This document shows positions 1 to 35,717 of a stretch of 35,717 bases of DNA, piece by piece. The first letter of the stretch is position 1. Every line of letters starts with the position of its first letter. Source of the stretch: Lachnospiraceae bacterium (GTDB lineage: Bacteria > Bacillota > Clostridia > Lachnospirales > Lachnospiraceae); assembly GCA_017539565.1 (NCBI GenBank), contig JAFYCS010000061.1, positions 1 through 35,717 on the forward strand, in the 5' to 3' direction. Both the position numbers and the translations under genes were made by a program. The notes below the pieces were generated by a model that saw only the letters and a list, made by a program, of their open reading frames with translations, searched no databases and was not told the DNA's origin.

Positions 1-207
1 AAGATCGAAGCCGGTGCAGCAGGTAAGGTATTTAAGATCGAAAAGAATGTTGGCGATGCAGTAAAGAAGGGTGACGCAGTTCTCATCATCGAAGCTATGA
101 AGATGGAGATCCCTCAGGTTGCACCCCAGGACGGTACCGTAGCCAGCATTGATGTAGCAGTAGGCGATGCATGTGAGGCAGGCCAGGTTCTTGCAACACT
201 TAACTAA
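1..207 (+). CDS. Biotin carboxyl carrier protein of a Na+-pumping decarboxylase, C-terminal part (5' end outside window)
   Basis: The reading frame is open from base 1 to the TAA at 205-207 and gives the last 68 residues of a biotinyl (lipoyl-like) domain. The biotin attachment motif EAMKMEIP is visible, with the modified lysine encoded at 100-102. The following ...GTVASIDVAVGD...QVLATLN end is typical of the family. In this type of enzyme the carrier shuttles the carboxyl group from the alpha carboxyltransferase to the membrane beta decarboxylase. Both of those genes follow immediately, 31 nt downstream for the beta subunit, and the alpha subunit here lacks its own biotin domain. The N-terminal part, perhaps with a Pro/Ala linker, lies outside the window. 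Confidence 0.93.
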   Translation, partial: KIEAGAAGKVFKIEKNVGDAVKKGDAVLIIEAMKMEIPQVAPQDGTVASIDVAVGDACEAGQVLATLN

Positions 208-238
208 GTTCAAGGGAGACTATTTGGAGGTAAGATAA

Positions 239-1405
239 ATGAGTGAGATCATTAACAATCTGCTCGGCCAGATGGCGTTCATGAATCCCGACTTCTCTTA
301 TAAGAACGTGATCATGATCTGCGTGGCGCTCTTTTTCCTCTTCCTGGCAATACGCTTTGAGTTTGAGCCTCTTTTGCTGGTGCCTATCGCATTTGGTATG
401 CTGCTGGTAAACATTTACCCGGATATCATGATGCGGGCGGAGGATTCGCCGAACGGTGTGGGCGGATTACTGTATTATTTCTACATACTTGATGAGTGGG
501 CAATATTGCCGTCACTTATCTTCATGGGCGTAGGAGCCATGACGGACTTCGGTCCTCTTATCGCAAACCCTGCAAGCTTCCTTCTGGGTGCTGCTGCACA
601 GTTCGGTATCTTTGCAGCATATTTCGGAGCGCTTTTTGCAGGAGCTATGGGATGGGCTGATTTCAACGGCAAAGCAGCTGCAGCAATCTCCATTATCGGT
701 GGTGCTGACGGACCTACATCCATTTTCCTTGCAGGTAAGCTGGGTCAGACCAAATATCTGGGGCCTATCGCAGTGGCAGCATATTCATACATGTCACTGG
801 TGCCCATTATCCAGCCGCCTATCATGAAGCTTCTTACTACTAAGAAAGAGCGTCAGATTAAGATGGGTCAGCTTCGTCCCGTAACCAAGCTGGAGAAGAT
901 CCTGTTCCCTATTATCGTTACAATAGTTGTTTCCATAGTGCTTCCCACCACAGCTCCTCTTGTAGGTATGCTTATGCTGGGTAACCTGTTCCGTGAGTCA
1001 GGCGTTGTACGTCAGCTTACCGAAACAGCTTCCAACGCACTTATGTACATCGTAGTTATCGTGCTTGGTACTTCCGTAGGTGCTACCACCTCTGCAGAAG
1101 CTTTCCTTAACACAGATACACTGTTCATCGTGGCACTTGGTCTGGTAGCATTTGCTTTCGGTACCGCTGCGGGTGTACTTTTCGGAAAGATAATGTGCGT
1201 CATCACAAAGGGCAAGGTAAATCCTCTGATAGGATCGGCCGGAGTTTCTGCCGTACCTATGGCAGCCCGAGTTTCCCAGCGTGTCGGTGCTGAAGAGGAT
1301 CCTACAAACTTCCTGTTGATGCACGCCATGGGACCCAACGTGGCCGGCGTTATCGGTACTGCAGTTGCAGCCGGTACTTTCATGGCCATCTTCGGAGTAT
1401 TTTGA
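239..1405 (+). CDS. oadB: Sodium ion-translocating decarboxylase beta subunit (oxaloacetate/glutaconyl/methylmalonyl-CoA decarboxylase type)
   Basis: This 388-residue, very hydrophobic protein carries the signatures of the OadB/GcdB/MmdB family. The family is an integral membrane subunit that decarboxylates carboxybiotin and exports Na+. The conserved GGADGPTSIF stretch (about residues 150-160) contains the intramembrane aspartate needed for Na+ transport. The C-terminal SAGVSAVPMAARVSQ segment matches the second re-entrant region. The ATG follows a GGAGG ribosome binding site at about 225-229. The gene sits between the biotin carrier and the alpha subunit, as expected for one operon. The substrate cannot be told from the beta subunit alone; the pyruvate carboxylase-like alpha subunit favours oxaloacetate. 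Confidence 0.93.
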   Translation: MSEIINNLLGQMAFMNPDFSYKNVIMICVALFFLFLAIRFEFEPLLLVPIAFGMLLVNIYPDIMMRAEDSPNGVGGLLYYFYILDEWAILPSLIFMGVGAMTDFGPLIANPASFLLGAAAQFGIFAAYFGALFAGAMGWADFNGKAAAAISIIGGADGPTSIFLAGKLGQTKYLGPIAVAAYSYMSLVPIIQPPIMKLLTTKKERQIKMGQLRPVTKLEKILFPIIVTIVVSIVLPTTAPLVGMLMLGNLFRESGVVRQLTETASNALMYIVVIVLGTSVGATTSAEAFLNTDTLFIVALGLVAFAFGTAAGVLFGKIMCVITKGKVNPLIGSAGVSAVPMAARVSQRVGAEEDPTNFLLMHAMGPNVAGVIGTAVAAGTFMAIFGVF

Positions 1406-1457
1406 TCTATCCGTTAACAACAGACTTTTATTGATAAGAGATTAGGAGGAAATAAAA

Positions 1458-2894
1458 ATGGCTGAACAGGCTAAAAAACCGGTTGGGATCATGGAAACGG
1501 TTCTGCGTGATGCACATCAGTCTCTGATCGCTACACGTATGCCTACCGAGAAGATGCTTCCCATCGTAGATAAGATGGATAAAGTAGGTTATCATGCAGT
1601 AGAGTGCTGGGGTGGTGCTACCTTCGATGCTTCCCTTCGTTTCCTTAAGGAAGATCCCTGGGAGAGACTTCGCAAGCTTCGCGACGGTTTCAAGAACACC
1701 AAGCTTCAGATGCTTTTCCGCGGACAGAACATTCTGGGTTACCGTCCTTATGCAGATGACGTTGTTTACGCTTTCGTAGAAAAGTCCATCGCAAACGGTA
1801 TCGATGTTATCCGTATATTTGACTGTCTGAATGATATCCGTAACCTTCAGGCTGCAGTTGATGCTACCAACAAGATCAAGAAGCAGGAAGGCCGCGGTGA
1901 GTCACAGATAGCTCTGTCCTATACACTGGGTGATGCTTATACCCTTGAGTACTGGGCTAACATGGCAAAGAAGATAGAAGAGATGGGTGCGGATTCCATC
2001 TGTATCAAGGATATGGCAGGTCTTCTGGTTCCTTACAAGGCTGCAGAGCTTGTTAAGACCCTTAAAGAGAGCACCAAGCTTCCCATCCAGCTTCATACAC
2101 ATTACACCTCGGGTGTGGCTTCAATGACCTATCTTAAGGCTGTTGAGGCAGGCGTAGACGTTATCGACTGTGCTATATCACCTTTCGCACTGGGTACTTC
2201 CCAGCCTGCTACAGAGGTTATGGTTGAGACCTTCAAGGATACTCCTTATGATACCGGTTACGATCAGAAGCTCCTTGCAGAGATCGCGGATTACTGGAGA
2301 CCTTATCGTGAAGAGTGCATCGAGAGCGGCCTGATGAGCACCAAGGTGCTGGGCGTTAACATCAAGACCCTGCTTTACCAGGTACCCGGCGGTATGCTTT
2401 CCAACATGGTTTCACAGCTTAAAGAGCAGCATGCTGAAGATAAGTACAACGAAGTGCTCGAAGAGATCCCCCGCGTTCGTAAGGACTGCGGTGAGCCTCC
2501 TCTGGTTACACCTTCTTCACAGATCGTCGGTACTCAGGCTATATTCAACGTACTGATGGGCGAGAGATACAAGACCGCTACAGGCGAGTTCAAGGATCTG
2601 CTGCGCGGTAACTACGGCCAGACTGTTAAGCCTATGAACCAGGATGTCATCAACAAGGTCATCCCCGGCGAGAAGCGCTCTACCGCAAGATCCGCTGAAG
2701 CAACCGGACATGATAAGCCCGAGCTTGCTTCAATCGAGGCAGAGATGAAGCAGTACAAGCAGCAGGACGAGGACGTTCTATCCTATGCACTGTTCCCTCA
2801 GGTTGCTACAGAGTTCTTCAAGTATCGTGAAGCACAGCAGAAGAAAGTTGATGCTAAGAAGGCTGATACAAAGAACAACGCTTACCCTGTGTAA
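1458..2894 (+). CDS. oadA: Oxaloacetate decarboxylase alpha subunit / pyruvate carboxylase subunit B-like carboxyltransferase
   Basis: The 478-residue product is a carboxyltransferase TIM barrel of the pyruvate carboxylase/OadA family, which moves CO2 between oxaloacetate and biotin. Visible motifs are ETVLRDAHQSL near the N-terminus (metal-binding Asp), FRGQNILGYR, SICIKDMAGLL (the lysine that is carbamylated in the family) and QLHTHYTSG (the two metal-ligand histidines). Classical OadA is about 590 residues with a C-terminal biotin domain. This protein ends in a charged Lys/Gln-rich tail without an AMKM motif, so biotin must be carried by the separate protein encoded at the window start. 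A GGAGG site at 1446-1450 precedes the ATG. A long inverted repeat follows the stop. Confidence 0.92.
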   Translation: MAEQAKKPVGIMETVLRDAHQSLIATRMPTEKMLPIVDKMDKVGYHAVECWGGATFDASLRFLKEDPWERLRKLRDGFKNTKLQMLFRGQNILGYRPYADDVVYAFVEKSIANGIDVIRIFDCLNDIRNLQAAVDATNKIKKQEGRGESQIALSYTLGDAYTLEYWANMAKKIEEMGADSICIKDMAGLLVPYKAAELVKTLKESTKLPIQLHTHYTSGVASMTYLKAVEAGVDVIDCAISPFALGTSQPATEVMVETFKDTPYDTGYDQKLLAEIADYWRPYREECIESGLMSTKVLGVNIKTLLYQVPGGMLSNMVSQLKEQHAEDKYNEVLEEIPRVRKDCGEPPLVTPSSQIVGTQAIFNVLMGERYKTATGEFKDLLRGNYGQTVKPMNQDVINKVIPGEKRSTARSAEATGHDKPELASIEAEMKQYKQQDEDVLSYALFPQVATEFFKYREAQQKKVDAKKADTKNNAYPV

Positions 2895-2917
2895 GTAAAA
2901 AAGTTTAATGGATTTAT

Positions 2918-3026
2918 AAGATTCTTCGTCGCTACGCTCCTCAGAATGACAAGACTTTAAGTGTCACTTTGATATGAGCGATGCACTTTAATGAGTGTCA
3001 TTCTGAGCGTAGCGAAGAATCTTTTT
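2918..3026. repeat. Inverted pair of a dispersed 26-34 bp repeat; probable stem-loop transcription terminator
   Basis: The left arm at 2918-2951 and the right arm at 2996-3023 are inverted copies of the same unit, GATTCTTCGCTACGCTCAGA followed by ATGACA. The left arm carries two 2-nt insertions (TC and CT). The right arm runs into a T6 tract at 3021-3026, so the folded RNA would look like a long terminator stem with a 44-nt loop. A third, single copy lies at 14830-14857, so the element is dispersed. I infer a small REP- or MITE-like element that now ends the decarboxylase operon. Confidence 0.8.
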
Positions 3027-3042
3027 TAAAAGGTAGATCATT

Positions 3043-3909
3043 ATGCTCGACGATATTCTTAAGATGTACGATAAAATGTCACCCGCCCAGAAAAAGGTGG
3101 CTGACTATATTGCAGAAAATGATGAGGTGGCTGCATTTATGACGGCAGCCAAACTGGGTAAGGCTGCGGATGTGAGTGAGGCTACGGTTGTACGTTTTAC
3201 CGCTATGCTTGGATATGAAAAGTACAGTGAATTCCAGCAGGCTATGGTAGATGAGATACAGAGCCGACTTGTTTCCGACAAAAAAAGCACCACAAATAAG
3301 CTCAAGGCCGATCCGTCGGGGCTTATGAGAAAGGTGCTGGTTCATGATGCCCAGAATATAGTTGACAGCATACATCTGGTACCGGATTCAACCTTTGATA
3401 TGGCGGTAGAGCTTATAGAAGGAGCAGCGCATGTTTATGTGCTCGGAATACGTAACTGCGCGCCTTTAGCTGATCTTCTTACGTATTATCTGAGCGTTAT
3501 CAGGCCTGATGTAAAGGCTATAACCAGTAATAATATTAGCGAATTGTATGAGCAGATGAACTGGATAGGAAAAGGTGATGTGCTTATAGGAATGAGCTTC
3601 CCCAGATATTCACTGCGCACCTTAAAAGCCATGGACTTTGCCAATTCACAGGGGGCCAGACTTATATCCATAACCGACAGCGAATATTCGCCGATGAATA
3701 TGTATTCGTCGTGCAATCTCTGGGCTAAGACGGATATGATCACCCTGGCGGATTCGCTGGTAGCACCCATGAGCGTGATAAATGCATTGATCGTTGCGCT
3801 TTACCTTCGTAACGAAAAGAAGATAATAGAGAATACACAGCGTCTGGAAGGCTTATGGAAAGATTTCCAGACTTACGATAAAGATGAATTAGGCGATCCG
3901 GGAGAATGA
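3043..3909 (+). CDS. MurR/RpiR family transcriptional regulator (HTH + SIS domain)
   Basis: The 288-residue protein has the two-part RpiR layout. Residues 1-75 form the HTH_6 domain (MSPAQKKVADYIAEN, then AAKLGKAADVSEATVVRFTA). Residues from about 115 form a SIS phosphosugar-binding domain (VYVLGIRNCAPLADLLTYYL, later GMSFPRYSLRTL and the ISITDSEYSP loop). Family members sense phosphosugars such as MurNAc-6-P or glucosamine-P. No sugar-use genes lie nearby, so the target is unknown. The gene is separated by 1 nt from the flavoprotein gene, which suggests co-transcription. The ribosome binding site (AAAGG) is only moderate. Confidence 0.88.
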   Translation: MLDDILKMYDKMSPAQKKVADYIAENDEVAAFMTAAKLGKAADVSEATVVRFTAMLGYEKYSEFQQAMVDEIQSRLVSDKKSTTNKLKADPSGLMRKVLVHDAQNIVDSIHLVPDSTFDMAVELIEGAAHVYVLGIRNCAPLADLLTYYLSVIRPDVKAITSNNISELYEQMNWIGKGDVLIGMSFPRYSLRTLKAMDFANSQGARLISITDSEYSPMNMYSSCNLWAKTDMITLADSLVAPMSVINALIVALYLRNEKKIIENTQRLEGLWKDFQTYDKDELGDPGE

Positions 3910-3910
3910 T

Positions 3911-5143
3911 ATGACGGGTAAGCTTGTGGCTGTTGCCGGCGGAGGCGCAGCAGGGATGATGGCGGCCATATCCGCGGCGGAGAACGGCGCAAAAGTCATC
4001 CTTATAGAGAGAAACGAAAAGACCGGAAAGAAGATCTACATCACCGGGAAGGGACGCTGCAATCTGACCAACTCCTGTCCGGATGAGGAGTTCTTTTCAC
4101 ATGTAGTGAGCAATCCCAAATTTCTTTACAGTGCTATATATTCATATGACAGTGGGCAGGTGTGTGATTTTTTTGAATCACAGGGCTGCAGACTAAAGGA
4201 GGAGCGCGGCGGGCGTATTTTTCCCGTAAGCGATCATGCCTCCGATGTTATCAAAGCGCTCAATAAGAGAATGGGCGAGCTTAATGTTGATGTGAGATTA
4301 AACAGTGTGATCAGATCAGTAAGCAGGAATGATGCTTTTGAGATAAAGCTTGCAGGCGGCGAAGTCATAATAGCGGATTCACTGATAGTGGCCTGCGGTG
4401 GAAAGAGTTATCCAACCACAGGTTCTGACGGCAGCATGTTCGGAATGCTGAAGTCACTTGGGCACGGCATAAAAGAACCGGTACCTGCACTGGTGCCTTT
4501 TAACGTCCTTGAGAAGGAAGAATGCATGGCTGCCCAGGGACTGGCTCTTAAAAATGTCAGCATAGTCCTTAAGGACGGGAAAAAGAAGATATACGACGGT
4601 TTCGGAGAGATGCTCTATACACATTTCGGACTCAGCGGACCTCTGGTACTTACTGCTTCATCTTATTACCAGAAAAAGGGTGGCGGAGCGGCCAAGCTGT
4701 ATCTTGACCTTAAACCGGCATTGACGACAGAGCAGCTGGATGCACGGCTGCTCCGTGAGTTTGAAGAAAATAAGAATAAAGATCTGGGAAATGTTCTTGG
4801 CAGTCTTTTGCCGGGAAAACTGCGGGAAGTATTTCCTTCGAGGGCCGGCATCGCGGCAGATAAAAAAGTCAATTCCATCACGAAGGAAGAACGCAGGGCC
4901 ATAGTGGAAAAACTTAAATGTCTGGAGTATAATATCACAGGATGCCGAGGCTTTGAAGAAGCTATTGTGACACAGGGAGGCGTCAATGTGAAAGAAGTGG
5001 ATCCGTCAACCATGGAGAGTCGTATAGTTCCCGGACTGTATATAGCAGGAGAGGCTCTGGATGTTGATGCCCACACGGGAGGATATAATCTGCAGATCGC
5101 CTGGTCCACCGGACGCCTGGCCGGCATCAGCGCAGCAGGATAA
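3911..5143 (+). CDS. NAD(P)/FAD-dependent oxidoreductase, HI0933/BaiN family
   Basis: The 410-residue flavoprotein begins with a Rossmann dinucleotide-binding motif (VAVAGGGAAGMMAAISAAENG) followed by the family signature TGKKIYITGKGRCNLTN. It ends with the FAD-contacting IAGEALDVDAHTGGYNLQIA segment. This is the widespread HI0933/YhiN family. One member, BaiN, reduces a bile-acid intermediate in Clostridium scindens, but most members have no known substrate. A bile-acid role should not be assumed here. The gene starts 1 nt after the RpiR regulator and is followed by a lipoprotein gene. Length is normal for the family. Confidence 0.88.
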   Translation: MTGKLVAVAGGGAAGMMAAISAAENGAKVILIERNEKTGKKIYITGKGRCNLTNSCPDEEFFSHVVSNPKFLYSAIYSYDSGQVCDFFESQGCRLKEERGGRIFPVSDHASDVIKALNKRMGELNVDVRLNSVIRSVSRNDAFEIKLAGGEVIIADSLIVACGGKSYPTTGSDGSMFGMLKSLGHGIKEPVPALVPFNVLEKEECMAAQGLALKNVSIVLKDGKKKIYDGFGEMLYTHFGLSGPLVLTASSYYQKKGGGAAKLYLDLKPALTTEQLDARLLREFEENKNKDLGNVLGSLLPGKLREVFPSRAGIAADKKVNSITKEERRAIVEKLKCLEYNITGCRGFEEAIVTQGGVNVKEVDPSTMESRIVPGLYIAGEALDVDAHTGGYNLQIAWSTGRLAGISAAG

Positions 5144-5159
5144 GAGGAACAGAAGGATT

Positions 5160-5717
5160 ATGAAAAAGTACATTGCAGCAGTTGTACTCGCGGCGGCATT
5201 CCTTTCAGGATGCAACAAAGAAGAAACGGCAGCACCGGCGGATACTGATGCCGAAGTTACACAGGTGTCTGATGAAACGATACAGGAGCCGGACACGGAT
5301 GCCACACCTGCACCGGATATCATACCGGAAGAACCGGGGCCTGATGAAGATCCGGATGCTGTGGAAATTACGGAATTCAAAGATGAGTTAGTTCATAATG
5401 ATCTCTTCGGCGCACATCTGGTAGAATTTGATCTGCCCGAAGGCGGAGATGAGATGGTAACGCTTATATTTGAATTCGAAAATATTACGGATAAGACCTT
5501 TTTTAAGAATGATGAGGAGATACCTGCCGGCGGATCCTGGGAAAAAACCATTACTTATCCAAGAGAAAAATGGGCAGATATGGCAGGTGAGGCCTGCTGG
5601 ATACATTATGATCTTTATGAAGACGGTCAGATGCAGACACAGATCTATAAAGGCGGACTTAAGTTTACGGTATCGGATGATCTTCAGGTTAGCGATATAA
5701 GCTTGTTTGAAGACTAA
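5160..5717 (+). CDS. Small lipoprotein of unknown function
   Basis: I place the start at the ATG at 5160, 16 nt after the upstream stop and behind a GAGG-type site. The longer frame from 5061 would only read the end of the upstream gene in another frame. The 185-residue product has a classical lipoprotein signal, with a Lys-Lys start, an Ala/Val-rich hydrophobic core and a lipobox LSGC with the lipidated Cys at residue 18. An acidic Asp/Pro/Glu/Thr-rich linker (residues about 20-70) follows. The C-terminal domain is a small beta-rich fold whose identity I do not recognise (residues about 75-185). It would be anchored on the outer face of the membrane. It lies in the operon between the flavoprotein and cmk genes. 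Confidence 0.75.
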   Translation: MKKYIAAVVLAAAFLSGCNKEETAAPADTDAEVTQVSDETIQEPDTDATPAPDIIPEEPGPDEDPDAVEITEFKDELVHNDLFGAHLVEFDLPEGGDEMVTLIFEFENITDKTFFKNDEEIPAGGSWEKTITYPREKWADMAGEACWIHYDLYEDGQMQTQIYKGGLKFTVSDDLQVSDISLFED

Positions 5718-5736
5718 AAACAGGAGGGGTTGTTTT

Positions 5737-6411
5737 ATGAAGAATAAGTTTTCAATCGCCATCGACGGTCCTGCAGGCGCAGGCAAGTCAACAATAGCAA
5801 AGAATGTTTCTAAGGAACTGGGGGTTATCTACGTAGATACCGGCGCTATGTACCGTGCTATGGCATTGTATATGATCCGTGAAGGTATCGATGCTGAAGA
5901 TGCAGCCGGGATCAGCGCAAAGTGCAAGAGTGCTGATATTAGCATAGCTTTTATTGACGGCGTCCAGCAGGTGCTTCTTAACGGCGAAAATGTCAGCGGT
6001 CTTATCCGCACGGAAGAGGTAAGCGCCATGGCCTCAAAATCAAGCGTTAATGCTGATGTCCGCGAAAAACTGGTAGAACTTCAGAGAAAACTTGCTTCGG
6101 AAAAAAGCGTGGTCATGGACGGAAGGGATATAGGGACCGTTGTACTTCCTGACGCTGAGGTTAAGATATATCTTACGGCATCCAGTGCAGTACGCGCCAA
6201 GCGCCGTTACGACGAGCTTATCGCAAAAGGCGAAAAATGTGATCTTGCCCGGATAGAAGCGGATATCATAGAACGTGATCACCGCGATATGACAAGGGAG
6301 ATATCTCCTTTAAAGCAGGCAGAGGATGCGGTACTGGTAGATACTTCTGAGATGAACATAGAAGAAGTGACGGATAAGCTTTTAAGCATAGTAAAGGAGA
6401 AATGCGGCTGA
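5737..6411 (+). CDS. cmk: Cytidylate kinase
   Basis: The 224-residue protein phosphorylates CMP and dCMP in pyrimidine nucleotide metabolism. It has the P-loop GPAGAGKST near residue 10, the VDTGAMYRAMALY segment and the DGRDIGTVVLPDAEVKIYL motif, all diagnostic of Cmk. The ATG at 5737 has a strong AGGAGGGG site just upstream; the in-frame TTG at 5707 lies inside the previous gene and is unlikely. The stop overlaps the next start by one base. The order cmk-ispH-rpsA is conserved in many Clostridia. Confidence 0.95.
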   Translation: MKNKFSIAIDGPAGAGKSTIAKNVSKELGVIYVDTGAMYRAMALYMIREGIDAEDAAGISAKCKSADISIAFIDGVQQVLLNGENVSGLIRTEEVSAMASKSSVNADVREKLVELQRKLASEKSVVMDGRDIGTVVLPDAEVKIYLTASSAVRAKRRYDELIAKGEKCDLARIEADIIERDHRDMTREISPLKQAEDAVLVDTSEMNIEEVTDKLLSIVKEKCG

Positions 6412-7259
6412 TGGTCGATATCATCACGGCAAAGACTGCAGGCTTCTGTTTTGGTGTAAAAAAGGCCGTAGATAAGGCTTTTGAACTGGCAGACCCGAAG
6501 AAGCAGGTGTATACCTATGGGCCGGTCATCCATAATGACGAGGTGATAAGAAGCCTTTCCGAAAAAGGTGTCAGGCTGATAGAGAGTGAAGAGGAACTTC
6601 GAAGGATCGAAAACGGTACTGTAATATTACGTTCTCACGGTGTGCCCAAAGCTGTGATCGATCTTCTGGAGGAACGTGGCATTGATTATGTCGATGTAAC
6701 CTGTCCTTTTGTTAAGCGTATACATGATATCGTATATAAAGAGAGCGAAGATAAGCAGATAGTAATAGCCGGAAATCCGGCACATCCGGAAGTGGAAGGA
6801 ATCATGGGATGGTGTAAAACACCCGCAGATGTTATCTCTGCAGAAGAGGAAGCGCTTGCCTACGAACCTGCAGGCGGGCGTGATGTCTGCCTTGTTGCGC
6901 AGACCACATTTAATTACAAGAAATTTGAAAAAATCCTTGAAATCTTTGAAAAAAAATCGTATTATGTTAGTATTGTGAATACTATCTGTAATGCTACCGC
7001 CAATCATCAAACTGAGGCACGTAGTATAGCTGAGGGAGTGGATGCAATGATCGTCATAGGCGATAAAAAAAGTTCCAATTCCCGCAAGCTTTATGAAATA
7101 TGCAGTGAGGTATGTCCTAAAACAGAGTTTATTCAGACTGTGGATGAACTTAAACTTATACAGGACGGCAGTATCGCGACAGTAGGGATCACAGCGGGGG
7201 CTTCCACCCCAAACTATATCATTGAGGAGGTTCAAAACTATGTCAGAAGAGAATTTTGA
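6411..7259 (+). CDS. ispH: 4-hydroxy-3-methylbut-2-enyl diphosphate reductase (IspH/LytB)
   Basis: This is the last enzyme of the non-mevalonate isoprenoid pathway, an iron-sulfur enzyme making IPP and DMAPP. The three cluster cysteines are visible in AGFCFGVKKAV, VDVTCPFVKR and VNTICNAT. An upstream ATG at 6402 is in frame but lies only 1 nt from the GGAG site at 6396-6399. The ATG at 6411 has normal spacing and fits the family N-terminus, so I use it (282 residues). The gene overlaps the end of cmk by one base and its own end overlaps the start of rpsA by 20 nt. Confidence 0.95.
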   Translation: MVDIITAKTAGFCFGVKKAVDKAFELADPKKQVYTYGPVIHNDEVIRSLSEKGVRLIESEEELRRIENGTVILRSHGVPKAVIDLLEERGIDYVDVTCPFVKRIHDIVYKESEDKQIVIAGNPAHPEVEGIMGWCKTPADVISAEEEALAYEPAGGRDVCLVAQTTFNYKKFEKILEIFEKKSYYVSIVNTICNATANHQTEARSIAEGVDAMIVIGDKKSSNSRKLYEICSEVCPKTEFIQTVDELKLIQDGSIATVGITAGASTPNYIIEEVQNYVRREF

Positions 7260-8349
7260 ATCATTATTGGAAGAATCTTTTGAGAAAGGGAGAAATGTTC
7301 GTACGGGGGATGTGGTGGAAGGTACCGTTATCTCAGTTACACCTACTGAGATCGCAGTCAATATCAACTATAAGTCCGACGGAATCGTTACCAGAAACGA
7401 GTATTCCAATGACCCTACGCTGGATCTGACCACGGTTGTTAAGGCCGGGGATCCCATGAAGGTTAAGGTGCTTAAGTTAAACGACGGTGACGGTCAGGTT
7501 GTTCTTTCCCATAAGCGCATTGCTTCTGAAAAGGTAAGCAAGGTACTTGAGGATGCATTCAATGCTCAGACAGTATTAAAGGCAAAGGTAACAGAGGTTG
7601 TTAAGGGTGGTCTGGTTGCTACAGTAGATGATGTACCCGTATTCATTCCTGCAAGCCTTGCATCCGATATGTACACAAAGAATCTTAATGTATTTGCAGA
7701 TCAGGAGATCGAATTTGTTATGCACGAGTTCAATCCTGCAAAGCGCAGATACATCGGTGACTGCAAGTCAGTCCTTAAGGAGCGCCGTGAGGCTGCAAAG
7801 GCAGATGCTCTCGGACGTATCCAGGAGGGCGATGTTGTAGAAGGTACAGTAAAGAATGTTACCAGCTTCGGCGCATTCGTTGACATCGGAGGTATCGACG
7901 GTCTGCTTCACATCTCAGAGATGAGCTGGGGCCGTATCGATTATCCCCAGAATGTATTCAAGAAGGGCGATACCGTTAAGGTTATCATCAAGGAGATCAA
8001 GGGTGACAAGATCGCTCTGTCTGCAAAGTTTGATGAGAACAACCCCTGGCTCAACGTTGAGAGCAAGTATCCCGTTGGTTCTACCGTAAAGGGTGTTGTT
8101 GCACGTATGACCGAGTTCGGTGCATTCATCCAGCTTGAGGAAGGCGTAGATGCTCTGCTGCATGTATCCCAGATCAGCCGCAAGCACATTGATAAGCCTT
8201 CAGATGTACTTAAGACAGGCGATGAGATCGAAGCTAAGGTTGTAGACCTTAATATCGAAGATCACAAGATCTCATTAAGCCTTAAGGAACTTCTTCCCGA
8301 GGAGCCTGAAGAGGCTGCGGAGGGCGAAGGCGCAGCAGAAGCTGAATAA
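7240..8349 (+). CDS. rpsA: 30S ribosomal protein S1 homologue (four S1 domains)
   Basis: The 369-residue protein consists of four S1 RNA-binding repeats at about residues 20-90, 105-170, 190-260 and 277-347. Repeats three and four are the most canonical (EGTVKNVTSFGAFVDIGGIDGLLHISE and the related GVVARMTEFGAFIQLEEGVDALLHVSQ pattern). The tail is acidic (Glu/Ala-rich). Enterobacterial S1 has six repeats; the shorter four-repeat form is usual in Firmicutes and its role in initiation there is less certain. The ATG at 7240 follows GAGGAGG and overlaps ispH by 20 nt, which suggests translational coupling. Codon choice is strongly biased, consistent with high expression. Confidence 0.92.
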   Translation: MSEENFESLLEESFEKGRNVRTGDVVEGTVISVTPTEIAVNINYKSDGIVTRNEYSNDPTLDLTTVVKAGDPMKVKVLKLNDGDGQVVLSHKRIASEKVSKVLEDAFNAQTVLKAKVTEVVKGGLVATVDDVPVFIPASLASDMYTKNLNVFADQEIEFVMHEFNPAKRRYIGDCKSVLKERREAAKADALGRIQEGDVVEGTVKNVTSFGAFVDIGGIDGLLHISEMSWGRIDYPQNVFKKGDTVKVIIKEIKGDKIALSAKFDENNPWLNVESKYPVGSTVKGVVARMTEFGAFIQLEEGVDALLHVSQISRKHIDKPSDVLKTGDEIEAKVVDLNIEDHKISLSLKELLPEEPEEAAEGEGAAEAE

Positions 8350-8371
8350 TCTGTTCGGGTATTTTATCAGG

Positions 8372-8403
8372 GGCTCGGCTCATTTTGGGCTGAGCCTTTT
8401 TTA
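8372..8403 (+). terminator. Rho-independent terminator after rpsA
   Basis: GGCTCGGCTC at 8372-8381 pairs with GGGCTGAGCC at 8387-8396 (including G-U pairs) around a 5-nt loop, followed by a T6 tract. It closes the operon that begins at 3043. Confidence 0.9.
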
Positions 8404-8424
8404 TAAACATAGAAGGAGTCTGAT

Positions 8425-9270
8425 ATGGCATTAATGGATTATAAATACTTAAAAGATAAGATCTTAAGCCTTACCGGCGTGGATCTTAATTCGTATAAGG
8501 AAGCCCAGATGAAGCGCCGTATAGACCAGCTCATCACCAAAAAGGGGATCAGTGATTATCCGGGATATATAGAGCTGCTTAAGAAAGACAAGGATGCGAT
8601 GGAAGAGTTCCTGAACCACTTTACGATCAATGTTTCAAATTTCTACCGTAATCCCGAGCAGTGGGATTTTATGGATAAAGAAGTTATCCCTTTACTGCTC
8701 AAACGCTTCGGAAAGAATCTTAAGATCTGGTCGGCAGCGTGCTCTACAGGTGATGAACCATATTCTCTGGTAATGGCCCTGTCAAAGCATATACCTCTAA
8801 ATATGATCCGTATATATGCCACCGATATAGATAAGACCATACTCTTCAAGGCAAAAAGGGGGATCTATGTTGAAAAGGCACTCGAAGACATCCCCAAGGA
8901 TCTGAGGACTAAACATTTTACAAAGATAGAGGGGGCGGCTCTGGAAGAGATCATCAAGCAGCCGGGGAATTCCGATCTGAAGACTTTGCGCGTAGCTTAT
9001 AAGATAAGTGATGAGATAAAGAGCCGCGTTACATTTAAGCAGTCAAATCTGCTGGAACCTAAGGATTATCCAAAGGATTATCATATGATAGTCTGCCGCA
9101 ATGTACTGATCTATTTTACAGAGGATGCTAAAGACAGCGTATTCAGAAGGTTCCATGACAGCCTGGTACATGAAGGCATACTCTTCATAGGTTCGACAGA
9201 GCAGATCACTAATTATAAAGAGATAAACTACGCCAGAAAGAATTCGTTCTTTTACGAAAGAACCGATTAA
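8425..9270 (+). CDS. cheR: CheR-type protein-glutamate O-methyltransferase
   Basis: The 281-residue protein has the two-part CheR structure. The alpha-helical N-terminal domain (residues 1-80) contains the MKRRIDQL motif. The SAM-binding methyltransferase domain shows NVSNFYRNPEQWDF, KIWSAACSTGDEPYSL (the SAM loop), IYATDIDKTIL and the VCRNVLIYF motif. CheR methylates glutamates of chemoreceptors to adapt signalling. No other chemotaxis or flagellar gene lies in the window, so this is an isolated copy. It has a good AGAAGGAG ribosome binding site and sits between two terminators, so it is probably monocistronic. I could not identify a convincing promoter in the 75-nt gap upstream. Confidence 0.9.
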   Translation: MALMDYKYLKDKILSLTGVDLNSYKEAQMKRRIDQLITKKGISDYPGYIELLKKDKDAMEEFLNHFTINVSNFYRNPEQWDFMDKEVIPLLLKRFGKNLKIWSAACSTGDEPYSLVMALSKHIPLNMIRIYATDIDKTILFKAKRGIYVEKALEDIPKDLRTKHFTKIEGAALEEIIKQPGNSDLKTLRVAYKISDEIKSRVTFKQSNLLEPKDYPKDYHMIVCRNVLIYFTEDAKDSVFRRFHDSLVHEGILFIGSTEQITNYKEINYARKNSFFYERTD

Positions 9271-9302
9271 AAAAGGTGAGGACATGTGTCCTCACCTTTT
9301 TT
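9271..9302. terminator. Bidirectional Rho-independent terminator between convergent genes
   Basis: A near-perfect palindrome has AAAA before GGTGAGGACA (9275-9284), a 2-nt centre, then TGTCCTCACC (9287-9296) and T6. It has an A tract on the left and a T tract on the right, so it works on both strands. It serves cheR and the convergent gene ending at 9304. Confidence 0.92.
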
Positions 9303-9303
9303 A

Positions 9304-10422
9304 TTACATATCCCTGTACTGATACATGGAAGATAATATATGTTCTGCGTACATATTAAAGCCGGCTCGGCTTTTTTTGAATTCGTCGGTAAGCTCGAAG
9401 AATAAGTCTTTTGATTTGTATTCCCTCTTAAAGAATGGCGTGAACAGAACATCCCACTGGGGCAGATAGAGGGATTTCTTGCGGGTGTAACAGTTGGAGG
9501 CTGTAGCCTGTACCCTGTGTTCTTTATCGACAAAGCCCGCAATAGCTTTATGCATTGCAGTATCTTCAGCGGGAAGATAATAATAATCTTTGTAGTTTGA
9601 ATAGAAATACTTAAGTTCCTCTTCATACAGAGGTACCTTCAGAGAACCGTCTATGCCTTCGCCGGTAAAATAGCAGCCCAGGGAACGGAAGGAAATGGCT
9701 TTGGGCAGGGGAGCAGTGAAACGGAGTTTCATGATAACTTCCTGTCCGCGTTTTCTGTTGATGTCATGAAAATAATTTACATGTACTTTCATGACACGGA
9801 TGGGCTTTAAGAAAATATCCGGATATGCCAGCATATCGACAACCCTGAGCATTCCGCGCAGATCGTCTGCATTATGCTGCAAAAGCTCTGCTTCGATGGC
9901 GGGATCACCCTCACATACATAATCATGATAGCGGCTGATAAGCTCGCCGCCTGTATACGGATCGTCACGATCGATCCCAAGGAATTCTTCTATGGTCTTC
10001 TGCTTGAGGTCGGGAAGGCCTAAGATATCCTTGTAACCGCTGATTCGGCGGTAGATATCTACGCCGGAAAAAGCAGAAAAGTCATAAGGCATGGAATACT
10101 GCGCAACTTTCTGCTCAAGATAGGGCAGATCGAAACGGTTTCCGTTAAAATGTATAAGGAATTTAAAATCATGCATGAACTCGAAGAATGCTGTAAGCAG
10201 CTGCAGTTCTTCGTCATAATTCTCAGCGAGCCACTGAGTGTAGTTCCAGGTATCGTCCTTAAAAAAGACAACACCCACAAGGTAAAGGCTGGAATTCCTG
10301 GCGCTTAACCCGGTTGTCTCGATATCGATAAAAAGTATATCTTCTTTTGTCATGCCTTCGGTTAAAAGCCCTTCCAGGGGGTAGGAAGGAGTGATATCAA
10401 GAGGCGATGTAAAGCTTTTCAT
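9304..10422 (-). CDS. Ribonuclease H-like / DEDD exonuclease domain protein (YprB-like)
   Basis: The 372-residue protein contains an RNase H-like exonuclease domain at about residues 25-200. The DEDD acidic residues are visible in FIDIETTGLSARNSSLYLVG (D-x-E), LIHFNGNRFDLPYLEQ (Asp) and LLQHNADDLRGMLRV (Asp). This is the YprB-type ribonuclease H-like family, proposed to be a single-strand exonuclease; its cellular role is not established. The C-terminal 150 residues are less conserved to my eye and contain a cluster of aromatics. The ATG follows GAAAGGATC, and a good promoter lies upstream on the same strand. Its end shares a terminator with cheR. Confidence 0.82.
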   Translation of the reverse strand: MKSFTSPLDITPSYPLEGLLTEGMTKEDILFIDIETTGLSARNSSLYLVGVVFFKDDTWNYTQWLAENYDEELQLLTAFFEFMHDFKFLIHFNGNRFDLPYLEQKVAQYSMPYDFSAFSGVDIYRRISGYKDILGLPDLKQKTIEEFLGIDRDDPYTGGELISRYHDYVCEGDPAIEAELLQHNADDLRGMLRVVDMLAYPDIFLKPIRVMKVHVNYFHDINRKRGQEVIMKLRFTAPLPKAISFRSLGCYFTGEGIDGSLKVPLYEEELKYFYSNYKDYYYLPAEDTAMHKAIAGFVDKEHRVQATASNCYTRKKSLYLPQWDVLFTPFFKREYKSKDLFFELTDEFKKSRAGFNMYAEHILSSMYQYRDM

Positions 10423-10455
10423 CTCGGATGATCCTTTCGTGATTTTTCTTTTTAT

Positions 10456-10483
10456 ATGATAACATAAATTGATGAAATTTCAA
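10456..10483 (-). promoter_or_regulatory. Sigma-A promoter for the RNase H-like gene
   Basis: On the minus strand TTGAAA (10483-10478) and TATCAT (10461-10456) are separated by 16 nt, each 5 of 6 to consensus. This gives a leader of about 25-30 nt before the start at 10422. A matching promoter for rnfC on the plus strand must lie in the same 110-nt gap, but only weak candidates (TTGATG at 10469, TAATAT at 10495) are visible. Confidence 0.7.
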
Positions 10484-10532
10484 CCGATCTGTGTTAATAT
10501 ACATATGGTTATTAAATACAGGAGAATAACAA

Positions 10533-11849
10533 ATGTCTGTATTAACTTTTAAAGGCGGCGTTCATCCTTATGACGGAAAAGAACTGTCAAAAGATAAGCC
10601 GATAATCGATGCGAAGCCCGGAAAAGAGCTTGTTTACCCGCTCAGTCAGCATATAGGAGCACCTGCAAAAGCAATCGTCGAAAAAGGCAGTCATGTGCTC
10701 TGCGGCCAGTGTATTGCCGAGGCCGGAGGCTTTGTTTCTGCGCCTGTTTATTCTTCCGTATCCGGTACGGTCAAGGGGATAGAAAAACGCAGGACCATTA
10801 CCGGCGATATGGTTGACTGCATAATAATCGAGAATGACGGTGAATATGAAAAGGCTGATCCTATCAATGATAAGCCTTATGAGGATATGAGCCGTGAGGA
10901 AGTGATAGCAGCGATACAGAAGGCCGGAATAGTAGGCATGGGAGGAGCAGGTTTCCCGACGCATGTAAAGCTTTCGCCCAAAGAGCCGGATAAGATAGAT
11001 ACGATAATCGTAAACTGTGCGGAATGCGAGCCTTATCTGACGAGCGATTACCGCAAGATGATGGAAGAATCTGATAAGCTGATCGGCGGACTTCAGATAG
11101 AGGTTGCGTTATTTAAAAATGCAAAGGGAGTATTGGCTGTAGAGGACAACAAGCCTGATTGCATCAAACTACTGCGCGAAAAGACAAAGGATATAAAAAA
11201 TATCAGCGTAGCCACATTAAAGACAAAGTATCCCCAGGGATCTGAACGCCAGCTGATCTATGCGGTTACAAAGCGGCAGATCAATTCGAAGATGCTCCCT
11301 GCCGATGCCGGATGTATAGTAAATAATGTCGATACGGTGATCGCTATAAACTGTGCAGTCCGCGAAGGGGAACCGCTGATGTATCGTATCGTTACCGTAA
11401 CCGGCGATGCAGTCAACGATCCCAGGAACTTCAGGGTGCGTACAGGTACCAACTATAAGGAGTTGATAGAAGCGGCCGGCGGATTTAAATGCGAGGCTAA
11501 GAAGATAATATCCGGTGGTCCCATGATGGGCTTTGCACTGTTCGACTTAAATGTCCCCGTAACCAAGTCCTCATCCGCATTATTATGCATGAGTGAAGAT
11601 GAAGTTGCAAAGTGGGAACCTTCGGCCTGCATAAACTGCGGCCGCTGTGTAGACGCATGCCCGTCAAGACTCATTCCTTCGCATCTTGCGGATCATGCAT
11701 CACATTTTAACGAAGAGGAATTCCTTGCCCTATACGGTCTGGAATGCGTTGAATGCGGCAGCTGCTCCTATGTATGTCCGGCAAAGCGGCAGCTGGCACA
11801 GATGATAAAGAGTATGAGGCGTATGCAGCTGGCAAAGAGAAAAAAATAG
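10533..11849 (+). CDS. rnfC: Rnf electron transport complex subunit C
   Basis: RnfC is the peripheral NADH-binding subunit of the Rnf complex, which oxidises ferredoxin, reduces NAD+ and pumps Na+ or H+. The 438-residue sequence shows the GMGGAGFPTHVKL nucleotide-binding region (about residue 133) and the NCAECEPYLTSDYRKM motif. Near the C-terminus are two [4Fe-4S] motifs, CINCGRCVDACPSRLIP and CVECGSCSYVCPAKRQL. It is the first gene of rnfCDGEAB, with a GGAG ribosome binding site at about 10521-10524. The length matches the short clostridial form without the long C-terminal repeats of some proteobacterial RnfC. Confidence 0.95.
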   Translation: MSVLTFKGGVHPYDGKELSKDKPIIDAKPGKELVYPLSQHIGAPAKAIVEKGSHVLCGQCIAEAGGFVSAPVYSSVSGTVKGIEKRRTITGDMVDCIIIENDGEYEKADPINDKPYEDMSREEVIAAIQKAGIVGMGGAGFPTHVKLSPKEPDKIDTIIVNCAECEPYLTSDYRKMMEESDKLIGGLQIEVALFKNAKGVLAVEDNKPDCIKLLREKTKDIKNISVATLKTKYPQGSERQLIYAVTKRQINSKMLPADAGCIVNNVDTVIAINCAVREGEPLMYRIVTVTGDAVNDPRNFRVRTGTNYKELIEAAGGFKCEAKKIISGGPMMGFALFDLNVPVTKSSSALLCMSEDEVAKWEPSACINCGRCVDACPSRLIPSHLADHASHFNEEEFLALYGLECVECGSCSYVCPAKRQLAQMIKSMRRMQLAKRKK

Positions 11850-11864
11850 AGTAAAAGAGCTGAT

Positions 11865-12863
11865 ATGGAAAACGGATCAAAGGATAAAAAAACAAATACA
11901 GATGAGCAGGTAAATAAACTTCCCTCAGTCTCACCCACGCCCCATGTCCGTGACAAGTCCACCACATCAAAGATCATGGGCTGTGTGCTGCTGGGACTGT
12001 TGCCTGCAACGGCAGTAGGTATCTGGAATTTCGGATACAGGGCACTCATAATTGTGATCGCATGCATAGCGCTCTGTGTATTGTTTGAATGGGGATTTGA
12101 AAAGATTTGCAGAAAGAAGAGTACTGTAAAGGATCTGTCTGCTGTGCTTACAGGCCTGCTGCTGGCACTTAACCTGCCTGTTGGCGTTCCCTGGTACATA
12201 CCTGTTATTGGAAGCTTCGTAGCTATAGTGGTTGTTAAGCAGCTCTTCGGAGGCCTTGGACAGAATTTCATGAATCCTGCCCTCGGAGCAAGATGTTTTC
12301 TGGTTCTTTCGTTTTCAAGATATATGACAGATTTTTCGTACCGTCCCGGCTGGGGAAATGCGGATATTATCAGTTCCGCCACGCCTCTGGCTGACGTAAA
12401 GAACGGGGCGGCCTTTTCACTGACATCAATGCTGCTGGGTAATGAAGCCGGGACCATAGGCGAGACTTCTGCGCTTGCTTTATTGATCGGCGGACTCTTC
12501 CTTTTGTGCATGGGGGTGATCACCTGGCATTTGACAGGAATGTATATTCTGAGCCTGGTAGTGTTTGCTGCCATTTTCGGAGGCCGTGGTCTTGACTTTG
12601 AATATCTTGCGGCACATCTCTTTGGAGGCGGACTTATGCTTGGAGCATTCTTTATGGCTACGGACTATGTTACCAGACCCATAACTAAAAAAGGGCAGAT
12701 CATTTACGGTATATTCCTGGGCTGCCTTACCGGTATATTCCGTATTTTCGGTCCTGCGGCGGAGGGTGTCTCCTTTGCTATAATAATCGGAAACCTTATA
12801 GTCCCGCTGATAGAACGCATAACCGTGCCTAAACACTTTGGATACAGAAAGGCAGCTAAATGA
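11865..12863 (+). CDS. rnfD: Rnf complex subunit D (covalent FMN membrane subunit)
   Basis: The 332-residue multi-spanning membrane protein of the NqrB/RnfD family carries FMN covalently on a threonine. The flavinylation site is visible as IISSATPLAD, with the threonine at residue 173. The NLPVGVPWYIPVIGS and NPALGARCFLV segments are typical. The N-terminal 25 residues are hydrophilic. The gene follows rnfC by 15 nt and its ATGA stop overlaps the rnfG start. The nearby apbE gene would attach the FMN. Confidence 0.95.
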   Translation: MENGSKDKKTNTDEQVNKLPSVSPTPHVRDKSTTSKIMGCVLLGLLPATAVGIWNFGYRALIIVIACIALCVLFEWGFEKICRKKSTVKDLSAVLTGLLLALNLPVGVPWYIPVIGSFVAIVVVKQLFGGLGQNFMNPALGARCFLVLSFSRYMTDFSYRPGWGNADIISSATPLADVKNGAAFSLTSMLLGNEAGTIGETSALALLIGGLFLLCMGVITWHLTGMYILSLVVFAAIFGGRGLDFEYLAAHLFGGGLMLGAFFMATDYVTRPITKKGQIIYGIFLGCLTGIFRIFGPAAEGVSFAIIIGNLIVPLIERITVPKHFGYRKAAK

Positions 12864-13489
12864 AGACCATAATCAAAGACGCTCTTATACTTTTCGCGAT
12901 CACAGCCATAGCAGGAATACTGCTTGCAGTGGTCAACGAAGTTACGAAAAAGCCCATAGAGGAAGGAAAGAGAGCTGCAGTGGAAGCTGCCTGCCGCGAG
13001 GTGTTTCCTGAAGCAGATCATTTTACGCCGGGGGCGGATCCTGCAAGTATACCGGAATATCAGGATTTTCTGCTTAAGTATCCAAAGAATACCGTAGATG
13101 AGACTTATACTGCGCATACAGAAGACGGAACGCCTCTTGGTTTTGTATTTAATCTTACAACAAAAGAAGGATACGGCGGAAATATACGTTTTTCAATGGG
13201 TGTGGATTTTGAAGGCACTGTAAAGGGTGTGGCCATACTTGAAACTTCCGAGACCCCCGGCCTTGGAATGCAGGCGGGTGAAGTGCTTACTCCCCAGTTT
13301 AAGGACAGAAAAGCTGACAGCTTTGTCTATGTTAAAGGCGGCGGAGCATCCAAAGAAAACGAAGTGGATGCGATCTCTTCAGCAACCATCACAACTAAAG
13401 CTTTTGTTAATGGCATAAACGCCGGTCTGGATTATTACAGGATGGTTTATGGTGATCTGACAGCGGATTCGTTCCGTGATAGCCTGTAG
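12860..13489 (+). CDS. rnfG: Rnf complex subunit G (covalent FMN, FMN-binding domain)
   Basis: The 209-residue protein has one N-terminal membrane helix (ALILFAITAIAGILLAVVNEV) and an extracytoplasmic FMN-binding domain. The flavinylation motif reads DAISSATITTKAF, with the acceptor threonine at residue 176 (usual consensus S-G-A-T; the second position here is Ser). The ETPGLGM segment is also conserved. It starts within the rnfD stop codon (ATGA overlap), so translation is coupled. Electrons pass from RnfC/RnfB through this flavin. Confidence 0.94.
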   Translation: MKTIIKDALILFAITAIAGILLAVVNEVTKKPIEEGKRAAVEAACREVFPEADHFTPGADPASIPEYQDFLLKYPKNTVDETYTAHTEDGTPLGFVFNLTTKEGYGGNIRFSMGVDFEGTVKGVAILETSETPGLGMQAGEVLTPQFKDRKADSFVYVKGGGASKENEVDAISSATITTKAFVNGINAGLDYYRMVYGDLTADSFRDSL

Positions 13490-13502
13490 AAAGGAACTGT
13501 AC

Positions 13503-14249
13503 ATGAACGAAACAAATAAAACGAACCCGTTCATAAACGGCCTTATAAAAGAAAATCCTACCTTTGTGCTGATGCTGGGTATGTGTCCCACACTGGCGGT
13601 GACCACGTCTGCCATAAACGGCCTGGGTATGGGACTTACAACAACCGTAGTACTGACACTGAGTAATATCATCATATCGGCGCTTCGCAATGTGATCCCG
13701 GATAAGGTCCGTATCCCGGCGTTTATTGTTATAATCGCATCTTTTGTGACCATCGTCGGTCAGTTTCTTGAAGCATATCTGCCGGCTCTCAATTCGGCTC
13801 TGGGAATGTTCATACCGCTGATCGTGGTTAACTGTATAATCCTTGGGCGCGCGGAAGCTTTTGCTTCAAAAAATAAGGTGTTTGCTTCAGCTCTGGACGG
13901 TCTTGGAATGGGACTGGGATTTACAGTTGCCCTGACCCTTATCGGATGTGTACGTGAGATACTGGGAAGCTTTTCCGTATTCGGCATCAGTTTTAAAGCT
14001 CCTCTGGAAGCAGCAGGCTTATCGCCTATAGCTATATTTGTTATGGCTCCCGGTGCATTCTTTGTACTTGCAGCAATCATAGCGGTAATGAGTGTTATAC
14101 GTGATAAGCAGATAAAAGCCGGAAAGGAAACAAAGATCAGGGCCTGCAATAAAGATTGTGCTTCCTGTGGTGATGACGGCTGTGTGCACCGTTTCTATGA
14201 TGAAAACGGCGCGGATACTGCGGTAGGAAAGAAAGAAGGTGTGCAATGA
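13503..14249 (+). CDS. rnfE: Rnf complex subunit E with Cys-rich C-terminal extension
   Basis: The 248-residue NqrD/RnfE-family integral membrane subunit has about six helices and the LGMCPTLAVTTSAINGLGMG motif. The start is the ATG at 13503, behind AGAAAGGAAC; the in-frame upstream codon at 13476 lies inside rnfG. Classical RnfE ends near residue 210. This one continues with a hydrophilic tail holding Cys215, Cys219, Cys222, Cys227 and His229 (spacing C-x3-C-x2-C-x4-C-x-H), which could bind a metal or cluster. The stop overlaps the start of rnfA by 4 nt. Confidence 0.94.
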   Translation: MNETNKTNPFINGLIKENPTFVLMLGMCPTLAVTTSAINGLGMGLTTTVVLTLSNIIISALRNVIPDKVRIPAFIVIIASFVTIVGQFLEAYLPALNSALGMFIPLIVVNCIILGRAEAFASKNKVFASALDGLGMGLGFTVALTLIGCVREILGSFSVFGISFKAPLEAAGLSPIAIFVMAPGAFFVLAAIIAVMSVIRDKQIKAGKETKIRACNKDCASCGDDGCVHRFYDENGADTAVGKKEGVQ

Positions 14250-14830
14250 GTACTATATCTGAATTATTGATAATAGCTATAGGCTCTGCTTTTGTAAGCA
14301 ATGTGGTACTCAGCCAGTTTTACGGACTGTGCCCGTTCCTGGGAGTATCAAAGCAGCTTAAGACTGCAGGCGGTATGGGAGTGGCAGTCATCTTTGTTAT
14401 CACCCTGGCAAGCCTGGTAAGCTCGCTTATCTATGGTTTCCTGCTTAAGCCTTTTGAACTGGAGTATCTTAAGACCATAGTATTTATACTGGTGATAGCT
14501 GCTCTTGTGCAGTTTGTAGAGATGTTCTTAAAGAAATATATTCCGGCGCTGTATGAATCCCTGGGAGTATATCTTCCACTGATCACCACCAACTGCGCTG
14601 TACTGGGAACAGCACTTACCAATGTGCAGGAGGAGTACAATATACTTTATTCGCTGGTTAACGGCTTTGCCACGGCAGCGGGCTTTGCAATATCGATCTG
14701 TATACTTGCAGGAATAAGAGAGAAGATGCGTTATAACAATATTCCCAAGCCTTTTCAGGGGATGCCCATAGTGCTTGTTACTGCAGGACTTATGGCTATA
14801 GCCTTCTGCGGATTCTCGGGATTGTTATAA
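14246..14830 (+). CDS. rnfA: Rnf complex subunit A
   Basis: The 194-residue NqrE/RnfA-family membrane protein has six predicted helices and is the pseudo-symmetric partner of RnfE. The SNVVLSQFYGLCPFLGVSKQ segment contains the conserved Cys proposed to take part in the intramembrane [2Fe-2S] site. The matching LPLITTNCAVLG sits in the second half. It starts in the rnfE stop (ATGA). Its own TAA is the first base triplet of a dispersed repeat unit that separates it from rnfB. Confidence 0.95.
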   Translation: MSTISELLIIAIGSAFVSNVVLSQFYGLCPFLGVSKQLKTAGGMGVAVIFVITLASLVSSLIYGFLLKPFELEYLKTIVFILVIAALVQFVEMFLKKYIPALYESLGVYLPLITTNCAVLGTALTNVQEEYNILYSLVNGFATAAGFAISICILAGIREKMRYNNIPKPFQGMPIVLVTAGLMAIAFCGFSGLL

Positions 14831-14857
14831 AGATTCTTCGCTGCGCTCAGAATGACA
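14830..14857 (+). repeat. Single copy of the dispersed GATTCTTCGC repeat inside the rnf operon
   Basis: The 28-bp unit is the same as the arms at 2918-2951 and 2996-3023 (one substitution, GCTGCGCTC for GCTACGCTC). It begins at the last base of the rnfA stop codon. The GGAG used as ribosome binding site for rnfB (14859-14862) lies 1 nt beyond its end. There is no inverted partner here, so it should not form a terminator. Confidence 0.8.
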
Positions 14858-14873
14858 TGGAGATTGAGTATAT

Positions 14874-15671
14874 ATGAACATGCAGGCAATTATAACAGCA
14901 GTAATAGTGATCGCGATCCTGGGGCTTATTCTCGGGCTCTTTCTGGGGATAGCTGCGAAGGCTTTTCACGTAGAAACAGATCCCAGGGAGGAAAAGATAA
15001 CAGCTGCCCTTCCCGGGAATAACTGCGGCGGCTGCGGATATCCCGGATGTTCAGGACTGGCTGCGGCTATCGTTAAAGGTGATGCACCGGTTAACGGCTG
15101 CCCTGTGGGCGGAGAGAGCGCAGCCAAGGCAGTTGCGGAAATAATGGGGGTGGATGCCGGTAACAGCGTTCGAATGGTAGCCTTTGTGAAGTGCGCAGGC
15201 GACTGTGAGAAAGCAAATAAAGATTATGAGTATACGGGAGAACAGGACTGCCGCATGGCCGCCATGCTTCCCGGCGGCGGTGATAAAAGCTGCTCTTTCG
15301 GATGCCTTGGGTATGGAAACTGTGTGAAGAGCTGCCCCTTTGATGCCATACATATAGTTAACGGTATAGCGGTGGTCGATAAGGAGGCCTGCAAAGCCTG
15401 CAGCAAATGTATAGAGGCATGCCCTAAGAAGCTGATAGAACTGGTACCTTACGAAGCTGAGTATCTGGTGGCCTGCAATTCAAAGGATAAGGGGCCTGAC
15501 GTTATGAAGAAATGCAAGGCCGGATGTATAGGCTGCAGCTTATGTAAAAAGAACTGTCCCAAAGATGCAGTCGATATAAGTGATTTTCTGGCACATATCG
15601 ATCAGGATAAATGTGAAGGCTGCGGAGCCTGTGCAGAGAAGTGCCCCAAGAAAGCGATAGTACATCACTGA
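14874..15671 (+). CDS. rnfB: Rnf complex subunit B (ferredoxin-type, multi [4Fe-4S])
   Basis: The 265-residue protein has an N-terminal membrane helix (residues 5-28) and a cysteine-rich cytoplasmic part that accepts electrons from ferredoxin. The first cluster motif is NNCGGCGYPGCSGLAAAI with a later CP. Then follow CSFGCLGYGNCVKSCP, CKACSKCIEACP, CKAGCIGCSLCKKNCP and CEGCGACAEKCP, so at least five cluster-binding groups. Cys-rich clostridial RnfB proteins carry similar sets. The gene is last in the operon, as in Acetobacterium and Clostridium, and its end overlaps the convergent apbE by 7 bp. Confidence 0.95.
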   Translation: MNMQAIITAVIVIAILGLILGLFLGIAAKAFHVETDPREEKITAALPGNNCGGCGYPGCSGLAAAIVKGDAPVNGCPVGGESAAKAVAEIMGVDAGNSVRMVAFVKCAGDCEKANKDYEYTGEQDCRMAAMLPGGGDKSCSFGCLGYGNCVKSCPFDAIHIVNGIAVVDKEACKACSKCIEACPKKLIELVPYEAEYLVACNSKDKGPDVMKKCKAGCIGCSLCKKNCPKDAVDISDFLAHIDQDKCEGCGACAEKCPKKAIVHH

Positions 15672-16633
15672 TATTCATATTTTGGAAATCCTGAAGTAGT
15701 ATAAATATTATAATGGTTATCTATAAAAAGGGCTTCGGCGTCATCGGTATTTTCGATGAACTCCAGGCCTTTTTCCATTCCCATTACCATGCAGGCGGTT
15801 GAGAGTGCGTCGGCTTTAGTCGGGTCTGAGCTGACTATAGTAACGGACAGCAGTTCGTTTTCAACTGGGAATCCGGTTTCGGGATCCAGGATATGATGAT
15901 AGAAATGGTCATTGTATACGAAGTTGCGTTCGTATATACCGGAGGTAACAACTGCGGCATCACATACTTCCACCGTAACAATAACATCGCCTGAAAAAGG
16001 ATATTTTATACCTACGGTAAAAGCTTCGCCACCGGGCTTTGAGCCTATGACCACGATGTTGCCGCCAAGGTTGATAAGTGCTGACTTAACTCCTTTTTCA
16101 ATAAGATGATCTCTAATGAGTTCTGATACAGCCCCTTTGGCGATAAAACCAAGATCGATCTTAGCTTCCGGATCGGTGAGTGAGACGTTGTTATCTTTAA
16201 GAATGATAGAAGACGGATCGGTATGTATAAGCGCATCTTTTATATTGCCGCTGCCTGGAAAGGAAGGGTTATCCTTATCCGAAAAATCCCACAGCAGGCT
16301 TACGGCTCCTATGGCGGGATTTACCGCGCCGCCGGTCAGATCATTATAATCTTTGGAAGTTTTTATGAGGGGATACAGTGCCGAATAGTCGCTGCTTTCT
16401 CCGTGATTCAGTTTATAAAGCAGGCTGTCGGGATCGTGCGCGGAATAGAGTTTATCACAGCTTTCGCATATTTCCAGGCATTCCTTAAGATACTGCTTAT
16501 CTTCACCATAAACATGGATCTGTACATAAGTATCAAAATAAAAGCCGCAATCTACGATCTGTGCCGGCTCATTGCATCCTGTAAGTACCAGACATATAAA
16601 AACTGAAAGGATCAAAGATATCTTCCTGCGCAT
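15665..16633 (-). CDS. apbE: FAD:protein FMN transferase, lipoprotein form
   Basis: ApbE attaches FMN by a phosphoester bond to threonines of RnfD and RnfG on the outer side of the membrane. The 322-residue protein begins with a lipoprotein signal (lipobox LTGC, Cys20). It has the family motifs LGFIAKGAVSELI, INLGGNIVVIG, HHILDPETGFPV and the Mg-binding DALSTACMVMG. It lies on the opposite strand but directly abuts rnfB, with a 7-bp convergent overlap. This strongly suggests the Rnf flavoproteins as substrates. No terminator is visible between the two genes, so their transcripts may overlap. Confidence 0.93.
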   Translation of the reverse strand: MRRKISLILSVFICLVLTGCNEPAQIVDCGFYFDTYVQIHVYGEDKQYLKECLEICESCDKLYSAHDPDSLLYKLNHGESSDYSALYPLIKTSKDYNDLTGGAVNPAIGAVSLLWDFSDKDNPSFPGSGNIKDALIHTDPSSIILKDNNVSLTDPEAKIDLGFIAKGAVSELIRDHLIEKGVKSALINLGGNIVVIGSKPGGEAFTVGIKYPFSGDVIVTVEVCDAAVVTSGIYERNFVYNDHFYHHILDPETGFPVENELLSVTIVSSDPTKADALSTACMVMGMEKGLEFIENTDDAEALFIDNHYNIYTTSGFPKYEYQ

Positions 16634-16714
16634 ATTACAATGATATCACCGGCGTGCGGTTTATTAAAGTCTTATTTTGATGTATGCCCCATATCTTGTA
16701 CACGGGGACGGTTT

Positions 16715-16723
16715 TGTGATAAT
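16715..16723 (+). promoter_or_regulatory. Possible extended -10 promoter for the rhomboid gene
   Basis: GATAAT (16718-16723) is preceded by TGT, giving an extended -10 element. The best -35 (TTGTAC, 16 nt upstream) is weak. It is the only reasonable plus-strand promoter in the 145-nt gap after the apbE start. Confidence 0.4.
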
Positions 16724-16778
16724 ATATAGAACGTGAGGGCTTCGCCCGGGAAGATTCATGGATAAGAGGAAAAGTATA

Positions 16779-17390
16779 ATGGCAGATAATAAGAAAAAAC
16801 TTGACGGGTTGAAGATAGGGCGGTTTAAGCTGAGCTTTAATGCTCCGGTAGTGCTGTGCTTTGCTTTGATAAGCCTTGGAGTATTACTGCTGAGCTATAT
16901 TTCTTTCGGCAAGATAAGAGACTGGCTCTTCATGTCTTACCATGCGTCTAAGTTTACACTGCTTACGATATTGCGTTTCTTTACCCACGTGCTGGGACAT
17001 GTCGGCTGGGATCATTTTATAGGAAATATGGCATACCTGTTATTACTGGGACCCATGCTTGAAGAAAAATACGGTTCGGGGAAAGTCCTGGCGGTAATGA
17101 TGGTTACGGCTTTTGTGACTGCACTGATCAATTACCTGCTGTTCCCCCAGATCGCTATCTGCGGTGCCAGCGGAGTGGTATTTGCCATGATACTCATGAC
17201 GTCATTTACAAGTTTTAAAGAAGGCGAGATCCCCATTACCTTTGTGCTGGTGGCTATCATTTATCTTGGCAAGGAGATCTTTGACGGCATATTTATGCAG
17301 GATGACATCTCCAATCTTTCCCATATACTGGGAGGTATAGTAGGCGGAATATTCGGATACTTACTCAATATCAAAAGGAAAAGCAATTGA
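16779..17390 (+). CDS. Rhomboid family intramembrane serine protease
   Basis: The 203-residue membrane protein has about six helices. The rhomboid signature is clear: GHVGWDHFIGNMAYLLLLGPMLEEKYG in loop 1/helix 2, the catalytic serine in ICGASGVVF (Ser131 from the start used here) and the catalytic histidine in LSHILGGIVGG (His182). Rhomboids cleave substrates within or next to their membrane helix. I chose the ATG at 16779 because AGAGGA sits 8 nt upstream; the in-frame ATG at 16758 would add 7 residues but has a weak site. The stop overlaps the TTG start of the next gene, so the two are translationally coupled and the neighbour is a candidate substrate. Confidence 0.9.
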   Translation: MADNKKKLDGLKIGRFKLSFNAPVVLCFALISLGVLLLSYISFGKIRDWLFMSYHASKFTLLTILRFFTHVLGHVGWDHFIGNMAYLLLLGPMLEEKYGSGKVLAVMMVTAFVTALINYLLFPQIAICGASGVVFAMILMTSFTSFKEGEIPITFVLVAIIYLGKEIFDGIFMQDDISNLSHILGGIVGGIFGYLLNIKRKSN

Positions 17391-18568
17391 AGCTCAACGA
17401 AGATTTTGATGATGAATATGACGACCCGGTGAGTTTTAACAGTGGTCGTAAGAGTACGGTGGGGGCGGCTGCGATCGTAGCGCTGCTTTTTATCATGCTC
17501 GCCATAGCGATAGTTGTGATAGCAAATCAATCCGACAATATCAAAAAGCCGGGCACGTCACAAAGCGGAGCTAAAGGCACGCCTGCCGCGGCAAACGACT
17601 GGAATCCCGATCCCGATGCTACATCCGTGATAAGCGGCAGGACAGGCGTTGCCTCTGATCTGGACTTCTGGGATGCATATCCTACAAAGGGCGCGCCTAC
17701 ACTGGCACCTGCTTCGGATAACCAGGCGGCAACACCTACTCCCTGGGGCGGATCCGGTACAGAGGAAGCTGAAGAAGAGAAGGAAAAGCTTTCCGTATCC
17801 GAAGACGGACTGCATACACGTGTTGTATTACCCGACGGTACGGAAGAGTGGGTAGAGATCAATCCTTATCTGACAAGGAATAATTACGAGGCTTCCGGCT
17901 TTGTCTATCAGAAACCCTTCAAGAATTATTATGAGAACAACACAAAAAAGAGCTTTGTCGGGGTGGACATTTCCAAAGAAGAGGGCTATGTGGACTACAG
18001 GCAGTTAAAGCAGCAGGGCGTGGATTATGTCATGCTTCGTCTTGGACAGAGGGGATACTCTACGGGGGAGCTGTCTGTGGATGAAACCTTCGTGGATAAC
18101 TATAACCGCGCAAGGGAAGCGGAGCTGGATATAGGCGTTTATTTTGTGACTGCCGCCATAAGTACCGAGGAGGCCAAGGAAGAGGCGGATTTCTGTCTGC
18201 AGGTGCTGGTAGACAATGAGATGGCACTTAACTATCCGCTGGCGTTATCGACCATGCCTCTTGGCAGCGGAAAAGCCAGGACGGACGAGCTGGAAAAGAT
18301 GGCGCGTACAAATAATGCCATCACATTTATGAAAGCGGTGGAGAATGCGGGGCTGTTCTCAATGCTATATGGAGATAAAGCAACGCTGATAAAAAAATAC
18401 AGTCTGGGTTCACTTATCGGTTATGATATCTGGTATTCCGGACCGGAAGATATCCCTGATTATCCTTACCAGTTTGCTATGTGGCAGTATGACAAAGGAG
18501 CTTCGATCGAGGGGATAGGATCCGGCGCGCATCTGAATATGTGCTTTATAGACTACGCTATAAGATAG
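17387..18568 (+). CDS. Membrane-anchored GH25 (lysozyme)-like protein lacking catalytic acids
   Basis: The 393-residue protein has an acidic cytoplasmic N-terminus (residues 1-25), one membrane helix (about 26-46), a Pro/Ala/Thr linker to about residue 130, and a C-terminal GH25-like domain from about residue 190. GH25 landmarks are KSFVGVDISKEEGYVDY (Asp194 kept), VDYVMLRLGQRGY, LDIGVYFVTAA and FAMWQYDKGASIEG. The family's catalytic D-x-E after the fourth strand is replaced by S-T-M at residues 288-290 (context YPLALSTMPLGSG), and the late acidic residue is His-Leu-Asn. I infer a wall-binding or regulatory pseudoenzyme. Translation starts at TTG (17387), which overlaps the rhomboid stop, after AAAAGGAAAAG. 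Confidence 0.82.
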   Translation: MKLNEDFDDEYDDPVSFNSGRKSTVGAAAIVALLFIMLAIAIVVIANQSDNIKKPGTSQSGAKGTPAAANDWNPDPDATSVISGRTGVASDLDFWDAYPTKGAPTLAPASDNQAATPTPWGGSGTEEAEEEKEKLSVSEDGLHTRVVLPDGTEEWVEINPYLTRNNYEASGFVYQKPFKNYYENNTKKSFVGVDISKEEGYVDYRQLKQQGVDYVMLRLGQRGYSTGELSVDETFVDNYNRAREAELDIGVYFVTAAISTEEAKEEADFCLQVLVDNEMALNYPLALSTMPLGSGKARTDELEKMARTNNAITFMKAVENAGLFSMLYGDKATLIKKYSLGSLIGYDIWYSGPEDIPDYPYQFAMWQYDKGASIEGIGSGAHLNMCFIDYAIR

Positions 18569-18585
18569 TTTATTCAGCTGCTGTA

Positions 18586-19395
18586 TTAAACATTATCTTT
18601 GTTCAGGCAGCTGTAGTTCAGTATCTTTTCTGAGATCCTGACATATTCATAGATCTCCTGATATTCTTCGGCACTTAAATGCTCCAGATAGTTTTTGGTA
18701 TAATTTTTATCTACACCGTTTTCTTTAAGTATATCAACAGCCTTGTTGTAGGCAACAGCGGCTTCATCTTCAGTATCATAATCACCTATCTTGAAATTAC
18801 CGTTAACATGTATTCGGCTGCGATAATAAATAAGGCCGCGCTTAACTTCTTTTGTTACACCGACATAACGGTTGATTATTGTTATATTGGCGGCGCGGAA
18901 ATCCAGGTTATCACCGTTATTGAAAAGATAATCCCGGCCTTCGACCGCATAACTCCGTATGCCGTAACGGTTTAACAGATTGACCTGGAGGCCGTAATCT
19001 GCAGCAAAATAATGCTTTCCGCGGCGCATAATCTTATGTGAGCTGTAAAAGAAAAGCTCGTCGGCATCAAACTTAAGTATTTCTGAAGGGCTGAGATAAT
19101 ATAAGAACATCCTTCTCATGATATATATGGGATTGGAGATATAAATACCGTTATCGCGGAAGTTGATCAGACTGACCCATTTCTCGAAGGAAAGGGGGGA
19201 TGGTTTATAATCAAGTATCCCGAAGGTGTTATCCCGAAGCAGCAGACCGGCCTGTATATAAGCGCGGTGGGCATCGATATCGTTATCAAAGCCGCCTAAG
19301 CTTATATGCTTTCCCCTGTAGGTTATGGACGAGCGGAAATATGAAGAGCCGTCTTTTTTTGTAGCGGGATAAACCCCTGCACTGGTCTGTAACAT
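18586..19395 (-). CDS. AP2-like / HNH-like DNA-binding protein of unknown role, probably leaderless
   Basis: The 269-residue protein is built symmetrically. Residues 6-53 (GVYPATKKDGSSYFRSSITY, then RGKHISLGGFDNDIDAHRAY) and residues 177-226 (YVGVTKEVKRGLIYYRSRIH, then NGNFKIGDYDTEDEAAVAYN) both resemble the AP2/ERF DNA-binding domain: three strands, then an Ala-rich helix. Between them RDYLFNNGDNLDFRAANI (about residues 155-172) resembles the core of HNH homing-endonuclease proteins (NGNxLDNRxxNL), but the leading catalytic His is not evident. The start is the ATG at 19395: upstream in-frame GTG (19428) and ATG (19422) lie within the promoter and lack a ribosome binding site. A sigma-A promoter predicts transcription starting exactly at this ATG. 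It converges on the GH25-like gene with a 17-nt gap and no visible terminator. Confidence 0.7.
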   Translation of the reverse strand: MLQTSAGVYPATKKDGSSYFRSSITYRGKHISLGGFDNDIDAHRAYIQAGLLLRDNTFGILDYKPSPLSFEKWVSLINFRDNGIYISNPIYIMRRMFLYYLSPSEILKFDADELFFYSSHKIMRRGKHYFAADYGLQVNLLNRYGIRSYAVEGRDYLFNNGDNLDFRAANITIINRYVGVTKEVKRGLIYYRSRIHVNGNFKIGDYDTEDEAAVAYNKAVDILKENGVDKNYTKNYLEHLSAEEYQEIYEYVRISEKILNYSCLNKDNV

Positions 19396-19401
19396 GTAGA
19401 G

Positions 19402-19430
19402 AGTATAACAGAAGATAGACATTAACACAA
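19402..19430 (-). promoter_or_regulatory. Extended -10 promoter giving a leaderless transcript of the AP2-like gene
   Basis: On the minus strand TTGTGT (19430-19425) and TATACT (19407-19402) are separated by 17 nt, with TGT directly before the -10. Six bases separate the -10 from the ATG at 19395, so the predicted +1 is the A of the start codon. Confidence 0.7.
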
Positions 19431-19444
19431 ATTTCTGGTAAAAT
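19416..19444 (+). promoter_or_regulatory. Extended -10 promoter for thrC
   Basis: TAGACA (19416-19421) and TAAAAT (19439-19444) are 17 nt apart, each 5 of 6 to consensus, with TGG just before the -10. The predicted leader is about 29 nt. It interlocks with the minus-strand promoter at 19402-19430: each -35 sits in the other promoter's spacer. Confidence 0.75.
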
Positions 19445-19479
19445 AATGTGGAAAAATGTTTGATCAGGGAGATAAAGAA

Positions 19480-21000
19480 ATGAGTATCTTATATCACAGT
19501 ACAAGGGACAATAATAAAAAGCTCACGGCTTCACAGGCTGTGCTGCAGGGATTGGCTGAAGACGGCGGCCTTTTTGTGCCGGACAGTCTTCCTGTGCTTG
19601 ACAAAAGCCTTGATGAGCTGAAGGAGATGGATTATAAAGGCGTAGCTTATGAAGTTATGAAGCTCTTTCTTACGGATTATACCGAAGAAGAGCTCAAGGG
19701 CTGCATTGAGCGCGCGTATGATGATAAATTTGATACTGCACAGATCGCACCCATTAAAGAAGCGGGCGGCGCATATTATCTTGAGCTGTTTCACGGTGCG
19801 ACAATCGCATTTAAGGATATGGCACTTTCCATACTGCCTCACCTTATGACCACCGCGGCTAAGAAAAATAATCTCAAAGAAGAGATCGTCATACTTACCG
19901 CAACAAGCGGTGATACAGGAAAGGCTGCTCTGGCAGGCTTTGCTGATGTGCCCGGTACCAGGATCGCTGTATTCTATCCCAAGAACGGTGTTTCCAAGGT
20001 TCAGGAACGCCAGATGGTTACCCAGAAGGGGAATAATGTACGCGTTATCGGCATCGAAGGCAATTTCGACGATGCACAGACAGGCGTAAAGAAGATGTTC
20101 AATGATGAGGCATTAAAGGCAGAACTTAAAAAGGAAGGCTTCGTGTTCTCATCCGCAAACTCAATAAACATCGGCCGTCTGGTCCCTCAGGTAGTTTACT
20201 ACGTATATGCATATACCCGTCTGTTAAAGGCAGGTACGATCAAGAGCGGCGAGAAGATAAACGTCTGCGTACCTACCGGAAACTTCGGAAATATCCTGGC
20301 AGCATATTATGCCAAGTGCGCAGGACTTCCCGTTAATAAACTGATCTGTGCTTCCAACTCAAACCGTGTGCTCTATGACTTCTTTAAGAGCGGCAGCTAT
20401 GACAAGCTGCATGAGATGGATGACAAGGGTGCTTTCAGTAAGGACAGGAGCTTTATCTTAACAGGTTCTCCTTCGATGGATATACTTATCTCCAGCAACT
20501 TAGAGCGCCTTATTTACCACATTGCGGGTGATGATGATAAAAAAGACAAAGCTCTTATGGACCAGCTTAATACAAAGGGAGCGTATGCGATCAGCGAAGA
20601 CATGAAGGCGCGTCTTGACGATTTCTTCGGCGGTTTTGCATCTGAGGAAGATACTGCATCAAAGATCGCCGGCCTGTATAAAGACTGCGGATATGTGATC
20701 GATCCACATACCGCTGTAGCCGGATTTGTATATGACGCTTATAAAAAGGAGACAGGTGATGAGACCAAGACGGTCATCGCATCCACGGCCAGCCCTTATA
20801 AGTTTGCAAAGACTGTTATGTGTGCGATAGATAAGAAATATTCCGATACCGATGATATGGTACTTATAGATGAGCTCAACAGCTTAAGCGGCGTGAAGAT
20901 CCCCCAGGCTATCGAAGATATACGATCCGCTCCGGTACTTCACGATATCGTTTGTGCTACAGATGACATGCCCGAAGAGGTGCGCAGATTTCTGAGGTGA
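19480..21000 (+). CDS. thrC: Threonine synthase
   Basis: This PLP enzyme converts O-phosphohomoserine to threonine. The 506-residue protein is the long bacterial form. It has the N-terminal LYHSTRDNNKKLTASQAVLQG region, the PLP lysine in GATIAFKDMALSILPHL, the TATSGDTGKAAL loop and VPTGNFGNILAAYYAK. The start is the ATG at 19480 behind AGGGAG (8 nt spacing); the in-frame ATG at 19456 has no site and lies in the leader. It leads an operon with the response regulator and aminopeptidase genes. No T-box or threonine attenuator is visible in the short leader. Confidence 0.95.
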   Translation: MSILYHSTRDNNKKLTASQAVLQGLAEDGGLFVPDSLPVLDKSLDELKEMDYKGVAYEVMKLFLTDYTEEELKGCIERAYDDKFDTAQIAPIKEAGGAYYLELFHGATIAFKDMALSILPHLMTTAAKKNNLKEEIVILTATSGDTGKAALAGFADVPGTRIAVFYPKNGVSKVQERQMVTQKGNNVRVIGIEGNFDDAQTGVKKMFNDEALKAELKKEGFVFSSANSINIGRLVPQVVYYVYAYTRLLKAGTIKSGEKINVCVPTGNFGNILAAYYAKCAGLPVNKLICASNSNRVLYDFFKSGSYDKLHEMDDKGAFSKDRSFILTGSPSMDILISSNLERLIYHIAGDDDKKDKALMDQLNTKGAYAISEDMKARLDDFFGGFASEEDTASKIAGLYKDCGYVIDPHTAVAGFVYDAYKKETGDETKTVIASTASPYKFAKTVMCAIDKKYSDTDDMVLIDELNSLSGVKIPQAIEDIRSAPVLHDIVCATDDMPEEVRRFLR

Positions 21001-21004
21001 TGAT

Positions 21005-21883
21005 TTGAAACATATCCTGATGGTGGATGACAGTACAACAAATCTGAAAAGTGCTGCTGAAGTCCTGCAGCCTTTTTACCAGTTGTCTATGGCCAAATCC
21101 GGCAGACAGGCCCTCAATTTTCTCAAAAAGAATAAGACAGATCTGATACTCCTGGATATCATGATGCCCGAGATGGACGGTTATGAGACCATGGAACAGA
21201 TCAAATTAAATCCCCGTACAGCCAACATACCCATAATATTTCTTACCGCGGATACTGAGCATCAGAGCGAGATCCGCGGGCTTAAGATGGGTGCGCTGGA
21301 CTTCATAACCAAGCCTTTCGAGGCAGAAGTGATGCTGGGGCGCATAGAAAAAGTGCTGCAGATGGAAGACATGCGGCGTAATATACTGGGAAGTGCCAAG
21401 AAAGACCTGCTGACCGATCTGTGGAATGCCGAATACATGGCAGCCGAGGTGGACAGTCTGATACGTAATAATGTTGACGGGGCCGAAATGGTGATGGTCG
21501 ATATAGACGGATTCGGACACTTTATGATGGAGCAGGGCACCAGCTATGCGAACGGTGTGATCATCAAATTTACCGAGGCACTTAAGAGAACGGCTCTTTC
21601 CGGCAGCATCTTATGCCGCAGTGATGAGGATGAATTTATCATATACATTCCCCAGATGCTTAGTGAAGCCGAGCTCATGAGCTATTGTGAGGAGATAGGT
21701 ACACATGTTATGGAAGAAGCCAACAGTGCGCGTAACAGCGGAGATCCCCTTACGGCTTCAGTGGCCGCGGTATTCATCCCCAAGCACGGAAGAGACTACG
21801 ATACACTTTATCGCAAGCTTCAGATGGCTATGTATCATATAAAACAATCAGGTAAGAACAGAGTACATTTTTTCAGGGAGTAG
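21005..21883 (+). CDS. Response regulator with receiver domain and degenerate GGDEF domain
   Basis: The 292-residue protein starts with a canonical receiver domain (residues 1-122). It has VDDSTTN at the acidic pocket, the phospho-accepting Asp51 in ILLDIMMPEMDGYE, the FLTADT threonine and the ITKPF lysine. The second half (residues about 130-290) is a GGDEF fold beginning DLLTDLWNAEYM. The active-site loop reads RSDEDEF (residues 205-211) instead of R-x-G-G-D-E-F, and the usual D-x-x-G-H segment is also changed. It probably makes no cyclic di-GMP and may bind GTP or act by protein contact. The start codon is TTG at 21005, 7 nt after GAGG in the end of thrC. It is tightly packed between thrC and the peptidase gene. 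Confidence 0.87.
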   Translation: MKHILMVDDSTTNLKSAAEVLQPFYQLSMAKSGRQALNFLKKNKTDLILLDIMMPEMDGYETMEQIKLNPRTANIPIIFLTADTEHQSEIRGLKMGALDFITKPFEAEVMLGRIEKVLQMEDMRRNILGSAKKDLLTDLWNAEYMAAEVDSLIRNNVDGAEMVMVDIDGFGHFMMEQGTSYANGVIIKFTEALKRTALSGSILCRSDEDEFIIYIPQMLSEAELMSYCEEIGTHVMEEANSARNSGDPLTASVAAVFIPKHGRDYDTLYRKLQMAMYHIKQSGKNRVHFFRE

Positions 21884-21886
21884 ACA

Positions 21887-23689
21887 ATGGACGAGTTGAT
21901 AAGACAACGTATTAAACTTCTTCGCAAAAAGCTCAAAGAATACGATGCACAGTGGTATCTGTCAGCCACAGCGGATCCGCATAATTCCGAATATATAAAT
22001 GATCATTACAAAGAAAGAGAATTTTTGAGCGGCTTTACAGGTTCCGCCGGAACTCTTCTTGTAGGCGATGACATCGCCCTTTTGTGGACCGACGGAAGAT
22101 ATTTCGTTCAGGCTGTAGAAGAGCTTATGGATACAGGAGTGATACTTATGCGTGAGGGCGATGCAGGTGTACCGGATCTGTATGAGTATCTTGAAAACAA
22201 TATTCCCAGCGGCGATGTGCTTCTGGCTGATGGCAGACTCATTTCCTGCAAGATGGGCCGGAGGATACGCGAGTGCTTAAAGAGCATAGGGGCCAGACTT
22301 AAGGTGGGAAAAAATCTCGTGGACGAAATATGGAAAGAACGCCCGGAGGATTCAGCAAATGATATACGCCTGCTGCCTGTTGAACTTTACGGCCAGGAGT
22401 TTAAAGAAAAGATAACGAATTTCAGGGATGCGATAGCCGCAAAAGGCGCGGTTGCATCCATAATAAGCGGACTGGATGAGCAGATGTGGCTCTTCAACCT
22501 GCGGGGCAGCGATATACAATATAATCCTGTTGCTTATGCATATACCGTGGTCACGGATACCGGAGTATCCCTTTACGTAAAAGAAAGGGCCGTAAGTGAT
22601 GAAATGTGCCGGTATGCAGATGATGAGGACATAACCTTAAAGGCATATGAGGATTTCTATAAAGACCTGCCGCTGCTTAAATTCATGGGCAGGGTGCTCA
22701 TAGATCCGGACAAGACCAACTACCTTATCTGCAGGATATTAGAGCGCAGCGGAACGGAGCTGATCGAATGCAGGAGTCCGCTGGAGGAGGCTAAGGCTGT
22801 AAAGACACCCAAGGAGATAGGCTTGTTAAAAGATGCTTATCTTAAAGACAGCGCAGCACTTACGCGTTTTCTCAAATATGTTAAGGAAAATGCGGTAAAG
22901 GATGATAACGATGAATACAGCCTTGCGCTCAGGCTGGACAGCATGAGAGCACAGATAAAAGGCTATAATGATCTGTCATTTACCACGATAAGTGCATTCG
23001 GACCCAATGCCGCCATGATGCATTATGAAGCGCCTGAGGAAGGTTCTGCAAAAGTGGCAGGAAACGGATTCTATCTTGTGGATTCCGGTGCGCAGTATGA
23101 CGGCGGTACCACGGATGTTACCAGAACGCTGGTTATAGGTGATATTGAAGATGTGGCAAAGAAGCACTTTACACGCGTAGTCGCAGGAATGCTGGCGCTG
23201 CAGAATGCCGTATTCTTAAAGGGCTGTGGAGGACGTAACCTTGATGTGCTGGCTAGAGGCCCTGTGTGGGAGCTGGAGATGGATTATAAATGCGGTACCG
23301 GCCATGGTGTCGGCTATATGCTTAATGTTCATGAAGGCCCTGCAGCCATACGCTGGAAACAGAAACCTGCAAGCTCTGATTATCCGCTGGAACCGGGGAT
23401 GCTCATGAGTGATGAGCCGGGAGTGTATATTGCGGGACGGTATGGTATCAGGATCGAGAATATCCTGCTGTGTGTCAGAAGAACAGAAAACGGTGACGGA
23501 GAATTCCTGGCATTTGAGCCTCTGACCTGGGTGCCGATAGATAAGGATGCGATAAAGAAGGAGTATCTGGAACCGAAGGAACTTAAGCAGCTTAATGACT
23601 ATCATGCAAAGGTCAGGGAAAAACTGCTGCCGTATATGGAAAACGAAGAAGAAAGGGTGTGGCTGATAAAGGCTACGTCTGAACTGTAG
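21887..23689 (+). CDS. Aminopeptidase P family protein (M24B Xaa-Pro aminopeptidase)
   Basis: The 600-residue protein has the three-domain layout of long aminopeptidase P. Two creatinase-N domains (residues about 5-135 and 160-310) precede an M24 pita-bread catalytic domain (315-540) and a C-terminal extension. The dimetal ligands are visible in LVDSGAQYDGGTTDVTRT (two Asp), GTGHGVGYMLNVHEGP (His), EPGVYIAGRYGIRIENI (two Glu). It removes N-terminal residues before proline from peptides, in the cytoplasm since no signal is present. GGGAG at 21876-21880 precedes the ATG, and the gap to the upstream gene is 3 nt. The downstream CCCGCGGG palindrome lacks a T tract, so termination is unclear. Confidence 0.92.
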   Translation: MDELIRQRIKLLRKKLKEYDAQWYLSATADPHNSEYINDHYKEREFLSGFTGSAGTLLVGDDIALLWTDGRYFVQAVEELMDTGVILMREGDAGVPDLYEYLENNIPSGDVLLADGRLISCKMGRRIRECLKSIGARLKVGKNLVDEIWKERPEDSANDIRLLPVELYGQEFKEKITNFRDAIAAKGAVASIISGLDEQMWLFNLRGSDIQYNPVAYAYTVVTDTGVSLYVKERAVSDEMCRYADDEDITLKAYEDFYKDLPLLKFMGRVLIDPDKTNYLICRILERSGTELIECRSPLEEAKAVKTPKEIGLLKDAYLKDSAALTRFLKYVKENAVKDDNDEYSLALRLDSMRAQIKGYNDLSFTTISAFGPNAAMMHYEAPEEGSAKVAGNGFYLVDSGAQYDGGTTDVTRTLVIGDIEDVAKKHFTRVVAGMLALQNAVFLKGCGGRNLDVLARGPVWELEMDYKCGTGHGVGYMLNVHEGPAAIRWKQKPASSDYPLEPGMLMSDEPGVYIAGRYGIRIENILLCVRRTENGDGEFLAFEPLTWVPIDKDAIKKEYLEPKELKQLNDYHAKVREKLLPYMENEEERVWLIKATSEL

Positions 23690-23729
23690 TTCCGCACCCG
23701 CGGGTAGCAGATTTGTAAATACCTGTATA

Positions 23730-23757
23730 TTGTAACTGCTTCCATCAGTGGTATAAT
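23730..23757 (+). promoter_or_regulatory. Promoter for the flotillin gene
   Basis: TTGTAA (23730-23735), a 16-nt spacer ending in TGG, and a perfect TATAAT (23752-23757) form a strong extended -10 promoter. The predicted start point is near 23764. Confidence 0.78.
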
Positions 23758-23765
23758 AAACTCAA

Positions 23766-23785
23766 TTACACCACATGTGGAGTAA
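23766..23785. promoter_or_regulatory. 20-bp palindrome at the flotillin transcription start, candidate operator
   Basis: TTACACCACATGTGGAGTAA is a palindrome with a single mismatched pair (positions 5 and 16). It begins about 2-3 nt after the predicted start point. Its place and symmetry suit a dimeric repressor site. No U tract follows, so it is not a terminator. Confidence 0.55.
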
Positions 23786-23827
23786 TAAAAACTATCAACC
23801 ATCAAAACACAAAGGAGGTAACAGAGT

Positions 23828-25378
23828 ATGCCGCAGGAATTGATACTTGGACTTATCATACTTGCTGTAGTATTGCTCATCATCATCTTAATGTCAGGTT
23901 ATGTGAAGGCACCCCCGGATACGGCCTACATCATTTCCGGTATTAAGAAAAAACCTAAGGTCCTCATTGGACGCGCCGGGATCAAGATCCCTTTCCTTGA
24001 AAGAAAGGATACACTGCTCTTAAAGCAGATCAGTATTGATATCAAGACAGGCGGTTTCGTACCTACCAAGGATTTCATCGGTGTTGATATCGATGCAGTA
24101 GCCAAGGTTAAGGTTGATACATCCGAAGAAGGTATACTTAAAGCACAGCGCAACTTCCTGAACATGAGGGAAAAAGATTTTATCATAGCGCTGACCGACT
24201 CATTACAGGGTAACCTGCGTGAGATCATAGGTACCATTGAACTGCGTGAACTGAACACCGACCGTAAGAAATTCGGTGATGAGGTACAGGAAAAGGCCCA
24301 GGTGGATATGAAATCCCTTGGTATCCAGATAATCTCCTGTAACATACAGAGGATCGAAGATGAGCAGGGACTCATCAATGCGCTGGGTCAGGATAACATG
24401 TCAAAGATCCAGAAAGATGCTTCGATAGCAAAGGCAAATGCAGACAGAGACGTAGCTGTAGCACAGGCTGAGGCTGCAAAGGAAGCAAACGATGCAAGGG
24501 TTATTTCCGATCTGGCTATTGCTCAGAGGAATAACGAACTGGATATCAAGCGCAGTGAACTGAAAGTTCAGGCTGATATCAAACGTGCTGAAGCTGATGC
24601 AGCTTATGAGATCCAGAAGCAGGAACAGGCTAAAGTCATTGAGACCCAGGCCGTTAACGTACAGATCGCCAAGGCTGAGCGTGAAGCCGAACTGAAGCAG
24701 AAGGAAGTGCTGGTCCGCCAGCAGGAACTCTCCGCACAGATCGAGCGCCAGGCCGATGCAGAGAAGTACAAAGCAGAGAAAGATGCAGAAGCTATCCTGA
24801 TCCAGCGCCAGCGTCAGGCTGAGGCTGAGAAGTATGAGCAGGAGAAGGCTGCTGAAGCACAGAAGGCAAGAGCTGATGCACAGAGATATGCCGCAGAGCA
24901 GGAAGCTGCCGGTATTACCGCAAAGGGTGTTGCAGAGGCTAACGCAATAAAAGCAAAAGGTCTTGCAGAGGCAGAGGCCATGGAGAAGAAGGCAGAGGCA
25001 TACCGCAAGTACAACGGTGCAGCTGTCATCGAGATGATGGTAAAGATCCTGCCCGAGATGGCTGCAGAGGTTGCAAAGCCCCTGGCTTCCATCGATAAGG
25101 TAAATATCTACGGCGGCGGAAATGGTGCTGACGGAAGCGGGGTTTCACAGATAAGCGGTAACATGCCTATAGTTATGAAGCAGGTATTCGATACCATGAC
25201 CGAAGCAACGGGCGTTGACTTTACCGAGATAATGAGGGCCAGCACCTACGACGCAAAGGTAACAAAGAACATCAATGTTACCGGGCTTGATGCAAAGGCA
25301 CCTGCAGATGTCAAAGCAGAAGCTGTACAGGCAGTGAAAGAGCCTGTGTATGTTCCCGCAGGAGACGATGCAGAATAA
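23828..25378 (+). CDS. Flotillin family protein
   Basis: The 516-residue protein starts with a membrane-inserted helix (residues 5-25). A SPFH/band-7 domain follows (about 28-190, including GYVKAPPDTAYIISG and TDSLQGNLREIIGTIELREL). Next is a long Ala/Glu/Gln/Lys coiled coil (about 190-385) and a C-terminal flotillin tail. Flotillins form membrane microdomain scaffolds that affect fluidity, signalling and secretion. Firmicute flotillins are often next to an NfeD-like gene; none is seen here. AAAGGAGG is an ideal ribosome binding site. Its own promoter, a candidate operator and a terminator make it a monocistronic unit. Confidence 0.93.
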   Translation: MPQELILGLIILAVVLLIIILMSGYVKAPPDTAYIISGIKKKPKVLIGRAGIKIPFLERKDTLLLKQISIDIKTGGFVPTKDFIGVDIDAVAKVKVDTSEEGILKAQRNFLNMREKDFIIALTDSLQGNLREIIGTIELRELNTDRKKFGDEVQEKAQVDMKSLGIQIISCNIQRIEDEQGLINALGQDNMSKIQKDASIAKANADRDVAVAQAEAAKEANDARVISDLAIAQRNNELDIKRSELKVQADIKRAEADAAYEIQKQEQAKVIETQAVNVQIAKAEREAELKQKEVLVRQQELSAQIERQADAEKYKAEKDAEAILIQRQRQAEAEKYEQEKAAEAQKARADAQRYAAEQEAAGITAKGVAEANAIKAKGLAEAEAMEKKAEAYRKYNGAAVIEMMVKILPEMAAEVAKPLASIDKVNIYGGGNGADGSGVSQISGNMPIVMKQVFDTMTEATGVDFTEIMRASTYDAKVTKNINVTGLDAKAPADVKAEAVQAVKEPVYVPAGDDAE

Positions 25379-25420
25379 TACAGTAACGGAATCCGGAGAA
25401 GGTTTCGAAATATAAAATAA

Positions 25421-25447
25421 AAGAGCAGGGCGTTTAGCCCTGCTCTT
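25421..25447. terminator. Bidirectional terminator between flotillin and the small Ala/Pro-rich gene
   Basis: AAGAGCAGGGC (25421-25431) pairs with GCCCTGCTCTT (25437-25447) around a 5-nt loop. A-rich sequence lies to the left and T-rich to the right, so both convergent genes can use it. Confidence 0.88.
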
Positions 25448-25452
25448 ATTCT

Positions 25453-25821
25453 TTATCCCTTATACTGTTTTATCAGTGATTCCAGTGCTTCGTATTCAGT
25501 TCTTTCAACAGCCTGCAGGTTACGGACGTGGTCCGTAGCAACATAATTGCTGCCGTAGCGGCTTACGGTGATCACGGGCGGCTTTTCTGTTTCCAGTATG
25601 AGCTGTGAATACTGCGGCTGCTTGGTGATCACGCCTTCAGCAGCGGCTGCTGCCGGAGCTGTGAATGCTGCGGGAGCGGGTGCAGGCTCACTTACGGCTG
25701 GAGCCTTTAAAAAGTCGAGCTCAGGCAGGGGCTCTTCAACAGGAGCGGGAGCCGGCTCGGGTTTATATTCGATTGGAGCGGGTGGTGCATCAGAATTGTT
25801 CTTTTTTCCAAATAATGCCAT
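25453..25821 (-). CDS. Small Ala/Pro-rich protein of unknown function
   Basis: The start is the ATG at 25821, behind a perfect AGGAGG; the longer frame from 25836 would include that site. The 122-residue product begins MALFGKKN. A low-complexity Pro/Ala/Glu linker follows (residues about 10-70), then a compact C-terminal domain of about 50 residues (QYSQLILETEKPPVITVSRY, ending ESLIKQYKG). There is no signal peptide or membrane helix, so it is likely cytoplasmic. I recognise no family. The N-terminal 'LFGKK' plus a disordered linker resembles small adaptor proteins of division or envelope machinery, and sepF is divergent from it, but this is only suggestive. Confidence 0.7.
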   Translation of the reverse strand: MALFGKKNNSDAPPAPIEYKPEPAPAPVEEPLPELDFLKAPAVSEPAPAPAAFTAPAAAAAEGVITKQPQYSQLILETEKPPVITVSRYGSNYVATDHVRNLQAVERTEYEALESLIKQYKG

Positions 25822-25850
25822 GACAGACCTCCTCAAGAATTATATATATT

Positions 25851-25878
25851 ATTTTACCATATTACGTTTTTTTTACAA
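25851..25878 (-). promoter_or_regulatory. Extended -10 promoter for the small Ala/Pro-rich gene
   Basis: On the minus strand TTGTAA (25878-25873), a 16-nt spacer ending TGG, and TAAAAT (25856-25851). The leader would be about 25 nt and contains the AGGAGG site. Confidence 0.72.
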
Positions 25879-25904
25879 GAGACCATAAGGGTTAACGTAA
25901 GTGA

Positions 25905-25927
25905 TTTACATAATATCTTTACATAAT
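25905..25927. repeat. Direct repeat TTTACATAAT x2 in the intergenic region upstream of sepF
   Basis: TTTACATAAT occurs at 25905-25914 and 25918-25927, one helical turn plus 3 nt apart. The region between the divergent promoters (25879-26005) also holds the inverted repeat GTCAACTTGAC at 25946-25956. These may be regulator sites; nothing else is seen there. Confidence 0.4.
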
Positions 25928-26005
25928 CTGGAGTTTATATTTTATGTCAACTTGACGAAGATGGCATAAATCCTGTATTTTTTCGCAAAATTACTCAAAA
26001 AGATG

Positions 26006-26034
26006 TTGACATAACGCGTTTTTTGTGCGATTAT
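26006..26034 (+). promoter_or_regulatory. Promoter for sepF
   Basis: A perfect TTGACA (26006-26011), 17-nt spacer ending in TGC, and GATTAT (26029-26034) form an extended -10 promoter. It leaves a leader of about 50 nt. Confidence 0.7.
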
Positions 26035-26092
26035 ATGGAAAGTGACAGGGCATAAGTGTTGCCCGAATGATTATTATGGGAGGGAATGTAAA

Positions 26093-26557
26093 ATGGCATG
26101 GAGTGGTCTTGCAACTGTTTTAAGTAAGTTCGGAAGAAACGGTGACGAGTACTATGATGATGAGGAAGAAGAGTATCTGGATGATGAAATCGTAGAAGAG
26201 AGACCTGCGAAGAAGAATAAAGGTTTCGGTAAGATTTCACCTTTCAGCAGCAAGCAGAAGATTGATGAGATCACTCATGAGCGTGAAGTATTCGCTATCC
26301 AGCCCGAGTCATTTGAAAATGCTCATGAGATTACGGACCGTATCCTTGAAGGATATACTGTAGTACTTAATACAGAACGCTGTGATGAGGCTCTTGCAAG
26401 AAGGATCTTCGACTATGTTTGCGGTACCGTATATGCGCTTAACTGCTCATTCGGACGTATTTCATATTCGGCTCAGAGCACACTTGCAGGTATATACATC
26501 ATCACACCTGAGAATACAAGTATTTCCGGCGCATTCCAGGAGAATTTCACCGCATAA
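26093..26557 (+). CDS. sepF: Cell division protein SepF
   Basis: SepF is a membrane-associated partner of FtsZ that aligns filaments at the division septum in Gram-positive bacteria. The start at ATG 26093 behind GGGAGGGA gives 154 residues beginning MAWSGLATVLSKFG, which fits the amphipathic membrane-binding helix of the family. An acidic linker follows (YYDDEEEEYLDDEI). The C-terminal SepF domain (about residues 70-150) contains DRILEGYTVVLNTERCDEAL, RRIFDYVCGTVYAL and IYIITPENTSISG. It is not in the usual ylm/yggT cluster but stands alone between a divergent gene and a terminator. Confidence 0.92.
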   Translation: MAWSGLATVLSKFGRNGDEYYDDEEEEYLDDEIVEERPAKKNKGFGKISPFSSKQKIDEITHEREVFAIQPESFENAHEITDRILEGYTVVLNTERCDEALARRIFDYVCGTVYALNCSFGRISYSAQSTLAGIYIITPENTSISGAFQENFTA

Positions 26558-26598
26558 TGAATTTTTCTCTTAAAATGTGTTGTGATATGGTATGAAAG

Positions 26599-26621
26599 AC
26601 CGGCCGTTATGGCCGGTTTTT
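26599..26621 (+). terminator. Terminator after sepF
   Basis: ACCGGCC (26599-26605) and GGCCGGT (26611-26617) form a 7-bp GC-rich stem with a 5-nt loop, followed by a T tract. It separates sepF from the aroB operon. Confidence 0.85.
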
Positions 26622-26625
26622 CAGT

Positions 26626-26654
26626 TTGCTAAATACATGCTTATCTGATATAAT
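26626..26654 (+). promoter_or_regulatory. Promoter for the aroB-lspA-rluD operon
   Basis: TTGCTA (26626-26631), 17-nt spacer ending in TGA, then a perfect TATAAT (26649-26654). The start point would be near 26661, leaving a 50-nt leader. It starts directly after the sepF terminator. Confidence 0.75.
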
Positions 26655-26710
26655 CATTGCGGCTTTGCGCACGCGGAGCGAAGTATATTTTTAAGGAGAA
26701 GATCATTAAA

Positions 26711-27814
26711 ATGCCTTCAACGATAACTATAAACATGAACAAGAAACCGATCTACGATATCAGGATCGAAAATGATTTTAAAGCGCTGCCGGATGCCGTA
26801 AAAAACCTTGGCTTTGAAGGAAAACGCGCAGCAATAGTAAGCGACAGTAATGTGGCACCTCTGTATGCCGGTGAAATAAAAGGACTTCTTGACAACGTAT
26901 GTTCCGAAGTATTCGTATGCGCCTTTGAGGCAGGTGAAAAGAGCAAGAACATGGATACGGTCATGGAGCTGCTGAAACAGTTTGTTGCACATAAGATGAA
27001 CCGACATGATCTGGTGATAGCACTTGGAGGCGGCGTAGTGGGGGATGTTGCGGGATTCTGCGCAGCGATCTATATGCGCGGTATAGATGTTATACAGATA
27101 CCTACAAGCCTGCTGGCACAGGTGGATTCTTCTGTGGGCGGAAAGACCGGTGTTGACCTGGATGCATACAAGAATATGGTTGGAGCATTTAAAATGCCCC
27201 GTCTGGTTTATATGAACACGGCAACATTAAAGAGCCTGGATGCAAGACAGTACTACTCGGGAATGGGCGAAGTAATGAAATACGGTCTTATCATGGATGC
27301 GTCTTTCTATGAATGGATCATATCAAAGATGTATGAGATACACGACCGTGACGCAGAAACTCTGGAGGAGATGGTTGCTCACTGCTGCGCATGCACGCAG
27401 AGAATAGTTGAGCGCGATCCGCATGAGGAGGGTGACAGGGCTCTGTTGAATTTCGGTCATACCATAGGACATGCCATAGAGAAAGCTAAGAACTTCGAAC
27501 TTTCCCACGGTGAATGTGTCGCGCTTGGGAGCGTGGCTGCCGCCTATATTTCCTTTAAGAGGGGCAGGCTCTCTACTGAAGAGTATTATGAAATACGTGA
27601 TATGTTCGTACCGTTTAAGCTTCCTATCAGCATCGATGACATAGATGCCGATAATATCGTGGAGCTTACACGTTCCGATAAAAAGGCTGTTGACGGCGGT
27701 ATAAAATTCATACTGCTGAAGAGGGTGGGCAAGGCTTATATAGACACAAGCGTAACGCCTGAAGAGATACTTGAAGGCATAAAAGAGATAGAGTACAGGG
27801 AAGATAACGAATGA
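26711..27814 (+). CDS. aroB: 3-dehydroquinate synthase
   Basis: AroB makes 3-dehydroquinate from DAHP, the second step of the shikimate pathway, with NAD+ and a divalent metal. The 367-residue protein has the NAD-binding LVIALGGGVVGDVAGFCAA, the IPTSLLAQVDSSVGGKTGVD signature, GEVMKYGLIMD, and the metal-ligand histidines in NFGHTIGHAIE. I start at the ATG at 26711. AAGGAG is 12 nt upstream, rather far; upstream codons would extend into the leader. The stop overlaps the lspA start (ATGA). Confidence 0.95.
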   Translation: MPSTITINMNKKPIYDIRIENDFKALPDAVKNLGFEGKRAAIVSDSNVAPLYAGEIKGLLDNVCSEVFVCAFEAGEKSKNMDTVMELLKQFVAHKMNRHDLVIALGGGVVGDVAGFCAAIYMRGIDVIQIPTSLLAQVDSSVGGKTGVDLDAYKNMVGAFKMPRLVYMNTATLKSLDARQYYSGMGEVMKYGLIMDASFYEWIISKMYEIHDRDAETLEEMVAHCCACTQRIVERDPHEEGDRALLNFGHTIGHAIEKAKNFELSHGECVALGSVAAAYISFKRGRLSTEEYYEIRDMFVPFKLPISIDDIDADNIVELTRSDKKAVDGGIKFILLKRVGKAYIDTSVTPEEILEGIKEIEYREDNE

Positions 27815-28353
27815 AAACAATAGATAAAAGAATGTTATGGTTTCTGGATGTGTTCGTATTCATACTGGCACTCCTTTTGGACCAGATAACAAAAAGCATT
27901 GCCAGAAAAAGCCTGGCAGTGGGCGAAGCCACAGATGTTATCCCGGGAGTATTCCAGTTCCTTCATGTAGAGAATACGGGGGCAAGCTGGGGTATGTTCC
28001 AGGGTGGTTCGGTAGTATTTATCATACTGGCGTTTATCGTAAGCCTGGGACTCACTGTATTTATCACCAGGATCCCCGGCAAGACCAGGTTCATCCGTCT
28101 GCATCTGTCATTGAGCCTTATAATAGCCGGTGCCATCGGAAATGTAATAGACAGGATCCAGAAAGGCTCGGTAACGGATTTCTTTTATGCACAGATCATA
28201 AACTTCCCCGTTTTTAACGTGGCCGATATTTTTATCGTATGTTCTACCATATGGCTTATGATAATGGTGCTTTTCGTGTACAAGGATGAAGAGCTCGATT
28301 TTATGGGCGGTAAGAAGAAGAGATCAAAGACTTCCGGAAAAGAGGAGAAATAG
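27811..28353 (+). CDS. lspA: Lipoprotein signal peptidase (signal peptidase II)
   Basis: LspA cleaves the signal peptide of lipidated prolipoproteins; at least three lipoproteins are encoded in this window. The 180-residue protein has four hydrophobic helices. The catalytic aspartates are in GNVIDRIQKGSVTDF and FNVADIFIV, and the N-terminal DQITKSIARKSL and VENTGASWGMFQG motifs are also clear. The C-terminus is basic (GGKKKRSKTSGKEEK). It overlaps aroB by 4 nt and is 2 nt from rluD, a pairing common in Firmicutes. Confidence 0.95.
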   Translation: MKTIDKRMLWFLDVFVFILALLLDQITKSIARKSLAVGEATDVIPGVFQFLHVENTGASWGMFQGGSVVFIILAFIVSLGLTVFITRIPGKTRFIRLHLSLSLIIAGAIGNVIDRIQKGSVTDFFYAQIINFPVFNVADIFIVCSTIWLMIMVLFVYKDEELDFMGGKKKRSKTSGKEEK

Positions 28354-28355
28354 AT

Positions 28356-29273
28356 TTGAGCGAATACCGCTTTGTGGTGAATGATGAGCAGGAGGATGAG
28401 CGCATTGACAAGCTATGCGCACAGCTTTGCCCTGACCAGTCGCGTTCCTTCATTCAGAAGCTCATAAAGGACGCTGCGGTACTTGTGAACGATAAGGCGG
28501 TCAAACCCTCATATTCTTTAAAAGAAGGGGATAAGATAGTCGTTGACCTGCCGCCGGCTATCGCTCCTGATATTCCGGCAGAGGATATTCCTTTAGATAT
28601 AGTTTATGAAGATGCAGACCTTCTGGTGGTCAATAAGCCAAAGGGTATGGTGGTGCATCCTGCACCCGGGCATTACAGCGGGACACTGGTAAATGCACTG
28701 ATGTTTCATTGCAAAGATCTTTCGGGGATAAACGGCGTAATGCGGCCCGGGATCGTACACCGTATAGACCGTGATACCAGCGGTCTTCTGGTGATATGTA
28801 AAAACGACAATGCACACAGGAGCATAGCGGCACAGCTCAAGGAGCACAGTATAGAGCGTGTATACCAGGCGGTGTGCCTTGGGAGGCTTAAAAGTACTGA
28901 CGGTACCGTAGATGCGCCTATAGGGCGGGACCCGAACGAACGTAAACGTATGGCTGTACATGACAACCTGATGCATGCAAAGAATGCTGTGACTCATTAC
29001 CATGTAATAGAACAGTATGAACGTTATGCACATATCAGCTGCCGTCTGGAGACGGGCCGCACTCACCAGATAAGGGTGCATATGGCTCATATAGGGCATC
29101 CTCTTCTTGGGGACGAAGTCTATAATCATCACAAGTGCAATATAAAGATAGAAGAACCCGGGCAGGTGCTCCATGCGGGCGTCCTGGGCTTTGTGCATCC
29201 TTCCAGCGGTGAATTTATGCGCTTTGAGGCTGAACTGCCCCTGTATTTTCAAAATTTACTGAAAAAATTATAA
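28356..29273 (+). CDS. Large-subunit rRNA pseudouridine synthase, RluD family
   Basis: The 305-residue protein has an N-terminal S4 RNA-binding domain (residues about 15-65, ERIDKLCAQLCPDQSRSFIQ). A RluA/RluD catalytic domain follows, with the active-site aspartate in RPGIVHRIDRDTSGLLV and the conserved ETGRTHQIRVHMAHIGHPLLGD motif. This family modifies uridines of 23S rRNA; the exact sites cannot be read from sequence. The start is TTG at 28356 with AGAGGAG about 8 nt upstream, inside the end of lspA. Confidence 0.92.
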   Translation: MSEYRFVVNDEQEDERIDKLCAQLCPDQSRSFIQKLIKDAAVLVNDKAVKPSYSLKEGDKIVVDLPPAIAPDIPAEDIPLDIVYEDADLLVVNKPKGMVVHPAPGHYSGTLVNALMFHCKDLSGINGVMRPGIVHRIDRDTSGLLVICKNDNAHRSIAAQLKEHSIERVYQAVCLGRLKSTDGTVDAPIGRDPNERKRMAVHDNLMHAKNAVTHYHVIEQYERYAHISCRLETGRTHQIRVHMAHIGHPLLGDEVYNHHKCNIKIEEPGQVLHAGVLGFVHPSSGEFMRFEAELPLYFQNLLKKL

Positions 29274-29300
29274 AAATATCGAGCACATTGTACGGAAGTA

Positions 29301-29309
29301 TGTTATTAT
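29301..29309 (+). promoter_or_regulatory. Possible internal promoter with a near-leaderless start for the AI-2E-family gene
   Basis: TGT followed by TATTAT (29304-29309) is an extended -10 without a recognisable -35. Predicted initiation near 29316 would leave only about 3 nt before the ATG. It is the only signal in the 45-nt gap after rluD. Confidence 0.3.
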
Positions 29310-29318
29310 TTTATTGAT

Positions 29319-30683
29319 ATGAAAATGGATGATGATGATAAAAAGAAATATTACCACATGGGGCTGACATTCTTTCTGTCAGCCTGTGGTGTTATACTGG
29401 TTCTGCTGATACTCCTGCATATGTCGGAGATCTCCGAAGGCATTAATTCATTTCTTAAGATAGCTACGCCCATTATAGACGGACTTGTGCTTACATACTT
29501 TATGGCGCCTGTAGTTAACAGCATTGAGAATAAATGGATCTATGCCAAGTTTTCCAACCGTATATTTAAGGGGCGTGAAGAAGGCGAACGCCGCGGCAAA
29601 GCCAAACGTAAAGTCAGGGCTGTATCCATATTTATCACATATGTGCTTTTCATACTCATTATAGTAGGCTTTTTCTGGATAATAATTCCGGATATCATTT
29701 CCAGCATACAGAACATAAGCAAGAACTTTCCTGTATATCAGTGGAACCTGACTGTATGGATGGATAAGATGCTGATCAAGTACCCTCAGCTTGATGAGGC
29801 ATACAATACACTTATGAACAATTATTCGGATCCCATTAATGACTGGATAAACGAGAATATTTTCGGCCGTGTGAATGAATTTGCAATGACGATCCTTTCC
29901 GGCGGCATCAGCCTGATAAAGGCGCTCTTTAATTTTATAATCGGAATGATCATCGCACTGTATCTGCTGGGAAGCAAGGAGCTGATGATAGGCCAGGCAA
30001 AGAAAGTGGTATATGCGCTTATGAAAAAAGATACTGCCAACGCTTTTATCTATAATGTGCGCTATACCAACAAGATATTCCAGGATTTCTTTGTAGGAAA
30101 GATCGTGGATTCCATAATCATCGGACTGCTTTGTTTCATAGCTACCACAGTAATGCGTACACCTTATGCACTGCTGATAAGTATTATCGTGGGCGTGACC
30201 AATATCATACCGTTCTTCGGCCCCTTCATCGGAGCTATTCCCAGTGCATTCCTGGTACTGCTGGTAGATCCCAAGCAGTGTCTGTATTTTATCATCCTTA
30301 TAGTGATATTACAGCAGCTTGACGGAAACGTTATAGGTCCCCTTATCCTTGGACAGAAGACCGGCCTTTCAGGCTTCTGGGTAATATTTGCCATTACCAT
30401 ATTCGGCGGACTGTGGGGCTTCAAGGGAATGCTCCTGGGCGTGCCGGTATTTGCGGTAATATATACCGGTGTCAGCAGCTTTATCAAAGCCAAGCTTAAA
30501 GAAAAGGGCCTCGAGGATAATACCAAGAGGTATGTCCATGTCGACTATATAAACGAAGAGGGCGAATACGTCCGCCTGCCTAAAGAAAAGATCACAAGAG
30601 TTTTGAGCGGCAAGGACTTTAAGAGTATATTTAACCGCAAAAAAGATAATACGGACGAAGAGGACGATAATGATAAGAGTTAA
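29319..30683 (+). CDS. AI-2E family transporter (UPF0118/PerM family)
   Basis: The 454-residue membrane protein has about eight helices: two N-terminal, a central soluble/amphipathic section, then the conserved C-terminal half. The family signature is visible around VRYTNKIFQDFFVGKIVDSIIIGLL and GVTNIIPFFGPFIGAIPSAFLVLL, and in QQLDGNVIGPLILGQKTGLSGFWV. The C-terminus is a charged cytoplasmic tail of about 70 residues. Some members export autoinducer-2, others act as Na+/H+ antiporters; the substrate is unknown here. No ribosome binding site precedes the ATG at 29319 or the next ATG at 29325, and an extended -10 (TGT-TATTAT, 29301-29309) lies just upstream. Confidence 0.88.
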   Translation: MKMDDDDKKKYYHMGLTFFLSACGVILVLLILLHMSEISEGINSFLKIATPIIDGLVLTYFMAPVVNSIENKWIYAKFSNRIFKGREEGERRGKAKRKVRAVSIFITYVLFILIIVGFFWIIIPDIISSIQNISKNFPVYQWNLTVWMDKMLIKYPQLDEAYNTLMNNYSDPINDWINENIFGRVNEFAMTILSGGISLIKALFNFIIGMIIALYLLGSKELMIGQAKKVVYALMKKDTANAFIYNVRYTNKIFQDFFVGKIVDSIIIGLLCFIATTVMRTPYALLISIIVGVTNIIPFFGPFIGAIPSAFLVLLVDPKQCLYFIILIVILQQLDGNVIGPLILGQKTGLSGFWVIFAITIFGGLWGFKGMLLGVPVFAVIYTGVSSFIKAKLKEKGLEDNTKRYVHVDYINEEGEYVRLPKEKITRVLSGKDFKSIFNRKKDNTDEEDDNDKS

Positions 30684-30707
30684 TCGTCAGCTTCCGGAGA
30701 GTGTCAA

Positions 30708-31853
30708 GTGATCAGGTATCTTTCTTCATATCTGCAGCCTATCATGTGGGCCTGCATGCTGTTACCATTAATTGCAGCCATATTTACGATCCCCTTTGTG
30801 ATCCGCCAGTACAGAAAATACGGCGGCATTGCCTTTATGCGTGTTATCGTTGTATATTCATTTATACTGTATCTCATGTGCGCCTTCCTTCTGACGGTGC
30901 TTCCCCTGCCTACTATAGAACAGGTGCTGGCCATGCCGGACCACCCCATAGGCTGGATACCTTATGTAGGCTTCAGGCATGGACTGGTAGAAAGCGGCTT
31001 TAGTTTTTCGGATCCGGCGTCCTGGAAAAGATTTTTAAAATGCGACGATTTCCTGCAGTGCTTTTATAATGTGGTCATGACTGTGCCCCTGGGCATATAT
31101 TTAAGATATTATTTCAAGTGCAGCTTTAAAAAGACCATGCTTATCGGATTGCTTGCCAGTCTGTTCTTTGAGGGCGTGCAGTACAGCGCGTTGTTCGGTA
31201 TATACCCCAAACCATACCGCTTTACAGAGGTTGATGATCTTATAAATAACACGCTGGGAGCTGTGACGGGTTTTGTGATAGAGCCGATGTTCGCACGTTT
31301 CATTCCCAGCCGTGACGATATCGACCGGCTGTCTTATATAAAAGGCGAACGCATAACTTTTATGCGCAGGCTGTTTGCGATAATTATAGATTATGTGATT
31401 TTCAATATTATATATGCACTGACCGAAGCCTTCTTTATTCCCATGAACGCCGTAGAATTCAAGGTAAGTGTCATGGTATTCTTTGCTGAAGTATTTGTTT
31501 ATTTTGTTATAGTGCCTGTGATCTTAAAAGCGCGTACACCGGGACAGGCACTTCTTAAGCTGAAATTAGCTGATGAGTACGGTATGAAAGTAAGCTGGCG
31601 TCAGGTGGTAAAAAGAAATGTCGGCTTATATATCATTGAATTTTTCATGGCGTTTCTGGCGGGATTTCTTTTATCCGGACTGGTCGGAGTGCTGATGGCC
31701 TGGGAAAGCAATTCGAAAAAAATCATTCTGATTTACGGAATATCTACTGTTGGTATAGTGTTTTTAATGCTGAGTTTTGTATTAAGATGCATAAAAAAAC
31801 ACAATGCTTTACCGCACAGTCATTACAGCCATACGGTGGAGATAACATCTTAG
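30708..31853 (+). CDS. VanZ family / RDD family two-domain membrane protein
   Basis: The 381-residue protein joins two membrane domains. Residues 1-205 are VanZ-like: four or five helices with the conserved polar stretch NVVMTVPLGIYLRYYF and ASLFFEGVQYSALFG, then EVDDLINNTLGAVTGF. Residues about 215-370 are an RDD domain (RRLFAIIIDYVIFNIIYAL, TPGQALLKLKLADE and WRQVVKRNVGLYIIEF). VanZ itself gives low-level teicoplanin resistance, but most VanZ-like proteins have no known resistance role; RDD proteins are proposed transporters. The start is GTG at 30708 behind GGAGAG (6 nt spacing). It is probably the last gene of the aroB operon, although no terminator is seen after it. Confidence 0.87.
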   Translation: MIRYLSSYLQPIMWACMLLPLIAAIFTIPFVIRQYRKYGGIAFMRVIVVYSFILYLMCAFLLTVLPLPTIEQVLAMPDHPIGWIPYVGFRHGLVESGFSFSDPASWKRFLKCDDFLQCFYNVVMTVPLGIYLRYYFKCSFKKTMLIGLLASLFFEGVQYSALFGIYPKPYRFTEVDDLINNTLGAVTGFVIEPMFARFIPSRDDIDRLSYIKGERITFMRRLFAIIIDYVIFNIIYALTEAFFIPMNAVEFKVSVMVFFAEVFVYFVIVPVILKARTPGQALLKLKLADEYGMKVSWRQVVKRNVGLYIIEFFMAFLAGFLLSGLVGVLMAWESNSKKIILIYGISTVGIVFLMLSFVLRCIKKHNALPHSHYSHTVEITS

Positions 31854-31919
31854 GATCGGAAACATATAAGCAGGGACTAAACGCCGCATATTTATCAGAA
31901 GTGCAATTGGAGGAAGATC

Positions 31920-33401
31920 ATGAAAAAGAAAACAGTATCTGCTTTGCTTTGTGGGATTGTTTTTATTGCTGTGGTAAGCGGATGTACCGCCGGCTCCGGA
32001 AGAGATACATATAAAGCTGAGCCCACAGAGGCTGAGATCGCAGAGGAGGAGCCGGAAGAAGAACCGGCAGTGATAGAAGCAGAGCCGACGGAAGTGCCGG
32101 CTGAGGTGACACCGGAACCTGAAAAGAAACCGGAAATCGCAGACCGCAGGGAAAGCTTTGAACAAATACTGTATCTGTATAAAGAAGCGCTGGATGGCAG
32201 ATATGATGTTGTACAGATGGACAATATCGGCCTGAATACCGGACTTGAGCAGCTGGGCTGGCCTGCTGACAGGCTGGATGATGAAGTCCGTTATGTTTTT
32301 TATGATGTGGATTCGGACGGAGAAGAAGAGCTGGTCATAAGCAGTTATGGTTATATTACAGATATATGGGGCTATGACGGGGAGAAGGTAAAGATAGCAT
32401 ATATTAATCCTTACCGTGGCACAGCAAGCCTGTATCCTGACGGATTACTCTGTGTGGTAAGTTCAAGCTCCGCGGCAGATTCGACAACCTGCTGGTATCA
32501 GTTCGATACCGGGCTCGGTGATTATTTCCCTGTATTTGAAGAGTTCTGCAGCGAAAGTACCACGGAGTATTATACCTTCAATTACCACGATATTGATGAA
32601 GCGGGAATGAAGGAAGTTGAAGACGGTTATCGAAAGTATGGGGATTATCCTGTATGGATCTACGAATGGTCCGACCAGATCGATGAAACGGAATATGAGA
32701 AACTGCTTCCGAAGAGCAAAGAATTATCTTTGCCTAAGGGGGATAAGATCTCGGATATTATCCTTCCGGAGTATTATGATTTCCGGTACGGTCCGGCAGA
32801 AGCAGGCGGTATCAGCGGAGATCCCGTTGCCATCACTAAGGATATGCAGAAAAAGCTTAATATTTTTATCTCCAACTTTGCTGAACAGGGAATGGGCAGT
32901 TATGATTACGGTAAAGAGGACATGCTTCAGTACGGATATTTTGCTTACAAGTGGTCCTGCCTGAATAATTATTCCGATGTAAAGGTGGATGGTGATTATT
33001 ATTGTGTCAGCTTCGAAACCGTCCAGAAGGTTGTGGAAAAGTATTTCGGACGAAAGCTGGATAAAGCTGAATTAGAGGCGTGCACTGACACCGATATACA
33101 TCACGGCTTTATTAAGAATGGCGGTTACTATATGCCTGCAGCAGACGGTGAGGCCCACACGGGATTTGCCGTAGTGACAGCTATGGAGGATACAGGATCG
33201 GATATCTATCGTATGGAGTTTACTATATTTGATCTGGATCTGGATGCGTATTATGACAATGAGGAGACTATTCCGGCGATGTATTATGAGCTGGGCGCGG
33301 CGAACACAGACAGATCCGATATCATAAAAAGGGCGGATGGGTATGCTATTGCAGCTAAGGAAGGTGATTCCTACAAGCTCAGGTTTTATGAACTGTACTG
33401 A
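31920..33401 (+). CDS. Large lipoprotein with Asp-rich VCBS/FG-GAP-like motif, function unknown
   Basis: The 493-residue protein has a clear lipoprotein signal (Lys-rich start, lipobox VSGC, Cys22) and a Glu/Pro/Thr-rich linker to about residue 75. A domain around residues 120-150 has DVDSDGEEELVI. This resembles the calcium-binding D-x-D-x-D-G loop of FG-GAP/VCBS repeats. The remaining 300 residues, including a tail near residues 310-490, match no family I recognise. It should sit on the outer face of the membrane. A good GGAGGAAG site precedes the ATG. It is 66 nt after the VanZ-RDD gene with no clear promoter or terminator between. Confidence 0.75.
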   Translation: MKKKTVSALLCGIVFIAVVSGCTAGSGRDTYKAEPTEAEIAEEEPEEEPAVIEAEPTEVPAEVTPEPEKKPEIADRRESFEQILYLYKEALDGRYDVVQMDNIGLNTGLEQLGWPADRLDDEVRYVFYDVDSDGEEELVISSYGYITDIWGYDGEKVKIAYINPYRGTASLYPDGLLCVVSSSSAADSTTCWYQFDTGLGDYFPVFEEFCSESTTEYYTFNYHDIDEAGMKEVEDGYRKYGDYPVWIYEWSDQIDETEYEKLLPKSKELSLPKGDKISDIILPEYYDFRYGPAEAGGISGDPVAITKDMQKKLNIFISNFAEQGMGSYDYGKEDMLQYGYFAYKWSCLNNYSDVKVDGDYYCVSFETVQKVVEKYFGRKLDKAELEACTDTDIHHGFIKNGGYYMPAADGEAHTGFAVVTAMEDTGSDIYRMEFTIFDLDLDAYYDNEETIPAMYYELGAANTDRSDIIKRADGYAIAAKEGDSYKLRFYELY

Positions 33402-33455
33402 GCGATCCTGAACATGCCTTTATAATGATTTAAATATTTATACAGGAGGTACAAT

Positions 33456-33576
33456 ATGGGGAAAAAAAGCTAACAGAATGCTGGCGCTTCTGATGACTGC
33501 GGTACTTACTATCGGCAATTTCCCGGTGTATGCGGCGGATGCCGGTGAGGATAATGTCACTGTAAAGGTTAAGTAA
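33456..33576 (+). pseudogene. Frameshifted remnant of a small secreted protein (signal peptide plus short tail)
   Basis: An ideal AGGAGG (33444-33449) precedes an ATG at 33456, but this frame stops after five codons (M-G-K-K-S). The break lies at a run of seven A (33462-33468). With six A the frame would read MGKKANRMLALLMTAVLTIG, then NFPVYAADAGEDNVTVKVK and a stop at 33574-33576. That is a textbook signal peptide with a YAA-AD cleavage site followed by about 13 residues. The in-frame ATG at 33478 could start the second part but has no site. A perfect TATAAT lies upstream at 33421-33426, and a terminator follows. I infer a decayed N-terminus of a surface protein; slippage on the A7 run is an alternative. 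Confidence 0.6.
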
Positions 33577-33614
33577 TTTCGAACCCAGGTGACGGAATTA
33601 ACGGTTCAAAAAGG

Positions 33615-33650
33615 ATCCGGCGGCTTGAATGAGCTGCCGGATTTTGTTAT
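33615..33650 (+). terminator. Terminator after the small remnant gene
   Basis: ATCCGGCGGCT (33615-33625) pairs with AGCTGCCGGAT (33632-33642, one G-U pair) around a 6-nt loop, then TTTGTT. It ends the short unit that starts near 33430. Confidence 0.8.
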
Positions 33651-33653
33651 AAT
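33625..33653 (+). promoter_or_regulatory. Promoter for the large surface protein, overlapping the terminator
   Basis: TTGAAT (33625-33630), 17-nt spacer ending TGT, and a perfect TATAAT (33648-33653) form an extended -10 promoter whose -35 lies in the terminator loop. A second TATAAT at 33697-33702 is closer to the gene but lacks a convincing -35; either could be used. Confidence 0.6.
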
Positions 33654-33731
33654 TTATGGGCTTTTGCTATGATTATGATAAAGACTTTGAGAGACTTATA
33701 ATACATTAAACAAAATATCGGAGGATATACC

Positions 33732-35717
33732 ATGAAAAAGAATAAGCGATACTATTTCAGGAACATTATCAGCTGGATGCTGACACTGTCCATGCTGCTG
33801 GGGACACTGCAGATGCCGGAGCTTGCATTAGTGGTGCAGGCAGAAGAGCCGGAAAATTCTGAAGACCTGGAGATCACCTTGCACAGGGCCAGTGTCACGA
33901 AGCTTCCTGCAGCAGGAGTGGATCTGAAATATCAAGGCTTCAGAAAAGAGCAGTGGCTGCTGGTCTATCCCGGCGAAGCTGATACAAAGATGGAGTATCA
34001 GGTTCAGCAGATCTCTCGAGGAAACGGAGAACTGCTGAAAAATACAGACGGCAGTCTGGTCCTTAACAACGAAGCTCCGACGGATGGATACGGAGATGCT
34101 TTCAGTGCATGGGAGGCCGGTTCCTACCATGTCTGGTATCGTGCGGCTTCGGCGAATGATCTGTTGCCAAGCGAGCCGGGATGCATCAGTGTCAACATCG
34201 CCACGGCTCCGCTGACCATAAGGGTGCCCGATGCAAGTATTTCCTATGGTGATGAATTTCCCACTCTGACTCCGATAGTTAACGGATTTGTTACTCCGGA
34301 GGAACACCAGCATATCGGCACGGTAAAGCTTGAATATCTGAGTGGCGGCGAGTGGAAAAATGCCACGGAAGCCGCGACACAGGGGACCTATCCGGAGCCG
34401 GGGACATATCCGCTCACGGTCTCTTATAGCGGCAACGGTGAGGTGACTTCCTGCTACACTGTCACATCTGTCTCCGGAAACCTAACGGTAGAGCCCAGGA
34501 CGGTATGCCTGAATTGGGATGAGACGAAGCTTACTTATAACGGAAAGCCGCAGGTTCCGACAGTCACGCTGTCAAACCTTGCAAAGAATGAAGATCCTGC
34601 TGCGGTGACCGTATGCATGGCAGGACAGCAGGTGAATGCAGGGCAGGATTATATTGCTACGGCCGCGGCGCTGAGCGGGAATAAGGCAGCAAACTACAGA
34701 CTGCCTGCTGACAATACCAAAACATTTTCGATTGCAAAGAGCAATGATGCCGGGGATATCCCGAACATTGAGATTAGTGTGCCGGTTTCGGCAAACACTT
34801 ATACGGTATCTGTGGCCGGGAAGATGCCTGTGGATGCAGGTGCTCTTACTTACAGTACGGGGACTATATCATCAAACGCATTTCAAATTATCTATAGCGA
34901 TATTGACGTCAACGTGGATCAGAACGGTCTGCTGACGGTGAACATAAATAGAAATATACAGGATAATATAACTGCAAGTTGCAATTTGGTTGTTAATGTA
35001 AATGTTGAGTCGACGAATTACAGCGAGAAAGCGATCACGACGGTGGCATATTTTGTAGGTAAAGGCGATGCCGGCGTCCGCATTACCTCGGGAAATGCTA
35101 TCTCCATAAATTACGGCCAAGTCCCCGGTCTTACACTTGCGGCTGTAACCACATGCGAAAATGCCGGCTCGAATGGGACATGGACCTGGGAGAGCAGTCA
35201 TCCGGAAGTGGCTGAGGTGCAGGGCGGCAATCAAAAAGATGACGGAAATTGCGATTTTACCATTAAGTCCGTCGGAACAAGCAGGATCAGCGTGAAGTAT
35301 GACTCTGACACTGTAACAGGTTATGCAAGTCTGCTCCTTACGGTCAATCCGGTATATGTATCGGTCCCGGAGGTGACAAATGAACTGAACTATACCGGTT
35401 CCCATCAAATGTGCATGGGAAATTATGATAATAAAATATTCAGCGTGTCAGGCGCATCAGCATCGATGCCCGGCGAATATGTGGTGACGATAGCTTTGAA
35501 TGACACTGATAAATACCGATGGGAAGACGGTACCTCAGATGAGAAGTCCATTTTCTGGCGGATCAACAAAATGAACGGTCCGGCCGCTCCCACGGGACTT
35601 ACGGGGATCGCACCCACTACAGGGGATAATATCGACGGAAAGATCAGCGGTGTCAAAAATACCATGGAGTATTCCACGAATGAAAACTTTAGCGGGGCGA
35701 TCCGCTGCACGAATGGC
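33732..35717 (+). CDS. Large secreted surface protein with MBG/YDG- and Ig-like repeats (3' end outside window)
   Basis: The frame is open for 662 codons from the ATG at 33732 (CGGAGG site upstream) to the window end, with no stop. Residues 1-36 form a Gram-positive signal peptide (Lys/Arg-rich start, long hydrophobic core, cleavage near VQA-EE). Then follow an MBG-like domain (about 158-255, PLTIRVPDASISYGDEFPTL) and a repeat beginning LTYNGKPQVPTVTLSNL (256-336). A Big_2-like domain spans about 445-537 (WTWESSHPEVAEV...GTSRISVKYDS), and a further repeat ends in YRWEDGTSDEKSIFWRINK (538-617). These repeats are typical of very large surface proteins of Lachnospiraceae, probably adhesive or stalk-like. 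The wall anchor and effector domains are beyond the window. Confidence 0.88.
   Translation, partial: MKKNKRYYFRNIISWMLTLSMLLGTLQMPELALVVQAEEPENSEDLEITLHRASVTKLPAAGVDLKYQGFRKEQWLLVYPGEADTKMEYQVQQISRGNGELLKNTDGSLVLNNEAPTDGYGDAFSAWEAGSYHVWYRAASANDLLPSEPGCISVNIATAPLTIRVPDASISYGDEFPTLTPIVNGFVTPEEHQHIGTVKLEYLSGGEWKNATEAATQGTYPEPGTYPLTVSYSGNGEVTSCYTVTSVSGNLTVEPRTVCLNWDETKLTYNGKPQVPTVTLSNLAKNEDPAAVTVCMAGQQVNAGQDYIATAAALSGNKAANYRLPADNTKTFSIAKSNDAGDIPNIEISVPVSANTYTVSVAGKMPVDAGALTYSTGTISSNAFQIIYSDIDVNVDQNGLLTVNINRNIQDNITASCNLVVNVNVESTNYSEKAITTVAYFVGKGDAGVRITSGNAISINYGQVPGLTLAAVTTCENAGSNGTWTWESSHPEVAEVQGGNQKDDGNCDFTIKSVGTSRISVKYDSDTVTGYASLLLTVNPVYVSVPEVTNELNYTGSHQMCMGNYDNKIFSVSGASASMPGEYVVTIALNDTDKYRWEDGTSDEKSIFWRINKMNGPAAPTGLTGIAPTTGDNIDGKISGVKNTMEYSTNENFSGAIRCTNG

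Follow-up and report, generated by a model that had tools for sequence, protein, structure and literature searches.

The gene and its surroundings

The window, a stretch of 35,717 nucleotides from the genome of a Lachnospiraceae bacterium, contains a gene for a protein of 269 amino acids (ORF translation from the ATG at 19395 to the stop at 18586-18588) in which two AP2-like units enclose a centre that resembles an HNH nuclease module, flanked by genes for a GH25 lysozyme and threonine synthase (Table 1). The position of this ATG is matched in all seven of the closest relatives (L031-L037), and additional in-frame starts lie 5' of it in some relatives (e.g. L034) and in the window itself. The related-locus set retained 80 of 199 relatives. 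The family alignment, A1, comprises 106 members; L001, which is the same as the window, was omitted, as were L013, L015, L017 and L018 (contig end, internal stop or start not found). Of the further alignments, A4 and A5 hold 36 of the 106 rows, A7 holds 70 of 106, A3 35 of 73 hydrolases and A6 37 of 79 GH25 proteins. No published description of the double-AP2 family was recognised in the open-access literature searched.

Table 1. Features of the double-AP2 gene and its flanks (positions in the window)
Feature	Position	Strand	Basis
Convergent GH25 lysozyme gene, full-length subtype seen only in family-positive genomes	17387..18568	+	Pfam, neighbour count, profile search
Whole gene, double-AP2 protein with dead HNH-like centre	18586..19395	-	Translation, start common to 7 relatives, family alignment A1
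C-terminal AP2 unit, residues 176-227	18715..18870	-	Model, hhalign
HNH-like centre, residues 96-175; F158 at catalytic His, N170 kept, distal Asn segment missing	18871..19110	-	Alignment, fold matches
Linker, residues 56-95; conserved K72, N78, R80, D81, N82	19111..19230	-	Family alignment, model
N-terminal AP2 unit, residues 6-55; conserved sheet positions R21, S23, T25, H30, S32	19231..19380	-	Model, hhalign, conservation
-10 box TATACT, TG before it, 6 nt before ATG, without Shine-Dalgarno	19402..19407	-	Predicted leaderless transcript
Promoter-like site of divergent thrC, TAGACA-17-TAAAAT, TG before -10	19416..19444	+	Same short intergenic region
Divergent threonine synthase gene thrC	19480..21000	+	ORF list start 19456; ATG 19480 after GGGAG likelier

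Two AP2 units

The original prediction placed an AP2 domain at each end of the protein, and both profile-profile comparison and the predicted fold bear this out. The AlphaFold2 model (pLDDT 93) shows at either end the AP2 fold by which AP2/ERF membership is judged, with strands and helix in the AP2 order in both units. In hhalign comparisons, the N- and C-terminal units (residues about 6-55 and 176-227) matched each other with P 7.2e-8, and the N-terminal unit matched the AP2 domain of canonical HNH-AP2 proteins with P 1.5e-7; the best matches of the units are DNA-binding plant AP2 domains. The proposed check by profile searches succeeded for members of the family, which when scanned singly matched Pfam AP2 in 35 of 106 cases (best 4.6e-10) and HNH_3 in 44 of 106 (best 1.3e-3), but failed for the query protein alone, which matched no Pfam family; against the curated AP2 cut-off of 33.3 bits, its N-terminal unit scores 16.9 and its C-terminal unit 15.3. 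The PHROGs HNH endonuclease match of the query (8.1e-12) extends over residues 176-250, that is, over the second AP2 unit.

The two units differ in their conservation. Positions 21, 23, 25, 30 and 32 of the N-terminal unit are nearly invariant across the family, whereas the positions of the second unit aligned to 21, 23, 25 and 32 are variable (0.8 to 2.8 bits) and position 30 falls in a gap. In plant AP2 domains, DNA is contacted by the same face of the sheet. The near-invariance of this face, seen in the first unit, suggests a target site common to the family and recognised by the N-terminal unit.

An HNH-like centre without its catalytic residues

In a fold search with the central domain, the best matches are viral proteins, and the named ones are mostly HNH or homing endonucleases. 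The NNGDNLDFRAANI core can be aligned with the DHIN...LDNR..NL core of HNH-AP2 enzymes and directly precedes the second AP2 unit, the same arrangement as in those enzymes and the one that defines them (HNH core, then AP2; PF13392 and PF00847); core and second unit together match canonical HNH-AP2 proteins with P 3.9e-11 (hhalign). Sequence-only and PDB comparisons of residues 96-175 count against HNH identity, and HNH descent of the centre, to which sequence alone points weakly, is proposed here because of fold and domain order. Two AP2 domains might instead have been fused around an unrelated centre that was never a nuclease, with convergence accounting for the HNH likeness; this is improbable, given the viral HNH proteins among the named fold matches, the position of the core before the second AP2 unit, and the fact that HNH_3 is the sole Pfam family to match many centre segments (35 of 70, against 4 of 70 for the next family, the segments being mutually related and hence not independent). 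That the protein binds RNA or ribosomes and not DNA is similarly improbable, since the AP2 units are best matched by DNA-binding plant domains and most named relatives from viruses are endonucleases acting on DNA.

D66, H67, N79 and N88 are invariant in all eight reference HNH-AP2 proteins, and we take their equivalents to have catalytic roles, as in I-HmuI. The HNH core had been predicted to have lost its leading His, and indeed every one of the 106 aligned members has Phe (F158) at the position of H67, with Asp at the position of D66 in just five; N79 is retained throughout as N170. From position 170 to 182 there are 13 residues in all members, whereas L125 has 17 more there, holding N88; none of the 106 has the part of the chain in which the final catalytic Asn would lie. 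The combination of catalytic Asp-His and Asn that characterizes an HNH-AP2 homing endonuclease is thus not found in the family (106 members).

Even so, conservation is highest in the centre, where the mean entropy is 0.97 bits; the AP2 units have 1.38 and 1.47. Its invariant polar residues (D155, N160, D165, R167 and N170) would be compatible with an active nuclease whose active site has been rearranged, as would a shifted alignment that puts D155-Y156 at the Asp-His site, where position 156 is Tyr in 85 and Phe in 21 of the 106 members. However, no member has His at position 156 or 158 and the distal-ligand segment is absent from all of them, which makes such an enzyme very unlikely.

Distribution and descent

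The proposed count of members in Lachnospiraceae genomes points to a single-copy family: matches were found in 119 of 299 sampled genomes (118 of 298 genera), and none of the 119 carries two full copies. Six genomes list two matches each: three have adjoining pieces within a single open frame, two have the matches on separate contigs, and the sixth has a weak second match of 41 residues. A sample of the class gave 15 matches in 391 genomes, 13 of them in Lachnospiraceae and the other two short and falling in ordinary genes of the HNH-AP2 or AP2 kind, and a sample of the phylum gave four in 299, all in Lachnospiraceae. The plasmid sample yielded no family match, and no full-length member from outside Lachnospiraceae was found in the class, phylum and plasmid samples. 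Among 28 genomes (of 30) used for comparison with RpoB, the pairwise distances of the two proteins are correlated (r 0.55, a value not reached in any of 2000 permutations), and their trees have one of 25 splits in common. Vertical descent is a broad trend, not proven in detail.

The gene had also been described as lacking a phage or mobile context, which agrees with its single copy, its retained chromosomal neighbours, the lack of a plasmid match and the absence of adjoining phage genes in the window; on this evidence the family does not show the mobility of an HNH-AP2 homing endonuclease (more than one copy per genome, or an intron, intein, phage or plasmid setting). Phage records contain four family matches, of which two are full-length and lack annotation. 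These two records, L230 (MT836856.1) and L231 (MT837267.1), are both labelled Bacteriophage sp.; L230 also carries thrC, at 76% identity, and for this reason looks like mislabelled bacterial DNA. Together with a long match at the end of a viral contig (L127) and with the origin of the family, the phage-labelled records would speak for a mobile or defence gene, but this is highly improbable in view of the conserved chromosomal neighbours, the thrC gene on one of the two records, the plasmid result and the lack of any PADLOC match for the query.

Neighbouring genes and upstream DNA

Among loci with enough flank, 82 of 106 have a convergent GH25 gene 3' of the family gene and 49 of 61 a divergent thrC 5' of it; a divergent gene for a Hydrolase_2 cell-wall hydrolase adjoins it in 63 of 102. 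These fractions are not family-wide rates, as the loci were mostly chosen by likeness to the query. The window has the GH25 gene and thrC without the Hydrolase_2 gene, to which the rest of its genome offers partial matches only (36% and 28% identity). The full-length GH25 subtype occurs in at least 40 of the 299 genomes among the matches listed, and all 40 carry the AP2 family gene; the profile (A6) derives from GH25 genes adjoining the family, and the full-length cut (at least 335 bits, with the alignment beginning no later than profile position 56) was set by eye. The next matches, G096 (333 bits), G016 and G174, come from family-negative genomes and consist of the catalytic domain only. This co-occurrence, as raw counts confounded by ancestry, hints at a cell-wall role of the AP2 protein. 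The suggested regulation of thrC found no support: no operator was found, cell-wall hydrolase genes are conserved neighbours too, and the link to thrC is weak. A role in sporulation was considered and rejected: SpoIVA is present in 73 of the 119 genomes that have the family and in 119 of the 180 that do not (p 0.46), and the genome of the window lacks a SpoIVA match.

The gene was expected to have a clean promoter of its own; a -10 box is present, but it ends so close to the ATG that a leaderless mRNA is implied. The same spacing without a Shine-Dalgarno sequence occurs in 16 of 109 loci, namely the window (19396-19407), L003, L015, L031-L037 (7 nt in L033), L049, L051, L053, L055, L083 and L095. 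Among the 39 loci without a Shine-Dalgarno sequence, the box stands at exactly 6 nt in 14; for distances between 10 and 59 nt the average is 0.6 per distance. On the family tree the predicted leaderless state of 15 of 106 tips needs 8 changes (14.3 on shuffled tips), so it would have been gained or lost several times. Passages of PMC5171806 describe leaderless genes as rare in a Lachnospiraceae species.

Between the family gene and the divergent Hydrolase_2 gene lies a conserved AAAAATATTTCT-type (GGAAAAATATTTCTGAATT-type) element (e.g. L060, L087, L097). At the 99% shuffle level, a weight matrix detected it in 18 of 28 training and 12 of 27 held-out hydrolase loci, in 7 of 42 loci scored without the hydrolase (some of which, e.g. 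L088, may be missed hydrolase calls) and in none of the seven scored members of the window's clade. Of the 180 family-negative genomes, 80 were searched for the hydrolase, and the 30 best loci were examined for the element: the weight matrix found it in 2 of 29 upstream regions, one being L200, with L201 scoring 12.5 against 12.8, and a regular expression found it in 2 of 30 (L200 and L201), as compared to 15 of 73 family loci. The element was rejected as an operator of the AP2 protein, since it tracks the hydrolase and occurs in family-negative genomes; we read it as a promoter element of Hydrolase_2. The k-mers enriched upstream of GH25 genes are not enriched upstream of the family gene, with no common motif, and the motif search of upstream regions found no binding site of the AP2 protein.

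A probable domesticated homing endonuclease

The best reading of these data is that the protein is an ancient HNH-AP2 homing endonuclease which has lost its nuclease function and has been retained as a putative DNA-binding protein. Domestication is indicated by the HNH residues lost in all 106 members, by single-copy retention, and by the lack of a plasmid match and of adjoining phage genes. The original prediction of a domesticated homing endonuclease thus stands as regards catalytic loss and chromosomal retention, and lacks support as regards control of thrC. The ancestor would have been an HNH-AP2 homing endonuclease whose descendants no longer cut DNA but presumably bind a defined site, mainly via the N-terminal AP2 sheet with its nearly invariant outward positions; the dead HNH module may be a rigid element for docking, and the C-terminal AP2 unit a second clamp. 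The protein could then act as a regulator of transcription, a plausible role, or as a local DNA-architecture protein. To this reading as a whole, from descent through loss of cutting and site binding to a regulatory or architectural role, we assign a probability of roughly 0.6. Its weakest step concerns the targets, the likeliest of which would be cell-wall hydrolase genes such as the GH25 neighbour, a guess made because both flanking enzymes, GH25 and Hydrolase_2, act on the cell wall. The fuller scenario, an old and largely vertical family of transcription factors that arose from a domesticated homing endonuclease, has its dead nuclease under the strongest constraint and controls the cell-wall hydrolases of Lachnospiraceae, is tentative and somewhat less probable than its negation.

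The closest known proteins are the HNH-AP2 homing endonucleases of phages and bacteria (L125, L131 and L144, known here from sequence alone), which share the AP2 signature besides the domain order. The family differs from them in its extra N-terminal AP2 unit, in lacking the catalytic Asp-His and the distal Asn segment, and in being single-copy and chromosomal. I-HmuI (PDB 1u3e), an active enzyme, has no AP2 domain, unlike the family. Plant AP2/ERF factors (WRI1 with two AP2 units, TEM1, AtERF1) have the AP2 fold in common with the family, which is bacterial, has a dead HNH-like domain between its units and is only putatively involved in transcription.

The nearest precedents (PMC10448857, PMC7714060) are the origin proposed for plant AP2/ERF factors from HNH-AP2 endonucleases (Magnani et al. 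2004, via PMC7714060 and PMC10448857) and the CapR repressor. According to PMC10448857, CapR is a phage-satellite repressor of capsid genes and derives from T5orf172 homing endonucleases; it likewise reuses the DNA-binding part of an endonuclease for regulation, but stems from a different nuclease family and sits in a phage satellite. The idea that AP2 transcription factors originated from homing endonucleases rests on comparing distant end points. If our reading is correct, the family would be a living intermediate, its inactivated nuclease still enclosed by a pair of AP2 units, and would open the path of a selfish enzyme toward regulation to testing; bacteria would then offer a counterpart to the way plant AP2/ERF factors are proposed to have arisen, and Lachnospiraceae, a major family of gut bacteria, would gain a conserved and apparently unstudied DNA-binding protein.

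Two AP2 domains in one bacterial protein had been thought unusual; both are present here, but the arrangement is not unique, as the viral HNH protein L144 is double as well. Judged by reading its sequence, L144 (1001-1741) has two tandem C-terminal AP2 units, so that double AP2 occurs also in proteins with the full HNH motif. Four Lachnospiraceae proteins (L150, L151, L157 and L166), detected with the same PHROG, carry repeats of a C-x-C-D/T-C-G motif and then an AP2-like end, and look like a different AP2-bearing family.
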